The notes under the pieces: generated by a model
What the model saw: the letters and a program-made list of their open reading frames with translations, nothing else
What the model was told of the DNA's origin: nothing
Databases searched by the model: none
Shown: piece after piece, positions 1-54,931 of the stretch
How the letters are laid out: each line of letters starts with the position of its first letter
Numbering within the stretch: position 1 is the first letter of the stretch
Made by a program: the position numbers and the translations under genes
NCBI GenBank assembly: GCA_902783885.1
Contig: CACZSQ010000090.1
Location: forward strand, 1 to 54,931
DNA from: an uncultured Bacteroidales bacterium
GTDB lineage: Bacteria > Bacteroidota > Bacteroidia > Bacteroidales > Bacteroidaceae
Direction of reading: 5' to 3'
Length of the DNA: 54,931 nucleotides

Positions 1-882
1 GGCAGGCCCCGTGAAGGGATCGGCCACAGGGGCTTTGACTAACGCTTCCAGACGGCGTCCGATGTCCTCGGCATCGTGCACCATCACGCTCTCCTCGGGC
101 AGCGAGTCGAGTTGTGTGGCATAGTAGCTCTTGTATAACGGTAGCACCATCCCGTCGTCTGTGCGAGCTTCTGCCTGCACAGATACACGATAGTTGCGAC
201 GGTTCTGAACGATGGATGCGCCTTCGGTGTTGACCAGATAGGTGCGGATGTTCTCCATCCGAAGACTGGCAACAGCTTCGCTGAACTGCGGATGACTGCG
301 GAAAGCGGCTGAGATACGGCACAGGCGTTGCTCCCAGTCGCGCAGCTCCTCGGGTGTGAGGGTGGGGTTTGAGAGGGGCGCTTCGTAAAAGGTTTCGGCG
401 GCCTCAGGAGCTTGGCTGAAACAGGGAGCCTTGTCTTCGTTGTCGGCTTGCGTGCGCAGACGACTTTGTACGTTGCGATAGGAGCTCGTGGCGCGGTCGT
501 AGGCGCTTAGCATTTGCAACCAGATGCAGGCGCGAATGGCGTCAGGTGAAGCATCCTTCAACGGGATGGCAATCGAGCCATGCGACCCTTGAGGGCTGAA
601 TTTGAAATTGTCCAATTCAGGCGAGCCAACACGTATTTGGGGCATGAACATACGGTCATGCTCTGTCTTCGAAGTGGCGAGGAAGCCAAAGGAAGCAGCT
701 ACGTTAACCTTATATGTCTCCTGCACACGGAAGCTCATGAAATAAGGTTTCACATCCTGCTGCTGCAGTTCCTCAAAGTCTGCAGCCAACTCTTCGCGAA
801 GGACTTGGAGCAGCGTATCGTTCTCAACTGTGGAAGCAGCAAATAATGGCAAAGATATGAGTAGGCATAGGAACAGACCCAT
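1..882 (-). CDS. TldD/PmbA-family metallopeptidase-related protein, N-terminal part (cut by window edge)
   Basis: An open frame runs from an ATG at 882 to the left edge, 294 codons without a stop. The product begins with a signal peptide (MGLFLCLLISLPLFAAS). Its secreted N-terminal domain has features of the Bacteroidota TldD-like group, such as YFMSFRVQET, an RNVQSRLR segment and IRTYLVNTEG. TldD/PmbA proteins act as protease-like modulators; their zinc-binding half would lie beyond the edge. In-frame ATGs at 930 and 948 would add up to 22 residues, but that leader is encoded partly by a GC-rich palindromic repeat (883-912), so 882 is preferred. It lies downstream of proA on the same strand. 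Family call moderately confident. Confidence 0.7.
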   Translation of the reverse strand, partial: MGLFLCLLISLPLFAASTVENDTLLQVLREELAADFEELQQQDVKPYFMSFRVQETYKVNVAASFGFLATSKTEHDRMFMPQIRVGSPELDNFKFSPQGSHGSIAIPLKDASPDAIRACIWLQMLSAYDRATSSYRNVQSRLRTQADNEDKAPCFSQAPEAAETFYEAPLSNPTLTPEELRDWEQRLCRISAAFRSHPQFSEAVASLRMENIRTYLVNTEGASIVQNRRNYRVSVQAEARTDDGMVLPLYKSYYATQLDSLPEESVMVHDAEDIGRRLEALVKAPVADPFTGPA

Positions 883-912
883 CTCCCTGCCCCTCCCTTG
901 TATGGAGGGGAG
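883..912. repeat. GC-rich palindromic mini-repeat at the start of the TldD-like gene
   Basis: On the minus strand this reads CTCCCCTCCATACAAGGG followed by AGGGGCAGGGAG, ending directly at the ATG at 882. It closely resembles the elements inside ddl (11001-11033) and paaK (52287-52322). The arms CCCTCC and GGGAGGGG make it a dyad. It is open in the frame of the downstream gene and would encode PSIQGRGRE if an upstream ATG were used. Confidence 0.65.
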
Positions 913-971
913 TATATAGTTTTGCAACATACTTCTTATTGTGCTCATACCATTTATACTTTCTTACTTTC

Positions 972-2246
972 TTACTTCCTTACCTGCCCTTCTCCCTTAA
1001 TAATCCATTTATAAGTTGTTATTTCTTCAAGGGCCATAGGGCCGCGAGCATGGAGTTTCTGCGTTGAGATGCCAATCTCTGCGCCGAGCCCGAACTGTCC
1101 TCCATCAGTGAAGCTGGTGGGAGCGTTGTGATAGACGCAGGCGGCATCGACCTCGTTGAGGAAGCGCTGGGCGGCATCGGGGTCCTCAGTGACGATGCTC
1201 TCGCTGTGACCGCTACCATAGCGGGCAATGTGCTCAAGGGCTTCGTCCAAGCTATCTACCACCTTCACAGCCATACGCAACGACAGAAACTCCGTGCCAA
1301 AGGAGCTCTCAGATGCAGGGATTATTTGGTGTTCCACTAGTGGAACAAGCTCGTTCCACCGGTGGAACACGGTCGTCCCACTAGTGGAACACACCTTCTC
1401 ATCCAGTTCTATCGTCACTCCCTTGCTGAGGAGTGGCTCGAAGAGGGCGGGCAAATCACCGAGACGATCGCGATGAATGATGAGACAGTCGAGGGCGTTG
1501 CAGACGCTGACGCGGCGCGTCTTGGCATTCACCACGATGGGTATGGCTTTCTGCAGGTCTGCAGCGCGGTCGATATAGCAGTGTACCACGCCCGCACCGG
1601 TCTCAATAACAGGCACACGGGCATTGTCGCGAACGTAGTTGATGAGTCGGTTGCTGCCACGAGGAATAATGAGATCCACCAGCCCGTGTGCTTGCAGCAG
1701 ACGGTCGGTATCTTCGTGACTGGTCAGCAAGAGGACACTTTCGGCAGGCACGTCATGGCGCCGCAGCACCTCGTGGATAAGCGCCACGATGGCTGTGCAG
1801 CTGTCCTTGGCATCGCTACCGCCTTTGAGGATGCAGGAGCTGCCCGCCTTCAGGCAGAGCGCGAAGCAGTCGAAACACACGTTGGGCCGCGCCTCAAAGA
1901 TAATGCCAATAACGCCAAAAGGCACGCTCACGCGGGTGAGTTCCAAGCCATTGGGCAGCACACTGTGCTTGAGCACGCGGCCGAGGGGCGAAGGCAGGGA
2001 TGCCACTTTGCGCAGGTCTGCGGCGATGTCACGCAGGCGTCCTTCAGTGAGTTGCAGGCGGTCATAGCGCGGGTCGGCAGGGTCCATACGCTTGAGGTCG
2101 AGGGCATTGGCCAGAAGAAGATCTTCCATCCGCGCCTCTGTCATGTCGGCTAATTCGCATAGGATAGCGTTGCGCTCTGTATCTTTTAGCCGCGCCAGTC
2201 CTTTGCTGGCTGACTTCACTTGCTTGAATGACTCGTTCTCTGACAT
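972..2246 (-). CDS. proA: Glutamate-5-semialdehyde dehydrogenase (gamma-glutamyl phosphate reductase)
   Basis: Cytosolic enzyme of proline biosynthesis that reduces gamma-glutamyl phosphate to glutamate 5-semialdehyde with NADPH. The 424-residue product has the family signatures FGVIGIIFEARPNV (about 110-123), LKGGSDA (140-146), IIPRGSNRLI, and the catalytic cysteine in RRVSVCNALD (Cys249). Length is normal apart from about 21 extra residues near 287-307 (STSGTTVFHRWNELVPLVEH), encoded by a triple palindromic repeat inserted in frame. No proB is visible; the downstream same-strand neighbour is a TldD-like gene. A TATCTTTG -7 box lies at 2291-2298. Identification is secure. Confidence 0.96.
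   Translation of the reverse strand: MSENESFKQVKSASKGLARLKDTERNAILCELADMTEARMEDLLLANALDLKRMDPADPRYDRLQLTEGRLRDIAADLRKVASLPSPLGRVLKHSVLPNGLELTRVSVPFGVIGIIFEARPNVCFDCFALCLKAGSSCILKGGSDAKDSCTAIVALIHEVLRRHDVPAESVLLLTSHEDTDRLLQAHGLVDLIIPRGSNRLINYVRDNARVPVIETGAGVVHCYIDRAADLQKAIPIVVNAKTRRVSVCNALDCLIIHRDRLGDLPALFEPLLSKGVTIELDEKVCSTSGTTVFHRWNELVPLVEHQIIPASESSFGTEFLSLRMAVKVVDSLDEALEHIARYGSGHSESIVTEDPDAAQRFLNEVDAACVYHNAPTSFTDGGQFGLGAEIGISTQKLHARGPMALEEITTYKWIIKGEGQVRK
1331..1390. repeat. Triple 16-bp palindrome inserted in frame in proA
   Basis: Three near-identical palindromes occur at 1331-1346 (GTTCCACTAGTGGAAC), 1353-1368 (GTTCCACCGGTGGAAC) and 1375-1390 (GTCCCACTAGTGGAAC). The period is exactly 22 bp, so three units equal 66 bp or 22 codons and keep the reading frame. 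The encoded peptide is an extra segment not expected in ProA, placed after the catalytic domain core. Confidence 0.9.
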
Positions 2247-2290
2247 CGGTGTTCTTTCGTTTTTTGTTGATGTTTATGACTATTTGTGCG

Positions 2291-2298
2291 CAAAGATA
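2291..2298 (-). promoter_or_regulatory. Promoter -7 box for proA
   Basis: TATCTTTG on the minus strand matches the Bacteroidota consensus TAnnTTTG, with TTG about 21 bases upstream (CCTTGTG). It lies about 45 bp before the proA start. Confidence 0.6.
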
Positions 2299-2449
2299 CA
2301 ACGATTTCAGCAGATAGCACAAGGAAACGGCCAAAAAGTTGCAGTTCCCTCTTGTTGCACTTTTCGGTTTTAAACCGTCAATGCCGAGGTCTTTGATGGA
2401 CCAACCGATGGTACTATGACGATAAGCCAATGGGGTTAGGGCGACAAGG

Positions 2450-2491
2450 CAACGCTCCTAAGACGATGAGACGATGGTCTTAGGAGCGTTG
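2450..2491. terminator. Perfect 15-bp hairpin between the GH43 gene and proA
   Basis: The arms CAACGCTCCTAAGAC (2450-2464) and GTCTTAGGAGCGTTG (2477-2491) are perfectly complementary around a 12-base loop. It lies 27 bp past the GH43 stop (2518) and upstream of proA on the same strand. No clear T-run follows on the minus strand, so it may be a weak terminator or a palindromic repeat rather than a classical terminator. Confidence 0.5.
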
Positions 2492-2517
2492 AACAGTAGC
2501 CTTATAACAGACGGCTA

Positions 2518-4644
2518 TTAAGGTTGCCAGTGGAGGACAGCCCCGTTGCGGCGAGCAGGGTCAGCGCCTCGGAAGTCCATGCTGTAGGAGCTGCCCGTGG
2601 TGGGACTTTTGCCTAAATAGCGGTGGCTCTTCAGCGACAGCAGCATGAAGTCGTGGTCGAGGTAGTCCTGCCACAGGAATTCTTCTGCTTCGAGCGAGTC
2701 TGCAGTGAAGCGCACATCTCCCGGAAGGCCGTCGCCATAGAATTTCATGTAGCGTCCGTCAGCACACTGCAGGGCCACACGCCCCTGGCCACGGTCAATG
2801 ACGCGGAACTGTGTCAGCTCGCTCTTGTCGCCCTGATGGGTATCATGCAGGATGCCATGCTTGAGGGCAATGGCAGGACGACCTGTAGCCTTGTTGATAA
2901 TACGGATGGTCTGTCCGTAAGGGATGTTCTTTGAGCGGTCGGCATCGGGCTCATCCACAGTGAAATTGTCGAACTCAGCGTAGCCGCCGTTCTTGCCACC
3001 GGTGTTGAAGGCAAAGAGGGCATGACGTGAGCCTTGGAACGTGATAAGCTGATAGGATAAAGGCATCATACGCCCAATGGTGTGGAACGTCAGTCCATCG
3101 GTAGAATAGGCATACTGTGCCTGGTTGTTGTCGTAGTCACCAATACTACGGAGCCATATCTTTCCGTCGGTTAGATCAACGAGCACGCTGACGGTGTCGT
3201 TTGTCAACTGCTCGAAGCAGCGCAGGATATATGAAGTGTTCCCTTTACGAGAGGATTCCGAGGGGAGGCTTACGCCTATCCATGAGCAGGGTACATTGAT
3301 GTTTCCGAGGCCGGCTACATCTCCGTTTTTCAGCCCTTTGACACAAAGCTCGACGGTGGCCACGGACTTAGGGCCAATCACGCGCTGTGTGAGAGTATTG
3401 CGAGCCCACATCAGCTGCTCGGCAGGCTGTGCCTGCAGGCGCAGACGACCACCCTTGAGGCTCCATGCCTTTTCATCGGGATTGTGATTCCACTGCCATA
3501 CGCGGCCTAGCTGCTTGCCGTCGAAGTTCTCATTGCGGTCGTACGGAGCGTGCATGGGTTGGGCGGCCTCTCCGATGCCATAACAGCCGAGGACGGTGTC
3601 GGGCTTATACCAAGTCCTTGGAGCACGACCGAGATTCCCAGGCAGGCCGACCATGGGCCAACCGTCCTCCCAAGTCATGGGCATCAGACAGACGGTGCGA
3701 CCGATGGAGTGGAAGTCCTGCATGAACAAAGCCCACCATGAACCGTTCTTTGCCTGCACGATACCGCCCTGATGAGCATTGCTGCAAGCTGTGGCATCCT
3801 TGTCCTGAGGGCCGAGGCCGAACTTCGTGCCATCCTCACCGATACGATATTTGGTGCCACGAGGCACCTGTGTAAGGGGGGCAGCGTGATAGCCGTAAGT
3901 CTCGTCAGCTGTGATGATGCGCGTTTCATAGGGACCATAAATATTATCCGCGCGCGAGCAAAGCGTGCGCCCATTCGGCATATAATCGGTAGAAATCAAA
4001 TAGTACTTGCCATCAATCTTATACATGTGGTGTCCCTCTCCCACTCCATTTCCTTCGGGAATAATCACACGCTCCGTTCCTTCCACGGGGCCGCTCATGT
4101 CGGGCTTGAGCTCGGTACACTTCACGGTGCCGTAACCGTGGATGGCATATATCTTACCATCGTCGTCGAAGAGCACGCCCAGGTCGTAGATATTCCCCTT
4201 CATATTGTGGTGAGTCCACGGGCCTCGGATATCCTTGGCTGTATAGCATTGCAGTCCCTTGCCGTTGATGTTGGAGAAGACATAGAACTGACCGTTGGCA
4301 TAGCGGATGCACGGTGCCCAGATGCCCTGTCCATATACCTCACGATGGTTCTTCAGCGCAAAGGCATCGTCGTCAAAGTCAAAACGGTCGAAGCAGTAGC
4401 TGATGTTTTCCCAGTTGACGAGGTCCTTGGAATGGAGAATCACCAAGCCGGGTACGGAGTGCATCGTTGTGCCGGCAAGATAGTAGTCATCGCCAACCCT
4501 GATGACATCGGGGTCGGAAAACTCATCGTAGAACAGAGGGTTGGTGAATGTGCCGTTGCCATTGTCGGCCGTCCAGGATGTTTGTGCTTGTGCCACGCCA
4601 ATCATCAAGAAAAAGGCGGCAAAAAAAGGAAAGAAAGCTTTCAT
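2518..4644 (-). CDS. Secreted glycoside hydrolase family 43 protein
   Basis: Predicted exported plant-polysaccharide glycosidase (beta-xylosidase or alpha-L-arabinofuranosidase type). The 708 residues start with a signal peptide ending AQAQ (about 21). A five-bladed GH43 propeller follows, with the likely general base in EFSDPDVIRV (Asp44), the pKa-tuning Asp in DLGVLFDDDGKIY (Asp154) and the acid Glu in GVGEGHHMYK (Glu203). A C-terminal beta-sandwich of the GH43_C2 type (about 380-565) is followed by a roughly 130-residue extension that resembles a beta-trefoil or lectin-like module (FRVIDRGQGRVALQC). It starts 35 bp downstream of tRNA-Arg on the same strand, with no separate -7 box visible. 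The exact substrate cannot be told from sequence alone. Confidence 0.88.
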   Translation of the reverse strand: MKAFFPFFAAFFLMIGVAQAQTSWTADNGNGTFTNPLFYDEFSDPDVIRVGDDYYLAGTTMHSVPGLVILHSKDLVNWENISYCFDRFDFDDDAFALKNHREVYGQGIWAPCIRYANGQFYVFSNINGKGLQCYTAKDIRGPWTHHNMKGNIYDLGVLFDDDGKIYAIHGYGTVKCTELKPDMSGPVEGTERVIIPEGNGVGEGHHMYKIDGKYYLISTDYMPNGRTLCSRADNIYGPYETRIITADETYGYHAAPLTQVPRGTKYRIGEDGTKFGLGPQDKDATACSNAHQGGIVQAKNGSWWALFMQDFHSIGRTVCLMPMTWEDGWPMVGLPGNLGRAPRTWYKPDTVLGCYGIGEAAQPMHAPYDRNENFDGKQLGRVWQWNHNPDEKAWSLKGGRLRLQAQPAEQLMWARNTLTQRVIGPKSVATVELCVKGLKNGDVAGLGNINVPCSWIGVSLPSESSRKGNTSYILRCFEQLTNDTVSVLVDLTDGKIWLRSIGDYDNNQAQYAYSTDGLTFHTIGRMMPLSYQLITFQGSRHALFAFNTGGKNGGYAEFDNFTVDEPDADRSKNIPYGQTIRIINKATGRPAIALKHGILHDTHQGDKSELTQFRVIDRGQGRVALQCADGRYMKFYGDGLPGDVRFTADSLEAEEFLWQDYLDHDFMLLSLKSHRYLGKSPTTGSSYSMDFRGADPARRNGAVLHWQP

Positions 4645-4678
4645 TTATTCAATAATACAATGTTTCAATCTTTCGAAG

Positions 4679-4752
4679 TGACTCCGGCGGGATTCTAACC
4701 CGCGACCTTCGGAACCGGAATCCGACGCTCTATACAGCTAAGCTACGGAGCC
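4679..4752 (-). tRNA. tRNA-Arg (anticodon CCG)
   Basis: Reading the minus strand from 4752, the acceptor arm GGCTCCG pairs with CGGAGTC with one G-T pair. The anticodon arm is TCGGA-TTCCGGT-TCCGA, giving anticodon CCG. The T-arm GCGGG-TTAGAAT-CCCGC is perfect. The discriminator base is A and CCA is not encoded. A TACCTTTG -7 box lies about 33 bp upstream. Confidence 0.95.
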
Positions 4753-4784
4753 AATAGGAGACGAAAGGGATAGCTTTCGTGGCG

Positions 4785-4792
4785 CAAAGGTA
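4785..4792 (-). promoter_or_regulatory. Promoter -7 box for tRNA-Arg
   Basis: TACCTTTG on the minus strand, about 33 bp upstream of the tRNA 5' end. It probably also drives the GH43 gene, since no terminator is seen between them. Confidence 0.6.
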
Positions 4793-4950
4793 GGCTTTTT
4801 TGATGATGTATCCAATTTTTTCAACACTTTTCATGATGAAAAAAGGCCGATTGGTGATAAAGTAACCTCAGACCCATGATCAAGACGCAATAAGGGCGCT
4901 ACAGCGAGCGTTTTACTGGTAGATTATTCATTGCAAACAAACCACAACTT

Positions 4951-6999
4951 ATGGCAAAGAAGTTTTATATTATCCTTGCGGCCTCGTCGCTTACAGCACT
5001 CGCCGCCTGTACAAAGGAAGGCTCTGAGCTGGAATATACATTGTCCAACAGCAACAGTGGTGGCGCTGCAGCCTCTGGCGACACGAATGGTCAGGGAAGC
5101 AACTTCACGAGCAACTACTCCCCGACCCTCACGGGAGATGTCCTCAACCTTAATATAGCCTTCGACAATGACGACATCACAGTCTATGGAGATGTCACGG
5201 AAACTGTGCCTGCGGAAGAGACAGACAAAGACTACGAGGACTATGTTCAGAACTTCAACAGCCAGCACACCGTGACCATCACCTACAGCGATGGCAACGC
5301 CACCGTCAGCGGTGGTGACATGGCGGGCGTGAACATCGCCACCAGCGGAGCGGACGTGATCGTCAACAGCACCATTAAGGGTATTACCTACGTGCTCACA
5401 GGCTCGGCCTCCAATGGTTCGTTCAAGATGGCTGCGGGAACCGATGACAAGAAATTCGGTCTCGTGCTGCAAGACCTTACGCTGACGAAGAGCGGTGGTT
5501 CAGCTATCAACATACAGTCCTCAAAGCGCTGCTATTTGCAACTATTGGGCGACAATACACTCGACAACACAGGCAAATATAGCGGCACCGAGGAAGACCA
5601 GAAGGGTTGTATCTTCAGCGAGGGAAAACTGCTCATCAGCGGATCCGGAACACTCAGCGCCACCAGTGTGACCATGCACGCCATCGCCTCCGATGACTAT
5701 GTATGGGTTCACAGCGGCCCCACGCTTCATCTGAAGACTTATGGCAAGGACGGCATCCATGCCAATGACAGCGTGGTGGTCTCGGGGGGCAAGACCTTCA
5801 TCGAAACAGTCGGCGACGGCATCCAGGTGGATGAACTGACAGGCAACTACGTGCAGAAAGGTGGCTTCGTCCGCATCCATGCGGCCAGGGATGATGACGA
5901 GAACGACAACAGTCACGGTGTTAAGAGCGCTGGAGGCGTTATCCTTGAGGGCGGCGCCCTGCAAGTAACTGTGACTGACCCTGCCGCCAAGGCTGTGAAA
6001 GCAGACGGCGACATCAGCGTCACAGGTGGAAAACAGACGCTCATCACGACTGGCAATGGCACCTATGACAGCGAGGATGCCGACACGAAAGCTTCCGCAG
6101 GGCTCTCAGCCGAAGGGAGCATCCTCATCAGTGGCGGCGACATCCGTTGCAAGAGCACAGGCAGCGGTGGCAAAGGCATCAAGGCCGAAGGCACACTCAC
6201 CATGGACAACGGCTGCACGGTGCGCATCACGACCAGCGGCAAACGATACTCTTACGGCAGCCTCCACTCCTCGCCAAAGGGTATCAAGAGCGAGGGCAAG
6301 ATGACTATCAACGGCGGCACCATCGCCGTCAAGCTCACCGGCACGGGCGACGGCACAGAGGCCATCGAGAGCAAAGATGCCATCACCGTCAACGACGGCT
6401 TCATCGCAGCTTCCAGTTATGACGATGCCATCAACAGCAAGCTGGACTTCACCATGAACGGAGGTTACCTTTTCGCACAGGGCCTCAACAACGATGCGTT
6501 GGATGCCAACCGGAACCTGTATGTCAACGGTGGTGCCATCCTTGCCTCGGGAGGCGCACAACCCGAGAATGCTCTCGATGCTGCCGAAGGCTACAGTATA
6601 TATATAAATGGTGGCTGGACATTTGCCGTGGGAGGCTCCACGGCACAGACCGCCAGCAGTAGCCAACAAGCCAGCATAGCCTTCTCTTCCAATGTCAGCG
6701 GAAAGACAATAGGGCTCTTTGACAGTAACGGAAAAGGACTCATGGCTGTCACCGTGCCCTCCACATCCTGCTCCTCCTGTTACATGACAGCCCCGGGGAT
6801 GACAGCCGGCAATGCCTACACAGTGACAAACGGCGTCAGCGTCAGCGGCGGCACAACTTGGTGCGGAATGAATGTTACGGGTAGCATCAGTGGCGGATCA
6901 ACTCTCACCTCTGCCACGGCAGCACTCAGCGTTGGTCAAGGCATGGGTGGTGGTCAGCCCGGCGGTGGTGGAGGTCCTGGCGGAGGCAGGCCTTGGTAA
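4951..6999 (+). CDS. Beta-helix lipoprotein, carbohydrate-binding domain-containing (Cthe_2159/DUF4353-like)
   Basis: The 682-residue product carries a lipoprotein signal (SLTALAAC, Cys20), so it is likely anchored in the outer membrane. From about residue 90 it consists of repeated coils such as ITVNDGFIAASS, MTINGGTIAVK and LLISGSGTLSAT, as expected of a right-handed parallel beta-helix. The pattern matches the Cthe_2159-like carbohydrate-binding family, known for calcium-dependent binding of acidic plant polysaccharides such as polygalacturonate. The C-terminus is a glycine-rich tail (GMGGGQPGGGGGPGGG). The gene stands alone between tRNA-Arg and asnA. Ligand specificity is inferred from the family only. 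Confidence 0.8.
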   Translation: MAKKFYIILAASSLTALAACTKEGSELEYTLSNSNSGGAAASGDTNGQGSNFTSNYSPTLTGDVLNLNIAFDNDDITVYGDVTETVPAEETDKDYEDYVQNFNSQHTVTITYSDGNATVSGGDMAGVNIATSGADVIVNSTIKGITYVLTGSASNGSFKMAAGTDDKKFGLVLQDLTLTKSGGSAINIQSSKRCYLQLLGDNTLDNTGKYSGTEEDQKGCIFSEGKLLISGSGTLSATSVTMHAIASDDYVWVHSGPTLHLKTYGKDGIHANDSVVVSGGKTFIETVGDGIQVDELTGNYVQKGGFVRIHAARDDDENDNSHGVKSAGGVILEGGALQVTVTDPAAKAVKADGDISVTGGKQTLITTGNGTYDSEDADTKASAGLSAEGSILISGGDIRCKSTGSGGKGIKAEGTLTMDNGCTVRITTSGKRYSYGSLHSSPKGIKSEGKMTINGGTIAVKLTGTGDGTEAIESKDAITVNDGFIAASSYDDAINSKLDFTMNGGYLFAQGLNNDALDANRNLYVNGGAILASGGAQPENALDAAEGYSIYINGGWTFAVGGSTAQTASSSQQASIAFSSNVSGKTIGLFDSNGKGLMAVTVPSTSCSSCYMTAPGMTAGNAYTVTNGVSVSGGTTWCGMNVTGSISGGSTLTSATAALSVGQGMGGGQPGGGGGPGGGRPW

Positions 7000-7059
7000 A
7001 GAAAATATCTTTTAGAAAGTTTATTTTGCATTTTTATTTGCCATTTGAAAGAAAAGCAC

Positions 7060-7067
7060 TACCTTTG
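7060..7067 (+). promoter_or_regulatory. Promoter -7 box for asnA
   Basis: TACCTTTG, with TTTG at 7037-7040 about 19 bp upstream as the -33 element. The asnA start lies 33 bp downstream. Confidence 0.7.
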
Positions 7068-7099
7068 CCGCGCAAAATGACAAATAAAGCCGCAAAATA

Positions 7100-8137
7100 A
7101 TGAGCATTCTTCTCAAACCTGAGGGCTATAGCCCAGCACTTGACCTGCAACAGACAGAGCTTTCCATCAAGAAAATCAAGAACTTCTTCTTGAGAGACCT
7201 CTCCTCGGAACTGCGCCTACGCCGCGTGACAGCTCCCCTGTTCGTTTTGAAAGGGCTTGGCCTCAACGACGATCTCAACGGCATCGAGCGTCCCGTCACC
7301 TTTCCCATCAAATGCATGGGCGATGCGCCAGCCGAGATTGTCCACTCTTTGGCCAAATGGAAGCGTAACACGCTGGCAGAGTACCATGTTCCAAACGGAT
7401 TCGGCATCGTCACCGACATGAACGCCGTCCGCGCAGACGAAGAACTGGACAACATCCACAGCATCTATGTGGACCAATGGGACTGGGAGCGCACGATGGC
7501 GCGTGAGGACCGCAACCTCGCCTTCCTGCGCAAGACCGTGGAACGCATCTACAGCTCTATCCTCCGCACAGAATACTACCTCAGCGAGATGTACCCCCAG
7601 CTGCAGCCGTTCCTGCCCGAGAACATCCATTTCATACACAGCGAGGAACTGCGCCGCCTCTATCCCGACTTCACGCCGAAAGAGCGTGAACATGCCATCT
7701 GCAAGCAATATGGTGCAGTGTTCATCATCGGCATCGGCGGCAAACTCGGCGACGGCAAGGAGCATGATATGCGAGCTCCCGACTACGATGACTGGTCAAC
7801 ACCCAACGAGGACGGTTTCGAGGGACTTAACGGCGACCTACTCATCTGGTACCCGCTGCTCAACCGCAGCATAGAGCTCTCTTCTATGGGCATTCGCGTA
7901 GATGCTGACGCTCTCAACCGGCAGCTGGCCTTACAGGGAAAGGAAGAACGCAAGAAACTGTTCTTCCACCAGCGTCTGCTCTCTGGCGAGTTGCCTTTGA
8001 GCATCGGTGGCGGCATCGGACAGAGCCGCCTCTGCATGATACTACTACACAAGGCACACATCGGCGAGACACAAGCCAGCATCTGGCCTGACTCTATGCG
8101 CCAGGAATGTCGCGAGGCCGGCATTCCCCTCATTTGA
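7100..8137 (+). CDS. asnA: Aspartate--ammonia ligase (asparagine synthetase A)
   Basis: Cytosolic ATP-dependent enzyme that makes asparagine from aspartate and ammonia. The 345-residue product is full length and resembles class II aminoacyl-tRNA synthetases: LRRVTAPLFV near the N-terminus, PVTFPIKC, HSIYVDQWDWE (about 120-130), GKEHDMRAPDYDDW (about 221-234) and the motif-3-like GGGIGQSRLCM (about 305-315). It is a single-gene transcript between its own promoter and a strong hairpin at 8164-8202 shared with efp on the other strand. Confidence 0.97.
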   Translation: MSILLKPEGYSPALDLQQTELSIKKIKNFFLRDLSSELRLRRVTAPLFVLKGLGLNDDLNGIERPVTFPIKCMGDAPAEIVHSLAKWKRNTLAEYHVPNGFGIVTDMNAVRADEELDNIHSIYVDQWDWERTMAREDRNLAFLRKTVERIYSSILRTEYYLSEMYPQLQPFLPENIHFIHSEELRRLYPDFTPKEREHAICKQYGAVFIIGIGGKLGDGKEHDMRAPDYDDWSTPNEDGFEGLNGDLLIWYPLLNRSIELSSMGIRVDADALNRQLALQGKEERKKLFFHQRLLSGELPLSIGGGIGQSRLCMILLHKAHIGETQASIWPDSMRQECREAGIPLI

Positions 8138-8163
8138 TCTTCTCACACAACAGTGTACATAAA

Positions 8164-8202
8164 GCAAGGGGCTGTGTCAAAATGCCTGACACAGCCCCTT
8201 GC
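8164..8202. terminator. Bidirectional hairpin terminator between asnA and efp
   Basis: A perfect 16-bp stem, GCAAGGGGCTGTGTCA (8164-8179) and TGACACAGCCCCTTGC (8187-8202), with a 7-base loop. It lies between convergent genes. The core AAGGGGCTGTGTC recurs in the hairpin at 43893-43943, also between convergent genes. Confidence 0.8.
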
Positions 8203-8229
8203 TGTTATGCGTTTATTGTAGCAGTTCTC

Positions 8230-8796
8230 TTAAGCCTTCACACGGCCAAGGTAGCTTCCGTCGCGAGTATCAACCTCGACAATCTCACCCTCGTTGATGA
8301 AGAGAGGCACGCGAATCTCTGCACCCGTCTCCACCTTTGCAGGCTTCAGTGTGTTGGTGGCGGTATCACCTTTGAGGCCGGGCTCTGTCCAAGTGATGGC
8401 GAGCTTCACCTTTACGGGAACGTCAGCATAGAGAACGGTCTCCGTAGAGGCATCGGTGACGACTTCCACGTTCTCACCTTCCTTCATGAAGGCCACGCCG
8501 TTGATCTGATCCTTGGGGATGGGAATCTGCTCGAAGGTCTCGTTGTTCATGAAGATGTAGTCCTCGCCCTCGAGATAGAGGAACTGATAGCTACGACGCT
8601 CCACACGCACGTCCTCGAGCTTCTCACCGATATTGAAACGGCGCTCAAGAACATTGCCGCTCACCACATCCTTCAGGGTGGTGCGCATGATGGTGTTGCC
8701 CTTACCAGGCTTCACGTGGAGGAAGTCGATGCAGAAATAGAGCTTGCCATCCATGCGGATGCATGTGCCCTTCTTGATGTCTTGTGAATTAATCAT
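8230..8796 (-). CDS. efp: Translation elongation factor P
   Basis: Binds stalled ribosomes and promotes peptide-bond formation at polyproline stretches. The 188-residue product has the usual three-domain length. The N-terminal KOW-like domain carries the loop VKPGKGN, whose Lys32 sits at the position of the modified lysine in other EF-Ps. The central and C-terminal OB folds include ITWTEPGLKGDTATNTLK and the final VDTRDGSYLGR. A TACCTTTG box at 8869-8876 precedes it. No EF-P-modifying enzyme is seen in the window. Confidence 0.97.
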   Translation of the reverse strand: MINSQDIKKGTCIRMDGKLYFCIDFLHVKPGKGNTIMRTTLKDVVSGNVLERRFNIGEKLEDVRVERRSYQFLYLEGEDYIFMNNETFEQIPIPKDQINGVAFMKEGENVEVVTDASTETVLYADVPVKVKLAITWTEPGLKGDTATNTLKPAKVETGAEIRVPLFINEGEIVEVDTRDGSYLGRVKA

Positions 8797-8868
8797 AGGA
8801 TTTACAATTTGACGATTTACTATTTACAATTTGTGATGATTCAGGGCGTTTTCTCTCGAAATCGGGTG

Positions 8869-8876
8869 CAAAGGTA
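8869..8876 (-). promoter_or_regulatory. Promoter -7 box for efp
   Basis: TACCTTTG on the minus strand, about 73 bp upstream of the efp start. The intervening leader contains two near-identical AT-rich segments (ATTTACAATTTG at 8809-8842) of unknown role. Confidence 0.6.
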
Positions 8877-8950
8877 GTGAAAATTAAACAAAAAACGCAA
8901 GAGAATAAGCAAAAAATCATCTAAGACTTGCGGGAATGAAAAAAAGTACC

Positions 8951-8958
8951 TACTTTTG
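8951..8958 (+). promoter_or_regulatory. Promoter -7 box for rpmH
   Basis: TACTTTTG with TTG at 8928-8930, spacing 20, an excellent match to the Bacteroidota promoter. An ATG at 8936 lies upstream of this box, so it cannot be the rpmH start. Confidence 0.8.
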
Positions 8959-9004
8959 CAGCCCGTTAGCCCACTATTGCAAACAATATAAAGAAATAAT
9001 AGCA

Positions 9005-9160
9005 ATGAAAAGAACATTCCAACCCCACAATCGCAAGAGAAAGAACAAGCACGGTTTCCGTGAACGTATGCAGACTGCTAATGGCCGCCGCGTGCTGGCT
9101 GCCCGTCGCGCTAAAGGTCGCAAGAAGCTGACTGTCTCTGACGAGCGTCACGGCAAATAA
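9005..9160 (+). CDS. rpmH: 50S ribosomal protein L34
   Basis: A 51-residue, very basic ribosomal protein of the large subunit. The product [18 protein letters not shown]... [20 protein letters not shown] matches the L34 signature along its whole length. The start at 9005 is chosen because the longer in-frame extension to 8936 would overlap the promoter. A hairpin and T-tract follow at 9192-9247. No dnaA or rnpA is adjacent; the neighbour is efp, divergently transcribed. Confidence 0.98.
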
Positions 9161-9191
9161 TCTTCAGACCGTACACACACTCTTGTTGTCG

Positions 9192-9247
9192 CGGCGCAGA
9201 TGATACACTCTCAGTGAATGTGTCATCCGCGCCGTTTCTCTTTTTTT
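9192..9247 (+). terminator. Terminator after rpmH
   Basis: CGGCGCAGATGATACAC pairs with GTGTCATCCGCGCCG with one mismatch and a bulge, followed by a T-rich run (TTTCTCTTTTTTT). It ends 10 bp before the next start codon at 9258. Confidence 0.8.
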
Positions 9248-9257
9248 CTGAAAGATT

Positions 9258-9887
9258 ATGGGATTAAAACAGAAACTGACCGCTCCAATCGTCTGGGGCA
9301 ATCTACTGGCCATGCTGGTTGTGGCAATCCTCTCGTGCATCGGCATTTGGAAGGGTATGGAAATCTACACTCACCACGGCGAGAGCATCGAGGTGCCACA
9401 ATTGGTAGGGATGCAGGAGAACGATGCCTACTACAAGCTCAACCAGTTGGAGTTGCACGGGGTAGTGGTGGACAGCGCCTACAACAAAGACCTGCCCCCT
9501 GGAGCTATACTGGAGCAGGTGCCCACAGCAGGGCGCAAAGTAAAGAGCGGGCGCGAGATTTTCCTGACGGTCAACACCGAGAAGCGACCAACCACAGCAT
9601 TGCCCGATATTGCCGACAACAGTTCGCTGCGCGAGGCACAGGCCAAACTCACAGCCATCGGCTTCAAGTTGGGTCCTGTCGAATACGTCAATGGTGACCG
9701 CGACTGGGTCTATGGGGTCAAGTGCCGCGACCGCAACATCTATGCCGGTGAGCAAACGCCGCTGGATGTGCCGCTTGTATTGCAGGTCGGACGAGGCGTC
9801 AGCGACCTGGAGGAACTTGTTGAAGAAGACGGTGAGGAAGAAGAATTTGTAGAAGAAGAAATCATCGCTCCCGATGGAACAGACTGA
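9258..9887 (+). CDS. PASTA-domain membrane protein
   Basis: A 209-residue protein with one N-terminal transmembrane helix (about 13-33, WGNLLAMLVVAILSCIGIW), so the bulk is periplasmic. Two to three PASTA repeats follow: VPQLVGMQENDAYYKLNQLE (about 46-106) and LPDIADNSSLREAQAKLTAI (about 115-178). PASTA domains bind peptidoglycan or muropeptides in other bacteria; here there is no kinase domain. The C-terminus is a strongly acidic tail (LEELVEEDGEEEEFVEEE). It overlaps the next gene by 14 bp and shares an operon with ddl, in keeping with a wall-related role, which is inference. Confidence 0.9.
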   Translation: MGLKQKLTAPIVWGNLLAMLVVAILSCIGIWKGMEIYTHHGESIEVPQLVGMQENDAYYKLNQLELHGVVVDSAYNKDLPPGAILEQVPTAGRKVKSGREIFLTVNTEKRPTTALPDIADNSSLREAQAKLTAIGFKLGPVEYVNGDRDWVYGVKCRDRNIYAGEQTPLDVPLVLQVGRGVSDLEELVEEDGEEEEFVEEEIIAPDGTD

Positions 9888-10962
9888 GTGGACGGCCCCT
9901 GAGGCCTTTGAGGAAGACGACCTCGCCCTCGACGATGAAGGTCTGGAAGCGTCACCCGACGGCACGCTCTATGAGCATCGTCGCGTCGTCGCCGACAAGG
10001 GGCAGACACTCCTGCGCGTTGACAAATTCCTGATGGAGCACTTGCGCGACACGAGCCGTGCACGCATCCAGCGGGCAGCTGAAGCTGGTTGCATTCACGT
10101 CAACGACCGTCCTGTCAAGAGCAACTACCGGGTGAAGCCTCTCGATGTGGTGACCCTCATGCTCGACCATCCGCGCATGGAGACAGAGGTCATTGCAGAG
10201 GACATCCCATTGGACATCGTATATGAAGACGACGACCTACTCGTAGTGAACAAACCTGCTGGCCTGGTGGTTCACCCGGGTGTGGGCAACTACACTGGAA
10301 CACTCGTGAATGCACTCGCTTGGCATCTGCGCGACAATCCTAAATACAATCCTAACGACCCAAGCGTGGGGCTCGTTCATAGAATAGACAAGGACACGAG
10401 CGGCCTGCTCGTGGTGGCAAAGACCCCCGAGGCAAAGACTCACCTCTGCCATCAGTTTTTTGTCAAGACGACGAAGCGACAGTACAACGCTCTCGTGTGG
10501 GGCAGTTTCGAGACGCTGGAAGGGCGCATCGAGGGCAATATTGCACGAGATCCGCGCGACCGCCAACGCATGACAGTTTTACCACCAGAGAGCGAAGTGG
10601 GCAAACCCGCTGTCACCCATTGGCGCGTGTTGGAAGCGTTCGGGCCTGTCACGTGGGTGGAATGTGTACTGGAAACAGGCCGGACGCACCAGATTCGGGC
10701 ACACATGAAATCCATCGGGCACCCGCTCTTTGCCGATGAGCGTTATGGCGGATTTGAGATCCTGCGCGGACAGCCGACAGCCAAGTACAAAGCCTTCATC
10801 CAAAATGCTTTCGACATCTGTCCACGCCAAGCGCTTCATGCTCGCACACTCGGCTTCGAGCATCCACGCACCAGGCAGGAGATGTTCTTCGAGGCACCGC
10901 TGCCAGAGGACCTTCTCTTATTAACCGAAAAATTTCGCGCGTACGCGCAATCATCTAAATAA
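9874..10962 (+). CDS. rluD: RluA-family 23S rRNA pseudouridine synthase (RluD type)
   Basis: Converts uridines in large-subunit rRNA to pseudouridine. An acidic N-terminal extension precedes an S4 RNA-binding domain (about 47-95, LRVDKFLMEHLRDTSRARIQ). The catalytic domain contains VVNKPAGLVVHPGVGNYTGT and the motif HRIDKDTSGLLVVAKT with the catalytic aspartate near residue 171, plus ETGRTHQIRAHM. Length 362 is typical. The start lies inside the end of the PASTA gene, which suggests translational coupling. Whether it is orthologous to RluD or RluC is inferred from the S4 domain and context. Confidence 0.92.
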   Translation: MEQTEWTAPEAFEEDDLALDDEGLEASPDGTLYEHRRVVADKGQTLLRVDKFLMEHLRDTSRARIQRAAEAGCIHVNDRPVKSNYRVKPLDVVTLMLDHPRMETEVIAEDIPLDIVYEDDDLLVVNKPAGLVVHPGVGNYTGTLVNALAWHLRDNPKYNPNDPSVGLVHRIDKDTSGLLVVAKTPEAKTHLCHQFFVKTTKRQYNALVWGSFETLEGRIEGNIARDPRDRQRMTVLPPESEVGKPAVTHWRVLEAFGPVTWVECVLETGRTHQIRAHMKSIGHPLFADERYGGFEILRGQPTAKYKAFIQNAFDICPRQALHARTLGFEHPRTRQEMFFEAPLPEDLLLLTEKFRAYAQSSK

Positions 10963-10970
10963 TATACATC

Positions 10971-12041
10971 ATGAAAGAGAATCAAACAACAATAGATACC
11001 GCCCCCTCCCTTAAAGGGAGGGCCGAGGGAGAGTCCAAGCGCCCCGTCGTTGCCATCGTCTGCGGTGGCGACAGTTCTGAGCACGACGTGAGCATTCGCA
11101 GCGCTCAGGGCATATACAGTTTTATCGACAAAGAACGCTTCGAGGTGTATATCGTTGAGTTAAACGGCCTTATTTGGGAGGCACATCTCGACGGCGACAA
11201 ACGCGCGAAGGTGAGCCGCGAGGATTTCTCGTTTAAAGTCGGACGCCGCACGGTACTGCCCGATTTTGCATACATCACCATTCACGGTACTCCGGGCGAG
11301 AACGGCATCCTGCAAGGCTACTTCGACCTCATCCACATGCCCTATAGCACCAGCGATGTGCTCGTGGAATCTATGACTTTCAACAAGTTCACACTAAACC
11401 AATATCTCAAGGGATTCGGTGTTAGTGTCTCCGAAAGCCTGGTTGTGCGAAAGGGCAACGAGGATCTTGTGACCGATGCTGAAATCACTGAGCACATAGG
11501 ATTGCCCTGCTTCGTGAAGCCCAATGCGGGCGGCAGCAGCTTTGGCGTGACAAAGGTCAAGACACTTGAACAGCTGCGTCCCGCCATCCGACTGGCCATG
11601 GAGGAGAGCGACGAGGTGATGGTGGAGGCATTCATGCCTGGCACTGAGCTCACTTGCGGCTGCTACAAGACAGCTGCCGGCGAGCACGTCTTCCCCGTCA
11701 CGGAAGTGGTGACACACAACGAGTTCTTCGACTACGACGCAAAATACAACGGCTCTGTTGACGAGATCACGCCCGCCCGCATCAGCGACGATTTGCGCGA
11801 CCGCGTGCAGGCTCTCACCAGCGCTATCTACGACATTTTAGGCTGTTCCGGCATCATCCGCATCGACTACATTGTCACCAAAGTGACTGGTGAGGACGGA
11901 CACGAACGCGACCGAATCAACATGCTGGAAATCAACACTACCCCTGGCATGACAGCCACCAGCTTCATTCCCCAGCAGGTGCGCGCAGCCGGGCTTGACA
12001 TCAAGGATGTTCTTACAGATATTATTGAAGATAAGCTATGA
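10971..12041 (+). CDS. ddl: D-alanine--D-alanine ligase
   Basis: Cytosolic ATP-grasp enzyme that joins two D-alanines for peptidoglycan. Key elements are CGGDSSEHDVSIRSAQ (N-terminal substrate loop), IHGTPGENGILQGYFDL, the ATP-grasp segment LPCFVKPNAGGSSFGVTKV, VMVEAFMPGTELTCG and the metal-binding LEINTTPGMT. At 356 residues it is slightly long because residues about 11-22 (APSLKGRAEGES) come from an in-frame GC-rich palindrome at 11001-11033, placed before the first beta-strand. It follows rluD by 8 bp and overlaps the next gene by 4 bp. Confidence 0.97.
   Translation: MKENQTTIDTAPSLKGRAEGESKRPVVAIVCGGDSSEHDVSIRSAQGIYSFIDKERFEVYIVELNGLIWEAHLDGDKRAKVSREDFSFKVGRRTVLPDFAYITIHGTPGENGILQGYFDLIHMPYSTSDVLVESMTFNKFTLNQYLKGFGVSVSESLVVRKGNEDLVTDAEITEHIGLPCFVKPNAGGSSFGVTKVKTLEQLRPAIRLAMEESDEVMVEAFMPGTELTCGCYKTAAGEHVFPVTEVVTHNEFFDYDAKYNGSVDEITPARISDDLRDRVQALTSAIYDILGCSGIIRIDYIVTKVTGEDGHERDRINMLEINTTPGMTATSFIPQQVRAAGLDIKDVLTDIIEDKL
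11001..11033. repeat. GC-rich palindromic mini-repeat in frame at the ddl N-terminus
   Basis: CCCCCTCCCTTAAAGGGAGG with a following GCCGAGGGAGAG tail; CCCTCCCTT and AAGGGAGGG form a perfect dyad. Near-identical elements sit at 883-912 and 52287-52322. It begins on a codon boundary and is read as APSLKGRAEGE. Confidence 0.85.
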
Positions 12042-13231
12042 CAACGGAGTTCGATGCCATCCGTCCCTACAATGACGAAGAAGTGCGCGAAGCTATTGAC
12101 AGCCTGCTGCACGACCGCCATTTCTCACAGATTCTGAAGGGAATGGTTCCGCTGCCCCTGGGGCTGACACGCGGACTGTTGCGTTTAGCAACTATAGGTA
12201 TTCATTCGACGCTTGGTTTCCAGTTGCGTTTCATGAAGCCTGTTGTGAAACACATTCTACGCAAATGCACGACCGGGCACTCCTTCAGTCACGAAGGAAT
12301 ACAGCCAGGCAAGGAACGCTACACGTTCATTTCAAACCATCGCGACATTGTTCTGGACAGCGCCATCCTCGACGTGATGCTTCACGATGCCAAGTTCCCC
12401 ACGACCTGTGAAATCGCTATCGGCGACAACCTGTTAATTTATCCGTGGATACGGACTTTGGTTCGCTTGAACAAGGCCTTCATCGTGCGACGCAACATTT
12501 CACGTCTGGAACTCTACGAGAGCAGTCGCCTGATGAGCCGCTATATGCGCTACGCCGTGCAGGAAAAGCACGAGAACATTTGGATTGCCCAGCGCGAGGG
12601 ACGCGCCAAGGACTCCAGCGACCAGACACAGGTGTCATTGCTGAAGATGCTGGCGATGGCTGGCGACGAAGGCACCGCAGGCGCCATCAAGAGCATCAAG
12701 GCATTGAACCTCGTTCCGCTGAGCATCAGCTACGAATATGACCCTTGCGACTACTTGAAAGCGGAGGAGTTCCAGCAAAAACGCGACGATGCCTCATGGA
12801 AGAAATCCAAACAAGACGACCTCATAAACATGAAAACAGGTATTCTTGGGCAGAAGGGGCACGTACACTACCAAACAGGGCGCCCCGTCAACGAGTGGAT
12901 TGACACGCTGGCCGAGCTGCCGGAAAAAGAATTCTTCCAAGCGTTGGCACAGGGCATCGATACGGAGATCCACCGTAACTACCACCTTTACCCTGGCAAC
13001 TATGTAGCCGCCGATTTACTGGCGTCATCACATGAGGTTCAGGAATCTCTAAAGCCTTATAAGTCCCATGAGACCCATTATTCCTCAGGCGACAAAGCAG
13101 CGTTCGAAGCTTATCTGAAAGAGCGCATCAGCAAGATAAACCTGCCCAACAAGGATGAGCACTTCCTGCGTGAGCGGCTGTTGACAATGTATGCAAATCC
13201 TGTTTTCAATCTTGAACAGGCAAAATCCTAA
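12038..13231 (+). CDS. PlsC-like 1-acyl-glycerol-phosphate acyltransferase
   Basis: Probable membrane-associated acyltransferase of phospholipid or envelope lipid synthesis. The HX4D motif is in ISNHRDIVLDSA (His101, Asp106); a second block, IAQREGRAKDSSD, corresponds to the family's EGTR-like motif. The 397-residue length exceeds minimal PlsC, with an extended C-terminal half. Residues about 340-349 (PYKSHETHYS) come from a short TCCCATGAG-type tandem repeat shared with the radical SAM gene at 47713. It overlaps ddl by 4 bp (ATGA), in the same operon. Exact acyl acceptor unknown. Confidence 0.85.
   Translation: MTTEFDAIRPYNDEEVREAIDSLLHDRHFSQILKGMVPLPLGLTRGLLRLATIGIHSTLGFQLRFMKPVVKHILRKCTTGHSFSHEGIQPGKERYTFISNHRDIVLDSAILDVMLHDAKFPTTCEIAIGDNLLIYPWIRTLVRLNKAFIVRRNISRLELYESSRLMSRYMRYAVQEKHENIWIAQREGRAKDSSDQTQVSLLKMLAMAGDEGTAGAIKSIKALNLVPLSISYEYDPCDYLKAEEFQQKRDDASWKKSKQDDLINMKTGILGQKGHVHYQTGRPVNEWIDTLAELPEKEFFQALAQGIDTEIHRNYHLYPGNYVAADLLASSHEVQESLKPYKSHETHYSSGDKAAFEAYLKERISKINLPNKDEHFLRERLLTMYANPVFNLEQAKS
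13056..13085 (+). repeat. TCCCATRAG-type 9-bp tandem repeat inside the acyltransferase gene
   Basis: The segment contains TATAAG, TCCCATGAG, ACCCATTAT in a 9-bp register, encoding YKSHETHY. The same unit occurs three times in the radical SAM gene near 47837-47880. This copy is short and partly degenerate. Confidence 0.5.
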
Positions 13232-13237
13232 ACAGAT

Positions 13238-13897
13238 ATGGAGCCCGCTCGTTGGAAAGTAATCGCCCTGTCCATAGTTACTACACTATGTCTGCTCACC
13301 GCCTGCGACGACGATGATGACGACACCCCCTACCCTTCCATTATAACGGAGATGGTGATGATGCGAGTCGATGCTAAGATGCGCATCACAATCCAGACTG
13401 ATAACGGCTCCACCTACAGCGTCACAAACAAGTTGGAAGGACTCGTGCCGAATTCCATCGGCCGAATGCTGTGTAGTTACACCCTCGATGTTCAAGGAGG
13501 AGCCCGCGTCTATAAGTTGGAGGGCGTGAAAGTGTTGCATGATTTGACGACGAAAGCAAAGACACCTGTCTATGACCCCGTCAACTTCGTCAGCCAATGG
13601 CAACAGGGTAAATTCATCAACCTGCATATCCTCCCCAAAACGCAAAGCGACCCATCCAAGCACACATGGGGTTTCATACGCACAGGGCAACATCCGAACA
13701 CAGCGGGAGGCATAACCCATGAGCTGAGTGTTCATCACAATCAGAACAATGACCCACTTGCCTATAGCAGCGACTACTATCTCACACTGGTCATCGACTC
13801 CGTGAGCAAGACCTTTAGCGACAAAGACTCCATCGAGTTAACGCTTCAGGGGTTCGACAAGTCCCGCACGTGGCGCTACGGCAAGCAGAAACCTTAA
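13238..13897 (+). CDS. NigD-like lipoprotein
   Basis: A 219-residue predicted lipoprotein with lipobox CLLTAC (Cys23) followed by an acidic run (DDDDDD). It then has the two-part pattern of NigD-like proteins: an N-terminal OB-like segment (MRVDAKMRITIQTDNGSTYS) and a C-terminal beta-sandwich ending FDKSRTWRYGKQKP. NigD-like proteins are widespread in Bacteroidota, with bacteriocin- or envelope-related roles that are poorly defined. It lies 6 bp after the acyltransferase and 9 bp before a glycosyltransferase, as part of the envelope operon. Confidence 0.75.
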   Translation: MEPARWKVIALSIVTTLCLLTACDDDDDDTPYPSIITEMVMMRVDAKMRITIQTDNGSTYSVTNKLEGLVPNSIGRMLCSYTLDVQGGARVYKLEGVKVLHDLTTKAKTPVYDPVNFVSQWQQGKFINLHILPKTQSDPSKHTWGFIRTGQHPNTAGGITHELSVHHNQNNDPLAYSSDYYLTLVIDSVSKTFSDKDSIELTLQGFDKSRTWRYGKQKP

Positions 13898-13906
13898 ACA
13901 CCAAGT

Positions 13907-15097
13907 ATGCAAACGCCCACCATCATAGGCTTCGATGCCAAACGTGCCTGCCAGAACCGCACTGGTCTTGGCAATTACAGCCGCTTCGTCCTCAGCGGTC
14001 TCTGCCGTTATGCATCCGATATGCGCTTGTTGCTTTATGCCCCCAACCCAAAGAAGACACAGGCGCTTGATGGCCTGGACAGCGAGCATACCATAGCCAT
14101 GCGTTTTCCAAAAACATGGTGGGACAAGTGTCTGCGTAGCCTGTGGCGCGTATGGGGCATGACCCGCGACCTGCAACACGACCACGTGCAACTCTACCAC
14201 GGCCTCAGCAATGAGCTGCCGCTGAATATCCATAAGGCTAAGAGCATCAAGACCATTGTCACGATCCACGACCTCATCTTCCTTCGCTACCCCCAGTACT
14301 ACAAGCCCGTCAGTCGCTGGATCTATCACTATAAGTTCCGCCGTGCCTGCAAGATTGCCGACCGCATCATTGCCGTCAGCGAGTGTACCAAGCGCGACAT
14401 CATGCGCTTTTTCGGCACACCTGAAGAAAAAATAGAAGTTATCTATCAGGGTTGCGATGAGCAGTTCCGCCAACAGGCCACCGAGGAGCAAAAAGCTGCG
14501 GTACGCGAACGCTACCAGCTGCCCGAACGCTACATCCTCTATGTAGGCAGTATCGAGGAACGCAAGAACCTGATGTTGCTGGCCCAAGCCCTGCCATTGC
14601 TGGCTGACAAAGATATTCAAGTCATCGCAGTCGGACGCCGTACAAAATATGCTGATCGCATCCAGGCGTTCATCCAAGCACAAGGTCTCACATCACGCTT
14701 CCGCATGTTGAGCGGCGTTCCCTTCTCAGATTTGCCAGCTCTGTACCAGTTGGCACCTCTCTTCGTCTATCCCTCTCGCTTTGAAGGATTTGGAATCCCG
14801 CTTCTCGAAGCTCTTTGCTCGGGCACACCCGTCATCGGTTGCACAGGTTCATGCCTTGAAGAAGCCGGTGGCCCCTCCAGCCTCTATGTGTCGCCCGATG
14901 ATCCCTCTGCACTCGCCGACGCCATTCAGCGCGTCCTCACCGATGAGGACCTGCGCACCAAGATGATAGCCGACGGCCACTGTTATTCAAAAAAGTTTTT
15001 ACCTGAGATACTTAGTCATTCTATGTTGAATGGTTATGGAAAGCTCTTACAACAAGTCAACCGTAATGGGAACAAAATTGGTAAAAACACTCTTTAG
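13907..15097 (+). CDS. Glycosyltransferase family 4 (GT-B fold)
   Basis: A 396-residue cytosolic glycosyltransferase. The N-terminal domain starts IIGFDAKRACQNRTGLGNYS; the C-terminal nucleotide-sugar domain has ILYVGSIEERKNL (about 206-218), VYPSRFEGFGIPLLEALCSG (the E-x7-E region) and a DPSALADAI helix. The LGNYS and KIADRIIAVSECTKRDI motifs are typical of mannosyltransferase-like GT4 enzymes. It is the last gene of the PASTA-rluD-ddl operon and adjoins the surface-glycan cluster. Donor and acceptor sugars cannot be told from sequence. Confidence 0.9.
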   Translation: MQTPTIIGFDAKRACQNRTGLGNYSRFVLSGLCRYASDMRLLLYAPNPKKTQALDGLDSEHTIAMRFPKTWWDKCLRSLWRVWGMTRDLQHDHVQLYHGLSNELPLNIHKAKSIKTIVTIHDLIFLRYPQYYKPVSRWIYHYKFRRACKIADRIIAVSECTKRDIMRFFGTPEEKIEVIYQGCDEQFRQQATEEQKAAVRERYQLPERYILYVGSIEERKNLMLLAQALPLLADKDIQVIAVGRRTKYADRIQAFIQAQGLTSRFRMLSGVPFSDLPALYQLAPLFVYPSRFEGFGIPLLEALCSGTPVIGCTGSCLEEAGGPSSLYVSPDDPSALADAIQRVLTDEDLRTKMIADGHCYSKKFLPEILSHSMLNGYGKLLQQVNRNGNKIGKNTL

Positions 15098-15142
15098 AGA
15101 CAAAGTTAGGAGCAAAAATTTTGTTTGTTAGTTTTTAATCAC

Positions 15143-15150
15143 TACTTTTG
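15143..15150 (+). promoter_or_regulatory. Promoter -7 box for the aminotransferase operon
   Basis: TACTTTTG with a TTG ending at 15123 about 19 bp upstream. The start codon follows at 15171. Confidence 0.75.
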
Positions 15151-15170
15151 CCAATAAAAACTTTGATCTT

Positions 15171-16388
15171 ATGAAAATTCCTTTTTCTCCTCCATATATT
15201 GACGAGAGTGTTATTGCAGAGGTGACAGAATCGCTACGTTCGGGATGGATTACAACGGGACCTAAAGTAACACTACTTGAGCAGGAAATTCAGAAACTGA
15301 CAGGAAGTCCACGTGTACTATGTGTCAATTCATGGACAACAGGGGCTATTATGGTACTTCGCTGGTTAGGTGTGGAAGAGGGTGACGAAGTTATTATCCC
15401 AGCCTATACCTATTGTGCAACAGCTTTGGCTGTTCTTTGGGCTGGTGCGAAACCTGTCATGGTAGATTCTGGCACAGATTTTAACATCTCCGTGGATGCT
15501 ATTCGCCGTGCTATTACCCCAAGGACAAAAGCCATTATCCCGGTTGACATTGCGGGATACCCATGCGACTACGAAAGTATAATGAGTCTCGTATCAGAGC
15601 CCAACATCAAGGCCTTATTCTGCCCGACATCACCTGTAATGAAACAGATGGGTCGCATCATTGTTATCAATGACTCTGCCCATTCTATAGGCGCTCGGTA
15701 CAACGGACATTATGGCGGCACTGAAACAGACATCACCATATTCTCGCTTCATGCCGTTAAAAACATTACGACAGCCGAAGGAGGTGCGATTTGCCTTAAT
15801 ATGCCAGTTCCATTTGACAATGAACAGCTATACAAAGAACTGCGCATGAAAGCTTTAAACTGTCAGACCAAAGACGCTTTCACAAAAAGCAAAGCAGGTG
15901 GATGGCGATACGATATTGTAGGGATGGGCATGAAAGCCAATTTAGCCGATGTTAACGCAGCTATCGGGTTAGCCCAAATCCGCCTATATGAAAATCTGCT
16001 GCGCGAACGAAAGCGTATTTTTGCGGCTTACAATCAAGCATTTAGCAAATTCTCCTGGGCTGTTCTTCCACCATGTTGCGATATCAAACGTGAAACCTCA
16101 TATCACATATATCCACTGCGCATTAATGGCATTTCAGAAGAACAGCGCGACGAAATGATTGCTGAAATTGCAGCGTCTGATGTCGCTGTTAATGTTCATT
16201 TCATTCCTCTGCCGATGTTGACTTTATTCCGCGGTTTGGGCTACGATATTAAGGACTATCCGCAGGCTTTTGAAAACTATCACAATGAAATAACACTTCC
16301 TTGTTACCCCCAACTCACAGACGACAAAGTGCAGTTTGTTATTAACACCGTTGTTAAAGCCTACCAGACAATCACCCATAAAAGATGA
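15171..16388 (+). CDS. DegT/DnrJ/EryC1/StrS-family PLP aminotransferase
   Basis: Sugar aminotransferase that uses PLP to aminate a nucleotide-linked ketosugar. Family features: ITTGPKVTLLEQEI, DEVIIPAYTYCATALAV, VINDSAHSIGARYNG (PLP-ring Asp168) and the Schiff-base lysine in FSLHAVKNITTAEGG (Lys197). The C-terminal domain has YHIYPLRI. Length 405 is normal. It overlaps the next glycosyltransferase by 4 bp. No nucleotide-sugar dehydratase or epimerase accompanies it, so its keto-sugar substrate would have to be made by genes elsewhere. Confidence 0.93.
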   Translation: MKIPFSPPYIDESVIAEVTESLRSGWITTGPKVTLLEQEIQKLTGSPRVLCVNSWTTGAIMVLRWLGVEEGDEVIIPAYTYCATALAVLWAGAKPVMVDSGTDFNISVDAIRRAITPRTKAIIPVDIAGYPCDYESIMSLVSEPNIKALFCPTSPVMKQMGRIIVINDSAHSIGARYNGHYGGTETDITIFSLHAVKNITTAEGGAICLNMPVPFDNEQLYKELRMKALNCQTKDAFTKSKAGGWRYDIVGMGMKANLADVNAAIGLAQIRLYENLLRERKRIFAAYNQAFSKFSWAVLPPCCDIKRETSYHIYPLRINGISEEQRDEMIAEIAASDVAVNVHFIPLPMLTLFRGLGYDIKDYPQAFENYHNEITLPCYPQLTDDKVQFVINTVVKAYQTITHKR

Positions 16389-17149
16389 AGGAAGACTATC
16401 ATATTTCAGTTGTTATAAACACCTATAATGCTGAAAAGCATTTAGAGCAAGTGTTACAATCCGTCAAGGACTTTGACGAGATTGTTGTTTGCGACATGGA
16501 GAGCACAGATCACACAAGGGAGATTGCTTCTCGATTCGGCTGCAAGATAGTAACCTTCCCTAAAGCCAATCACAAAAGCGCAGAGCCCGCACGCACATTC
16601 GCCATCCAGTCAGCTACGAGCAAATGGGTTTTTGTGGTGGATGCCGATGAGCTCGTTACACCCGAATTACGTGAGGTCCTGTATCAGGTTATTCATCAGC
16701 CAAACTGCCCAGCTGGTTATTATATTCCTCGAAAGAACATGTTCATGAGTATGTTCATTCGCGATTTCCACTACGACTATCAGCTGCGCTTCTTCATCCG
16801 AGAAGGTACAACATGGCCACCTTATGTACACACCTTTCCCGATGTCAAGGGAATTACGAAAAGGCTGAAGACAAACAAGAAAGCGGTCCTCATTCATCTG
16901 ATGGACGAGACTATGCACCAGTATATTTCCAAGATGAACGAATACACCGACAACGAGACAGAGAAGAAGCGCCAAAAGAACTACGGATTAGGAGCATTAC
17001 TATGGCGCCCCCTTTGGCGTTTTTTCAAAAACTATTTGCTCGATGGAAGCTTCCGTATGGGCACTCGTGGACTTATTCGCTCCATGATGGCTGGCTACTA
17101 TCAGTTTGTTCTTGTCGCAAAAATCATTGAGAAACGCTATCGCGATTAA
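16385..17149 (+). CDS. Glycosyltransferase family 2, WaaE/KdtX-like
   Basis: A 254-residue GT-A enzyme. It opens with ISVVINTYNAEKHLEQVLQS, then the donor-binding VVCDMESTDHTREIA and the DxD motif VVDADELVTPEL. Similar short GT2s add an inner-core sugar to LPS in Gram-negative bacteria. It overlaps the aminotransferase by 4 bp (coupled). Its last 26 bp overlap the 3' end of the convergent licD-like gene. Confidence 0.88.
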   Translation: MKEDYHISVVINTYNAEKHLEQVLQSVKDFDEIVVCDMESTDHTREIASRFGCKIVTFPKANHKSAEPARTFAIQSATSKWVFVVDADELVTPELREVLYQVIHQPNCPAGYYIPRKNMFMSMFIRDFHYDYQLRFFIREGTTWPPYVHTFPDVKGITKRLKTNKKAVLIHLMDETMHQYISKMNEYTDNETEKKRQKNYGLGALLWRPLWRFFKNYLLDGSFRMGTRGLIRSMMAGYYQFVLVAKIIEKRYRD

Positions 17150-17978
17150 CGAAAGAACGTTTGTCCTTATATTGTTTATAAGGCAATTTATAATCAAGAT
17201 AGAAGAAATTGTGTTGACGCTGATTATCATGAGGCGGAATTATCATGTAATCACCATATTTGTTCCGCAGATACTCATCAGCACACTCCACACCCATCAC
17301 CTCATGTCCCTCAAATGAGACTGGTGTCGGTCTTCCCAAAATACGCTTTGGAATGACGCCCTTGACACCATCATCATAATCTATCACAAATTCTGACTCA
17401 CTATAATCATAGGCCAGATACGCTGCACGTAACTGTCGGCGAGCCCAAGCATGAGTGAACAACCGCTGAATGAGAAGCACAAACCAAGCACTTGGTCCTC
17501 TTCCATGTTTATAGGGATCTCGATGCAGGAAATATAACAATTTATCAAGTGCTTTATATCGGGCCACAGCGATGCAACGGGCAAAAGTGGATTTAGGGGC
17601 CCCGTCAATTGGGAATACGTCAATATAAATTCCTCCTACATAATCGCTATGCTCACGTTCAATTAAAGTCGTGCTGCTATCAACAATCTTACCAAAACCG
17701 CCCGGGTAAGAAGAGTCCGTTTCTATACTCAACGCTTCCAAAGGTTCGGGAAGCCATTCATGAGCATGAAACATGAGGCGATCATAATCAGGACGTGGCA
17801 TACAAATATCCATGTCATCATCCCATGGAATAAAGCCTTTATGGCGTACTGCTCCCAACATCGTACCAGCCCAACAATAGTACTGCAGATGATGGCTGCG
17901 ACAGACCCTGTCAACAGACAGCAGGATTTGTAAGATGCGGCCATGAAGTGTTTCTATATCATATGAAGCCATAAGCAA
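17124..17978 (-). CDS. LicD-family phosphotransferase
   Basis: A 284-residue protein with the LicD hallmark GTMLGAVRHKGFIPWDDDMD (about 38-57), where the DDD cluster binds metal. LicD proteins transfer phosphocholine or related phospho-groups from a nucleotide carrier to surface glycans. No choline uptake or CTP:phosphocholine cytidylyltransferase gene is present, so the donor is unknown. An internal ATG at 17972 is an alternative start. It is alone on the minus strand between plus-strand genes, with its own TATCTTTG box, and overlaps its convergent neighbour by 26 bp. Confidence 0.9.
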   Translation of the reverse strand: MLMASYDIETLHGRILQILLSVDRVCRSHHLQYYCWAGTMLGAVRHKGFIPWDDDMDICMPRPDYDRLMFHAHEWLPEPLEALSIETDSSYPGGFGKIVDSSTTLIEREHSDYVGGIYIDVFPIDGAPKSTFARCIAVARYKALDKLLYFLHRDPYKHGRGPSAWFVLLIQRLFTHAWARRQLRAAYLAYDYSESEFVIDYDDGVKGVIPKRILGRPTPVSFEGHEVMGVECADEYLRNKYGDYMIIPPHDNQRQHNFFYLDYKLPYKQYKDKRSFVNRDSVSQ

Positions 17979-17998
17979 TTTCTTTATTAATTACTGGT

Positions 17999-18006
17999 CA
18001 AAGATA
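17999..18006 (-). promoter_or_regulatory. Promoter -7 box for the licD-like gene
   Basis: TATCTTTG on the minus strand, 21 bp before the start at 17978. It lies back to back with the promoter at 18070-18077. Confidence 0.65.
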
Positions 18007-18069
18007 GCTATGATTTGTGGAATACCAAAATAAAACCTTAATAAATTTGTGCGAACGATGATAAATGGC

Positions 18070-18077
18070 TACTTTTG
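18070..18077 (+). promoter_or_regulatory. Promoter -7 box for the GT4 gene at 18096
   Basis: TACTTTTG with TTTG at 18046-18049, spacing 20. It overlaps a TTG at 18075 that would otherwise extend the gene, so ATG 18096 is the start and the leader is very short. Confidence 0.75.
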
Positions 18078-18095
18078 CAAGCAAAACAAATCTGT

Positions 18096-19175
18096 ATGAA
18101 AAAGATTTTCCATATTGTTTCAAACAAGGAATGGGGCGGTGGCGAACAATACGTATATGACCTTTGCCAACGACAAATTGCCGACAAAATAGATGTTGGC
18201 ATTTTCTGTAAACCCATTCCGGAAATCATAAGCAAATACGAGGAAGCTGGCATCAAAGTTTATCCAATAAACCTGGGTGGAGTCTTGGACTTTAAGAGCG
18301 CTTTCAGCCTCGCACAGTTGATCAAAAAAGAACAAATAGGAATCATCCATGCGCACAACTTCAAAGATGCATTCATTGCATGCTATGCCAGACGCCTTTC
18401 AGGTAACAAGCTATTACGCGTTGTGATGTGCCGTCATTTGACTCGGCCAGGTAAGAACTCCTTTCTTTACCGCTGGTTATATAAGCAGCTGGACTGCTTG
18501 TGTTTTGATTCTGAATTATCTAAGGCAGCATTCCTAAGTACTGGTCCAACGATAGACCCAAGTAAAATCCGGATCGTACACACAAGCATTGTCGTGCCAG
18601 CTCAAACGATTCCGGCACCTATTAGAGAAGAATTCAGTATTCCCAAAGACACCGTGTTAGCGATGTTTCATGGGCGCCTTGATCCTGAAAAAGGAATTGA
18701 TATCCTCATCGAGGCAGCAGCTCTTTTAAAAGGCACTAACTTCAGACTTGCTTTGGTTGGGCGTGGGTCTGAGAAATACACAGCCCAAATACAACAACTC
18801 ATCACCGACAAAGGATTACAGAACCACGTGCTGCTATTAGGATTCCGTCATCCAGTTTTGCCCTATGTCGCCGCCGCAGACTTTGGCGTCTTAGCCTCGA
18901 CTGTCAGTGAAGGCTGCCCTCTTTCGCCCCAAGAGTATATGTCACAAGGCCATCCAGTTGTTGCGACAAATAATGGTGGTCAGCGCGAATACATCATCCA
19001 CGAGAAAAACGGATTTCTTGTTAATCCCGGTGATTCACAAGCCTTGGCTAGTGCTATGCGCCTACTCATAGAGCAACCGGAGCTACGTAGGGAACTAGGA
19101 TTAGAAGCCAAGGCTACTTACGACAAATATCTGAACTACGACCATTTCTACGCTCAAATCAAGAAAATCTATTAA
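18096..19175 (+). CDS. Glycosyltransferase family 4
   Basis: A 359-residue GT-B enzyme starting MKKIFHIVSNKEWGGGEQYV, where the GGGEQ loop is typical of GT4. The C-terminal half has MFHGRLDPEKGIDILIEAA, LLLGFRHPVLPYVAAADFGV and the E-x7-E-like STVSEGCPLSPQEYMSQG. The start was moved in by 7 codons because the longer frame overlaps the -7 box. It is followed by an LpxL-like acyltransferase 9 bp downstream, so both probably act on the lipooligosaccharide. Confidence 0.9.
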   Translation: MKKIFHIVSNKEWGGGEQYVYDLCQRQIADKIDVGIFCKPIPEIISKYEEAGIKVYPINLGGVLDFKSAFSLAQLIKKEQIGIIHAHNFKDAFIACYARRLSGNKLLRVVMCRHLTRPGKNSFLYRWLYKQLDCLCFDSELSKAAFLSTGPTIDPSKIRIVHTSIVVPAQTIPAPIREEFSIPKDTVLAMFHGRLDPEKGIDILIEAAALLKGTNFRLALVGRGSEKYTAQIQQLITDKGLQNHVLLLGFRHPVLPYVAAADFGVLASTVSEGCPLSPQEYMSQGHPVVATNNGGQREYIIHEKNGFLVNPGDSQALASAMRLLIEQPELRRELGLEAKATYDKYLNYDHFYAQIKKIY

Positions 19176-19184
19176 TGGCAAGAC

Positions 19185-20135
19185 ATGAATAAGATCGGGT
19201 ACTATATTGTCTATGCACTTTGGTATGTTGCATCATTGTTGCCAATGCGAATCCATTATTGGCTGAGCAATCTACTCTTCTATATTTTATTCTATGTCAT
19301 ACGCTACCGTCGTCAGGTCGTCTGGCTAAATGTTGTTACGGCTTTTCCTGAACGTGAACCTGAAGAGCACAAAGAGATTGAACGTCGTTTCTATCGCTGG
19401 TTCTGCGACTATTTGGTTGAAACCATTAAATTAATGACTATTACGCCTGAAGAGCTCAAGAAACGATTCGTCTTCAAAGGTACAGAACTTATAAACCAAT
19501 GTATAGAAGAAGGGCAATCATGTGCCTTCATGTTGGGGCACTACTGCAATTGGGAGTGGGTTACATCGCTCATCTTATGGGTCTCTGACAAGGCCAAACG
19601 CGGACAAATCTACCATCCATTGGAGAACAAAGATTTCAACCATTTATTCCTCCATGTCAGGCAAAGGATGGGAGGCATTTGCATACCCATGAATGAAACA
19701 TTACGCCAGATTATCCAATTCAATCGTCAGGGAACACCTGTGGCTATTGGCTATATTGCCGACCAAGCTCCATTCTGGTGGAACATTCATCATTGGTGTA
19801 TGTTCTTGCACCACGACACGCCGGTTCTGACAGGTACGGAGCGAATTGCACGTAAAATGAATCATGCTGTTTTTTATTTAGACATCACACGACCTCAAAG
19901 AGGCTACTATGAAGCAGAAGTCAAACTCATCACTCGACAGCCACAAGCGATGCCTGAATATGAAATAACAGACCAGTACTTCAGATTGCTAGAATCCAGC
20001 ATTCAAAAGCATCCAGAATACTACTTGTGGACCCACGACCGTTGGAAACGTACTCGTGAACGTTTCAACCGTCGTTTTGAGATCGTTAATGGCAAGGTTC
20101 GTGAAAAATGCAGGTTAAATCAGAATCCAAAATAA
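19185..20135 (+). CDS. Lipid A late acyltransferase family protein (LpxL/HtrB-like)
   Basis: A 316-residue inner-membrane enzyme that transfers an acyl chain to lipid A or a related lipid. It has an N-terminal membrane segment (about 5-40) and the HX4(D/E)-type motif in MLGHYCNWEW (His119, Glu124), plus FWWNIHHWCMFLH around the substrate channel. Length matches LpxL. It is transcribed with the preceding GT4. Presence amid glycosyltransferases supports a lipooligosaccharide locus rather than a capsule locus. Confidence 0.88.
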   Translation: MNKIGYYIVYALWYVASLLPMRIHYWLSNLLFYILFYVIRYRRQVVWLNVVTAFPEREPEEHKEIERRFYRWFCDYLVETIKLMTITPEELKKRFVFKGTELINQCIEEGQSCAFMLGHYCNWEWVTSLILWVSDKAKRGQIYHPLENKDFNHLFLHVRQRMGGICIPMNETLRQIIQFNRQGTPVAIGYIADQAPFWWNIHHWCMFLHHDTPVLTGTERIARKMNHAVFYLDITRPQRGYYEAEVKLITRQPQAMPEYEITDQYFRLLESSIQKHPEYYLWTHDRWKRTRERFNRRFEIVNGKVREKCRLNQNPK

Positions 20136-20157
20136 TTGGTTCTCAAAAATGTTTGGC

Positions 20158-20232
20158 TATTCTTCTTCATCCTTTCACGATCACCTCTAACAGAATGACT
20201 ATCAAGATGGTGGAGTGAATGAAAGAAGAATT
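20158..20232. repeat. Imperfect inverted repeat in the gap after the LpxL-like gene
   Basis: ATTCTTCTTCATCCTTTCAC (from 20158) and GTGAATGAAAGAAGAATT (ending 20232) form an imperfect inverted pair, followed by TTTCACCTCCTTTCACC. It may be a degenerate palindromic element, or act as terminator for the upstream gene. Confidence 0.4.
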
Positions 20233-20264
20233 TATTCTTTCACCTCCTTTCACCATTTGCGAAG

Positions 20265-20352
20265 AAGTAAAACAAGTTGTTTTACCTTGAAAGAGCCAGC
20301 TCTTATGACTAGAACACTAGCTTTGTACAAGGTAAAACAACTTGTTTTACTT
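20265..20352. repeat. 88-nt composite palindromic element, copy A
   Basis: Two arms, 20265-20289 and 20328-20352, are perfect 25-nt inverted repeats of each other, and each arm contains its own palindrome (GTAAAACAAGTTGTTTTAC). The spacer is 38 nt. A second copy of identical total length lies at 50415-50502. The rest of the 336-bp gap 20136-20471 holds only the inverted repeat at 20158-20232. Confidence 0.9.
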
Positions 20353-20471
20353 TCTTCTGAGAAGATCATGCGGGATGCAGGTATTTAGCTTAAAGGCATA
20401 ACTACCTTATGTGTTCGGCTCATCATCATAGCGCTATTCTATGCTGCTGCAGAAGTGATTGCAACAAGCTG

Positions 20472-21362
20472 TTAAGTCCCCACAAATCTGAACAACTTCA
20501 GCGGAATCAAGGCGCTGACCCATTTCACCAACCTGCGACGCCAGATGGGGTCACGATAGTAGTAAGGGATATCTGTTTTATTCAAGGCCAGGAAAGCATC
20601 AGTAATTTCTCCAACACTTAGTTTCTTGAGCCAGCATGCAGTGAAGAACTGAGTGATTTTCTGTTGCCAACCCTCCTTATTGCCCCAATAGTGGCAGATA
20701 TATTCATCAGCTTCAGCCATCGCCTGACAGAGTCTTCCGAGTGCCAGCGAGAAGCAGAACTGCTCTACATTAAAAACTCTTTTGCCTTCAACAGCAACAA
20801 GCATCTCATCACACAAGCGCAACGTCAAATCACAGACTTCCAGCGCACAATCTCTCGGCATACCTATCACGCCGGAATTCCACATGTGGCAGCCTTCACG
20901 AATCACTATACCCTGAAATGTTTTCCCTTTGATACATGGCCACAACCTGCGCGAAGCGCCCGAGGTTTCATAAGGCATTCCCTCATCCTTATGCATGATG
21001 CCCACGCCTTGATTCAACTGGTCATCAAGAACAGATAAATCCTTATATGCGAAGACATCACTATCCAAATACATGAAATTCCCACACTCACCTCGCTTTA
21101 ACAAAGACTCAACAGCATAGCGTATGGCCATGATTTTTGCACGGAACGTATAGTGCTGCGGTCCCATCCATTCCGTCAACTGCTCTTGGCTGAAGGGAAT
21201 GACATCGACCTGCTCTGCAAATTGCAGATAGGCTTCGGGAGCATCTGTGGTGATGTGTATGTGAGCATTCTTACCGCCATAGGCCAACACCGATACTACC
21301 GCAAAGGCCAATTGTGTTTGATTCGGCAGTTGCCTTCCATAATCTACAAAAATATACTCCAT
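20472..21362 (-). CDS. Glycosyltransferase, GT8-like nucleotide-diphospho-sugar transferase fold
   Basis: A 296-residue GT-A protein without signal peptide. It starts MEYIFVDYGRQLPNQTQLAF and has the metal-binding DxD motif in NFMYLDSDVFAYKDL (about 94-108) and WNSGVIGMPRD (about 163), the common layout of GT8 and related transferases; NVEQFCFSLALG resembles the Q-motif region. It has its own promoter at 21390-21397, divergent from the next GT2. Assignment to GT8 versus a sister family is uncertain. Confidence 0.75.
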   Translation of the reverse strand: MEYIFVDYGRQLPNQTQLAFAVVSVLAYGGKNAHIHITTDAPEAYLQFAEQVDVIPFSQEQLTEWMGPQHYTFRAKIMAIRYAVESLLKRGECGNFMYLDSDVFAYKDLSVLDDQLNQGVGIMHKDEGMPYETSGASRRLWPCIKGKTFQGIVIREGCHMWNSGVIGMPRDCALEVCDLTLRLCDEMLVAVEGKRVFNVEQFCFSLALGRLCQAMAEADEYICHYWGNKEGWQQKITQFFTACWLKKLSVGEITDAFLALNKTDIPYYYRDPIWRRRLVKWVSALIPLKLFRFVGT

Positions 21363-21389
21363 TGTTCCTTTTATTTGTTTTTACAACGA

Positions 21390-21397
21390 CAAAGTTA
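21390..21397 (-). promoter_or_regulatory. Promoter -7 box for the GT8-like gene
   Basis: TAACTTTG on the minus strand, 28 bp upstream of the start at 21362. Confidence 0.6.
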
Positions 21398-21460
21398 CGA
21401 AAAAAAACATTAACAACTTATTTTTTGTATCTTTTATGTGATTATTTCAAAGGATTTTCA

Positions 21461-21468
21461 TATTTTTG
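21461..21468 (+). promoter_or_regulatory. Promoter -7 box for the GT2 gene at 21510
   Basis: TATTTTTG, a fit to TAnnTTTG. It lies within a longer open frame, so the first ATG after it (21510) is taken as the start. Confidence 0.65.
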
Positions 21469-21509
21469 CATTCAGAATCATATATTTACACAAGCTAAAA
21501 GCATTCCGT

Positions 21510-22499
21510 ATGCCTGCCATCAGTGTCATCATACCCGTTTACAACGTTGGAGTTTATCTTGATCAATGTGTCCAGTCAGTGAAGAAGCAAACCTTCAGTG
21601 ACTGGGAATTGATTCTTATTGATGATGGAAGCACAGACAACAGTCCACTACTTTGTGACCAATACGCCAGAGACGATGCCCGCATCCACGTTGTTCACCA
21701 ACCCAATCACGGGGTGGCTTTCAGCCGCAACACGGGCATTCGCATGGCACGCGGTGAATGGGTCGCCTTTGTTGATAGCGACGACTGGCTGGAACCTGAT
21801 TACCTACAGATTCTACATCAAGGAGCTTTCAGCAACGACTCAGACGTCGCGATCTGTGGGCGTTACGAAGAACATCAGAATGTACGCAGGCCCCTCCCTA
21901 TCACCAAAGGAACTGCCGTATTCACGGCACAAGAGGCCATCCAGAAGGTTTATCAACGTGATTTACAGAGCTGTCTATGGTCTATGCTTCTCCGTCGGAG
22001 CATCATGCAAGAGCCAGTTCCTTCCTTTTCCCGCTACGAAGACCACGCCGTTCTCTACAAATGGTTTTCCCATGGTCGTCAGGTTGTTCTGCTCCCAGAC
22101 CTCCCCTACCATTTTCGCGTACGTAAGAGCAGTTTGATGCATCAAAACAGCAGTAATGGTGAACAGGAACTGATGCCCATCGTGAGCGAGATGTATGAAT
22201 TCATTCATGAACACCAAATACTCCCTGACAATGTGAATCGCTCGATAGCGGCACAGAATTACATTCGCATAGCCAAAGAAGTCGCCCGCTCTCAGGACAA
22301 TTCAAAAAAAAGAATCTTACAGAGTATTCGCAAAGCCATCGCACCATTACTGCCTGTTGACCTTTCTATCACGGGTAGCAAGCCCTACCGGCGCATCAGG
22401 TTATTGATGTTCTCCCCCACCCTCTTCATTCACGTGCTCAGTTTTAGCCAGTTGTTTGTCCTCAAACACAAGCCCAGTTCTCGCATACCTTTTGAATAA
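21510..22499 (+). CDS. Glycosyltransferase family 2
   Basis: A 329-residue GT-A enzyme: MPAISVIIPVYNVGVYLDQC at the N-terminus, LILIDDGSTDNSPLLCDQYA, GVAFSRNTGIRMARG and the DxD in VAFVDSDDWLEPDYL. These are the classical capsule/LOS GT2 signatures. The start at 21510 is preferred because a -7 box (21461-21468) lies inside the upstream extension and because GT2s normally begin right before the SVIIPVYN strand. A second GT2 follows 13 bp after the stop. Confidence 0.92.
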   Translation: MPAISVIIPVYNVGVYLDQCVQSVKKQTFSDWELILIDDGSTDNSPLLCDQYARDDARIHVVHQPNHGVAFSRNTGIRMARGEWVAFVDSDDWLEPDYLQILHQGAFSNDSDVAICGRYEEHQNVRRPLPITKGTAVFTAQEAIQKVYQRDLQSCLWSMLLRRSIMQEPVPSFSRYEDHAVLYKWFSHGRQVVLLPDLPYHFRVRKSSLMHQNSSNGEQELMPIVSEMYEFIHEHQILPDNVNRSIAAQNYIRIAKEVARSQDNSKKRILQSIRKAIAPLLPVDLSITGSKPYRRIRLLMFSPTLFIHVLSFSQLFVLKHKPSSRIPFE

Positions 22500-22512
22500 T
22501 AAACTACAACGT

Positions 22513-23325
22513 ATGCCTACCTTTTCCATCATCACAGTAAGCTACAATGAGGTAAAAAACATCCAAAGGACTTTGGACTCCATTGGCAGACAGACCTGCC
22601 ACGATTATGAACTCATTGTTGTTGACGGAGGCTCCACGGATGGAACTGTGGATCTCATCCGCCAATATGAACACAATATCACATGGTGGTGCTCTGAACC
22701 CGACCGAGGCATCTACAATGCCATGAACAAAGGCGTCAGTCACGCTATCGGCGACTATCTCATCTTCATGAACAGCGGCGATGCTTTTTACAATAATCAG
22801 GTTCTAGCTGAAGTCTTGAACAGAGGAATACATGCCGATGTGATAGAGGGTTATGTAATACGTACAGATAAAAAACGTCGCCTGCGTGAAAGATACAAAG
22901 ACATCTACGTACAACTCTTCACTGACACGCTTAGCCATCAAGGTGCATTTATTAAGAGAGAGCTATTGGTGGCTCACCCTTATGACGAGCGCTATAAGAT
23001 TGTGGCTGATTGGAAGCTGTGGCTTGAAACCATCATCCTTGAAGGACGGAGCTATGCGCACGTTGACACCACGATTGCCTATGTAGATATGACAGGTATC
23101 AGCAGCGTCAATGTAAAACAGAGGTTAGAAGAGCGAGAAGCTGTCATCCACGAATTGTTTCCGCCATCCATCGTCGGGCTCATTCAATCATATCAGAAAG
23201 CCTATGGACTAACCTTAGTGAGATATGCAGTAGAGCTCAGCGAGCATTACCCCATCGCCTACAATCTGATTAGAAAGATTGCCAAGAGAGTCACAAAGCT
23301 ATCCCGTACACTCTCTTCAAAGTGA
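22513..23325 (+). CDS. Glycosyltransferase family 2 (WcaA-like)
   Basis: A 270-residue GT-A enzyme with MPTFSIITVSYNEVKNIQRT, VVDGGSTDGTVDLI, SEPDRGIYNAMNKGVSHAIG and FMNSGDAFYNNQ, the set seen in colanic-acid WcaA/WcaE-type transferases. Starting at 22513 avoids overlap with the preceding gene. It shares long motif identity with the convergent GT2 at 23686-24549 (SEPDRGIY, AMNKG, FMNSGD), which makes the two likely paralogues or independently acquired members of one subfamily. Confidence 0.92.
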   Translation: MPTFSIITVSYNEVKNIQRTLDSIGRQTCHDYELIVVDGGSTDGTVDLIRQYEHNITWWCSEPDRGIYNAMNKGVSHAIGDYLIFMNSGDAFYNNQVLAEVLNRGIHADVIEGYVIRTDKKRRLRERYKDIYVQLFTDTLSHQGAFIKRELLVAHPYDERYKIVADWKLWLETIILEGRSYAHVDTTIAYVDMTGISSVNVKQRLEEREAVIHELFPPSIVGLIQSYQKAYGLTLVRYAVELSEHYPIAYNLIRKIAKRVTKLSRTLSSK

Positions 23326-23335
23326 TTAGGGATAG

Positions 23336-23500
23336 AGCCTTAATCTTCACATAAACGATTTACGCTCTCAACGTCTTAAGATTCGCAACAGGTTAGCGCT
23401 TCTGAGCAACACTCCCAAGGGATTCATCCGATTCATCCGCTTCTCAGGCTTGTTCTCATTTCACCGCAACCATGTCAATCTTGAGCGTCTATACGAGTAA
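23336..23500 (+). pseudogene. Possible remnant of a glycan-cluster gene (54 open codons, no start)
   Basis: This stretch is open from just after a stop at 23333-23335 to TAA at 23498-23500, with no ATG near its beginning. The deduced peptide (LRSQRLKIRNRLALLSNTPKG... RFSGLFSFHRNHVNLERLYE) looks like a real protein C-terminus with basic helices, not random translation. It sits between two convergent GT2 genes in a 360-bp gap. The simplest reading is the 3' end of a deleted gene. The rest of the gap (23501-23685) shows nothing recognisable apart from the short palindrome GCTTTGTACAAAGC. Confidence 0.3.
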
Positions 23501-23685
23501 TCGTGACGCATCATGCGACCTAATCAAAAAGCTGATAGGCTGGCTTTGGTTCCTGTTTCCTATGGTGGAAAGAGAAAATGATTAATACCAAATCCTCGTA
23601 AGCCTGGCTTATAATTGATGGTGACAATATTATCTAGGAAACGCTCTGCTTTGTACAAAGCAATAATAATGGAGTAACAGAAGTT

Positions 23686-24549
23686 TTAAGTTCTATTGAA
23701 TGAAAAGAGATCCTTGACAAGCATCCTGAATCCGTTGCGAAGAATCTTCCAATCCCCGAGGAGAGGAGAAAGCTCCATCGCCCTATCCACTTTAAACTTT
23801 ATGAACCCTACACGTCGCTCGCCCCAGGGCTCTTGTCCGCTTTGGAATTTCTTTATCTCCTGCTCATATTTTCGTTTTTCCGCCCCTTCAGGCAAAGTCT
23901 TGACAATTTCGGTGACCAACCCTGGCCGTTCATCTTGTACCTCTTGCAATTTTATCGTAGATATTCCATCCAAATAGTAAATGGAAGTCATGATAGGTAA
24001 TGCTTCGTAAGTACATTCATGTCGAAGCCACTTTCTCCCGAACAATTCCCAGTCAGCCTGAATAGGAATGGTCTCGTCGTAGTGATTTTCTTTGAGAAAA
24101 GCAGTTCTGATGAAAGAACCTTGGTGGTTAAGCGCATTCGACAATATAAAATGAATCGTCATTTTCTTAGGTGGAATACATGTCGTTGACACGTTATCTT
24201 GAAAGAAAGTAGAACGAGCAACATAAAAATCTTTGGAGACTAATTTATCCGCTACGTTTTCGAGTGCTTGAGATGAAAAAAAGGTGTCTCCTGAATTCAT
24301 AAAAATACAGTATTCTCCATGAGCGGCATCAATGCCCTTATTCATGGCATGATAAATACCCCTATCTGGCTCACTGACCCAATAGTCAATTCTCTCTATG
24401 GATTGAATATACTCCTTGCTGCCATCTGTGGAGCCTCCATCTATGACAATCATTTCATAATCATCATACGTTTGTGTCGCAACAGATGGGAGAGTACGCT
24501 TCAATCCTTCCAGATTATTATAGCATACTGTTATAACTGATATTTTCAT
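23686..24549 (-). CDS. Glycosyltransferase family 2 (WcaA-like)
   Basis: A 287-residue GT-A enzyme: MKISVITVCYNNLEGLKRTL, VIDGGSTDGSKEYI, SEPDRGIYHAMNKGIDAAHG and FMNSGDTFFSS. It is the last gene of a minus-strand group (MsbA-like, pyruvyltransferase, GT2, GT2). It is closely related in motifs to the plus-strand GT2 at 22513-23325, with which it converges. The acceptor is unknown. Confidence 0.92.
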   Translation of the reverse strand: MKISVITVCYNNLEGLKRTLPSVATQTYDDYEMIVIDGGSTDGSKEYIQSIERIDYWVSEPDRGIYHAMNKGIDAAHGEYCIFMNSGDTFFSSQALENVADKLVSKDFYVARSTFFQDNVSTTCIPPKKMTIHFILSNALNHQGSFIRTAFLKENHYDETIPIQADWELFGRKWLRHECTYEALPIMTSIYYLDGISTIKLQEVQDERPGLVTEIVKTLPEGAEKRKYEQEIKKFQSGQEPWGERRVGFIKFKVDRAMELSPLLGDWKILRNGFRMLVKDLFSFNRT

Positions 24550-24581
24550 TTTATAATCTTTTGAAATCTACTTAATTATTA

Positions 24582-25565
24582 TCAAATATCACTGAGTTTT
24601 TTGTGATTATTCTTTATTTCCGTCCATTCCCGATAAATCTTCCATAACGTGAAAAAGCCCCAAAATTCATAGGGAGCTAACAGAGCCTTGTTCTGGTTCC
24701 TGACATCTTTTGATTTCGATCGCCAGAATTTGAGCCAGCTACCCCAGTAAGCTTTTTTCCACAAAAGGTATTTATCTCTAAATACTTTGAACGGCACGTT
24801 GTTGATGACCATCCGAAACATTTCAAAAACAGGTATCGGACGGTATAATCCGACTACGAGTCTTTGATAATATTCCTCAGAAAGCCTCTCTGCTTTCAGA
24901 ACATGAATGAATGTAACGTCATCCGTCGGAGCTATTTTATAACCCCTAACAACCATTGACATCACAAGTTCCGTATCATCGCCTGAAAGCAATTCGTTAC
25001 CCTTACGCCCCATTAAATAGCACTTTTGATGATTATAGACTTCTCTTACTAGAGCAGTGCGCAGTGTAACGCCAGCTCCATATAACCAACAATCATGACC
25101 TATCTGGCTACCTACAGCATAATTCCCTATATTATCTACGACAATTTGAGCAGGAGGAGCCTGAAATTCTGCAATTCCCATACCTCCGGCAGCACCAATA
25201 CTGCTATCTGAGCGCATAAGATCATGCATCGTATTTACATATCTTTCACTAAGAAGATTATCGTCATCACAATAAATAACAATGTCATAATGTGCGACTG
25301 ATATTCCTCGTCTTCTTGCGTTAGCCAGTCCTGCCTTACTTTCATGAGCTATTACAAAAGATATATCGCAATCTTTCATCGTTCGCAGAGCCAACTCAAC
25401 AGTATTGTCCGTACAACAATTGTCAACTAAGATAATCTCCCAATGTAAAGACTCTTTGACAATCTGTTCCTTCAGAGCATTCAAAGTTTGCTCAATAATC
25501 CACCCACTATTATAGCAACAGATGATGAGGCTGACACCTCTTTCTAAGCTTTCTTTACAACTCAT
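24582..25565 (-). CDS. Glycosyltransferase family 2
   Basis: A 327-residue GT-A enzyme, markedly AT-rich at DNA level compared with the flanking 26602-28437 gene. Motifs: VSLIICCYNSGWIIEQTLNA, ILVDNCCTDNTVELAL, AGLANARRRGISVAHYDIVI and the DxD in YCDDDNLLSERY. A LLSGDDTELV segment resembles the catalytic ED region. A basic C-terminal region (about 255-327) may associate with the membrane. It is 32 bp from the next gene and 6 bp from the pyruvyltransferase upstream. Confidence 0.9.
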   Translation of the reverse strand: MSCKESLERGVSLIICCYNSGWIIEQTLNALKEQIVKESLHWEIILVDNCCTDNTVELALRTMKDCDISFVIAHESKAGLANARRRGISVAHYDIVIYCDDDNLLSERYVNTMHDLMRSDSSIGAAGGMGIAEFQAPPAQIVVDNIGNYAVGSQIGHDCWLYGAGVTLRTALVREVYNHQKCYLMGRKGNELLSGDDTELVMSMVVRGYKIAPTDDVTFIHVLKAERLSEEYYQRLVVGLYRPIPVFEMFRMVINNVPFKVFRDKYLLWKKAYWGSWLKFWRSKSKDVRNQNKALLAPYEFWGFFTLWKIYREWTEIKNNHKKLSDI

Positions 25566-25571
25566 AGACGC

Positions 25572-26546
25572 TTATCTTATCATTTTAAAACCATCTACAT
25601 CTGTAAACCATGTATCATATAAGGAAGATGACTTTCCATAACTATTGTCAAATAGTGTTATATCTTTTTTGGAAAGGATTACAGCAAGCAACGCAGCATG
25701 CATTCGAGTTGCAAAAACCCGCTCAAACTGATCTATGAATTCAATCGCCGTCTTAACATTCAACGGACGGAGACAATGATGCCAATATTTATTGATGAAC
25801 ATATTACGGACATCAGCGTGAGAAACCTTATTCAAAATGCTGAATAACTTTTCCTTTTTTTCCCAAGTGCTCAACCTCAAATATTCCTTGCTATTATCAA
25901 GCCACCTCCAATCCGTAACCAATGCATCCTTTGGAACATCACAATATTGAAGTTCTTCCTTAGATTCTATGTCGTCGCGTTTTACAAATACACTTCCTTT
26001 TGGATTCGTATTACGCTTATATTGGCTCAAATCCATATAAAAAGCCATATCAGGAACTAGAATGGATCTATTCTTGGGGAACCTCTCTCTCAGCAATTGA
26101 AATGAACGGCTATCACGCGCACATATAGTCACATTCGGATGTTTGGAATAAAAAGCCACATCATTTTGCAGGTTCTTCTCATCTGAATAATAGACTGTTT
26201 GAGGAAAGATAACACTCCTATAATTAGGGTACATTGCTATAACCCTCTTGCGAAGCTCATTTTGTTCATACCATACATCCCCAAAATTTCCTCCACCATG
26301 AAACAGTAGTAATGTGTCTTGTTTAAGCCATTTTCCTATCTCCGACAGTCCACCCCTTATCCATGTGCTATATTTACACTTATAAGGTATTTTCTTTAGG
26401 AAATCCAACTCACCTTGCCAAATAAGCGTGTCTCCAAGATTGGAATGGTAAGGAAGATCCAACAACACATAGTCGTTATCCACCAATGGTGTTAGCGACT
26501 CTTCTATTTGCCTTTTCAGATCCAATACTTTATCTTTAGCTGTCAT
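25572..26546 (-). CDS. Polysaccharide pyruvyl transferase family protein
   Basis: A 324-residue protein. YHSNLGDTLIWQGELDFL near residue 33 and LLLFHGGGNFGDVWYEQNEL near 78 are diagnostic of the PssK/WcaK family, together with VFATRMHAALLAVILSK near the C-terminus. Such enzymes attach ketal-linked pyruvate from PEP to a glycan sugar, which adds negative charge. It follows the MsbA-like gene by 55 bp on the same strand without a clear promoter. Together with LicD and the LtaS-like pair, it suggests heavy non-sugar decoration of the glycan. Confidence 0.9.
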   Translation of the reverse strand: MTAKDKVLDLKRQIEESLTPLVDNDYVLLDLPYHSNLGDTLIWQGELDFLKKIPYKCKYSTWIRGGLSEIGKWLKQDTLLLFHGGGNFGDVWYEQNELRKRVIAMYPNYRSVIFPQTVYYSDEKNLQNDVAFYSKHPNVTICARDSRSFQLLRERFPKNRSILVPDMAFYMDLSQYKRNTNPKGSVFVKRDDIESKEELQYCDVPKDALVTDWRWLDNSKEYLRLSTWEKKEKLFSILNKVSHADVRNMFINKYWHHCLRPLNVKTAIEFIDQFERVFATRMHAALLAVILSKKDITLFDNSYGKSSSLYDTWFTDVDGFKMIR

Positions 26547-26601
26547 ACGATTTCATTATAGTGTTGATAACGGATGATTATATGCATTATGACAAACCTA
26601 A

Positions 26602-28437
26602 CTATAATTGCTGCATATCGTACAGACGCTTGTAGTAGCCGTTCTTGGCAATGAGCTCATCGTGCTGGCCACATTCCACAATCTCACCTTCGTAGAGAAC
26701 GTAGATCTCGTCGGCATTCTTGATGGTGGAGAGGCGGTGGGCGATAGCAATGGTTGTACGAGACTTCATGAGACGCTCAAGGGCTTCCTGCACGAGACGC
26801 TCGCTCTCAGTATCAAGGGCTGACGTGGCCTCATCAAGAATGAGGATGGGCGGGTTCTTCAGAATGGCACGGGCGATGCTGACGCGCTGACGCTGACCAC
26901 CCGACAAGCGGCCGCCACGGTCGCCAATCATCGTGTCATAGCCGTGCTCGCTTTCCATGATGAAGTCGTGGGCATTGGCTATCTTGGCCGCTTCAATGAC
27001 CTGTTCCTTCGTGGCGTTATCAACGCCAAAGGTGATATTGTTGTAGAATGTGTCGTTGAAGAGGATTGCCTCCTGATTGACATTACCAATCAAGGTACGG
27101 AGTTCTGAGATGCGAAGTCCCTTGATGTTCTTGCCATCGATAAGTACCTCACCTTCCTTGACATCATGATAGCGAGGAACAAGGTCCACAAGTGTACTCT
27201 TACCAGAACCCGACTGTCCGACGAGAGCAATTGTCTTTCCCTTGGGCACTTTCAGATTAATATGCTTGAGAACGGGACGACCTTCAACATAACTGAAGCT
27301 GACATCGCGCAATTCTATTCCTTCCTCAAATGCCGGCAGAGGCATGGGATTCTCGGGCTCCTTAATGGGGTTATCAGCCTTGAGGATGAAGTCGATACGA
27401 TCCATAGAAGCCAGTCCGAGCGGGATTTGGTAAGTCGCTCTTGAGAGTTCTTTCAGCGGGTTGATGGCGCTATAGAGGATGACCATGTAGAAGATGAACG
27501 TGGAAGCGTCAATCAGGTTGCTGTCGCTGAGGATGAGGAAGCCACCAAACCAAAGAACAATCACGATGATAATGGTCCCGAGGAACTCCGACATAGGATG
27601 TGCGGCATTCTGACGGATGACCATTGCATTCATGCCTTTGCGGAACTCATTGTTGACGTAGGTAAAACGTTTCAACATCTTATGCTCAGCAATAAAAGCC
27701 TTGATGATGCGCAATCCACCCAGCGTCTCGTCCAGCTGTGCGATAATGTCGCCCCATTGGCCCTGCACCGCTGAAGACTGGCTCTTGAGTTTACGGCTGA
27801 CAATGCCCATCACCCACGCTGCCAAAGGAGCCACAAGCAACACAAATATCGTTAACTGCCAACTGGTGGCAAACAGCGTGAAGAAGCACACAAAGATGGC
27901 GATTGGCTGACGAATCAGCATGTCAATGGAGCTGGTGATAGAACTCTCTACCATTTGTACATCCGCAGACATACGGGCTATGATGTCGCCCTTTCGTTCT
28001 TCTGAGAAGAAACTAAGTGGAAGCTTGAGTACTTTTTCATACACTTCAACACGGATATCACGCACAATGCCAGTTCGCAAAGGAACCATGATAGCAGAAG
28101 AGGCAAAATAGCCAAAAGTCTTAATGCCTGTCATGACAATGAGCGCCACTCCCATGATTACAAGCGTCATGAATGCGCCGTTATTTGCAATCATCTCCTG
28201 AATCCAAGCATAAGCATTGTTGACGATATCTTCTTTTTGAACATGACTCCAATCTATGGGCTTGTAGGTATAGACGGCCTGGTCAATCTTAAACAAGATA
28301 TTGAGAATAGGAATGAGTACCATGAACGAAAACACATTCATCCATTGTGAAAGGAAATTAAGCACAACGGACCATGCAAGGAATTTACGATAGGGCCGCA
28401 AATAGCGCGACATGATTGAGAGAAATTGCTTCAGCAT
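26602..28437 (-). CDS. ABC exporter, ATP-binding/permease (MsbA-like)
   Basis: A 611-residue half-transporter. Six transmembrane helices lie in residues about 20-320. The nucleotide-binding domain has Walker A GQSGSGKST (407-415), the signature LSGGQRQRVS (511-520), Walker B ILILDEATSALD and the H-loop IAHRLSTI. MsbA flips lipid A-core across the inner membrane; this role fits the neighbouring LpxL-like and glycosyltransferase genes. A TACCTTTG box is at 28480-28487. Base composition is richer in GC than the genes downstream of it. Confidence 0.9.
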   Translation of the reverse strand: MLKQFLSIMSRYLRPYRKFLAWSVVLNFLSQWMNVFSFMVLIPILNILFKIDQAVYTYKPIDWSHVQKEDIVNNAYAWIQEMIANNGAFMTLVIMGVALIVMTGIKTFGYFASSAIMVPLRTGIVRDIRVEVYEKVLKLPLSFFSEERKGDIIARMSADVQMVESSITSSIDMLIRQPIAIFVCFFTLFATSWQLTIFVLLVAPLAAWVMGIVSRKLKSQSSAVQGQWGDIIAQLDETLGGLRIIKAFIAEHKMLKRFTYVNNEFRKGMNAMVIRQNAAHPMSEFLGTIIIVIVLWFGGFLILSDSNLIDASTFIFYMVILYSAINPLKELSRATYQIPLGLASMDRIDFILKADNPIKEPENPMPLPAFEEGIELRDVSFSYVEGRPVLKHINLKVPKGKTIALVGQSGSGKSTLVDLVPRYHDVKEGEVLIDGKNIKGLRISELRTLIGNVNQEAILFNDTFYNNITFGVDNATKEQVIEAAKIANAHDFIMESEHGYDTMIGDRGGRLSGGQRQRVSIARAILKNPPILILDEATSALDTESERLVQEALERLMKSRTTIAIAHRLSTIKNADEIYVLYEGEIVECGQHDELIAKNGYYKRLYDMQQL

Positions 28438-28479
28438 TTTTTAATGTAATGGATTTAAAATCTTATTTAAGACGCGGCG

Positions 28480-28487
28480 CAAAGGTA
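28480..28487 (-). promoter_or_regulatory. Promoter -7 box for the MsbA-like operon
   Basis: TACCTTTG on the minus strand, 43 bp before the start at 28437. It probably drives the four genes down to 23686. Confidence 0.65.
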
Positions 28488-28563
28488 ATAATAAAAATCT
28501 GTTTTAACGAATAATAGTCCCAAAAAGAAGCCAATTGGACCAATCTTCATTCCTCATTAGCTA

Positions 28564-30522
28564 TTAGTGTGTGGGCCACTTTATGACGAGTTGGTCGTTG
28601 TTCATGCGGAGCATGTATTGTTGGATGATGCTTTGGAGCTGCTCGGTCATGGGTTGGATGAGTGAGTCTCCACCAATGAGATTATGCGAGAGCAGTGAAT
28701 CCGTTTCATAAGCATAAAGGGCGCGGGGCTCCTGCCCATCGAACTGGAGGAAGCGCCCATAACGAACATACTGGTAAATGCCGTTGTTGTAGTTGACAGC
28801 CCAAGTGCTGTCTGCCGGTGTCTTGAGGAGGTCGCAGCCAAAGGCTACAGCTGGTTTGTCATATCCCAACCAGCCCAACACAGTGGGCATTACGTCAATC
28901 TGCTGTGCCACGCCGGGCTGGCAGCCGCGAGGCATCTCTCCCGTGGGGTCGAAGATAAGCAGAGGTACGCTGTAAATACCCAAGTCGTTCTGATAATAGG
29001 GGTTCGCACTCTGATTCGTATGGTCGGCGGTCAGCACGAAGAGGGTATTGTCGTACCAAGGCTGCCTGCGGGCTGATTCAAAGAAGCGTTGCAGGGCATG
29101 GTCGGTATAGCGGATGCATTTGTGGATCGGTAGCGCCCCCTCAGGGAAAATGTCGCGATAGGCTTCAGGAATCTCATAAGGGTGGTGACTGGTAGCTGTA
29201 AAAACGCTGGCGAGGAAAGGTTGCTGCTGTTCACCTAATCGCGTGGCCATATACTGCAGGAACGGTTCATCCCAGATGGCCCACATACCGTCAAAGTCGG
29301 CCTCGCCGCCAAAGCGGTCATCGGCCTCGTATTCTGTGCGTCCCTCGTAGTTATCGAAACCTGTGGCACGGGCAAAGGCCTGGAATCCCATACTGCCGTT
29401 CTCGGCACCATGGAAGAAGGTGGAACTGTAGCCCCACGATTTCAACTCGCGGGCAAGTCCGCCCACTGTGTTCATCGAGGCGGGTGTGAGGAAGAAGGGT
29501 TCCACGAACATAGGTATGGAACTGAGAATGCTGGGCATGGCGTCAATACTCTTGCGACCATTGCAGAAAGTGTACTTCCAGTAAAGCGACTGCCGGCGGA
29601 GGGAATCTACGAAGGGTGCATAGCCTGCTTCGATATATTCTTGTCCGAAGCTCTCTACGATCAGAATCACTACATTTCTACGTCTCACCACTGCCGAGTC
29701 CGCAGGCACGAAAAGCGGTGTGTAGAGTTCGGCCATACGGGCCTCATCCCTAAAATAGTCAGGAACCACGAAGGGCTTCTTACCCCACGTGCGGATGAGC
29801 GAGAAGGGCGTGTTCAACACAAAAGCGGCATCAGCCGGTCGGCTAACATACTGGTTGGCATTGGAAATGGTGATAGGCCGCACAGCATGACTGAAGCCGC
29901 CTCGCATCCCAGCAATACACAGCGGGAGGAAAGCCACCAGGAATACCACCTGTACAATACTATAAAGGAGTAGTCCTCTGCCTTCACTGGTGGAGCTGGA
30001 GGCTGGGCTTCTATACCCCTTCCACAATAGCCAGATGATGAACACAGCCGCAAGCACCAGATACCAATGACGGAGCAGTTCCACACCGAAGATGCTCATC
30101 AGGTTTTCCTCGGCCCTGAACTCACTAAACACAGAAGCCGTGGTGCGTCGGCCCGTGTAAGGAAAGTAGGCAGCATCGGCTATGTTGATGATGACCGCCA
30201 CAGCGTTCACCACGACAAACACCCACTTTGCAGCACGCTGCCACCCAGTGTGCTCTTTCCAATGGAGGGGAAGTAGCATCATCAGGGCGTAGAGAGCATT
30301 GGTGTAGAGGATGGCTGATGTGTCAAACATCCATGCCCCGTGCATGATATCCGCTGCGTTGTTCTCTTGCCACAAGCCACTGAAAGCATTGACGTTTTCT
30401 GCCCAATAGACCAAACGGCAAAGCCAATAAACCAGATAGGCCAAAGCCATATTCCAGATGAAGGCTAAAGGCGTGCGCAAGGATGCCATAATAGAGTGTT
30501 TTATGAAGCTTAGCTGTATCAT
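28564..30522 (-). CDS. LTA synthase family protein (sulfatase/alkaline phosphatase fold), copy 1
   Basis: A 652-residue inner-membrane protein with about five N-terminal transmembrane helices (to residue 215) and a periplasmic catalytic domain. The metal site begins with VVILIVESFGQEYIE (Glu). The nucleophile region is NGRKSIDAMPSILSSIP, where Ser takes the place of the Thr used in LtaS. Later motifs are FFHGAENGSMGFQAF and FVLTADHTNQ. Gram-negative relatives transfer phosphoglycerol or phosphoethanolamine to glycans or lipid A. The start at 30522 lies 3 bp after the stop of its paralogue, which suggests coupling; ATG 30489 is an alternative. Confidence 0.87.
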   Translation of the reverse strand: MIQLSFIKHSIMASLRTPLAFIWNMALAYLVYWLCRLVYWAENVNAFSGLWQENNAADIMHGAWMFDTSAILYTNALYALMMLLPLHWKEHTGWQRAAKWVFVVVNAVAVIINIADAAYFPYTGRRTTASVFSEFRAEENLMSIFGVELLRHWYLVLAAVFIIWLLWKGYRSPASSSTSEGRGLLLYSIVQVVFLVAFLPLCIAGMRGGFSHAVRPITISNANQYVSRPADAAFVLNTPFSLIRTWGKKPFVVPDYFRDEARMAELYTPLFVPADSAVVRRRNVVILIVESFGQEYIEAGYAPFVDSLRRQSLYWKYTFCNGRKSIDAMPSILSSIPMFVEPFFLTPASMNTVGGLARELKSWGYSSTFFHGAENGSMGFQAFARATGFDNYEGRTEYEADDRFGGEADFDGMWAIWDEPFLQYMATRLGEQQQPFLASVFTATSHHPYEIPEAYRDIFPEGALPIHKCIRYTDHALQRFFESARRQPWYDNTLFVLTADHTNQSANPYYQNDLGIYSVPLLIFDPTGEMPRGCQPGVAQQIDVMPTVLGWLGYDKPAVAFGCDLLKTPADSTWAVNYNNGIYQYVRYGRFLQFDGQEPRALYAYETDSLLSHNLIGGDSLIQPMTEQLQSIIQQYMLRMNNDQLVIKWPTH

Positions 30523-30525
30523 GAA

Positions 30526-32490
30526 TTATTCAGATGGAGGAGTGGGTTGCCTATCCAGCACCGTAAGACGGTTGTGGTTCATGCGGGTCATATACTGCTG
30601 GATGAAAGCCTTCGCCGTGCGTTCCATTTTTTCGCGCTGAGGGCGCGAGTGCTCGTCGGCCACAAGGTTCGCTTGAAAGTACGGGTCAATGACATAGTGG
30701 TAGAGAGCGGTTGAACGTTCACCGTCGAACTGGAGAAGCCAATCTATCTGCGTTAGCTGGTAGAGGTCGTGGATATAGGCAATGCTTCCCAGCCGCAGTG
30801 CCTGTTCGTCCAAGAGGTCGTTGCCGAAAGCGAAATAGCGGCCTTGATATCCTGCGTGATGGAGGATGGTGGGCATCAGGTCTATCTGCTGGATGATGCC
30901 GTCCTTGTGGCCGCGCCACGTGGAATCCGTGGGATGGAAGAAGAACACGGGCACCTTAAACATCCCCAAATCATTCATTGACAGAGGCAAATTCTGCACA
31001 TGGGTGTGGTCACCTGTGATGGCAAAGAGCGTGTGAGAATACCAAGGTTGCGTGCGTGCATATTCAAAAAAGCGACGTAGCGAGTGGTCGGTATAACGAA
31101 TGGTGCGATGGATGGGCAGCGGCCCCTCGGGGAAGGTATCACGATAGGCCTCAGGTATTTGGAAGGGGTGATGCGAGGTGAGCGTGAAAACGCCTGCGCA
31201 GAAGGGCTCATGCATCTGTCCCATCTGCTGTCCTGCAAACTGCAGGAAGGGCTCGTCCCAGATGCCCCAATGATGATCCCAGTCGGCATCGTTGTTGTAT
31301 TCCGTGCGTCCATAGTATTTCTCCATGCCACAGGATTTCACAAAGCCATCGATGCTCAACGAACCGTTATCGGCTCCGTGGAAATAGGCTGTCTCATATC
31401 CAAGCGTCTGGAGATAGTTGCCCATTCCCTCCACACGGTTCATAGTTGCCTGAGAACTCATGAAAGGCTCTATCATCATGGGGATAGAGGCGAACGTGGA
31501 CACTTGCGCATCGATGCTCTTCAAGCCGTTGGCCAGCGAGAGTTCGAAGGTCAGTCCCTCGGCCATCAGCGAATCCAGGAAAGGCATAAAACCCTCATCA
31601 GGGCGCTCGGGCGTGAGGCGTTTGGAATATTCGCTGCCGAAGCTCTCCAGCACCAGCACCACAATGTTGTCAGGCCGGTCCTTTCGTGGCGCATTCATCT
31701 CTCGTTCGGGTGTAAAGATGCTCTCCAGTTCCGCCTCATCAAAATAGTGTAGTTCGGGATAGGACTTTTTGCCTATCGTGCGGATAATGGAGAACGGAGT
31801 GTTCAGCACCAGCGCAGCGTTGGCTGGCATCCTGACAAATTCCTTGGCAATACCATTATGTATAGGACGTAACTCCAAATCAAAACTGCCTCGTATGCCA
31901 AAGAATACAGCCACTACCGAAATGATGAACAACGCAATGGTCTTGGCATAATAGCGTATGCGGGGCTGTGTATTAATATGAGGCGTTCGATATCCCCACC
32001 ACAACGCAGCAAGCAAGGCCAAGCCGAGCAACGTCAGGTACCAATGATTCACCACTTCTATGCCGAAGATGTCTGCGAGATTATCGTTAGCGAACTCCGT
32101 GAACACCGATGCCGTCGTGCGACGCTTCACGAACGGGAAATACACTGCATCGGCCAGATTGGCTACGAGTGACAGCCAGTTCACCGCCACGAACACCACC
32201 TGCGCAGCCAGTTGCCAGCGGCGTGTTTCTTTCCAATGTAAGGGCAGTACCACCATCACCAGATAGAGAGCATTCGTGTAGGCGATGGCTGCCAAGTCAA
32301 AGACAAAGCCCCCGCGCAGGATGCCCCAAAGCTCGCCTCGGTCCAGGTCGAATAGTTGTCGGTTCTCCGTCCAGAATGCCAAACGGCACAATCCATAGCC
32401 CACCAACAGCAATAGCAGGTTGATGAGCAATGGCCTCACGACAGCCTCACGACGGCCTGTTCCCAGCTTCTTTTCTTTATTCTTTTGCAT
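30526..32490 (-). CDS. LTA synthase family protein (sulfatase/alkaline phosphatase fold), copy 2
   Basis: A 654-residue paralogue of the gene just downstream with the same layout: five transmembrane helices, then IVVLVLESFGSEYSK, NGLKSIDAQVSTFASIPMM, YFHGADNGSLSIDGF and FAITGDHTHV. ATG 32490 is chosen because the -7 box TACCTTTG (32501-32508) lies inside the longer frame that starts at 32535. The promoter is divergent from the histidine-kinase-like gene. The two copies differ enough throughout to suggest an old duplication and possibly different acceptors. Confidence 0.87.
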   Translation of the reverse strand: MQKNKEKKLGTGRREAVVRPLLINLLLLLVGYGLCRLAFWTENRQLFDLDRGELWGILRGGFVFDLAAIAYTNALYLVMVVLPLHWKETRRWQLAAQVVFVAVNWLSLVANLADAVYFPFVKRRTTASVFTEFANDNLADIFGIEVVNHWYLTLLGLALLAALWWGYRTPHINTQPRIRYYAKTIALFIISVVAVFFGIRGSFDLELRPIHNGIAKEFVRMPANAALVLNTPFSIIRTIGKKSYPELHYFDEAELESIFTPEREMNAPRKDRPDNIVVLVLESFGSEYSKRLTPERPDEGFMPFLDSLMAEGLTFELSLANGLKSIDAQVSTFASIPMMIEPFMSSQATMNRVEGMGNYLQTLGYETAYFHGADNGSLSIDGFVKSCGMEKYYGRTEYNNDADWDHHWGIWDEPFLQFAGQQMGQMHEPFCAGVFTLTSHHPFQIPEAYRDTFPEGPLPIHRTIRYTDHSLRRFFEYARTQPWYSHTLFAITGDHTHVQNLPLSMNDLGMFKVPVFFFHPTDSTWRGHKDGIIQQIDLMPTILHHAGYQGRYFAFGNDLLDEQALRLGSIAYIHDLYQLTQIDWLLQFDGERSTALYHYVIDPYFQANLVADEHSRPQREKMERTAKAFIQQYMTRMNHNRLTVLDRQPTPPSE

Positions 32491-32500
32491 CTTCGTAGTG

Positions 32501-32508
32501 CAAAGGTA
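32501..32508 (-). promoter_or_regulatory. Promoter -7 box for the LtaS-like pair
   Basis: TACCTTTG on the minus strand, about 10 bp before ATG 32490, giving a nearly leaderless transcript. Confidence 0.65.
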
Positions 32509-32573
32509 AGGATAAATTCCGAACCTATTACGCAAAAGTCATGTGTTTTTTTGGTCGGGAACAAAGAAATGCC

Positions 32574-32581
32574 TACTTTTG
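32574..32581 (+). promoter_or_regulatory. Promoter -7 box for the histidine-kinase-like gene
   Basis: TACTTTTG, 31 bp before the start at 32613 and divergent from 32501-32508. Confidence 0.75.
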
Positions 32582-32612
32582 TGCCGAGAAAATAAATTAA
32601 GCACAAAATACT

Positions 32613-34073
32613 ATGAGTAGAAAAGGATTCATTATCATTCTATTCCTTGCCCTTTCTTCAACTGCCGCCTTCGCACAGCCGAAGAGCAGCGCACAACAGC
32701 GCACAGAGGCCATCCGCGCCTTTCACGACTACAGTGCCAAGGGCGAGACAACCAAAGCTGTTGAGAACGGCGTCAAGGCAGCCCAGCTCTACTACGCCGA
32801 GAACTCCTACCAGGAAGCCTTCGACCTTCTTCGCGACATCGATGCAGCCATCTCCGCGAACCGCCAACAGGACACCAAGAGCATCAGCGCCCAGCGTTAT
32901 AAAGTGGTACGCGAGCGCATGGCTATGTATATGAAAATGCACCGTGGAGACCGCGTCAAGGAACAGCTCGACAACATGGAGCGGCACGCCAACGCCTCCG
33001 CCAACGAGGACATCAAAAATGACCTCCTCTACAATCAGGCCATCTACTACTACACTTTCGGTCAGACCAGCAAGGGAGATGCCGTCTTCAAGGAGATGGC
33101 CTCCAAACTCACCGCACAACAGGACTACAGCAAGGTTGATGAAGTCTATCGCACACTCATCGCCAACGGACGCCGTTCCGGCAGCGCCAGCCTCGTGGCA
33201 CAGGCTTACACCGGATACATCGCATGGAAGGATTCTGTCAGCGCTCTCAAGGCAGCCGCCGAGCGTGACTCTCTCAACCAGCAGATAGCTGACCGGCAAG
33301 CATCCATCGAAGAGAAAGACAGCGCCCTCGCCTCCCGGCAGGGAATCATCGTCGCACTCTGCACGCTGGCCGTCGTTCTTGCCGTTGTGCTCATCGTTGG
33401 CGCACTCCTTCTTATGCGCTTCATCTACCTCACACGCAAGCAGAAGAAAACCATCCGCCGCGCCAACGAAAACAATGCCCTCAAGGCTAAGTTCATCAGC
33501 AACATATCAGCACAACTCACCCCCACCCTACAGCGCCTCAACAGCCAGCAACCCGAGGTACGAGCTCTGCAGGATTTCGCCTCCCACATACAGCTTCTCT
33601 CACAGCTTGAGTCCGACATCGAGCAGCCGGTAGAACTCGAGGACACCCCCTTACAGCCTTTCTGCAAGGAACTCGCCAGCCAAATCAGCAACAGCGTGAA
33701 GGAGAACGTTGCCATCACCGTTAATGCGCCTAATATGAGCGCCATGATTAACAAGGAGTACGCCTCCCACATCCTCCTCCACCTGCTACACAACGCTGCC
33801 ATCTACACTCCCAAGGACGGCCACATCTGGCTCGACTTCAAGAAGCGCGGCGCCCACAAGCAACAATTCCTCGTCACCAACACTGGAGAAGTCATCCCCG
33901 AGGAGCAGCGCGAAAATATCTTCAAGCCCTTCCTCGAAGTCAAGGACCTCACCACCGGCGACGGCCTCGGCCTGCCCATCTGCCGTCAGATGGCAGTCCG
34001 TATGAACGGTGACCTCGAGATTGACCCCGAGTTCACCAAAGGCACTCGCTTCGTCCTCAACCTGACGGTGTGA
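32613..34073 (+). CDS. Histidine-kinase-like sensor with helical-repeat periplasmic domain; phospho-acceptor histidine missing
   Basis: A 486-residue membrane protein: signal peptide (to about 22, AAFAQ), an all-helical TPR-like sensor region (about 28-240), one transmembrane helix (246-271), then a cytoplasmic kinase core. Where a kinase has an H-box (FxxxxSHELRTP), this one reads KFISNISAQLTPTLQRL, with Ala300 at the histidine position. The ATPase domain keeps an N-box (LLHLLHNAAIYTP, Asn394), an F-box-like IFKPF and the G-box GDGLGLPICRQMA. It may therefore bind ATP without autophosphorylating at the usual site. No response regulator is adjacent. Confidence 0.8.
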   Translation: MSRKGFIIILFLALSSTAAFAQPKSSAQQRTEAIRAFHDYSAKGETTKAVENGVKAAQLYYAENSYQEAFDLLRDIDAAISANRQQDTKSISAQRYKVVRERMAMYMKMHRGDRVKEQLDNMERHANASANEDIKNDLLYNQAIYYYTFGQTSKGDAVFKEMASKLTAQQDYSKVDEVYRTLIANGRRSGSASLVAQAYTGYIAWKDSVSALKAAAERDSLNQQIADRQASIEEKDSALASRQGIIVALCTLAVVLAVVLIVGALLLMRFIYLTRKQKKTIRRANENNALKAKFISNISAQLTPTLQRLNSQQPEVRALQDFASHIQLLSQLESDIEQPVELEDTPLQPFCKELASQISNSVKENVAITVNAPNMSAMINKEYASHILLHLLHNAAIYTPKDGHIWLDFKKRGAHKQQFLVTNTGEVIPEEQRENIFKPFLEVKDLTTGDGLGLPICRQMAVRMNGDLEIDPEFTKGTRFVLNLTV

Positions 34074-34076
34074 TTA

Positions 34077-34379
34077 TTATTTTACGACTTCGATGTAGAA
34101 GCTAACGGGGCGGAAGCCGTCATTGCAGCTAATCATAGCGCTCATGGGGTTCTGCATCCATCCGTCGAAAAAGTTGCCTTCGCCATGGGCGAGGGATTCC
34201 ACGAAGGGGCACATGACCTCCCACGCTGATGGACAGAGTCCTTCGGGCCGCTGGGCGTCAATTGAAATCCATTGCTGACCTATCTTGACGTCGCAAGCGT
34301 GCTCTATAGGGTTTTCGTATTGCGCCATCAGGTCGTCATAGACGGTCTGGCGCAAGGCTGTAATCTGGACTTTGTTCAC
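34077..34379 (-). CDS. TIGR04076 family protein
   Basis: A 100-residue cytosolic protein of unknown function. The pattern NKVQITALRQTVYDDL at the start, RPEGLCPSAWEVMCPFVESL in the middle and SCNDGFRPVSFYIEVV at the end matches the TIGR04076 family of small proteins. Its stop is 3 bp from the convergent kinase-like gene. It lies downstream of the AGE epimerase on the same strand, separated by a strong hairpin. The role is not known. Confidence 0.75.
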   Translation of the reverse strand: MNKVQITALRQTVYDDLMAQYENPIEHACDVKIGQQWISIDAQRPEGLCPSAWEVMCPFVESLAHGEGNFFDGWMQNPMSAMISCNDGFRPVSFYIEVVK

Positions 34380-34401
34380 AGTCTCTTTTTCTTACAACTT
34401 A

Positions 34402-34458
34402 TTTTACGCGCTCGGCTCAAGGAATTATCAAGCATCCCTTGAATCCGAGCGCGTAAAA
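34402..34458. terminator. Hairpin terminator of the sialic acid operon
   Basis: The arms TTTTACGCGCTCGG (34402-34415) and CCGAGCGCGTAAAA (34445-34458) are perfectly complementary, and an inner TCAAGG/CCTTGA pair extends the stem. It lies just downstream of the AGE epimerase stop (34471, minus strand), so it most likely ends that operon. Confidence 0.75.
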
Positions 34459-34470
34459 TAGAATCTGTTA

Positions 34471-35661
34471 TTAAGAGGCAATGTCCTCTAGAATTTTCCA
34501 AACATTGAGCAGTCCACGGGGAACGTGGAAACAACCCTTCCACTTTCCACCCTTGAGAGGTAGCAGGACTTCGCCCTGACGGTTGAGGTAACCATACCAC
34601 TCCGGGTAGTCATCGTCGCGGAAGTGTGCCCATGCGTAGTCGTGGACGCGCTTGAACCAGTCGAGGCAGCGCTGGTCACCAGTGAGCTGGTAGCCCTTGA
34701 TGAGAGAAATGAGGGTCTCGAAGTGTACCCACCAAAGTTTCTGGTCGAACTCCAGCTCGTGACGGGGCTTGCCGAGACGGTCCATGAAATAGAATACACC
34801 TTCGTACTCCTTGTCCCAACCGTACTCCACCTCTGCGAGAGTGATATCGACAGCTTTCCTGATGAGTTCGGGGCGACCGAGGCGCTTGCCGAGATCCATG
34901 ACGAACCACATGGCCTCGATGGCGTGACCGGGATTCATCTTGCGACCGTCGAAGCAATCGACAAGGTTGCCGTCCTTGCCCAGAGCTTCTACGATGAGAC
35001 CGAGTTCAGGACGATAGAATACGTCCATTACCTCGTGGAGACAGTCGTCGATGGCTTTCTGCAGGAAGGCGGGCTCCAACAGGGGTTCTATCTCAAGGGC
35101 CACGTTGCAGAGAATCATGGGCAGATCGAAAGTCTTCAGTGCACGTGCTCCAGGGGCGGCCTTACTCCAGCGGCCTTTTGGGTTGTCAACCTTGGAGAGG
35201 ACAATGTCGAAGGTGCGCTTGGAGATGGACGCGTACTCAGCAGAACGGGCTGTGTCACCGGCAGATGCGAGGGCGATAGAAAGCTGTCCAAAAGCAATGA
35301 CAGCAAAGGTGTAGGAGAAGATGTTGTAGGGCTCCACGAGGGCATGGCCTTCGCGGTCCAGAGCGAAGTACCAGTTGAGGTTGCCGTCGTGGCCATACTT
35401 CTTCAGGAACTCTGCTCCCTGTATGGCAGCTTCGAGCCACTCCTGACGAGGCTCCACGGTGTTGTAGAGTTTGGAAAACATCCACACCTCGCGACCTTGC
35501 ATCCAGACAAACTTGTCGGTGTCATAGACGTTGCCTTCCCGGTCCAGGCAGGTGAAATAACCGCCGAACTCTGTATCCTGACTCTTGTTGAGCCAGAAAG
35601 GAATGGTGCGGTCCAATAATTCAGAGCGATACTGCTCTGCTAATTGTTTGAAGTCAATCAT
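34471..35661 (-). CDS. AGE-family N-acylglucosamine 2-epimerase
   Basis: A 396-residue alpha/alpha-barrel enzyme that interconverts N-acetylmannosamine and N-acetylglucosamine, the step after the sialate lyase in Bacteroidota. Features: RTIPFWLNKSQDTEFGGYFT near the start, VWMQGREVWMFSKLYN (about 52-67), MNPGHAIEAMWFVMD (about 231-245) with a conserved histidine, and QKLWWVHFETLISL (about 313-326). The final strand region reads YGYLNRQGEVLLPLKGGKWKG. It is the last gene of an operon with nanA and the NanM-symporter fusion, and is followed by a hairpin. Confidence 0.9.
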   Translation of the reverse strand: MIDFKQLAEQYRSELLDRTIPFWLNKSQDTEFGGYFTCLDREGNVYDTDKFVWMQGREVWMFSKLYNTVEPRQEWLEAAIQGAEFLKKYGHDGNLNWYFALDREGHALVEPYNIFSYTFAVIAFGQLSIALASAGDTARSAEYASISKRTFDIVLSKVDNPKGRWSKAAPGARALKTFDLPMILCNVALEIEPLLEPAFLQKAIDDCLHEVMDVFYRPELGLIVEALGKDGNLVDCFDGRKMNPGHAIEAMWFVMDLGKRLGRPELIRKAVDITLAEVEYGWDKEYEGVFYFMDRLGKPRHELEFDQKLWWVHFETLISLIKGYQLTGDQRCLDWFKRVHDYAWAHFRDDDYPEWYGYLNRQGEVLLPLKGGKWKGCFHVPRGLLNVWKILEDIAS

Positions 35662-35710
35662 AAATGTATTGAATAATGATAACGTTTAAGATTTATTCTA
35701 TTTTCAAATG

Positions 35711-35820
35711 TAATGGCCACGAATGGGGACATATAATGGTCATGTACAAACATGGCTGCACCGATGATACTATAAACGATGTGTTGATATGTACCCATTC
35801 ATGGACATTCGTGTAAAAAA
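35711..35820. mobile_element. MITE-like internally deleted derivative of the GxxExxY cassette
   Basis: The left end CACGAATGGGGACATATAAT (from 35719) and the right end TGTACCCATTCATGGACATT (from 35790), continuing CGTGTAAA, are inverted copies of each other and match the ends of the GxxExxY element at 38716-39281. The interior, read on the minus strand, encodes YQHIVYSIIGAAM, which corresponds to YQDIVYRIIGAAM in the intact gene. The sequence is therefore both ends plus a remnant of the 5' coding region. It lies between the symporter stop (35840) and the epimerase start (35661). Confidence 0.85.
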
Positions 35821-35839
35821 ATCTATTCAAGTAAGTATT

Positions 35840-38683
35840 CTATTCCTTCGGCAAGGTCTTCCAGGTGAGTCCCTTTTGTTCTTCTTGCTGCGGCATGAAG
35901 ATGCTGAGAATGAGGGCTACGAGGACGCTGACGAGCATTGATACGAAGCCGAAAAGAAGGAAGTTGGCGTTGGTGTAGAAGTTCATGTAGAGGACCGTTG
36001 CTGTGCCGCAGAAGAAGCCGATGAGGGCAGCCTTAGAGCCGATGCGTGGGAAGAAGATACCCATCATAAACAAACCGCCGATGGCACCGCTGAGGAGACC
36101 GAGAATGGTGTTGAAGTAGTCAAGTAGCGACTGGATATCAACTGTTGCCATCAGCCACGCAATGGCCATGCCTATCAAGCCGGCACAGATGCCAGCGATG
36201 CGAGCAACACGAACAGTGTCGCCCCCCCCTACGGCCCCCGAAGGGGCCTTCTTTTTATTCTTCAGCTTTCCCCACAAATCCACTGTGAAAGCAGTGGAGA
36301 TACTATTGATGTTGGAGGCGATAGTGGACATGGTAGCTGCGAAGACTGCAGCAATGAGGAGCCCTGCGAGACCTGCGGGCAGCTGGCTCATCATGAAGAA
36401 GGGGAAGATGGCATCGCCCTTGGCCATCGTGATGTCCAGTTCGGCAGGATGTGTCTTGAAGAATGTGTAGAGGCCTGTGCCGATGGTAAAGAAGGCGATG
36501 GTGACGACGACGGACATGAGACCATTGGTGAGGATGCCGCGGGCAGCACTCTTCTCATCGCTGGTGGTCAGATAGCGCTGGATAACTGTCTGGTCGCTGG
36601 TGTAGCTGATGAGGTTGTTGGCGAGACCGCCGAGGATGACAACCCACCACGTGGCGTTGACGAAGTCGAAGGGGTTCTCAGCATCGAAGAGGAAGAGGCG
36701 GAACTTGTCGTGGTCAGTGGCTATCTGCCAAAAGTCAGAGGCTCCGTTCTCACCTGTGTTTACAATCAGATAGACGGCAGCGAGGATAGCACCGCCCACG
36801 AGAATGATACCCTGAATGACATCGCCCCAAACAACGGCCTCCACACCGCCCATCGTACAATAGAGGATGGTGATGAGGGCCATGAGCGCTATACATATAT
36901 ATATATCAATGCCCGTGACAGCCGTCATGGCCAACGATGGCAGGAACAGCACGAGGGCTGTGCGGGCCACCATAAAGACGATGAACAGAATGCTGGCCAT
37001 GAGACGTGTGATGCTGTTGAAGCGGCGCTCCAGATACTCGTAGGCTGTGGTCACGTTCAGGCGCCGAAAGAACGGCAGGTAGTACCTGATGACGGGGAAC
37101 GACACCACAAGGATGCAAATCTGCATCGGGTAGTAAGTCCAGTCAGTGGCATAAGCCTTGGCGGGGATGCTCATGTATGTGATAGCACTGAGCATGGTGG
37201 CGAAGATGCTAATGCCGGCAGCCCACCACGGGATGCGGCCTCCACCCTTGAAGAAGTCTTCGCCAGAGTTGCCGGCACGCTTCATGAAGTAGTAGCCGAG
37301 ATAGACCATTCCTAAGAGATACAGGATGAGCACCACCCAGTTCAGCCATCCGAAGTGGGCTGTGTAGGTGATATCGACGCGAGTAGCATCCGCAGAGCGC
37401 ACGCCGGGTTTCTCCTCGCCGCCGATGACGAGGGCAGAGAGAGCACCAGAGGGCGAAGCCAGCGGCACCACAGCAGCACCGGCGCGGGCAATAAGGGGAC
37501 TATCGAAGAGCTCGGCCCATGAGTCCGTGACGGTGTGATAGACGAGTACGGAACTGCGGAAACGGTACCACGCTGGCTCCTGAGTCATGTAGGCATAAGC
37601 CTCGTCGCGGAGCTGTGCCAGCTGTTCAGCTGTGGTCGTCGTGTCAGCTATGAGGGCGTTACGCTCCAAGGCCGCTTCGAAGATCTCTTTGTTAACACCG
37701 CCGAAGCAGAGGATGTGGGCAGCGCCGGAAGGAAGGGCAGAGGCGCCGACCAAAGCCCCGCTCCCCGCTCCCCCGGTGGGTGGGAGAGCCGCAAAACCTA
37801 TGCCATCATCCATTTCTCCAGAGGATACGGAGTCCTCTCCCCCACGGGGGGAGTTAGAGAGGGGCTTTATCAGGGATGTTGCCATCCACTCTCCCTTCCT
37901 GGTGTCGTAATAGACACCGTTGCTGACGACCTTACGATAGCGGGGATCGAAGCCGCCAAGGAGGTAGAAGTTGCTGGCGAGGGCACCCTTCTGCACGGCT
38001 GCTGCCGGTTGCACGCGGGCAGGTCCGGGCACATCGGGAAGCTCTTCCCAAGCAGCACCCGTCTGGGATTCAAACCATGAGGCGGGCAACGGCCATTTCA
38101 GGCGGAAAGCCTGGCGATTGGGGATGCCATCATGCAGACCTCCAGCGACATAGATAAAGCCATCACCATATGCAGCAGCGAAGTTGTCGAGGGCGCAGGG
38201 CAGAGCAGGCAGATCGCGACTGATGGCCTCGCCGCTCGTTCCAAGCGTCAGAAGAACTGCGAAGTCCTCACTCTTCTGGCCATCGGCAGTACCACCGAGA
38301 CAGACAAGACCTTCAGGGGTCGTGACGCTGGCTCCGTAAGCAAGTGCACAAGGCAGCGAACCTGCACGCCACCATTTCTCCTTTCCATCGAGCGCAATAG
38401 CATAAATATCAGTATAGAAGACCTTCTGGCCACCTTCGGCAGCAGGCACATCAGGGAAGTTGCAACCTCCGGCCACCAAAACGCGGTCGGAAGGCACTGA
38501 AAAACCCTTGGGAATAAAACCAGCAAAAGCACCACTCACACCCTGACCGCCAAAAGCGGAGAGAGCAGGGAGGGGCAAGAAGGAAGCGTTGTTGAAGCGA
38601 TGGGCTTTCGTGTCCTGCGCGAACAGATTGACGGATACTGTGCACAAAAATAAAGATAAGAAAAGAAACAGGATTTTCTTCAT
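35840..38683 (-). CDS. NanM-type sialate mutarotase (Kelch) fused to a sodium:solute symporter
   Basis: A 947-residue fusion. A signal peptide (MKKILFLFLSLFLCTVSVN) precedes a Kelch propeller (about 20-440) with NanM features such as GGCNFPDVPAAEGGQKVFY and repeated GG blades. A linker leads to a sodium:solute symporter with about 13 transmembrane helices (from LNWVVLILYLLGMVYLGYYF), including GGGRIPWWAAGISIFATMLS and SYTSDQTVIQRY. It probably equilibrates sialic acid anomers in the periplasm and imports them. ATG 38683 is used because the upstream frame runs into the GxxExxY element's terminal repeat. Two in-frame palindromic insertions occur (37752-37868, 36221-36250). Confidence 0.9.
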   Translation of the reverse strand: MKKILFLFLSLFLCTVSVNLFAQDTKAHRFNNASFLPLPALSAFGGQGVSGAFAGFIPKGFSVPSDRVLVAGGCNFPDVPAAEGGQKVFYTDIYAIALDGKEKWWRAGSLPCALAYGASVTTPEGLVCLGGTADGQKSEDFAVLLTLGTSGEAISRDLPALPCALDNFAAAYGDGFIYVAGGLHDGIPNRQAFRLKWPLPASWFESQTGAAWEELPDVPGPARVQPAAAVQKGALASNFYLLGGFDPRYRKVVSNGVYYDTRKGEWMATSLIKPLSNSPRGGEDSVSSGEMDDGIGFAALPPTGGAGSGALVGASALPSGAAHILCFGGVNKEIFEAALERNALIADTTTTAEQLAQLRDEAYAYMTQEPAWYRFRSSVLVYHTVTDSWAELFDSPLIARAGAAVVPLASPSGALSALVIGGEEKPGVRSADATRVDITYTAHFGWLNWVVLILYLLGMVYLGYYFMKRAGNSGEDFFKGGGRIPWWAAGISIFATMLSAITYMSIPAKAYATDWTYYPMQICILVVSFPVIRYYLPFFRRLNVTTAYEYLERRFNSITRLMASILFIVFMVARTALVLFLPSLAMTAVTGIDIYICIALMALITILYCTMGGVEAVVWGDVIQGIILVGGAILAAVYLIVNTGENGASDFWQIATDHDKFRLFLFDAENPFDFVNATWWVVILGGLANNLISYTSDQTVIQRYLTTSDEKSAARGILTNGLMSVVVTIAFFTIGTGLYTFFKTHPAELDITMAKGDAIFPFFMMSQLPAGLAGLLIAAVFAATMSTIASNINSISTAFTVDLWGKLKNKKKAPSGAVGGGDTVRVARIAGICAGLIGMAIAWLMATVDIQSLLDYFNTILGLLSGAIGGLFMMGIFFPRIGSKAALIGFFCGTATVLYMNFYTNANFLLFGFVSMLVSVLVALILSIFMPQQEEQKGLTWKTLPKE
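36221..36250. repeat. GGCCCCTTCGGGGGCC palindrome inserted in frame in the symporter domain
   Basis: The dyad GGCCCCCGAAGGGGCC at 36233-36248 is followed by a run of C on the plus strand. On the coding strand it is read as KAPSGAVGGGDT, a cytosolic-loop insertion in the symporter. The style resembles the other GC-rich mini-repeats, but the sequence is different. Confidence 0.65.
37752..37868. repeat. 117-bp composite palindromic element inserted in frame in the Kelch domain
   Basis: The outermost AAAGCCCC (37752-37759) and GGGGCTTT (37861-37868) are perfect inverted ends. Just inside lie two dyads, CTCCCCCGGTGGGTGGGAG and CTCTCCCCCACGGGGGGAG. The total is exactly 39 codons. The encoded linker (KPLSNSPRGGEDSVSSGE onward) is low in complexity and out of keeping with the propeller repeats around it. 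Confidence 0.85.
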
Positions 38684-38715
38684 AATAAGGAAAGTCTTGG
38701 CATTAACCTTTTCAA

Positions 38716-39281
38716 TTTTTACACGAATAACCAGGAATGGGGACATATAATAATCATAAATTATCTAAGCCATAGTAGTCACTATTGGGATTATCATAGA
38801 CAGGGTTCATATTACGGTCAAGAAGTATGCATTCATTGGTCTCCTCATTCAGCCAGTAGCGTTCGCCCTGCAGCAAAGGCTGGCCAAAATTTATTAGCAG
38901 GCTTATCGGAGTACGTGTCAAACGCATGTAGTTGAAGAGTTGAGCACGATGAGCAGAGATAAGTTCGGATACCGATTTTAATTCTATCATTACTTCACCA
39001 ACCATGATGTCCGGCTGATAGTGTTTCTCCATACGTTGTCCCTTGTAGAAACAAGGGACCTGACACTCCATCTTATTCTCTATGCCCCGCTGTTCTAATT
39101 CTATATGCAAAGCCTCAGTATAAAAGGCCTCTGCCAATCCCCAATTCAGTTCATCCTGAACAGTCATGGCAGCACCAATTATTCTGTATACGATATCTTG
39201 ATATGCACTAGGCTCCTTCAAACTGAAAAGCTTATTCATGACCCATTATATGTACCCATTAATGGCCATTCGTGTGAAAGA
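38716..39281. mobile_element. GxxExxY gene cassette bounded by ~42-bp inverted repeats
   Basis: The left end (38716-38757) contains TTTTTACACGAATAACCAGG then AATGGGGACATATAATAA. The right end read inward (39281 to 39238) contains CTTTCACACGAATGGCCATT then AATGGGTACATATAATGG. By eye about four fifths of the positions match. The single gene between them uses an ATG (39239) and a TGA (38756-38754) that lie within the innermost bases of the repeats. No target-site duplication was evident. It sits in the gap between nanA and the symporter gene with about 32 bp spare on each side. Confidence 0.85.
38754..39239 (-). CDS. GxxExxY family protein (PD-(D/E)XK-like)
   Basis: A 161-residue protein of the GxxExxY family (TIGR04256 type). 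The name motif is GLAEAFYTEALHIELEQRGI (about 34-53, G..E..Y). The nuclease-like core has KHYQPDIMVGEVMIELKSV, which supplies the D...E-x-K residues of a PD-(D/E)XK fold (about Asp78, Glu87, Lys89), and the family's FNYMRLTRTPISLLINFG. The biochemical function is unproven. The gene fills the cassette between inverted repeats completely. It is on the same strand as the sialic acid operon, so it is probably co-transcribed. Nothing in it points to sialic acid. Confidence 0.88.
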   Translation of the reverse strand: MNKLFSLKEPSAYQDIVYRIIGAAMTVQDELNWGLAEAFYTEALHIELEQRGIENKMECQVPCFYKGQRMEKHYQPDIMVGEVMIELKSVSELISAHRAQLFNYMRLTRTPISLLINFGQPLLQGERYWLNEETNECILLDRNMNPVYDNPNSDYYGLDNL

Positions 39282-39313
39282 AAAACTCGTATTCTAAGGT
39301 ATCTAATTTGTGA

Positions 39314-40240
39314 TTACTTATTGCAATGATTGAAAAAGTCGATAGCTTCAAGCTCTTTACGCAGCTGCACCTCCTCTTCGGGTGTGACGTTCTGGAAGGG
39401 TGTTCGGTTGGGGCCGAGGTCGAGGCCGATGAGCTTCATGATGCGCTTGCCGCCAACGATGTTTCCGCGGAAGTGGCAGATGACGTCGATGACGTCCTGA
39501 GCGTAGTTCTGCAGTTCGCGAGCCTTCTCCAGGTCACCAGCCTTCCATGCATCGATGATGCCTACGAGGCAACGGCCATTGTAGTTCGTGGTGCCGCCGA
39601 TGCCACCCTGAGCACCGCCCATAGCGAGGCAAGGCAGAATAGTCTCGTCCTGTCCATGAAGCATGTCGAACTTACCATCCTTGTAGCGGCGGCAGCGGTT
39701 GTACTCATAGAGGCTCTCGAAGGTGTATTTGATTCCTGCGAAGTTGGGAATGCGGCCATCGACAGCCTGCAGGAAGTCGAGCATCGAGAGGAAAGCGCCA
39801 TTGAAAGCGGGGATGTGATAGAAATAGAAGGGAAGCTTGGGTGCACCACAGGCAATCTCCTCGCAGTACTTCACCAGTTCCTCGATGCGACCCACCTTGG
39901 GGAAGGGAGGTGCCATGGCGCCGATGCCGAAGGCTCCAATCGCCTGAGCGTGCTCGGCAAGGTTACGGCTACTGCGGACACAGGTGCTGCCCACGTGAAC
40001 GATGACCTTGAAGTCTTGGAAATCCTTGGTGGCTGCCATCCATGCTTCTGCAATCTGCTTGCGTTCCTCCTCGGTGAGCATATAGCCTTCACCACTTGAG
40101 CCGTTGATAAACACGCCTTTAAGGCCGTTGCGATAGAGCAGGGCTGCGTACTCGGGAATAATAGACAAATTGATGCTGCCGTCAGCATTCATCGGGGTAA
40201 AAGGGGCGTCAATAAGCCCTTTGATCTTCTCGAAATTCAT
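39314..40240 (-). CDS. nanA: N-acetylneuraminate lyase
   Basis: Cytosolic aldolase that splits sialic acid into N-acetylmannosamine and pyruvate. The 308-residue product shows INGSSGEGYMLT (pyruvate-carboxylate site, about 45-56), YFYHIPAF with the catalytic tyrosine (about 141) and FAGIKYTFESLYEY with the Schiff-base lysine (Lys171). ATG 40240 is chosen because a -7 box (40295-40302) overlaps the longer frame's start. It is the first gene of the operon with the symporter fusion and the AGE epimerase; no sialidase is visible in the window. Confidence 0.95.
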   Translation of the reverse strand: MNFEKIKGLIDAPFTPMNADGSINLSIIPEYAALLYRNGLKGVFINGSSGEGYMLTEEERKQIAEAWMAATKDFQDFKVIVHVGSTCVRSSRNLAEHAQAIGAFGIGAMAPPFPKVGRIEELVKYCEEIACGAPKLPFYFYHIPAFNGAFLSMLDFLQAVDGRIPNFAGIKYTFESLYEYNRCRRYKDGKFDMLHGQDETILPCLAMGGAQGGIGGTTNYNGRCLVGIIDAWKAGDLEKARELQNYAQDVIDVICHFRGNIVGGKRIMKLIGLDLGPNRTPFQNVTPEEEVQLRKELEAIDFFNHCNK

Positions 40241-40294
40241 AAAAAAGGTATTTAGAGTTATTTGCAAGTTAGTTCTTTCGTGCGATTGACGGCA

Positions 40295-40302
40295 CAAAGA
40301 TA
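40295..40302 (-). promoter_or_regulatory. Promoter -7 box for the sialic acid operon
   Basis: TATCTTTG on the minus strand, 54 bp before nanA. It is divergent from the queuosine operon promoter at 40369-40376. Confidence 0.65.
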
Positions 40303-40368
40303 GATAGTATTCTTGGAAGTTCCAAATTTTTAAGGAGAGGATTATTTGGCCAACTCGCAGAAAAACGC

Positions 40369-40376
40369 TACTTTTG
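40369..40376 (+). promoter_or_regulatory. Promoter -7 box for the queuosine operon
   Basis: TACTTTTG with TTTG at 40345-40348, spacing 20. Transcription would begin near 40383, about 10 bp before the riboswitch. Confidence 0.8.
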
Positions 40377-40392
40377 CAGCCTCAATTGAACG

Positions 40393-40431
40393 CAGGGGTA
40401 TCCCAGACCACCCCCTTTAACAAAACAAGGA
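40393..40431 (+). promoter_or_regulatory. preQ1-I riboswitch
   Basis: A P1 stem (AGGGGT at 40394-40399 with ACCCCC at 40410-40415), a short loop, and the A-rich tail TTTAACAAAACAAGGA. The tail TTAACAAAACAAGG is the same as in the well-studied Thermoanaerobacter tengcongensis preQ1-I class. The AAGG segment pairs with the loop in the bound state and here also serves as the ribosome site, 3-4 bases before ATG 40434. Ligand binding should therefore block translation of the downstream transporter. Confidence 0.88.
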
Positions 40432-40433
40432 AA

Positions 40434-41105
40434 ATGAAAAAACAAGACACTGTAAGCGTTACGTTCATGTTGCTCGGCGTAACGTTCTGTGTTTGCCTCA
40501 TCCTGGCAAACCTTTTGGCAACAAAGCAAGTGCAATTCGGTCCTCTGAACCTGACAGCAGGCGTATTGGTGTTCCCCATCTCGTATGTCGTCAACGACTG
40601 CATCACCGAGGTTTACGGCTACCGACGCGCCAAGCTCATTATTTGGACGGGTTTCGTGATGAATTTCGCCTTCGTGCTCTTAGCATGGCTGGCCGACCTT
40701 ATTCCCGGTGCTCCTTATTGGACGAACCAGGAAGGATTCCATGCGCTCTTCGGCCTGGCTCCCCGCGTGGCTTTGGCTTCGTTTGCGGCTTTCCTTGTTG
40801 GCTCTTTCCTGAACGCATACGTGATGAGCCGTATGAAAATCCACGACAAAGGACGCCGATTCTCCTTACGCGCCATCGCCTCCACACTGGCTGGCGAGGT
40901 GAGTGATTCGCTCATCTTCTTCCCGATAGCCCTTGGTGGCATCGTACCCGAAAAGAACCTGCTGCTCATGATGCTCAGTCAGGTGGTTGTCAAAACCCTG
41001 TATGAGATTGTTGTGCTGCCGCTGACCATCCGTGTCGTAGCGTGGTTGAAGCGCACGGAGGGCATGGATGTATATGATGAAAACGAAAGCTACAGCGTCA
41101 TCTGA
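40434..41105 (+). CDS. Queuosine precursor transporter (YhhQ/VUT family)
   Basis: A 223-residue inner-membrane protein with about six helices. LILANLLATKQVQFG at the start, VVNDCITEVYGYRRA in the middle, EVSDSLIFFPIA and the late SQVVVKTLYEIVVLP are diagnostic of the YhhQ family, which imports preQ0/preQ1 or related 7-deazapurines. ATG 40434 follows directly after the riboswitch; an upstream in-frame extension to 40374 would run through the riboswitch and promoter. It is transcribed with queC, 47 bp downstream. Confidence 0.95.
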   Translation: MKKQDTVSVTFMLLGVTFCVCLILANLLATKQVQFGPLNLTAGVLVFPISYVVNDCITEVYGYRRAKLIIWTGFVMNFAFVLLAWLADLIPGAPYWTNQEGFHALFGLAPRVALASFAAFLVGSFLNAYVMSRMKIHDKGRRFSLRAIASTLAGEVSDSLIFFPIALGGIVPEKNLLLMMLSQVVVKTLYEIVVLPLTIRVVAWLKRTEGMDVYDENESYSVI

Positions 41106-41152
41106 TACCATTGTTCAAATGGCAGTCTGCGAAGCTGAAAAATGATTGAAAT

Positions 41153-41905
41153 ATGAAACCGATGAATAAAGAGACCGCTCTCGTTGTCTTCAGCGGCGGT
41201 CAAGACTCCACGACGTGCCTGTTCTGGGCACTCAAACACTTTCAGAAAGTCGTCGCCCTGACCTTCGTCTATGGCCAGAAGCACGTCCTCGAAGTGGAGA
41301 TGGCTGAGCAGATTGCCGCCGAAGCTGGAGAAATTGCCCGTCAGAACGGGCTCAATGAAGGCGGCGGTGACGTAGAATGGCACAAGATGGATGTCTCGTT
41401 CATCAGTCAGCTGTCACACAACTCCCTGACCGACACTACGATGATTATGGATCAGGAAAAGCCAGCCGACGGTCCCCCAAACACGTTTGTGCCCGGGCGC
41501 AACCTGTTCTTTATCTCCGTGGCTGCTGTCTTTGCACGCGAACGAGGCATCAACCATCTGGTGACAGGCGTCTCGCAGACCGACTACAGCGGCTATCCCG
41601 ACTGCCGCGATGCTTTCATCAAAGCTTTGAACGTCAGCCTCAACCTCGGTATGGACGAGCAGTTTGTCATTCACACCCCCCTCATGTGGATTGACAAGGC
41701 ACAGACATGGGCCAAAGCCGACAGGCTGAAAGTACTGGATCTCATCCGCTATCGCACGCTTACGTGCTACAACGGCATCCCTGGCGACGGATGCGGCGAA
41801 TGTCCTGCCTGCAAACTCAGGAACGCGGGATTGAGAGAGTATCTGACTCTCACAGATGGAAGAGAGAAGTTCACTCGTCGGAAGATACAAACGCTAAAGA
41901 GTTGA
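41153..41905 (+). CDS. queC: 7-cyano-7-deazaguanine (preQ0) synthase
   Basis: ATP-dependent enzyme that converts 7-carboxy-7-deazaguanine and ammonia to preQ0 in queuosine biosynthesis. The 250-residue product has the PP-loop [19 protein letters not shown] (about 8-26), a [13 protein letters not shown] block, [12 protein letters not shown] and the zinc-binding cysteines in [13 protein letters not shown] near the C-terminus. ATG 41162 (three codons in) is an alternative start. It shares an operon with the precursor transporter and, 55 bp later, RNase Z. Other preQ0 enzymes (QueD, QueE) are not in the window. Confidence 0.97.
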
Positions 41906-41960
41906 GAGGCTGGAATAAACGCAAGCCCATAATACGTTAAAAGCAAAACGAGCATAAACC

Positions 41961-42878
41961 ATGCCACAGAAGTTTGAGGTTCATATCATCGGATGCGGGT
42001 CGGCGCTGCCGACACGGAAGCATCTGCCGTCGTGTCAAGTTGTGGATATTCGCGACAAGCTCATGCTGATTGACTGCGGCGAGGGGGCACAGCTGGAGTG
42101 GCGCAAGACAGGGCTGAACTGGCAGAAGATAACGCACATTTTCCTCACTCACGCCCACGGCGACCACGTCTTCGGACTTCCAGGCTTTCTCTCCACAATG
42201 GGCTTGCTGGGGCGAACCGCCCCGCTCTATATTCACGGGCCCTCCAACCTGCAAACCTATGTGGAATTCATGAAAGCCCACTTCTTCCCCGACTTCGACT
42301 ACGACATCCGCTTCCACGCCATCGATGCCAGTCTCCATCAATGCATCTATGAAGACCGCTCGATGGAGGTATGGTCATTGCCCCTGAAGCATCGCTTGCC
42401 CTGCTGCGGCTATCTCATCAAGGAGAAGCCTACCCTCCCCCACATCCGTCGTGAGATGATTGATTTCTACGGTATTCCCACATGGGCCATCAACCGCGTT
42501 AAAGCTGGCGAGGATTGGACGACACCGGAGGGCGAAGTAGTCCCCAACAGTCGTCTCACCACCCCTGCCGACCCCGTCAGAGCCTATGCCTACTGCTCTG
42601 ACACGATGCCCACGGAAGAACTTGCTGAATGGTGCCGCGGTATTGACTTACTCTACCACGAGGCCACCTACGCAGAGGGAGAGAAGCAGCAAGCGGAGCG
42701 CTATTTCCACAGCACCGCCAGCCAGGCCGCAGCTACAGCACAAGCCGCCGACGTGCGGAAATTGCTCATCGGCCACTTCTCTGCACGCTATGAAGACGAG
42801 AGCTTACTCCTCGAAGAAGCAAAAAAGGTGTTCCCCAACACATATTTAGCCTCAGAGGGGATGCAAGTAACCCTCTAA
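41961..42878 (+). CDS. rnz: Ribonuclease Z
   Basis: Metallo-beta-lactamase-fold endonuclease that removes tRNA 3' trailers. The 305-residue product has the zinc motif FLTHAHGDHVFGLPGF (HxHxDH, His64-His69), the N-terminal IIGCGSALPTRKHLPSCQVV, the later AYCSDTM and HEATYAEGE with the metal-ligand His, and LIGHFSARYED near the C-terminus. tRNAs here lack an encoded CCA, so this enzyme is expected to mature them directly. It follows queC on the same strand with no promoter seen between, linking tRNA maturation with tRNA modification. Confidence 0.96.
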   Translation: MPQKFEVHIIGCGSALPTRKHLPSCQVVDIRDKLMLIDCGEGAQLEWRKTGLNWQKITHIFLTHAHGDHVFGLPGFLSTMGLLGRTAPLYIHGPSNLQTYVEFMKAHFFPDFDYDIRFHAIDASLHQCIYEDRSMEVWSLPLKHRLPCCGYLIKEKPTLPHIRREMIDFYGIPTWAINRVKAGEDWTTPEGEVVPNSRLTTPADPVRAYAYCSDTMPTEELAEWCRGIDLLYHEATYAEGEKQQAERYFHSTASQAAATAQAADVRKLLIGHFSARYEDESLLLEEAKKVFPNTYLASEGMQVTL

Positions 42879-42934
42879 TTGCATTTTTATTGTGTTTTTC
42901 CTTAAAAAAATTTGCTTCGTATTGCAAAATGCCC

Positions 42935-42942
42935 TACTTTTG
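42935..42942 (+). promoter_or_regulatory. Promoter -7 box for the small secreted protein
   Basis: TACTTTTG with TTTG at 42911-42914, spacing 20. Confidence 0.75.
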
Positions 42943-42971
42943 TCCCGAATAACTACGAAAATAAGCATCGC

Positions 42972-43343
42972 ATGAAGCATATTTACCACTTTATTGCATT
43001 TGTTGCACTCGCTGCAATGCCCTTCACCGCCAGCGCGATGGAGTCAAGCGTAGCAGACCCCGAGCTGGAGGCACCGGAAATGGAAGCTCCCAGTGAGTGG
43101 ACCTTCACCGACGACCGCGAGGGCCTCGACAATGAGCTCGCTGAGATTTCCATCGCAGTCAGCGGTTCACAGCTCCGAATCACCAACGCAACAGGTCAGA
43201 CTTTGGAAATATATAATCTGACAGGCGTGCGCGTAGCCACTCTGCGCATAGATAGCGACGACAAGACCTTCAACGTCAACCTCCCCAAAGGTTGCTACAT
43301 GGTGAAAGTCGGGAAAGTTGTCCGCAAAGTATCGTTCAAATGA
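42972..43343 (+). CDS. Small secreted protein ending in a T9SS type A-like sorting domain
   Basis: A 123-residue protein: signal peptide MKHIYHFIAFVALAAMPFTA (cleaved near ASA), an acidic linker (ELEAPEMEAPSEW), then a domain of about 60 residues (LRITNATGQTLEIYNLTGVR ... GCYMVKVGKVVRKVSFK). The latter resembles the type A C-terminal domain of type IX secretion cargo, which ends in a GxYxVKxG-x-xxRKV pattern. There is almost no other cargo. ATG 42972 follows the promoter at 42935. It is monocistronic, with a terminator at 43388-43419. Function unknown. Confidence 0.7.
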   Translation: MKHIYHFIAFVALAAMPFTASAMESSVADPELEAPEMEAPSEWTFTDDREGLDNELAEISIAVSGSQLRITNATGQTLEIYNLTGVRVATLRIDSDDKTFNVNLPKGCYMVKVGKVVRKVSFK

Positions 43344-43387
43344 TCCCTATTTACTAACTAATAGATTATTCCTCAGCAAGGAATCAT

Positions 43388-43419
43388 AAAAGGTCGGACT
43401 CCTGCTCCGACCTTTTTTT
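43388..43419 (+). terminator. Rho-independent terminator
   Basis: AAAAGGTCGGA (43388-43398) pairs with TCCGACCTTTT (43406-43416) around a 7-base loop, ending in a run of seven T. Confidence 0.9.
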
Positions 43420-43440
43420 GAAAACCTGAGACAAGCGCCT

Positions 43441-43881
43441 ATGAAAGCGACACAACAGACCATCCAGCAAATCCAACGCGCCATCCACAAGGTGGCCGAC
43501 AAATTCCCCGCCTCGGCCGACCCCGTGATGACCGACCTACACATGCAGGTCAAGCCCGAGAGCGGTGAGTTGCGCATCTTCAACGATGACATGGAAGAAC
43601 TGATGCGCATCGTTGTTGACCAATGGCTGGAGCCTACCGAAGATGATCTCTACGAAGCAGCCATCACAGCCATCAAACAAAGCATCAACGGCTTGCGTGA
43701 AGAGGTGGAAAAGATGAGTATTCTCCATCCATTCTCCTTTGTGCTGATGGACGAAGACGGCGAAACGATGTCGGACATCTATATTGTGGATGACGACACG
43801 GTGATACTTGACACCGAGTTGCTCGCCGGGCTTGACAAGGAACTTGACGACTTCCTCGCCAACCTGCTGAAGGAAGACTAA
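43441..43881 (+). CDS. Conserved hypothetical acidic protein
   Basis: I do not recognise this 146-residue protein. It is strongly acidic, without signal peptide or membrane helix. It starts with a helical segment (TIQQIQRAIHKVADKF), has a beta-like ELRIFNDDMEELMRIVVDQW region (about 39-58), and ends MSDIYIVDDDTVILDTELL then a helix LDKELDDFLANLLKED. It starts 22 bp after a terminator T-tract with no -7 box, so it may rely on read-through or an unseen promoter. A bidirectional hairpin follows. Confidence 0.7.
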   Translation: MKATQQTIQQIQRAIHKVADKFPASADPVMTDLHMQVKPESGELRIFNDDMEELMRIVVDQWLEPTEDDLYEAAITAIKQSINGLREEVEKMSILHPFSFVLMDEDGETMSDIYIVDDDTVILDTELLAGLDKELDDFLANLLKED

Positions 43882-43892
43882 GACAAACAGGC

Positions 43893-43943
43893 AATCAACA
43901 AAAGGGGCTGTGTCATTCATTTCGACACAGCCCCTTGTTGATT
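43893..43943. terminator. Bidirectional hairpin terminator, related to 8164-8202
   Basis: AATCAACAA plus GGGGCTGTGTC on the left (with a two-base bulge) pairs with GACACAGCCCC plus TTGTTGATT on the right. The loop is 9 bases. It lies between convergent genes and has the same core as the asnA-efp hairpin. Confidence 0.8.
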
Positions 43944-43954
43944 CTCTTGTTGGG

Positions 43955-44413
43955 TTATTTCTTGGGATGATCTTTCGGTCGCTTGTTACGTGCCCCCTGA
44001 ATCATCCGACGGTGGAACTCATCCTCTGCCTTCATCACCAGCAGAACCTTACTGGCAGGAATGACTGTGCAGAAGCGTTTGTAGTAATCCTTTTCTACGG
44101 TGGCCATCTCCACCTGCAAGGTCTTCACCTGTGTCACCTTCTCGACGCAATCTTTCTCGTCGGCAGGTGTTGCGCGTTTCAGCTCACGCATCTGTTTCTG
44201 CAGTTCGCGCTGCTTACCGCGCATTTCCTTATACAGCGGGAAGAAAGCCTTCGCCTCTTCGCTGGTCAGGTCTGCAGCCTTGGTCAGCTGTTCCTCCACC
44301 ATCTGCTGGAATTTGACAGGATCAAAATGGCGCTGCCTCTGAGGCGGCTCGGGCTGTGCCCAAAGGGTTGCTGCGCACACAGCCACAATCAGGGATAATA
44401 TGAGTCTTTTCAT
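43955..44413 (-). CDS. Spy/CpxP-like periplasmic protein
   Basis: A 152-residue secreted helical protein: signal peptide MKRLILSLIVAVCAATLWAQ, then charged helices with FDPVKFQQMVEEQLTKAADL, TSEEAKAFFPLYKEM and QRELQKQMRELKRA. The pattern resembles the Spy/CpxP superfamily, whose members act as periplasmic chaperones or stress sensors. The tail is basic (RNKRPKDHPKK). It is the third gene after an ECF sigma factor and a membrane protein, so the module may be an envelope-stress circuit. Family assignment rests on pattern only. Confidence 0.6.
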   Translation of the reverse strand: MKRLILSLIVAVCAATLWAQPEPPQRQRHFDPVKFQQMVEEQLTKAADLTSEEAKAFFPLYKEMRGKQRELQKQMRELKRATPADEKDCVEKVTQVKTLQVEMATVEKDYYKRFCTVIPASKVLLVMKAEDEFHRRMIQGARNKRPKDHPKK

Positions 44414-44431
44414 TTTATGTTGTGTTTAGGA

Positions 44432-44851
44432 TTAATAGGCTTCAGTCAGATAATACTCAATCTGCCCATTGTTGAGCAACTCGTAATCCAGCGCCTCGTC
44501 GAGCATATCCTCCGACATCAGTTCTGCAAAGCTGTCGGCCTGTGTCTGCTCGGCCACGTCCGAACGAGTGTAAAGATAGGTACCTCCTATCATGCAGATG
44601 CCAGCCACCACGGCGGCAGCAGCAAATCGCACCCAACGCTTCACGGATGTCAGCGGAATTGCTTTCACCCGCTCGGGCATCTCAACAACAACGGCTTGCG
44701 TCGGACGCTGCTCTGCCAGCAATCCTTCGTGCTCCATGCGCTCCATGAGGCGCGACGTGAAGCTGTCGAAGTAGCCGTCAGGTGTCTTGAACGCGCTCTT
44801 AGCGCCGTCGAGTTTCTTGATGATATCTTCTTCCTTCATGGTGTTTGTCAT
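44432..44851 (-). CDS. Probable anti-sigma factor or membrane partner of the ECF sigma factor
   Basis: A 139-residue single-pass protein: a cytoplasmic N-terminal part (DIIKKLDGAKSAFKTPDGYF, about 9-28), a transmembrane helix near 74-94 (FAAAAVVAGICMIGGTYLY) and a short periplasmic acidic tail (LMSEDMLDEALDYELLNNGQ). The GYF-type N-terminal motif and the position between an ECF sigma factor and a Spy-like protein are common in Bacteroidota. ATG 44839 is an alternative start. No classical zinc-binding anti-sigma motif is present, so the role is inferred from context. Confidence 0.6.
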   Translation of the reverse strand: MTNTMKEEDIIKKLDGAKSAFKTPDGYFDSFTSRLMERMEHEGLLAEQRPTQAVVVEMPERVKAIPLTSVKRWVRFAAAAVVAGICMIGGTYLYTRSDVAEQTQADSFAELMSEDMLDEALDYELLNNGQIEYYLTEAY

Positions 44852-44889
44852 TTATTTCTGTATTTTCGACCTTTTCGGTATAAAAAGGT

Positions 44890-45459
44890 TTAATCCTGAG
44901 CATGGAAAAAGTCTGAAATTTTTTTCACAGCATGGTGGTACGAGGCTTTCAGTGCTCCCACGCTTGTGCCCAGGAGTTCGCTCATATCCTCGTATTTCAT
45001 CTCGTCGTAGTACTTGAGGTTGAACACCTGACGCTGTTTGTCGGGCAGTGAGGCGACAGCCTCTTGCAGCTGACGAGCAGTCTCGTCACCATCGAAATAG
45101 GGGTCGCTTTCCAAGCGCGCCGCCACGCCGACAGCCGCTTCATCGTCGAGGCTCAGGGCCTGACGCTTGCGCTCCAGAAAGTTCAGGGTTTCGTTGTTGG
45201 CTATGCGGAACAGCCACGTAGATAGTTTCGCGTCGCCACGAAAGCCGTCGAGTCCCGTCCAAGCCTTGATGAACGTGTTCTGGAGCACATCGTCGGCATC
45301 GTCGTGGGTGAGCACCATACGGCGAATCTGCCAATAGAGTTGTTCCTTGAAGTGCTCCACCAGCTGTGTGAAAGCCTGTTCGCGGCTGCCTGCGTCGTGC
45401 AGCTGCTCCACAATCTGCTGTTCATTCCATTTGACGTTCATTTTCTCACACATCTGCAC
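44890..45459 (-). CDS. ECF-type RNA polymerase sigma factor
   Basis: A 189-residue sigma-70 family protein with only regions 2 and 4. Region 2 reads EQLYWQIRRMVLTHDDADDV then LQNTFIKAWTGLDGFRG and STWLFRIANNETLNFLER. Region 4 is LPDKQRQVFNLKYYDEMKYE with the helix-turn-helix MSELLGTSVGALKASYHHAV. ATG 45441 is an alternative start. It heads an operon with a membrane protein and a Spy-like protein. A -7 box lies at 45513-45520. Confidence 0.93.
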   Translation of the reverse strand: MQMCEKMNVKWNEQQIVEQLHDAGSREQAFTQLVEHFKEQLYWQIRRMVLTHDDADDVLQNTFIKAWTGLDGFRGDAKLSTWLFRIANNETLNFLERKRQALSLDDEAAVGVAARLESDPYFDGDETARQLQEAVASLPDKQRQVFNLKYYDEMKYEDMSELLGTSVGALKASYHHAVKKISDFFHAQD

Positions 45460-45512
45460 ACCTCTTCCAAGACTTTGCCCTTCCGAGTGCGTTTTTTCGT
45501 TTTTTATCGGTG

Positions 45513-45520
45513 CAAAGATA
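45513..45520 (-). promoter_or_regulatory. Promoter -7 box for the ECF operon
   Basis: TATCTTTG on the minus strand, 54 bp before ATG 45459. Confidence 0.6.
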
Positions 45521-45542
45521 CTACCTTTTCCCGAAAAAGCCG

Positions 45543-45550
45543 TAACTTTG
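45543..45550 (+). promoter_or_regulatory. Promoter -7 box for the DUF486 gene
   Basis: TAACTTTG, 37 bp before ATG 45587. Divergent from 45513-45520; no clear -33 element. Confidence 0.55.
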
Positions 45551-45586
45551 CGGTCGATTTTTCATTCTTCATTTTTCATTAACTCT

Positions 45587-45952
45587 ATGCCTGCCCTACA
45601 AACCATACTCCTTCTTCTGGCCAGCAACATCTTCATGACCTTTGCCTGGTACGGCCATCTGCGCCTGCAGGAAGCCGGCGTCAGCAGCCACTGGCCCCTG
45701 ATAGCCGTCATCGCCTTCTCGTGGAGCATCGCCTTCATCGAGTACTGCTTTGCCGTACCTGCCAACCGCATCGGCTTCATCGGCAACGGAGGGCCTTTCA
45801 CACTTGTGCAGCTGAAAGTCATCCAGGAAGTCATCTCCCTGACCATCTTCACCGTCATCATTGGTTTCCTCTTCCAAGGACAGAGCCTCCATTGGAACCA
45901 CCTCGCCGCCTTCATCTGCCTCGTCCTTGCCGTATATTTTGTATTCAAATAA
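45587..45952 (+). CDS. DMT-superfamily small membrane protein (DUF486)
   Basis: A 121-residue inner-membrane protein with four hydrophobic helices. MTFAWYGHLRL, FSWSIAFIEYCFAVPANRIG and LVQLKVIQEVISLTIFTVII are characteristic of DUF486, a relative of the small multidrug-resistance and EamA transporters. The substrate is unknown. ATG 45587 is chosen because longer frames overlap the promoter at 45543. The gene is alone, between its own promoter and a strong terminator at 45983-46025. Confidence 0.9.
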   Translation: MPALQTILLLLASNIFMTFAWYGHLRLQEAGVSSHWPLIAVIAFSWSIAFIEYCFAVPANRIGFIGNGGPFTLVQLKVIQEVISLTIFTVIIGFLFQGQSLHWNHLAAFICLVLAVYFVFK

Positions 45953-45982
45953 AACAGCGCCATCATCGAGTGATAGATGACA

Positions 45983-46025
45983 AAAACACAAGAGGACAGT
46001 TTCGAGCCGTCCTCTTGTGTTTTTT
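45983..46025 (+). terminator. Rho-independent terminator
   Basis: AAAACACAAGAGGAC (45983-45997) pairs perfectly with GTCCTCTTGTGTTTT (46009-46023), then T. Confidence 0.9.
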
Positions 46026-46066
46026 AATGACTACCTTTGAGTTGGTGTCCGGAGCCATCGTGTGCC

Positions 46067-46261
46067 TCACATTTCTATTACTGGCTTGACGCTGTAGGGA
46101 CTATGAGAGCCAGATGAATGTGCTTTTGCCGAAGGCTTCTCGACACTGGTTATGGCCAGATCTGTGGGTTGAACCATCATCGATTCGTGACTGGACATGC
46201 AGCTTGCGGTAAATAGACTCATGATGACGAAGCTAATCATTGCAAAGTTCTTTGTTTTCAT
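46067..46261 (-). CDS. Small putative lipoprotein
   Basis: A 64-residue open frame starting MKTKNFAMISFVIMSLFTAS with a lipobox-like FTASC (Cys21). The remainder is polar (SSHESMMVQPTDLAITSVEK) without a recognisable domain. It lies downstream of the ECF sigma factor and membrane protein at 46374-47456 on the same strand, with a gap of 112 bp. Short length and lack of a known family keep confidence low, but the signal sequence is convincing. Confidence 0.5.
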   Translation of the reverse strand: MKTKNFAMISFVIMSLFTASCMSSHESMMVQPTDLAITSVEKPSAKAHSSGSHSPYSVKPVIEM

Positions 46262-46373
46262 AATCGTATAGTTTTTTAATGATTGATATTGTTGTTTTTA
46301 ACCATTAGATGCTGTTTCTCGCAAGTTTATTACACGGAAATGAAAACTTTTTGAACTTAGCTCCTACATAGCT

Positions 46374-46958
46374 TTACTTATCTAAGTTCTCAATCTCATC
46401 GATAATATTCTGCGCAGCATTCACAGCTTTGCGATGGTAGCGGTAACCTATAAGAGCACCTATCCCAGCGCCGATGATCAATGGGAGGCACAGTTTCCAG
46501 GGGCTCACTCCTTCTGGAGCATATATCCACGCGTACTCATAGCACGCCCAAGCACACCAAGGAATCATGAGCGCAGGCGTCACATAGTGCAACCACCAGT
46601 CATACTGTTTCTTGAACCGCGCCATCACGCGAGCCACAGTAGCCAAGTCGTCACGCATGAAATGAAGGTTCTCCACAGGCTTGTGGATATAGTAAGTGCC
46701 AACCACGCAGAGGAGCATAATCAGACATGTAGCGATGGTGAACGGAAGGCTCCAGACACGGGTGAGATAGAGAGCGGGGTAAAGAATCAAGCATAAGATT
46801 GCAGCCCCATAGACGAATTTCTTGGTGTAGCTGATGGAACTGCTCGTGGACTTCATGCTCGCACGTAACAAGTGCTCGCTGACGATTTCCTGTTTTTTTA
46901 ACTGCTCTTTGAGGACGGCAAACTGATTGCGAAACTCCTCGATATTCAATTCTTCCAT
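46374..46958 (-). CDS. Membrane protein encoded with an ECF sigma factor
   Basis: A 194-residue protein of unrecognised family. An N-terminal cytoplasmic helical part (NIEEFRNQFAVLKEQLKKQE) is followed by about four transmembrane segments (near 48-66, 70-90, 126-142 and 155-170), the last one glycine-rich (IIGAGIGALIG), and a charged C-terminal helix. It starts 18 bp after the sigma factor stop, so it may control that sigma factor, though it has no known anti-sigma domain. Confidence 0.65.
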   Translation of the reverse strand: MEELNIEEFRNQFAVLKEQLKKQEIVSEHLLRASMKSTSSSISYTKKFVYGAAILCLILYPALYLTRVWSLPFTIATCLIMLLCVVGTYYIHKPVENLHFMRDDLATVARVMARFKKQYDWWLHYVTPALMIPWCAWACYEYAWIYAPEGVSPWKLCLPLIIGAGIGALIGYRYHRKAVNAAQNIIDEIENLDK

Positions 46959-46976
46959 ATTTTCAGTAGCTTTACA

Positions 46977-47456
46977 TTATTTATTATTCATTTTCTTGAG
47001 CTGTTCCTTGATGCGGAATAGTTTGACTCCTACATTCTGGGCTGAGATACCCATGACCGAGCCTATCTCTTCGTAACTCATGCCCTCCAACCACAACATC
47101 ACGATAGCCCTGTCAACAAGGCCGAGTTGTCCAATGCGTTGATGAAGCTGGCGCACCTGAGCAGCGTTCGCGTCGTTATCCTCGAAGAAGTTCACATCCA
47201 TCTTCAGAGGAACTCTTTGGACCTCCTTCTTTTTCTTACGCTCCTGAAGGAGACATGTGTTGAGGGCTACACGGTAGATCCATGTGCTGACCTTACTCTC
47301 TTCACGAAAGCCGTCAATGCCTTTCCAGATATTAATCAACGTCTCCTGGAAGAGGTCGTTGACTTCATCCTCATCTTGAGAAAACATATAGCACACTGTG
47401 TAGATGGTGCTCTTGTTTTCCCGAACCAATTGATTGAAAAACTCTTCTTGTTTCAT
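46977..47456 (-). CDS. ECF-type RNA polymerase sigma factor
   Basis: A 159-residue sigma factor with regions 2 and 4: FNQLVRENKSTIYTVCYMFS, EVNDLFQETLINIWKGIDGF and VSTWIYRVALNTCL for region 2; GLVDRAIVMLWLEGMSYEEI and MGISAQNVGVKLFRIKEQLK for region 4. It is distinct in sequence from the sigma factor at 44890-45459, 1.5 kb away. Its likely partner is the membrane protein immediately downstream. Confidence 0.93.
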   Translation of the reverse strand: MKQEEFFNQLVRENKSTIYTVCYMFSQDEDEVNDLFQETLINIWKGIDGFREESKVSTWIYRVALNTCLLQERKKKKEVQRVPLKMDVNFFEDNDANAAQVRQLHQRIGQLGLVDRAIVMLWLEGMSYEEIGSVMGISAQNVGVKLFRIKEQLKKMNNK

Positions 47457-47570
47457 CTATTTTCTTTTGTAGTTTGTCCCTTAGATGCAAGAACATGTAG
47501 GAAAATTACAGGATTGTTCCTTTTTTTTCGTGATTCGTAGTATAGAATCTCATTCTTATGTATCCAACTG

Positions 47571-47578
47571 CAAATATA
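47571..47578 (-). promoter_or_regulatory. Possible promoter -7 box for the second sigma-factor gene
   Basis: TATATTTG on the minus strand, about 115 bp before the start at 47456. A weaker call than the others because of the distance. Confidence 0.4.
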
Positions 47579-47670
47579 CTGCATTGCTTCATCGCCACAA
47601 AATTTTGATAATAAAATGTAAAGCCGAATGAACGTTATGCTGAAAATTTTGCAGATTCAAAGGAATGTGC

Positions 47671-47678
47671 TACCTTTG
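47671..47678 (+). promoter_or_regulatory. Promoter -7 box for the radical SAM gene
   Basis: TACCTTTG, 35 bp before ATG 47713. It overlaps the longer frame that begins at 47665. Confidence 0.7.
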
Positions 47679-47712
47679 CGCTTTGTTAAAAAGAACGTAC
47701 GCGCCGAGTCTG

Positions 47713-48984
47713 ATGAACACGCTTACCCCCTTCTCCAGCCCGCTCTATGTGATGAGCAAACCTGCAGGCAGCCTGTGCAACCTCGCCTGTGACTACTGCT
47801 ACTATCTGGAGAAGAGTCTGCTCTACAGAAATGGGGTCCATGAGTCCCATAAGTCCCATGAGCACTTTGAGCCTCATAAGCCTCTCCTCATGAGCGATGC
47901 CACGCTGGAGGCTTTCATCCGGCAGTACATCGAAGCTCAGACACAGCCGCAGGTGCTCTTCACCTGGCATGGCGGCGAGCCGCTGATGCGCCCCCTCACG
48001 TTCTACAAGAAGGTGCTGGAACTGCAGCGCCGCTATGCCGGCGGCAGACAGATTGACAACTGCCTGCAGACCAACGGCACGTTGCTCACCGATGAGTGGT
48101 GCACATTCTTCAGCGAGAACAACTGGCTCATCGGCCTTTCCATCGACGGCCCGCAGGAGTTCCACGACGAATATCGCCGTGCGCGCGGCGGACAGCCCTC
48201 ATTCCACAAGGTGATGCGCGGCATAGAGCTATTGAAGAAACATGGCGTGGAATGGAATGCCATGGGCGTGGTCAACGACTTCAATGCCGACTACCCGCTC
48301 GATGTCTATCATTTCTATAAGGATATAGGCTGCCACTACATCCAGTTCACACCCATCGTAGAGCGCCTTCTGCCCCACTCCGACGGGCGTCGTCTGGCCT
48401 CCATCGCCGACGGTCAGGACGCTCCGCTCGCCGACTTCTCCGTCACACCCGAACAGTACGCACATTTTGCCTGCACAATCTTCGACGAGTGGGTGCGCCA
48501 CGACGTGGGCGACGTCTTCGTACAGCTCTTCGATGCCACGCTCGCCTGCTGGGTAGGCCAGGCACCCGGCGTCTGTTCCATGGCCGAGACCTGTGGTCAT
48601 GCTGCCGTCATGGAACACAACGGTGACCTCTACAGTTGCGACCATTTTGTCTTCCCCGAATACCGGCTCGGCAACATCCACAACGACAGCATCACCGCCA
48701 TGATGTACAGCCCCCGCCAGCACGCCTTCGGGGCAGCCAAGCGCGACAGTCTGCCCGGTCAATGCCGCCAATGCGAATGGAAGTTTGCCTGCAACGGCGG
48801 CTGCCCTAAGGACCGTTTCTGCATGACTGCCGACGGCGAGCCCGGCCTCAACTATCTCTGCGAGGGCTATCGCACATTTTTCCGCCACGTAGCTCCCTAC
48901 ATGGATTTCATGAAAGAAGAGTTAGAGCACCAACGTCCCCCCGCCAACGTGATGGAATGGATAAAAGAACCACACAAATCATAA
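47713..48984 (+). CDS. Anaerobic sulfatase-maturating enzyme-like radical SAM/SPASM protein
   Basis: A 423-residue radical SAM enzyme of the anSME type, which oxidises a Cys or Ser of sulfatases to formylglycine. The SAM cluster motif is SLCNLACDYCYY (Cys22, Cys26, Cys29). VLFTWHGGEPLMRPLTFY and LQTNGTLLTDEWC follow. The C-terminal SPASM region holds the cysteines of CSMAETCGHAA, YSCDHF, CRQCEWKFACNGGCPKDRFC. An unusual insert, HESHKSHEHFEPHK (about residues 42-55), comes from a 9-bp tandem repeat. No formylglycine-type sulfatase is in the window, so its client must lie elsewhere. Confidence 0.88.
   Translation: MNTLTPFSSPLYVMSKPAGSLCNLACDYCYYLEKSLLYRNGVHESHKSHEHFEPHKPLLMSDATLEAFIRQYIEAQTQPQVLFTWHGGEPLMRPLTFYKKVLELQRRYAGGRQIDNCLQTNGTLLTDEWCTFFSENNWLIGLSIDGPQEFHDEYRRARGGQPSFHKVMRGIELLKKHGVEWNAMGVVNDFNADYPLDVYHFYKDIGCHYIQFTPIVERLLPHSDGRRLASIADGQDAPLADFSVTPEQYAHFACTIFDEWVRHDVGDVFVQLFDATLACWVGQAPGVCSMAETCGHAAVMEHNGDLYSCDHFVFPEYRLGNIHNDSITAMMYSPRQHAFGAAKRDSLPGQCRQCEWKFACNGGCPKDRFCMTADGEPGLNYLCEGYRTFFRHVAPYMDFMKEELEHQRPPANVMEWIKEPHKS
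47837..47880 (+). repeat. 9-bp TCCCATRAG tandem repeat inside the radical SAM gene
   Basis: Successive units are TCCATGAG, TCCCATAAG, TCCCATGAG, CACTTTGAG and CCTCATAAG, in frame, encoding HESHKSHEHFEPHK. It lies 25 bp past the cluster-binding cysteine codons. A shorter copy is in the acyltransferase gene at 13056-13085. Confidence 0.7.
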
Positions 48985-48992
48985 ACACAATT

Positions 48993-49400
48993 ATGGATTC
49001 ACAGAGAATAAAGGATTTCTTTCTCCACGATGAGTTTGCCCGCACGAGCGGCATCAAGCTGGTAGAGGTGCGCGAAGGCTATGCCCGTACTCAGGTGACC
49101 ATCGAACCACGCCATCTCAACGCCGGAGGCGGTGTGCAGGGCGGCCTGCTGTTCACGCTGGCCGACCTCGCCTTTGCAGCGGCCACCAACAGCCACGGCA
49201 CACTGACCGTCACCACTTCTGCGAACATCACCTTCCTGCGCGGCACCAGCGGAGGCACTATCACGGCAGAAGCCAACGAGATTGTCAACCACCATCGGCT
49301 ACCCTTTGTGGAAGTGCGCATTACCGACGAAGAAGGCAACCTGCTCGCCCTCTTCACCAGCAGCGGCTACCGCAAGGCTGGTGTTCAACTGCCCTTCTAA
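48993..49400 (+). CDS. PaaI-type hotdog-fold thioesterase
   Basis: A 135-residue acyl-CoA thioesterase-like protein. HLNAGGGVQGGLLFTLADLA (about 44-63) is the hotdog helix with its catalytic Asp, followed by NSHGTLTVTTSANITFLR and LLALFTSSGYRK. PaaI-type enzymes hydrolyse phenylacetyl-CoA or other aromatic-CoA esters. ATG 48993 is used rather than 48957, which would overlap the upstream gene. Its place 2 kb from two phenylacetate-CoA ligases may be meaningful, but the intervening genes run on the other strand. Confidence 0.88.
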   Translation: MDSQRIKDFFLHDEFARTSGIKLVEVREGYARTQVTIEPRHLNAGGGVQGGLLFTLADLAFAAATNSHGTLTVTTSANITFLRGTSGGTITAEANEIVNHHRLPFVEVRITDEEGNLLALFTSSGYRKAGVQLPF

Positions 49401-49408
49401 GCTTCTCA

Positions 49409-50380
49409 CTATAGAGACAAATCCAGAACGATAGGCAGATGGTCGCTGATGCCGCCGTGGTAAGTAGGACCACGATACGTGCGGCGAGGCATCTGACCAT
49501 CATAGGTTTTGTTCTCCTCCAAGAGCCAGGGATAGCTGACGGGATGGGCCGGAGCGTCCGTCGCTAAGGAGGATGACACGAGGATATGGTCTATCCATTG
49601 CCAAAGGCCCTGATAGCAATAAGTGCCCTGTGCTTTCACATCGTCCGTCATGCGAAGCGGAGCACGCCGAAAGACACGGTCGTGGCGGTCAGCATTGAAA
49701 TCGCCCATCAGCACCACGCGCGGCACCTCCCTTCCCGTCCTTTTCCGACTTGACAGAATCGAATCAACAGTTGTCCACAGCACATCAGCTGCCAGACGGC
49801 GGTTCCGGTCACCCTCGTACCCGCCAGCGCGGCTTGGCAGGTGAGCCACCAGAACGTGCAACGTATCCAAGCCCTCAGCCGCCAATGCCAACCCTTTGGC
49901 ATAGAGGATATCACGTGTGGGGTGTAAGCCGTGTTCGCGACTGGGAACGCGGATGCTGCGGTGCTCCAGCAGCCGGAAGCGTGCTGGCTGATAGAGCAGA
50001 GCCACGTCGATGCCACGCGCATCCTCGCAACGCGTCATCACATAGTCATAGTTCATGTGCCTGAGCAGGCTCCGTCGGCACAACGTCGTGAGCACGCTGT
50101 CATTCTCCACCTCGCACAACCCGATGAGGTCAGGAATACCCCCATCCTCAGTCACGGCAGCAATGACCTTGGCCAGTTCCGTCATCTTGTGCCAGTAGCG
50201 ATAGGAAGTCCAATGGTACTCGCCCTGCGGCAGGAAGTCCTCGTCACGGAAACCCTCGTCGTGCACCGTGTCGAACAGGTTCTCTACGTTCCACGACATC
50301 ACCCGCAACGGGTGCCCTGAGTGCACACCCGCAGCACAGAGCAGCAGTATCAGAAAAAGAGGCACAATCCTTCGCATCAT
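49409..50380 (-). CDS. Endonuclease/exonuclease/phosphatase-family secreted protein
   Basis: A 323-residue protein with an N-terminal signal peptide (RIVPLFLILLLCAAGVHS) and the DNase I-like fold: RVMSWNVENLFDTVHDEGF (metal-binding Asn and Glu), GLCEVENDSVL, DVALLYQPARF, VLMGDFNADRHD and the final GISDHLPIVLDL. Secreted members may be nucleases or phosphatases; the substrate is unknown. ATG 50380 is preferred because a -7 box (50404-50411) lies in the longer frame. It converges with the thioesterase gene, 8 bp apart. Confidence 0.88.
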   Translation of the reverse strand: MMRRIVPLFLILLLCAAGVHSGHPLRVMSWNVENLFDTVHDEGFRDEDFLPQGEYHWTSYRYWHKMTELAKVIAAVTEDGGIPDLIGLCEVENDSVLTTLCRRSLLRHMNYDYVMTRCEDARGIDVALLYQPARFRLLEHRSIRVPSREHGLHPTRDILYAKGLALAAEGLDTLHVLVAHLPSRAGGYEGDRNRRLAADVLWTTVDSILSSRKRTGREVPRVVLMGDFNADRHDRVFRRAPLRMTDDVKAQGTYCYQGLWQWIDHILVSSSLATDAPAHPVSYPWLLEENKTYDGQMPRRTYRGPTYHGGISDHLPIVLDLSL

Positions 50381-50403
50381 CTTATCTCTTTTCGTTTCAG
50401 CGG

Positions 50404-50411
50404 CAAAGGTA
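50404..50411 (-). promoter_or_regulatory. Promoter -7 box for the EEP-family gene
   Basis: TACCTTTG on the minus strand, 24 bp before ATG 50380. It lies 4 bp from the palindromic element at 50415-50502, which thus occupies the -33 region and upstream sequence. Confidence 0.65.
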
Positions 50412-50414
50412 CAA

Positions 50415-50502
50415 AAATAAAGCAAGTTGTTTTACCTCCGAAGATGCGACTGCTTTGCCCATAAAGGCAAGGTCTTCCAAGGTGAAACAACTTGTTTTAC
50501 TT
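50415..50502. repeat. 88-nt composite palindromic element, copy B
   Basis: The right arm contains AACAACTTGTTTTACTT as in copy A (20265-20352); the left arm is AAGCAAGTTGTTTTACCT with several changes. Total length equals copy A. The spacer between the arms is unrelated to that of copy A. Confidence 0.8.
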
Positions 50503-50525
50503 CTTACTGCACAAGCAAGAGATGG

Positions 50526-50954
50526 CTAAGCTAAACCTGAGAGGTCGCTTTCGCTAATGCTCTTGAGGTTGTTGGCTGTTATGACAGAGGCTGCTTTCCC
50601 GTTGTCATCGGTGCGGAAGACGAGGATGCCCTTGCCGCGGAGCAGGAAGCTGTACATGTAGGCGATGCTGATGCCGGCCTCGCTGAAGGTCTTCACGGCA
50701 TCGGCAGCACGACCGGGCTGGTCGTCAATCTCGATGGCAAAGACATCGCTGAGGGCCACGGCGACATTAGCCTTCTTGAGTTCCTCGCAAGCGCGCATGG
50801 GCTCGCTGCAGATGAGGCGATAGATGCCGTACTCTGCCGTGTCGGCAATGGTGGAAGCAATAATCTGGATGCCAGCCTGCTTCAGGGCTTCAAGAACCTT
50901 GATGAGTGTGCCTGAACGGTTCTCGATGAAGATGGATAGTTGATGGACAGTCAT
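50526..50954 (-). CDS. ACT-domain protein (tandem ACT)
   Basis: A 142-residue cytosolic protein made of two ACT domains: VHQLSIFIENRSGTLIKVLE (1-70) and VFAIEIDDQPGRAADAVKTF (71-142). Such stand-alone proteins are thought to bind amino acids and regulate partner enzymes. It lies 30 bp downstream of a phenylacetate-CoA ligase gene on the same strand. This pairing is common in Bacteroidota and suggests control by aromatic amino acids, which is inference. Confidence 0.88.
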   Translation of the reverse strand: MTVHQLSIFIENRSGTLIKVLEALKQAGIQIIASTIADTAEYGIYRLICSEPMRACEELKKANVAVALSDVFAIEIDDQPGRAADAVKTFSEAGISIAYMYSFLLRGKGILVFRTDDNGKAASVITANNLKSISESDLSGLA

Positions 50955-50984
50955 GACTGTATAATGAAAAGTGAAAAATGAGCG

Positions 50985-52361
50985 TTATTCAAACACTTTG
51001 CGCTTATCGACGACGCGGACGGCTTTGCCCTCGCTGACGGGGAGCGTGCCTTTCGCTACGATGCGCACGATGGGCTTCAGCAGAATCTCGTCACCCAGAC
51101 GATGGCGGAGTTCCTGTTCCAGACCTTTCAGTTTACCGTAGTCATCGGTGGCCTCGTTGAGTTCCACTTCGACAATCATCTGGTCGTTGTTGTCCTCGGT
51201 GACAAGCGTGATCAGGTAGTTCGTGCCCACTTCGGGGAACTGCATCAGAATCTTCTCAATCTGAATGGGGAAGATGTTCACGCCACGCAGCACGATCATG
51301 TCGTCGGAACGGCCACGCATACGGTCGAGGCGGATGTGGTTGCGCCCGCAGGGGCAGGTGCGACCAAGAACGCGTGTGAGGTCACGTGTGCGGTAGCGCA
51401 GCAGTGGCATAGCCTCGCGGCAGAGGGTGGTGAGCACAAGTTCGCCAATCTCGCCGTCGGGCACGGGTTCGAGCGTCTCAGGGTCAACAATCTCGACGAT
51501 GTAGTAGTCTTCCCAGAAGTGGAGGCCGTTCTGCTCGGGGCACTCGAAGCCCACCCCAGGTCCGCACATCTCACTCATGCCGAAGGAGTTGTAGGCTTTC
51601 ACGCCCATCATCTGCTCGATGCGTTTACGCTGTTCCTCGCTGTGAGGCTCGGCACCGATGGCCAGCACTTTCAGTTTCGTGTCACGACGCGGATCCACGC
51701 CCTCCTGCTGCATCACCTCATAGAGGCGCGTGACGTAGCTGGGGATGGCATGAATAGCCGTAGTACCGAAGTCCTTGATGAACTTAATCTGACGCAGCGA
51801 GTTGCCTGCTGCCGCCGGCACAGTGAGCATCCCCAACCGCTCGGCACCATACTGGAAGCCGAGACCGCCCGTGAACATACCATAGCCGCTGGAGTTCTGG
51901 AAGACATCGTCGGGGCGCAGACCCACCATCCACAGGTTACGTGCCACCTGATTGGCCCACTCGTCCAAGTCCTTCTGCGTGTGCAGGATGACGGTGGGAT
52001 TACCCGTGGTGCCGCTGCTTGAGTGCAGGCGTACGCAGTCGCGGAGGGGCACGCAGGACATACCGAAGGGATAGGTGTCGCGCAGGTCCTGCTTCGTGGT
52101 GAAGGGCAGCTTGCGCACATCGGCCAGCGACTTGATGTCATCGGGGGTGATGCCCATCTCGGCAAACTTCTTGCGGTAGAACTCATTGTTCATGCAATGG
52201 CGCACGGTCTGCTGCAGGCGTTCCAGCTGCAAGGCCTCTATCTCTGCGCGGGAGAGCGTCTCTACTTCAGGATTGAAGAAAGCAGACTCTCCCCCCTGCC
52301 CCTCCCTTGAAGGGCGGGGAGTAGAATGAACTAGAGCGGATGAATTTGTTTCTTTGCTCAT
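50985..52361 (-). CDS. Phenylacetate--CoA ligase, copy 1
   Basis: A 458-residue adenylate-forming enzyme that activates phenylacetate or related aryl acids with ATP and CoA. Motifs: RLHSSSGTTGNPTVILHTQK (AMP-binding loop), NSFGMSEMCGPGVGFEC, GEIGELVLTTLCREAMPLLR, YRTRDLTRVLG and the C-terminal MIVLRGVNIFPIQIEKIL with the catalytic lysine region VSEGKAVRV. The N-terminus carries about 13 residues (TPRPSREGQGGES) encoded by a GC-rich palindrome at 52287-52322. In gut anaerobes these enzymes usually work with indolepyruvate oxidoreductase in aromatic amino acid metabolism. Confidence 0.93.
   Translation of the reverse strand: MSKETNSSALVHSTPRPSREGQGGESAFFNPEVETLSRAEIEALQLERLQQTVRHCMNNEFYRKKFAEMGITPDDIKSLADVRKLPFTTKQDLRDTYPFGMSCVPLRDCVRLHSSSGTTGNPTVILHTQKDLDEWANQVARNLWMVGLRPDDVFQNSSGYGMFTGGLGFQYGAERLGMLTVPAAAGNSLRQIKFIKDFGTTAIHAIPSYVTRLYEVMQQEGVDPRRDTKLKVLAIGAEPHSEEQRKRIEQMMGVKAYNSFGMSEMCGPGVGFECPEQNGLHFWEDYYIVEIVDPETLEPVPDGEIGELVLTTLCREAMPLLRYRTRDLTRVLGRTCPCGRNHIRLDRMRGRSDDMIVLRGVNIFPIQIEKILMQFPEVGTNYLITLVTEDNNDQMIVEVELNEATDDYGKLKGLEQELRHRLGDEILLKPIVRIVAKGTLPVSEGKAVRVVDKRKVFE
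52287..52322. repeat. GC-rich palindromic mini-repeat in frame near the paaK N-terminus
   Basis: On the minus strand it reads ACTCCCCGCCCTTCAAGGG then AGGGGCAGGGGGGAGAG. It matches 883-912 and 11001-11033 but is read in a different frame from ddl, giving RPSREGQGGE. It lies before the conserved ligase fold begins. Confidence 0.85.
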
Positions 52362-52391
52362 TATGTTAAACTATTACCTATTTATTACGAT

Positions 52392-53699
52392 CTACAATTT
52401 ACGTTTATCTATTACGTGTGCGCTCTTGCCCTGGCTGCGCTCGATGGTGTTGGGGGCTTTGAGCTGCACCTTGGCGGCGATGCTGAGGACACTCTTGAGT
52501 TTGGCGGCGAGCTTCTTCTCGAGCTGATCCACGGCGGCCGGGGTGTCGAAGACCCCTGTGAAGAACTCCTGACGAATCTCCACCTGCACCTGCAGCGTGT
52601 CGAGGTTGTTGACGCGATCGACAACCAGCATATAGCGCGGCGCAAACTCGGGCATCGACAGCACGACACTCTCCACCTGCGACGGGAAGACATTGATACC
52701 ACGGATGATGAGCATATCGTCCGAGCGGCCCTCGATGCGGCCCATGCGCACACTCGTGCGACCGCAGTCGCAGGTGCCGGGCATCAGCGAACAGAGGTCG
52801 CGGGTGCGGTAGCGCAGCACGGGCATACCCTCCTTCGTGAGCGTGGTGAACACCAGTTCGCCCGTCTGTCCGGCAGGCAGGGGCTCCAACGTGGTGGGAT
52901 TGATGATTTCGGGATAGAAGTGGTCCTCGCAGATGTGGGAACCGTGCTGTATCTGGCACTCGTAGCTGACGCTCGGTCCCATGACCTCAGACAGGCCATA
53001 AATGTTATAGCCCTTCAGGCCCAGGCGCTCCTCTATCTCCTTACGCATGTTCTCAGTCCAGGGCTCAGCGCCGAAAGCTCCCACGCGCAGTTTGATATCC
53101 TCCTTGCGGATGCCCAGTTTGTCCATCGTCTCAGCCAGATAGAGGGCATAGGACGGTGTGCAGGCAAGGCCTGTGATGCCGAGGTCACGGATGAGCTTCA
53201 GGTGCTTCTCCGTGTTGCCCGTTCCGGCAGGAATGACAGAGGCTCCGAGGTGCTCCACGCCATAGTGTGCACCCAGACCGCCCGTGAAGAGGCCGTAGCC
53301 GTAGGCCACGGAAAAGATGTCGTTGCGGGTGACGCCATAGGCCGTGAGACAGCGAGCCATGCACTCGCTCCACACGCCGATGTCCTTGCGCGTATAGCCC
53401 ACAATGGTGGGATTGCCCGTGGTGCCGCTGCTGGCGTGAACACGGATAATCTCGCTCTGGGGCGCAGCCTGCAGACCAAAGGGATAGTTGTCGCGCAGGT
53501 CCTTCTTAGTGGTGAAGGGCAGCTTCTTGATATCCTCGATGGTCTGGATGTCATCGGGACGGATGTCCAGCTCCTGCAACTTGTTGCGGTAGAAAGGGAC
53601 ATTGTGATAGACGTACTCCACGATTTTGTGGAGTCGTTTTCCTTGGAGCGCGCTCATCTCATCGCGGCTCATACATTCCTTGTTAGGATTCCAAATCAT
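52392..53699 (-). CDS. Phenylacetate--CoA ligase, copy 2
   Basis: A 435-residue paralogue of the preceding ligase: IRVHASSGTTGNPTIVGYTR, YNIYGLSEVMGPSVSYEC, GQTGELVFTTLTKEGMPVLR, YRTRDLCSLMPG, MLIIRGINVFPSQVESVVL and the terminal RSQGKSAHVIDKRKL. ATG 53699 is chosen because a TACTTTTG box at 53735-53742 overlaps the longer frame. It lacks the N-terminal repeat insert seen in copy 1. The two copies lie 30 bp apart in one operon with the ACT protein; they may activate different aryl acids. Confidence 0.93.
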   Translation of the reverse strand: MIWNPNKECMSRDEMSALQGKRLHKIVEYVYHNVPFYRNKLQELDIRPDDIQTIEDIKKLPFTTKKDLRDNYPFGLQAAPQSEIIRVHASSGTTGNPTIVGYTRKDIGVWSECMARCLTAYGVTRNDIFSVAYGYGLFTGGLGAHYGVEHLGASVIPAGTGNTEKHLKLIRDLGITGLACTPSYALYLAETMDKLGIRKEDIKLRVGAFGAEPWTENMRKEIEERLGLKGYNIYGLSEVMGPSVSYECQIQHGSHICEDHFYPEIINPTTLEPLPAGQTGELVFTTLTKEGMPVLRYRTRDLCSLMPGTCDCGRTSVRMGRIEGRSDDMLIIRGINVFPSQVESVVLSMPEFAPRYMLVVDRVNNLDTLQVQVEIRQEFFTGVFDTPAAVDQLEKKLAAKLKSVLSIAAKVQLKAPNTIERSQGKSAHVIDKRKL

Positions 53700-53734
53700 T
53701 TTGTTTAATGTGTTGATAAAAGGTAAATCCCGCA

Positions 53735-53742
53735 CAAAAGTA
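53735..53742 (-). promoter_or_regulatory. Promoter -7 box for the paaK-paaK-ACT operon
   Basis: TACTTTTG on the minus strand, 35 bp before ATG 53699. Confidence 0.7.
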
Positions 53743-53850
53743 CAACAAAATCCCCGTTCCTGCGCAAAAAGAAAAGAAAAGATTCACGAAAGATTCAAAA
53801 ATAGACCGAATTTATGATGCGGAAGGGAGAAATCCTTTGCCTGAAAGGAT

Positions 53851-53895
53851 AAAAACAAGCGCCCTGCGGCAACTCCGTAGAGAAGCGGCAGGGCG
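53851..53895 (-). terminator. Terminator after the right-edge symporter gene
   Basis: On the minus strand GCCCTGC pairs with GCAGGGC (53888-53894 and 53861-53867), followed by a T-rich stretch (TTGTTTTTATCC). Confidence 0.7.
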
Positions 53896-53918
53896 GCAGA
53901 TGAGATCAGACCTTATAC

Positions 53919-54931
53919 TTATTTGTAGCAGGCAAACATCTTATCGACATCGGCACGGGGCATCTTGCGCGTGAACAGGCTGACAAGCCACACGATGGGG
54001 AAGCCGCCGAGCATGGCAATGGCACCGCAGTTGATGGGGTTGATGGGGTTGCCGGCCAACATGTTGACGACCGTCAGGCCTACGCCCCAGATGAAGCAGG
54101 CCCACACGGCTGCGGGAGTGACTCCGCGCCAATAGAGGCCAAGCATGAAGGGTGCCAGGAAGGCGCCGGCGAGTGCTCCCCACGAGATGCCCATGAGCTG
54201 GGCGATGAAGGTGGGGGGATTCAAGGCTATCATCAGGGAGATGACGATGAAGAAGACGATGAGGACGCGCATGACCACGACCTTGCGACGCTCCACCTTC
54301 TCCGACACGGTGTCGTCGATGGTGCCTTCCTCCACCTCGCCGGGCAGCGCTTTCTTATCGCGATAGATGAGGTCGAGTGTCATGGTACTGGAACTCGTGA
54401 GCACGAGGGATGCCAACGTGCTCATGGATGCTGAGAGCACCAGCAGCACCACGAGGGCGATGAGGGCGTCGGGCAGCGTGACGAGCATCGAGGGCACAAT
54501 GGAGTCGAAAGCGATCTTTCCGTTGGCAACTACGGGTTCATAGAGGCGTCCGAAGCCGCCGAGGAAATAGCATCCGCCAGCCACGATGAAGGCGAAGATG
54601 GTGGAGATGATGGTGCCGCGGCGGATAGCGCTCTCGTCGGTAATCGAATAGAACTTGCCCACCATCTGCGGCAGACCCATCGTGCCCAGGGAAGTCAGGA
54701 TGACCACGCCCAGCAGGCCCCACGGGTCGGGACCGAACCACGAGGCAAAGCCTCCGTTCACCATCGGGTCGGCGTCGGAGGGCAACTGCGACAGCTTGCC
54801 GACGGCCTCCGTCAGGCCGCCCTGTGCGGCAATCACGGCTGCTATGACGGTGACGATGCCGAAGAGCATGATGATGCCCTGGATGAAGTCGTTCATGGCC
54901 GTGGCCTTGTAGCCGCCGAAGATGACATAGA
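53919..54931 (-). CDS. Sodium:solute symporter, C-terminal part (cut by window edge)
   Basis: The frame is open from the right edge to a TAA at 53919, 337 codons. The edge residues YVIFGGYKATAMNDFIQG are the characteristic helix-loop of sodium:solute symporters, so the gene continues beyond the window; the internal ATG at 54896 is not the start. Several helices follow, with YSITDESAIRRGTIIST, SASMSTLASLVLTSSSTMTL and GISWGALAGAFLAPFMLGLY. The overall pattern is close to the PutP/PanF branch. The substrate cannot be told. It is not part of the sialic acid cluster. Confidence 0.9.
   Translation of the reverse strand, partial: YVIFGGYKATAMNDFIQGIIMLFGIVTVIAAVIAAQGGLTEAVGKLSQLPSDADPMVNGGFASWFGPDPWGLLGVVILTSLGTMGLPQMVGKFYSITDESAIRRGTIISTIFAFIVAGGCYFLGGFGRLYEPVVANGKIAFDSIVPSMLVTLPDALIALVVLLVLSASMSTLASLVLTSSSTMTLDLIYRDKKALPGEVEEGTIDDTVSEKVERRKVVVMRVLIVFFIVISLMIALNPPTFIAQLMGISWGALAGAFLAPFMLGLYWRGVTPAAVWACFIWGVGLTVVNMLAGNPINPINCGAIAMLGGFPIVWLVSLFTRKMPRADVDKMFACYK

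Follow-up and report, generated by a model that had tools for sequence, protein, structure and literature searches.

A GxxExxY nuclease gene between inverted arrays of short repeats: a probable minimal selfish element in Bacteroidota

Results

The window analysed here, a stretch of 54,931 nt, is contig C90 of a 2.2-Mb draft genome (85% complete) of an uncultured Bacteroidales bacterium, and the cassette studied in it (38716-39281, 566 bp) sits between two protein genes of the minus strand. In the ORF list, one of these (35840-38683, start at the ATG at 38683) is what we take to be a kelch-type (NanM-like) N-terminal part fused to a sodium/solute symporter, and the other (39314-40240, start approximate, placed with the help of relatives) is presumably a nanA-like lyase. 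The longest-ORF start of the former (38746) falls within an arm of the element and is unlikely to be the true one. The single ORF of the cassette, also on the minus strand (38754-39239, 161 aa), matched PF13366 with 113.3 bits (cut-off 22) and TIGR04256 with 116.9 bits (cut-off 35), in agreement with the PD-(D/E)XK-like GxxExxY family named in a preliminary description of this DNA. At E <= 0.001, a Pfam search of this gene returned PF13366 alone, with neither PF01797 (HUH Y1) nor any known transposase, and no rRNA match was found within 35000-40500. Removal of 38716-39281 leaves about 65 nt between the nanA end (39314) and the next ATG (38683), the gap that had been proposed. A scan of genome contigs for relatives of the gene gave four loci in Bacteroidales drafts, one of them labelled sheep rumen. 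Another GxxExxY gene of the window's own genome (L046, G000:C45) was ringed by repeated ACGGAT-type palindromes. Rfam yielded two matches, both under the gathering score; a weak preQ1 riboswitch match (27.3 bits, gathering score 39) lies at 40389-40434, before a gene that, as far as we can judge, resembles a queuosine-precursor transporter.

The ends of the cassette are inverted copies of each other round the gene, as had been noticed before. They formed the sole inverted pair reported within 38000-40000, with 35-nt arms that are 83% complementary and 493 nt apart, at 39245-39279 (5' of the gene, stacked CACGAATG-type units) and 38717-38751 (3' of the gene, inverted copy). The preliminary description had spoken of precise inverted repeats of about 42 bp; their inversion stands, the match is imperfect, and what had passed unseen is that they are iterated short units and not plain terminal repeats, since by eye an arm is made of four related ones stacked on each other (CACGAATG, CCATTAATG, ACATATAATG and TCATGAAT). 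In a gapped alignment the cassette flanks scored 41, the best of 100 shuffles reaching 24, and the score observed for 41-nt arms was reached by 1 of 20,000 random window pairs of the same spacing, draws that could include the element itself. A chance repeat was ruled out on these two tests.

When the window's arm was searched in its own genome with three mismatches allowed, five matches were obtained, namely both cassette ends (39245-39275 and 38721-38751), 35784-35814, and both halves of a palindrome on contig C114 with window-type arms and no gene inside; the reversed arm, our control, gave no matches in this genome. The earlier inventory was right about the cassette, but a further palindrome of its family had escaped it. 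This one, at 35712-35810 (minus strand), is directly behind the symporter gene, which thus lies between two copies of the element. This second copy is internally deleted: its arms (35712-35734 and 35787-35809) surround a 39-nt coding remnant (about 35751-35789) that by eye reads YQHIVYSIIGAAM and resembles the beginning of GxxExxY proteins, and relatives have the cassette at the same place. As 31 of the 39 remnant nucleotides agree with the cassette gene, the cassette is no recent copy of its neighbour and the two are old relative to each other. We compared the symporter site in 22 loci (20 fetched ones, L007 and the window), two of which, L116 and L120 with a more remote symporter (63-65%), fall outside the comparison. 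Three loci carried a full gene of the window type, one an internally deleted gene, two relic palindromes (the window being one of these) and two a different GxxExxY gene (54-59% identical, one truncated), and 12 had no GxxExxY gene. A later arm search found an 85-bp gene-less palindrome at the symporter site of genome G468.

In the nanA-symporter gap, by comparison, a GxxExxY gene was missing from all 32 further nanA loci over the stretches covered (at most 1.5 kb), and in 26 of these the N-terminal part of the symporter ORF adjoins nanA. This answers a check proposed with the preliminary description, that of homologous operons for an empty site: a gene regularly present in the gap is ruled out, and within this sample, therefore, the position of the window's cassette is unique. 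In the gap of locus L084 (G119:C4), which has no GxxExxY gene, CGGATT and ATTAAT-type units formed a nested palindrome. Another site, before a gene that we assume to be scpB, was followed in 13 genomes from three genera of another family. The element was full in four of them, shortened and decayed in one and absent in eight, with 27-37 nt between the anchors at empty sites versus 460-553 nt at filled ones, and by eye its start coincides with the upstream gene's stop codon. At the symporter and scpB sites, no target-site duplication was recognised by eye against the diverged empty sites. No recent movement was seen at the sites compared, and the clear within-genome duplicates were longer segmental or tandem duplications by which the element ends are not defined. 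Some gene-bearing elements were common to orthologous places, so that inheritance in place is common. Taken over evolutionary time, the gain and loss of the element at particular sites is well supported.

The survey of other GxxExxY genes, also proposed earlier, covered 85 of them, 55 drawn from the genus, the family and close relatives and 30 from the phylum. The set of 55 contains the window's own gene together with the four relatives closest to it, as well as some broken genes. An inverted-repeat score of at least 30, a threshold chosen after the data were seen, was reached by 54 of the 85 (33/55 and 21/30), and 31 stayed below it; arms are common, not universal. In the controls, the direct orientation reached this score at 22 GxxExxY genes (15/55 and 7/30), and 0/32 nanA genes did so in either orientation. 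By eye, the arms are arrays of mostly 3-4 short units (for example CGCGGAT x3, CAATAATT x4 or CACAGAG x4), whose sequence varies from gene to gene among the Bacteroidota and whose spacing is mostly 9-10 nt, or about one helical turn. The autocorrelation was modest, with 0.38 and 0.36 at lags 9-10 in the family set (expected, 0.32) and 0.38 at lag 10 in the phylum set (expected, 0.29), where the still higher value at lag 2 (0.41) is due to the motif itself. An initial control, in which the upstream flank of one gene was aligned with the downstream flanks of others (99th percentile, 41 and 46), was set aside as the main test, in favour of the direct-orientation and nanA controls, because arm motifs common to different genomes inflate its scores; the window score of 41 failed it because close relatives share its arms. 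Among eight plasmid loci from several phyla, one in Gemmatimonadota displayed CGCAGAG arrays by eye (inverted score 120, direct 114) and two in Bacteroidota had inverted scores of 36 and 45, and the remaining five (one each from Alphaproteobacteria, Spirochaetota and Fusobacteriota, two from Bacteroidota) were under the threshold at 19-24.

Arms and proteins were compared by a Mantel test in the 52 of 85 genes with a score of at least 30 and a protein of more than 90 aa. Arm similarity rose with protein similarity (rho 0.40, equalled in 0/2000 permutations), also after dereplication to 23 genes (rho 0.21, 13/2000), and in 21 pairs of genes from the same genome the arm similarity was just 0.13-0.40. 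The arms follow the protein clade and not the genome, and this pairing of gene and arm is well supported. At one orthologous site, compared in five genomes, the dominant unit was CAGATT in two genomes, CGGATT in one and CGAATT in two; one of the CGAATT genomes had a weak downstream arm, and the CAGATT arms held a few CGGATT units. An alignment of 70 chosen relatives had nine invariant columns, E37, Y40, D77, E86, K88 and Q100 among them, and dN/dS was 0.023-0.126 in the 7 of 12 pairs with a computable dS, several of them near saturation; the window gene's own pairs were saturated (pN 0.10-0.13, pS 0.79-0.92). Judged from these alignments, the protein is under purifying selection and has retained its catalytic residues. 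Its structure was predicted with confidence (pLDDT 91.5), and Foldseek at E <= 0.001 gave two matches, both chains of SSO0001, which we take to be Cas4-like, with a poor superposition (rmsd 13.6, TM about 0.4); a sequence search for solved relatives gave one match, with an E value of 0.97. The weak resemblance of the predicted fold to Cas4-like and lambda/RecE-type nucleases is no more than a hint.

To get insight into gene-less copies, we searched 296 Bacteroidota genomes for the double unit CCACRGAG-N1..4-CACRGAG, with the reversed pattern as control. PF13366 was present in 151 of these genomes and the double unit in 70, with 328 matches in PF13366-positive and 5 in PF13366-negative genomes, and 11 for the reversed pattern. 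Genomes with two or more matches, a cut set after the data were seen, are called array-rich here; 42/151 PF13366-positive and 0/145 negative genomes were so (p 2e-14 in a Fisher test that, like those below, takes genomes as independent and ignores phylogeny), which is to say that PF13366 occurred in 42/42 array-rich versus 109/254 other genomes. Several genomes had more matches than genes (28 against 5, 20 against 2, 9 against 1), to be read against the two matches that each GxxExxY gene can itself supply. CACRGAG arrays flanked 16 of 30 PF13366 genes, 8 of them in inverted form on both sides. Among 40 array loci picked from the match lists, not randomly, 15 held compact convergent palindromes that enclose no gene, 17 in all (a pair of them flanks a gene, at L229), and the others held divergent pairs or single arrays. 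In genome G410, the two arms within each of four copies are mirror images but for one mismatch at most, though the copies differ among themselves. Divergent gene-less pairs with a fixed middle of 19 or 32 nt recurred at several sites in G371 (L221-L223) and G262 (L269-L272). Among the matches listed, the CACRGAG spacer was nearly constant within a genome (1 nt in G453, 2 in G262, 3 in G371, 4 in G237), which looks as if it were set by a resident protein. The window's own arm family occurred in 12 of 139 genus genomes (the control matched none), together with a full gene in 4, a deleted gene in 1 and no gene at the loci read in 7; in the family sample it occurred in 2/101 genomes, both among the 6 with a homolog of at least 57% identity.

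PF01797 (Y1), too, was present in each of the 42 array-rich genomes. By stratum, array-rich genomes made up 42/129 of those with both families, 0/22 with PF13366 only, 0/80 with Y1 only and 0/65 with neither, so that Y1 mattered among PF13366-positive genomes (42/129 vs 0/22, p 5e-4) and PF13366 among Y1-positive ones (42/129 vs 0/80, p 1e-10). In this sample PF13366 is needed for array-richness, and Y1 may contribute to it or be a sign of genomes with much mobile DNA. Y1 genes were ruled out as carriers of the CACRGAG arrays, which were found at 0 of 20 Y1 genes picked (not randomly) from the match lists of array-rich genomes; 12 of these 20 had flanks of their own with scores of at least 30 and, by eye, several had their own GTAG-tagged repeats. 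PF01797 had no match in the window's draft genome, which is 85% complete.

By a crude longest-ORF rule applied to 84 of the 85 loci, both neighbours run in the direction of the GxxExxY gene in 56 and both are opposed to it in 5. As a palindrome-ended element could land either way, this bias argues for selection for read-through expression or for a strand-aware mechanism. In the predicted RNA fold of the cassette, the arms form by eye a closing stem that includes the start codon and the stop-codon region, and the fold was matched in stability by 0/100 shuffles (z -4.6). Genes of the PF05635 family (23S_rRNA_IVP) of Bacteroidota are similarly built: of 30 (L154-L183), 13 had inverted flanks of at least 30 and 2 direct ones, 25 ran with and 2 against their neighbours, and their flank arrays showed sharp lags at 7 and 14, that is, 7-nt units. 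CACRGAG arrays flanked 0 of 30 PF05635 genes. On the flank data for Y1, GxxExxY and IVP genes, therefore, each of these three unrelated protein families has its own repeat type in the samples studied.

Discussion

The cassette is real and belongs to a widespread family of elements. We believe that the 566-bp segment is probably a minimal selfish element, similar in its working to REPIN/RAYT pairs and built on a PD-(D/E)XK nuclease. Such an element would consist of two inverted arrays of short units, the arms, round one GxxExxY gene. The protein would cut at its own array, which it would recognise in the form of a hairpin, of a cruciform or of repeated duplex sites; repair or copying after the cut would then spread gene-bearing and gene-less units, in the way in which RAYT transposases are thought to spread REPINs. 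The gene would be read from the host transcript, which could account for its sense placement between host genes. As to the mobile cassette imagined in the preliminary description, the idea withstood both conditions set there for its refutation, and it is borne out in part by the filled, decayed and empty states of one site and by the gene-less copies; that the GxxExxY protein moves it is what we infer as the best reading, in the face of sites at which neither a target duplication was recognised nor a recent transposition seen.

It is unlikely, in our opinion, that another enzyme, in the first place a Y1/HUH (RAYT-like) transposase, moves the palindromes and that GxxExxY is a cargo or helper caught between two of them. 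Movement of palindromes in trans is attributed to RAYTs (accessible text of PMC3116915), PF01797 is found in every array-rich genome, and PF13366-positive genomes are array-rich in 0/22 cases when they lack it, versus 42/129; yet none of the 80 genomes with Y1 and no PF13366 is array-rich, the arrays are missing from the 20 Y1 genes, several of which have GTAG-tagged repeats of their own by eye, and the window's genome gave no PF01797 match in a draft that is 85% complete. The co-occurrence of Y1 with array-rich genomes (p 5e-4) thus makes help in trans possible. We give a somewhat smaller chance to a role at the RNA level: as in the intervening sequences (IVSs) of 23S rRNA, the arms of the unit would fold into a stem cleavable by RNase III, sparing the host operon, and the unit would for the most part be passed on in place. 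According to the available part of PMC4990558, an IVS has an ORF and a terminal stem and is excised by RNase III, and the predicted closing stem, the sense bias (56 vs 5 among 84 loci) and the similar build of 13/30 PF05635 genes all fit; RNA excision alone, however, predicts neither gene-less palindromes that track the gene nor arm sequences that go with the clade of the protein. This explanation and the nuclease-driven element are compatible and do not exclude each other.

That GxxExxY is a resident gene whose arms are binding sites for autoregulation, with the dispersed arrays as its regulon, appears very unlikely. Units mostly 9-10 nt apart, near one helical turn, and arms that match the protein would suit such operators, but sites that are cleanly present or absent, internal deletions that retain the arms, placement behind stop codons and palindromes with no gene inside would not. 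Even the 31 of 85 genes without clear arms hardly lend any credit to a chance repeat beside an ordinary operon gene, which is contradicted by the shuffles, the nanA controls, the PF13366 association, the states of the scpB site and the random-pair test.

More tentatively, and short of an even chance, GxxExxY proteins might mobilise transposable elements of a new class, in which a lone PD-(D/E)XK nuclease recognises the short-unit array that belongs to it and spreads gene-bearing and gene-less palindromes between operon genes in the sense direction. IVP genes with their 7-nt arrays would then be a parallel system on another fold, and unrelated proteins would have arrived at one general design, that of a small gene with iterated arms cognate to it. 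The GxxExxY family is named only after its motif; if it drives the palindromes, a very common protein of unknown function acquires a testable role, the origin of many unexplained intergenic repeats becomes clear, and a new mechanism would be needed for their spread by a lone PD-(D/E)XK nuclease. The spread of rRNA intervening sequences, an old question, can also be approached through the parallel build of IVP genes. In the papers searched, mostly outside subscription journals, we found none that links GxxExxY or such arrays to mobility; in the accessible parts, PMC8934634 places a GxxExxY gene beside a reverse transcriptase and PMC12085832 contains the word GxxExxY.

Among known systems, insertion sequences share with the cassette the terminal inverted repeats, and MITEs and their parent insertion sequences share internal deletion that leaves short copies with the same ends (35712-35810, the C114 palindrome and that of G468; compare the available portion of PMC9769881), but the element has no transposase of a known class and no target duplication recognised by eye. 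The IVSs of 23S rRNA (S23p/IVP gene, PF05635), called selfish and of unclear origin in the text available from PMC4990558, likewise enclose a small ORF between complementary, stem-forming ends. Here, in contrast, the element lies between protein genes and encodes another protein family, and the IVP genes of Bacteroidota have inverted flanks too, but with units 7 nt apart. The window gene is a member of TIGR04256 and of PF13366 (PDDEXK_3) by both models, which cover the protein alone. The closest parallel in working is with REPIN/RAYT systems, in which, according to the accessible parts of PMC3116915 and PMC8266576, a gene is flanked by cognate palindromes, gene-less copies lie between genes and the repeat type tracks the gene type; arms at GxxExxY genes and gene-less palindromes dispersed in genomes with the gene are the counterparts here. 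The enzyme, however, is a PD-(D/E)XK nuclease and not an HUH Y1 transposase (PF01797), the arms are arrays of 3-4 short units, and gene-bearing copies also come and go. In place of the GTAG or CGTC tag that is the rule for REPIN/RAYT repeats (PMC3733652, in the passages available), the arms inspected have, by eye, ACACGAAT or AACCACAGAG-like strings at their ends. The element works like REPIN/RAYT pairs, but its enzyme and its repeat ends place it outside that group.
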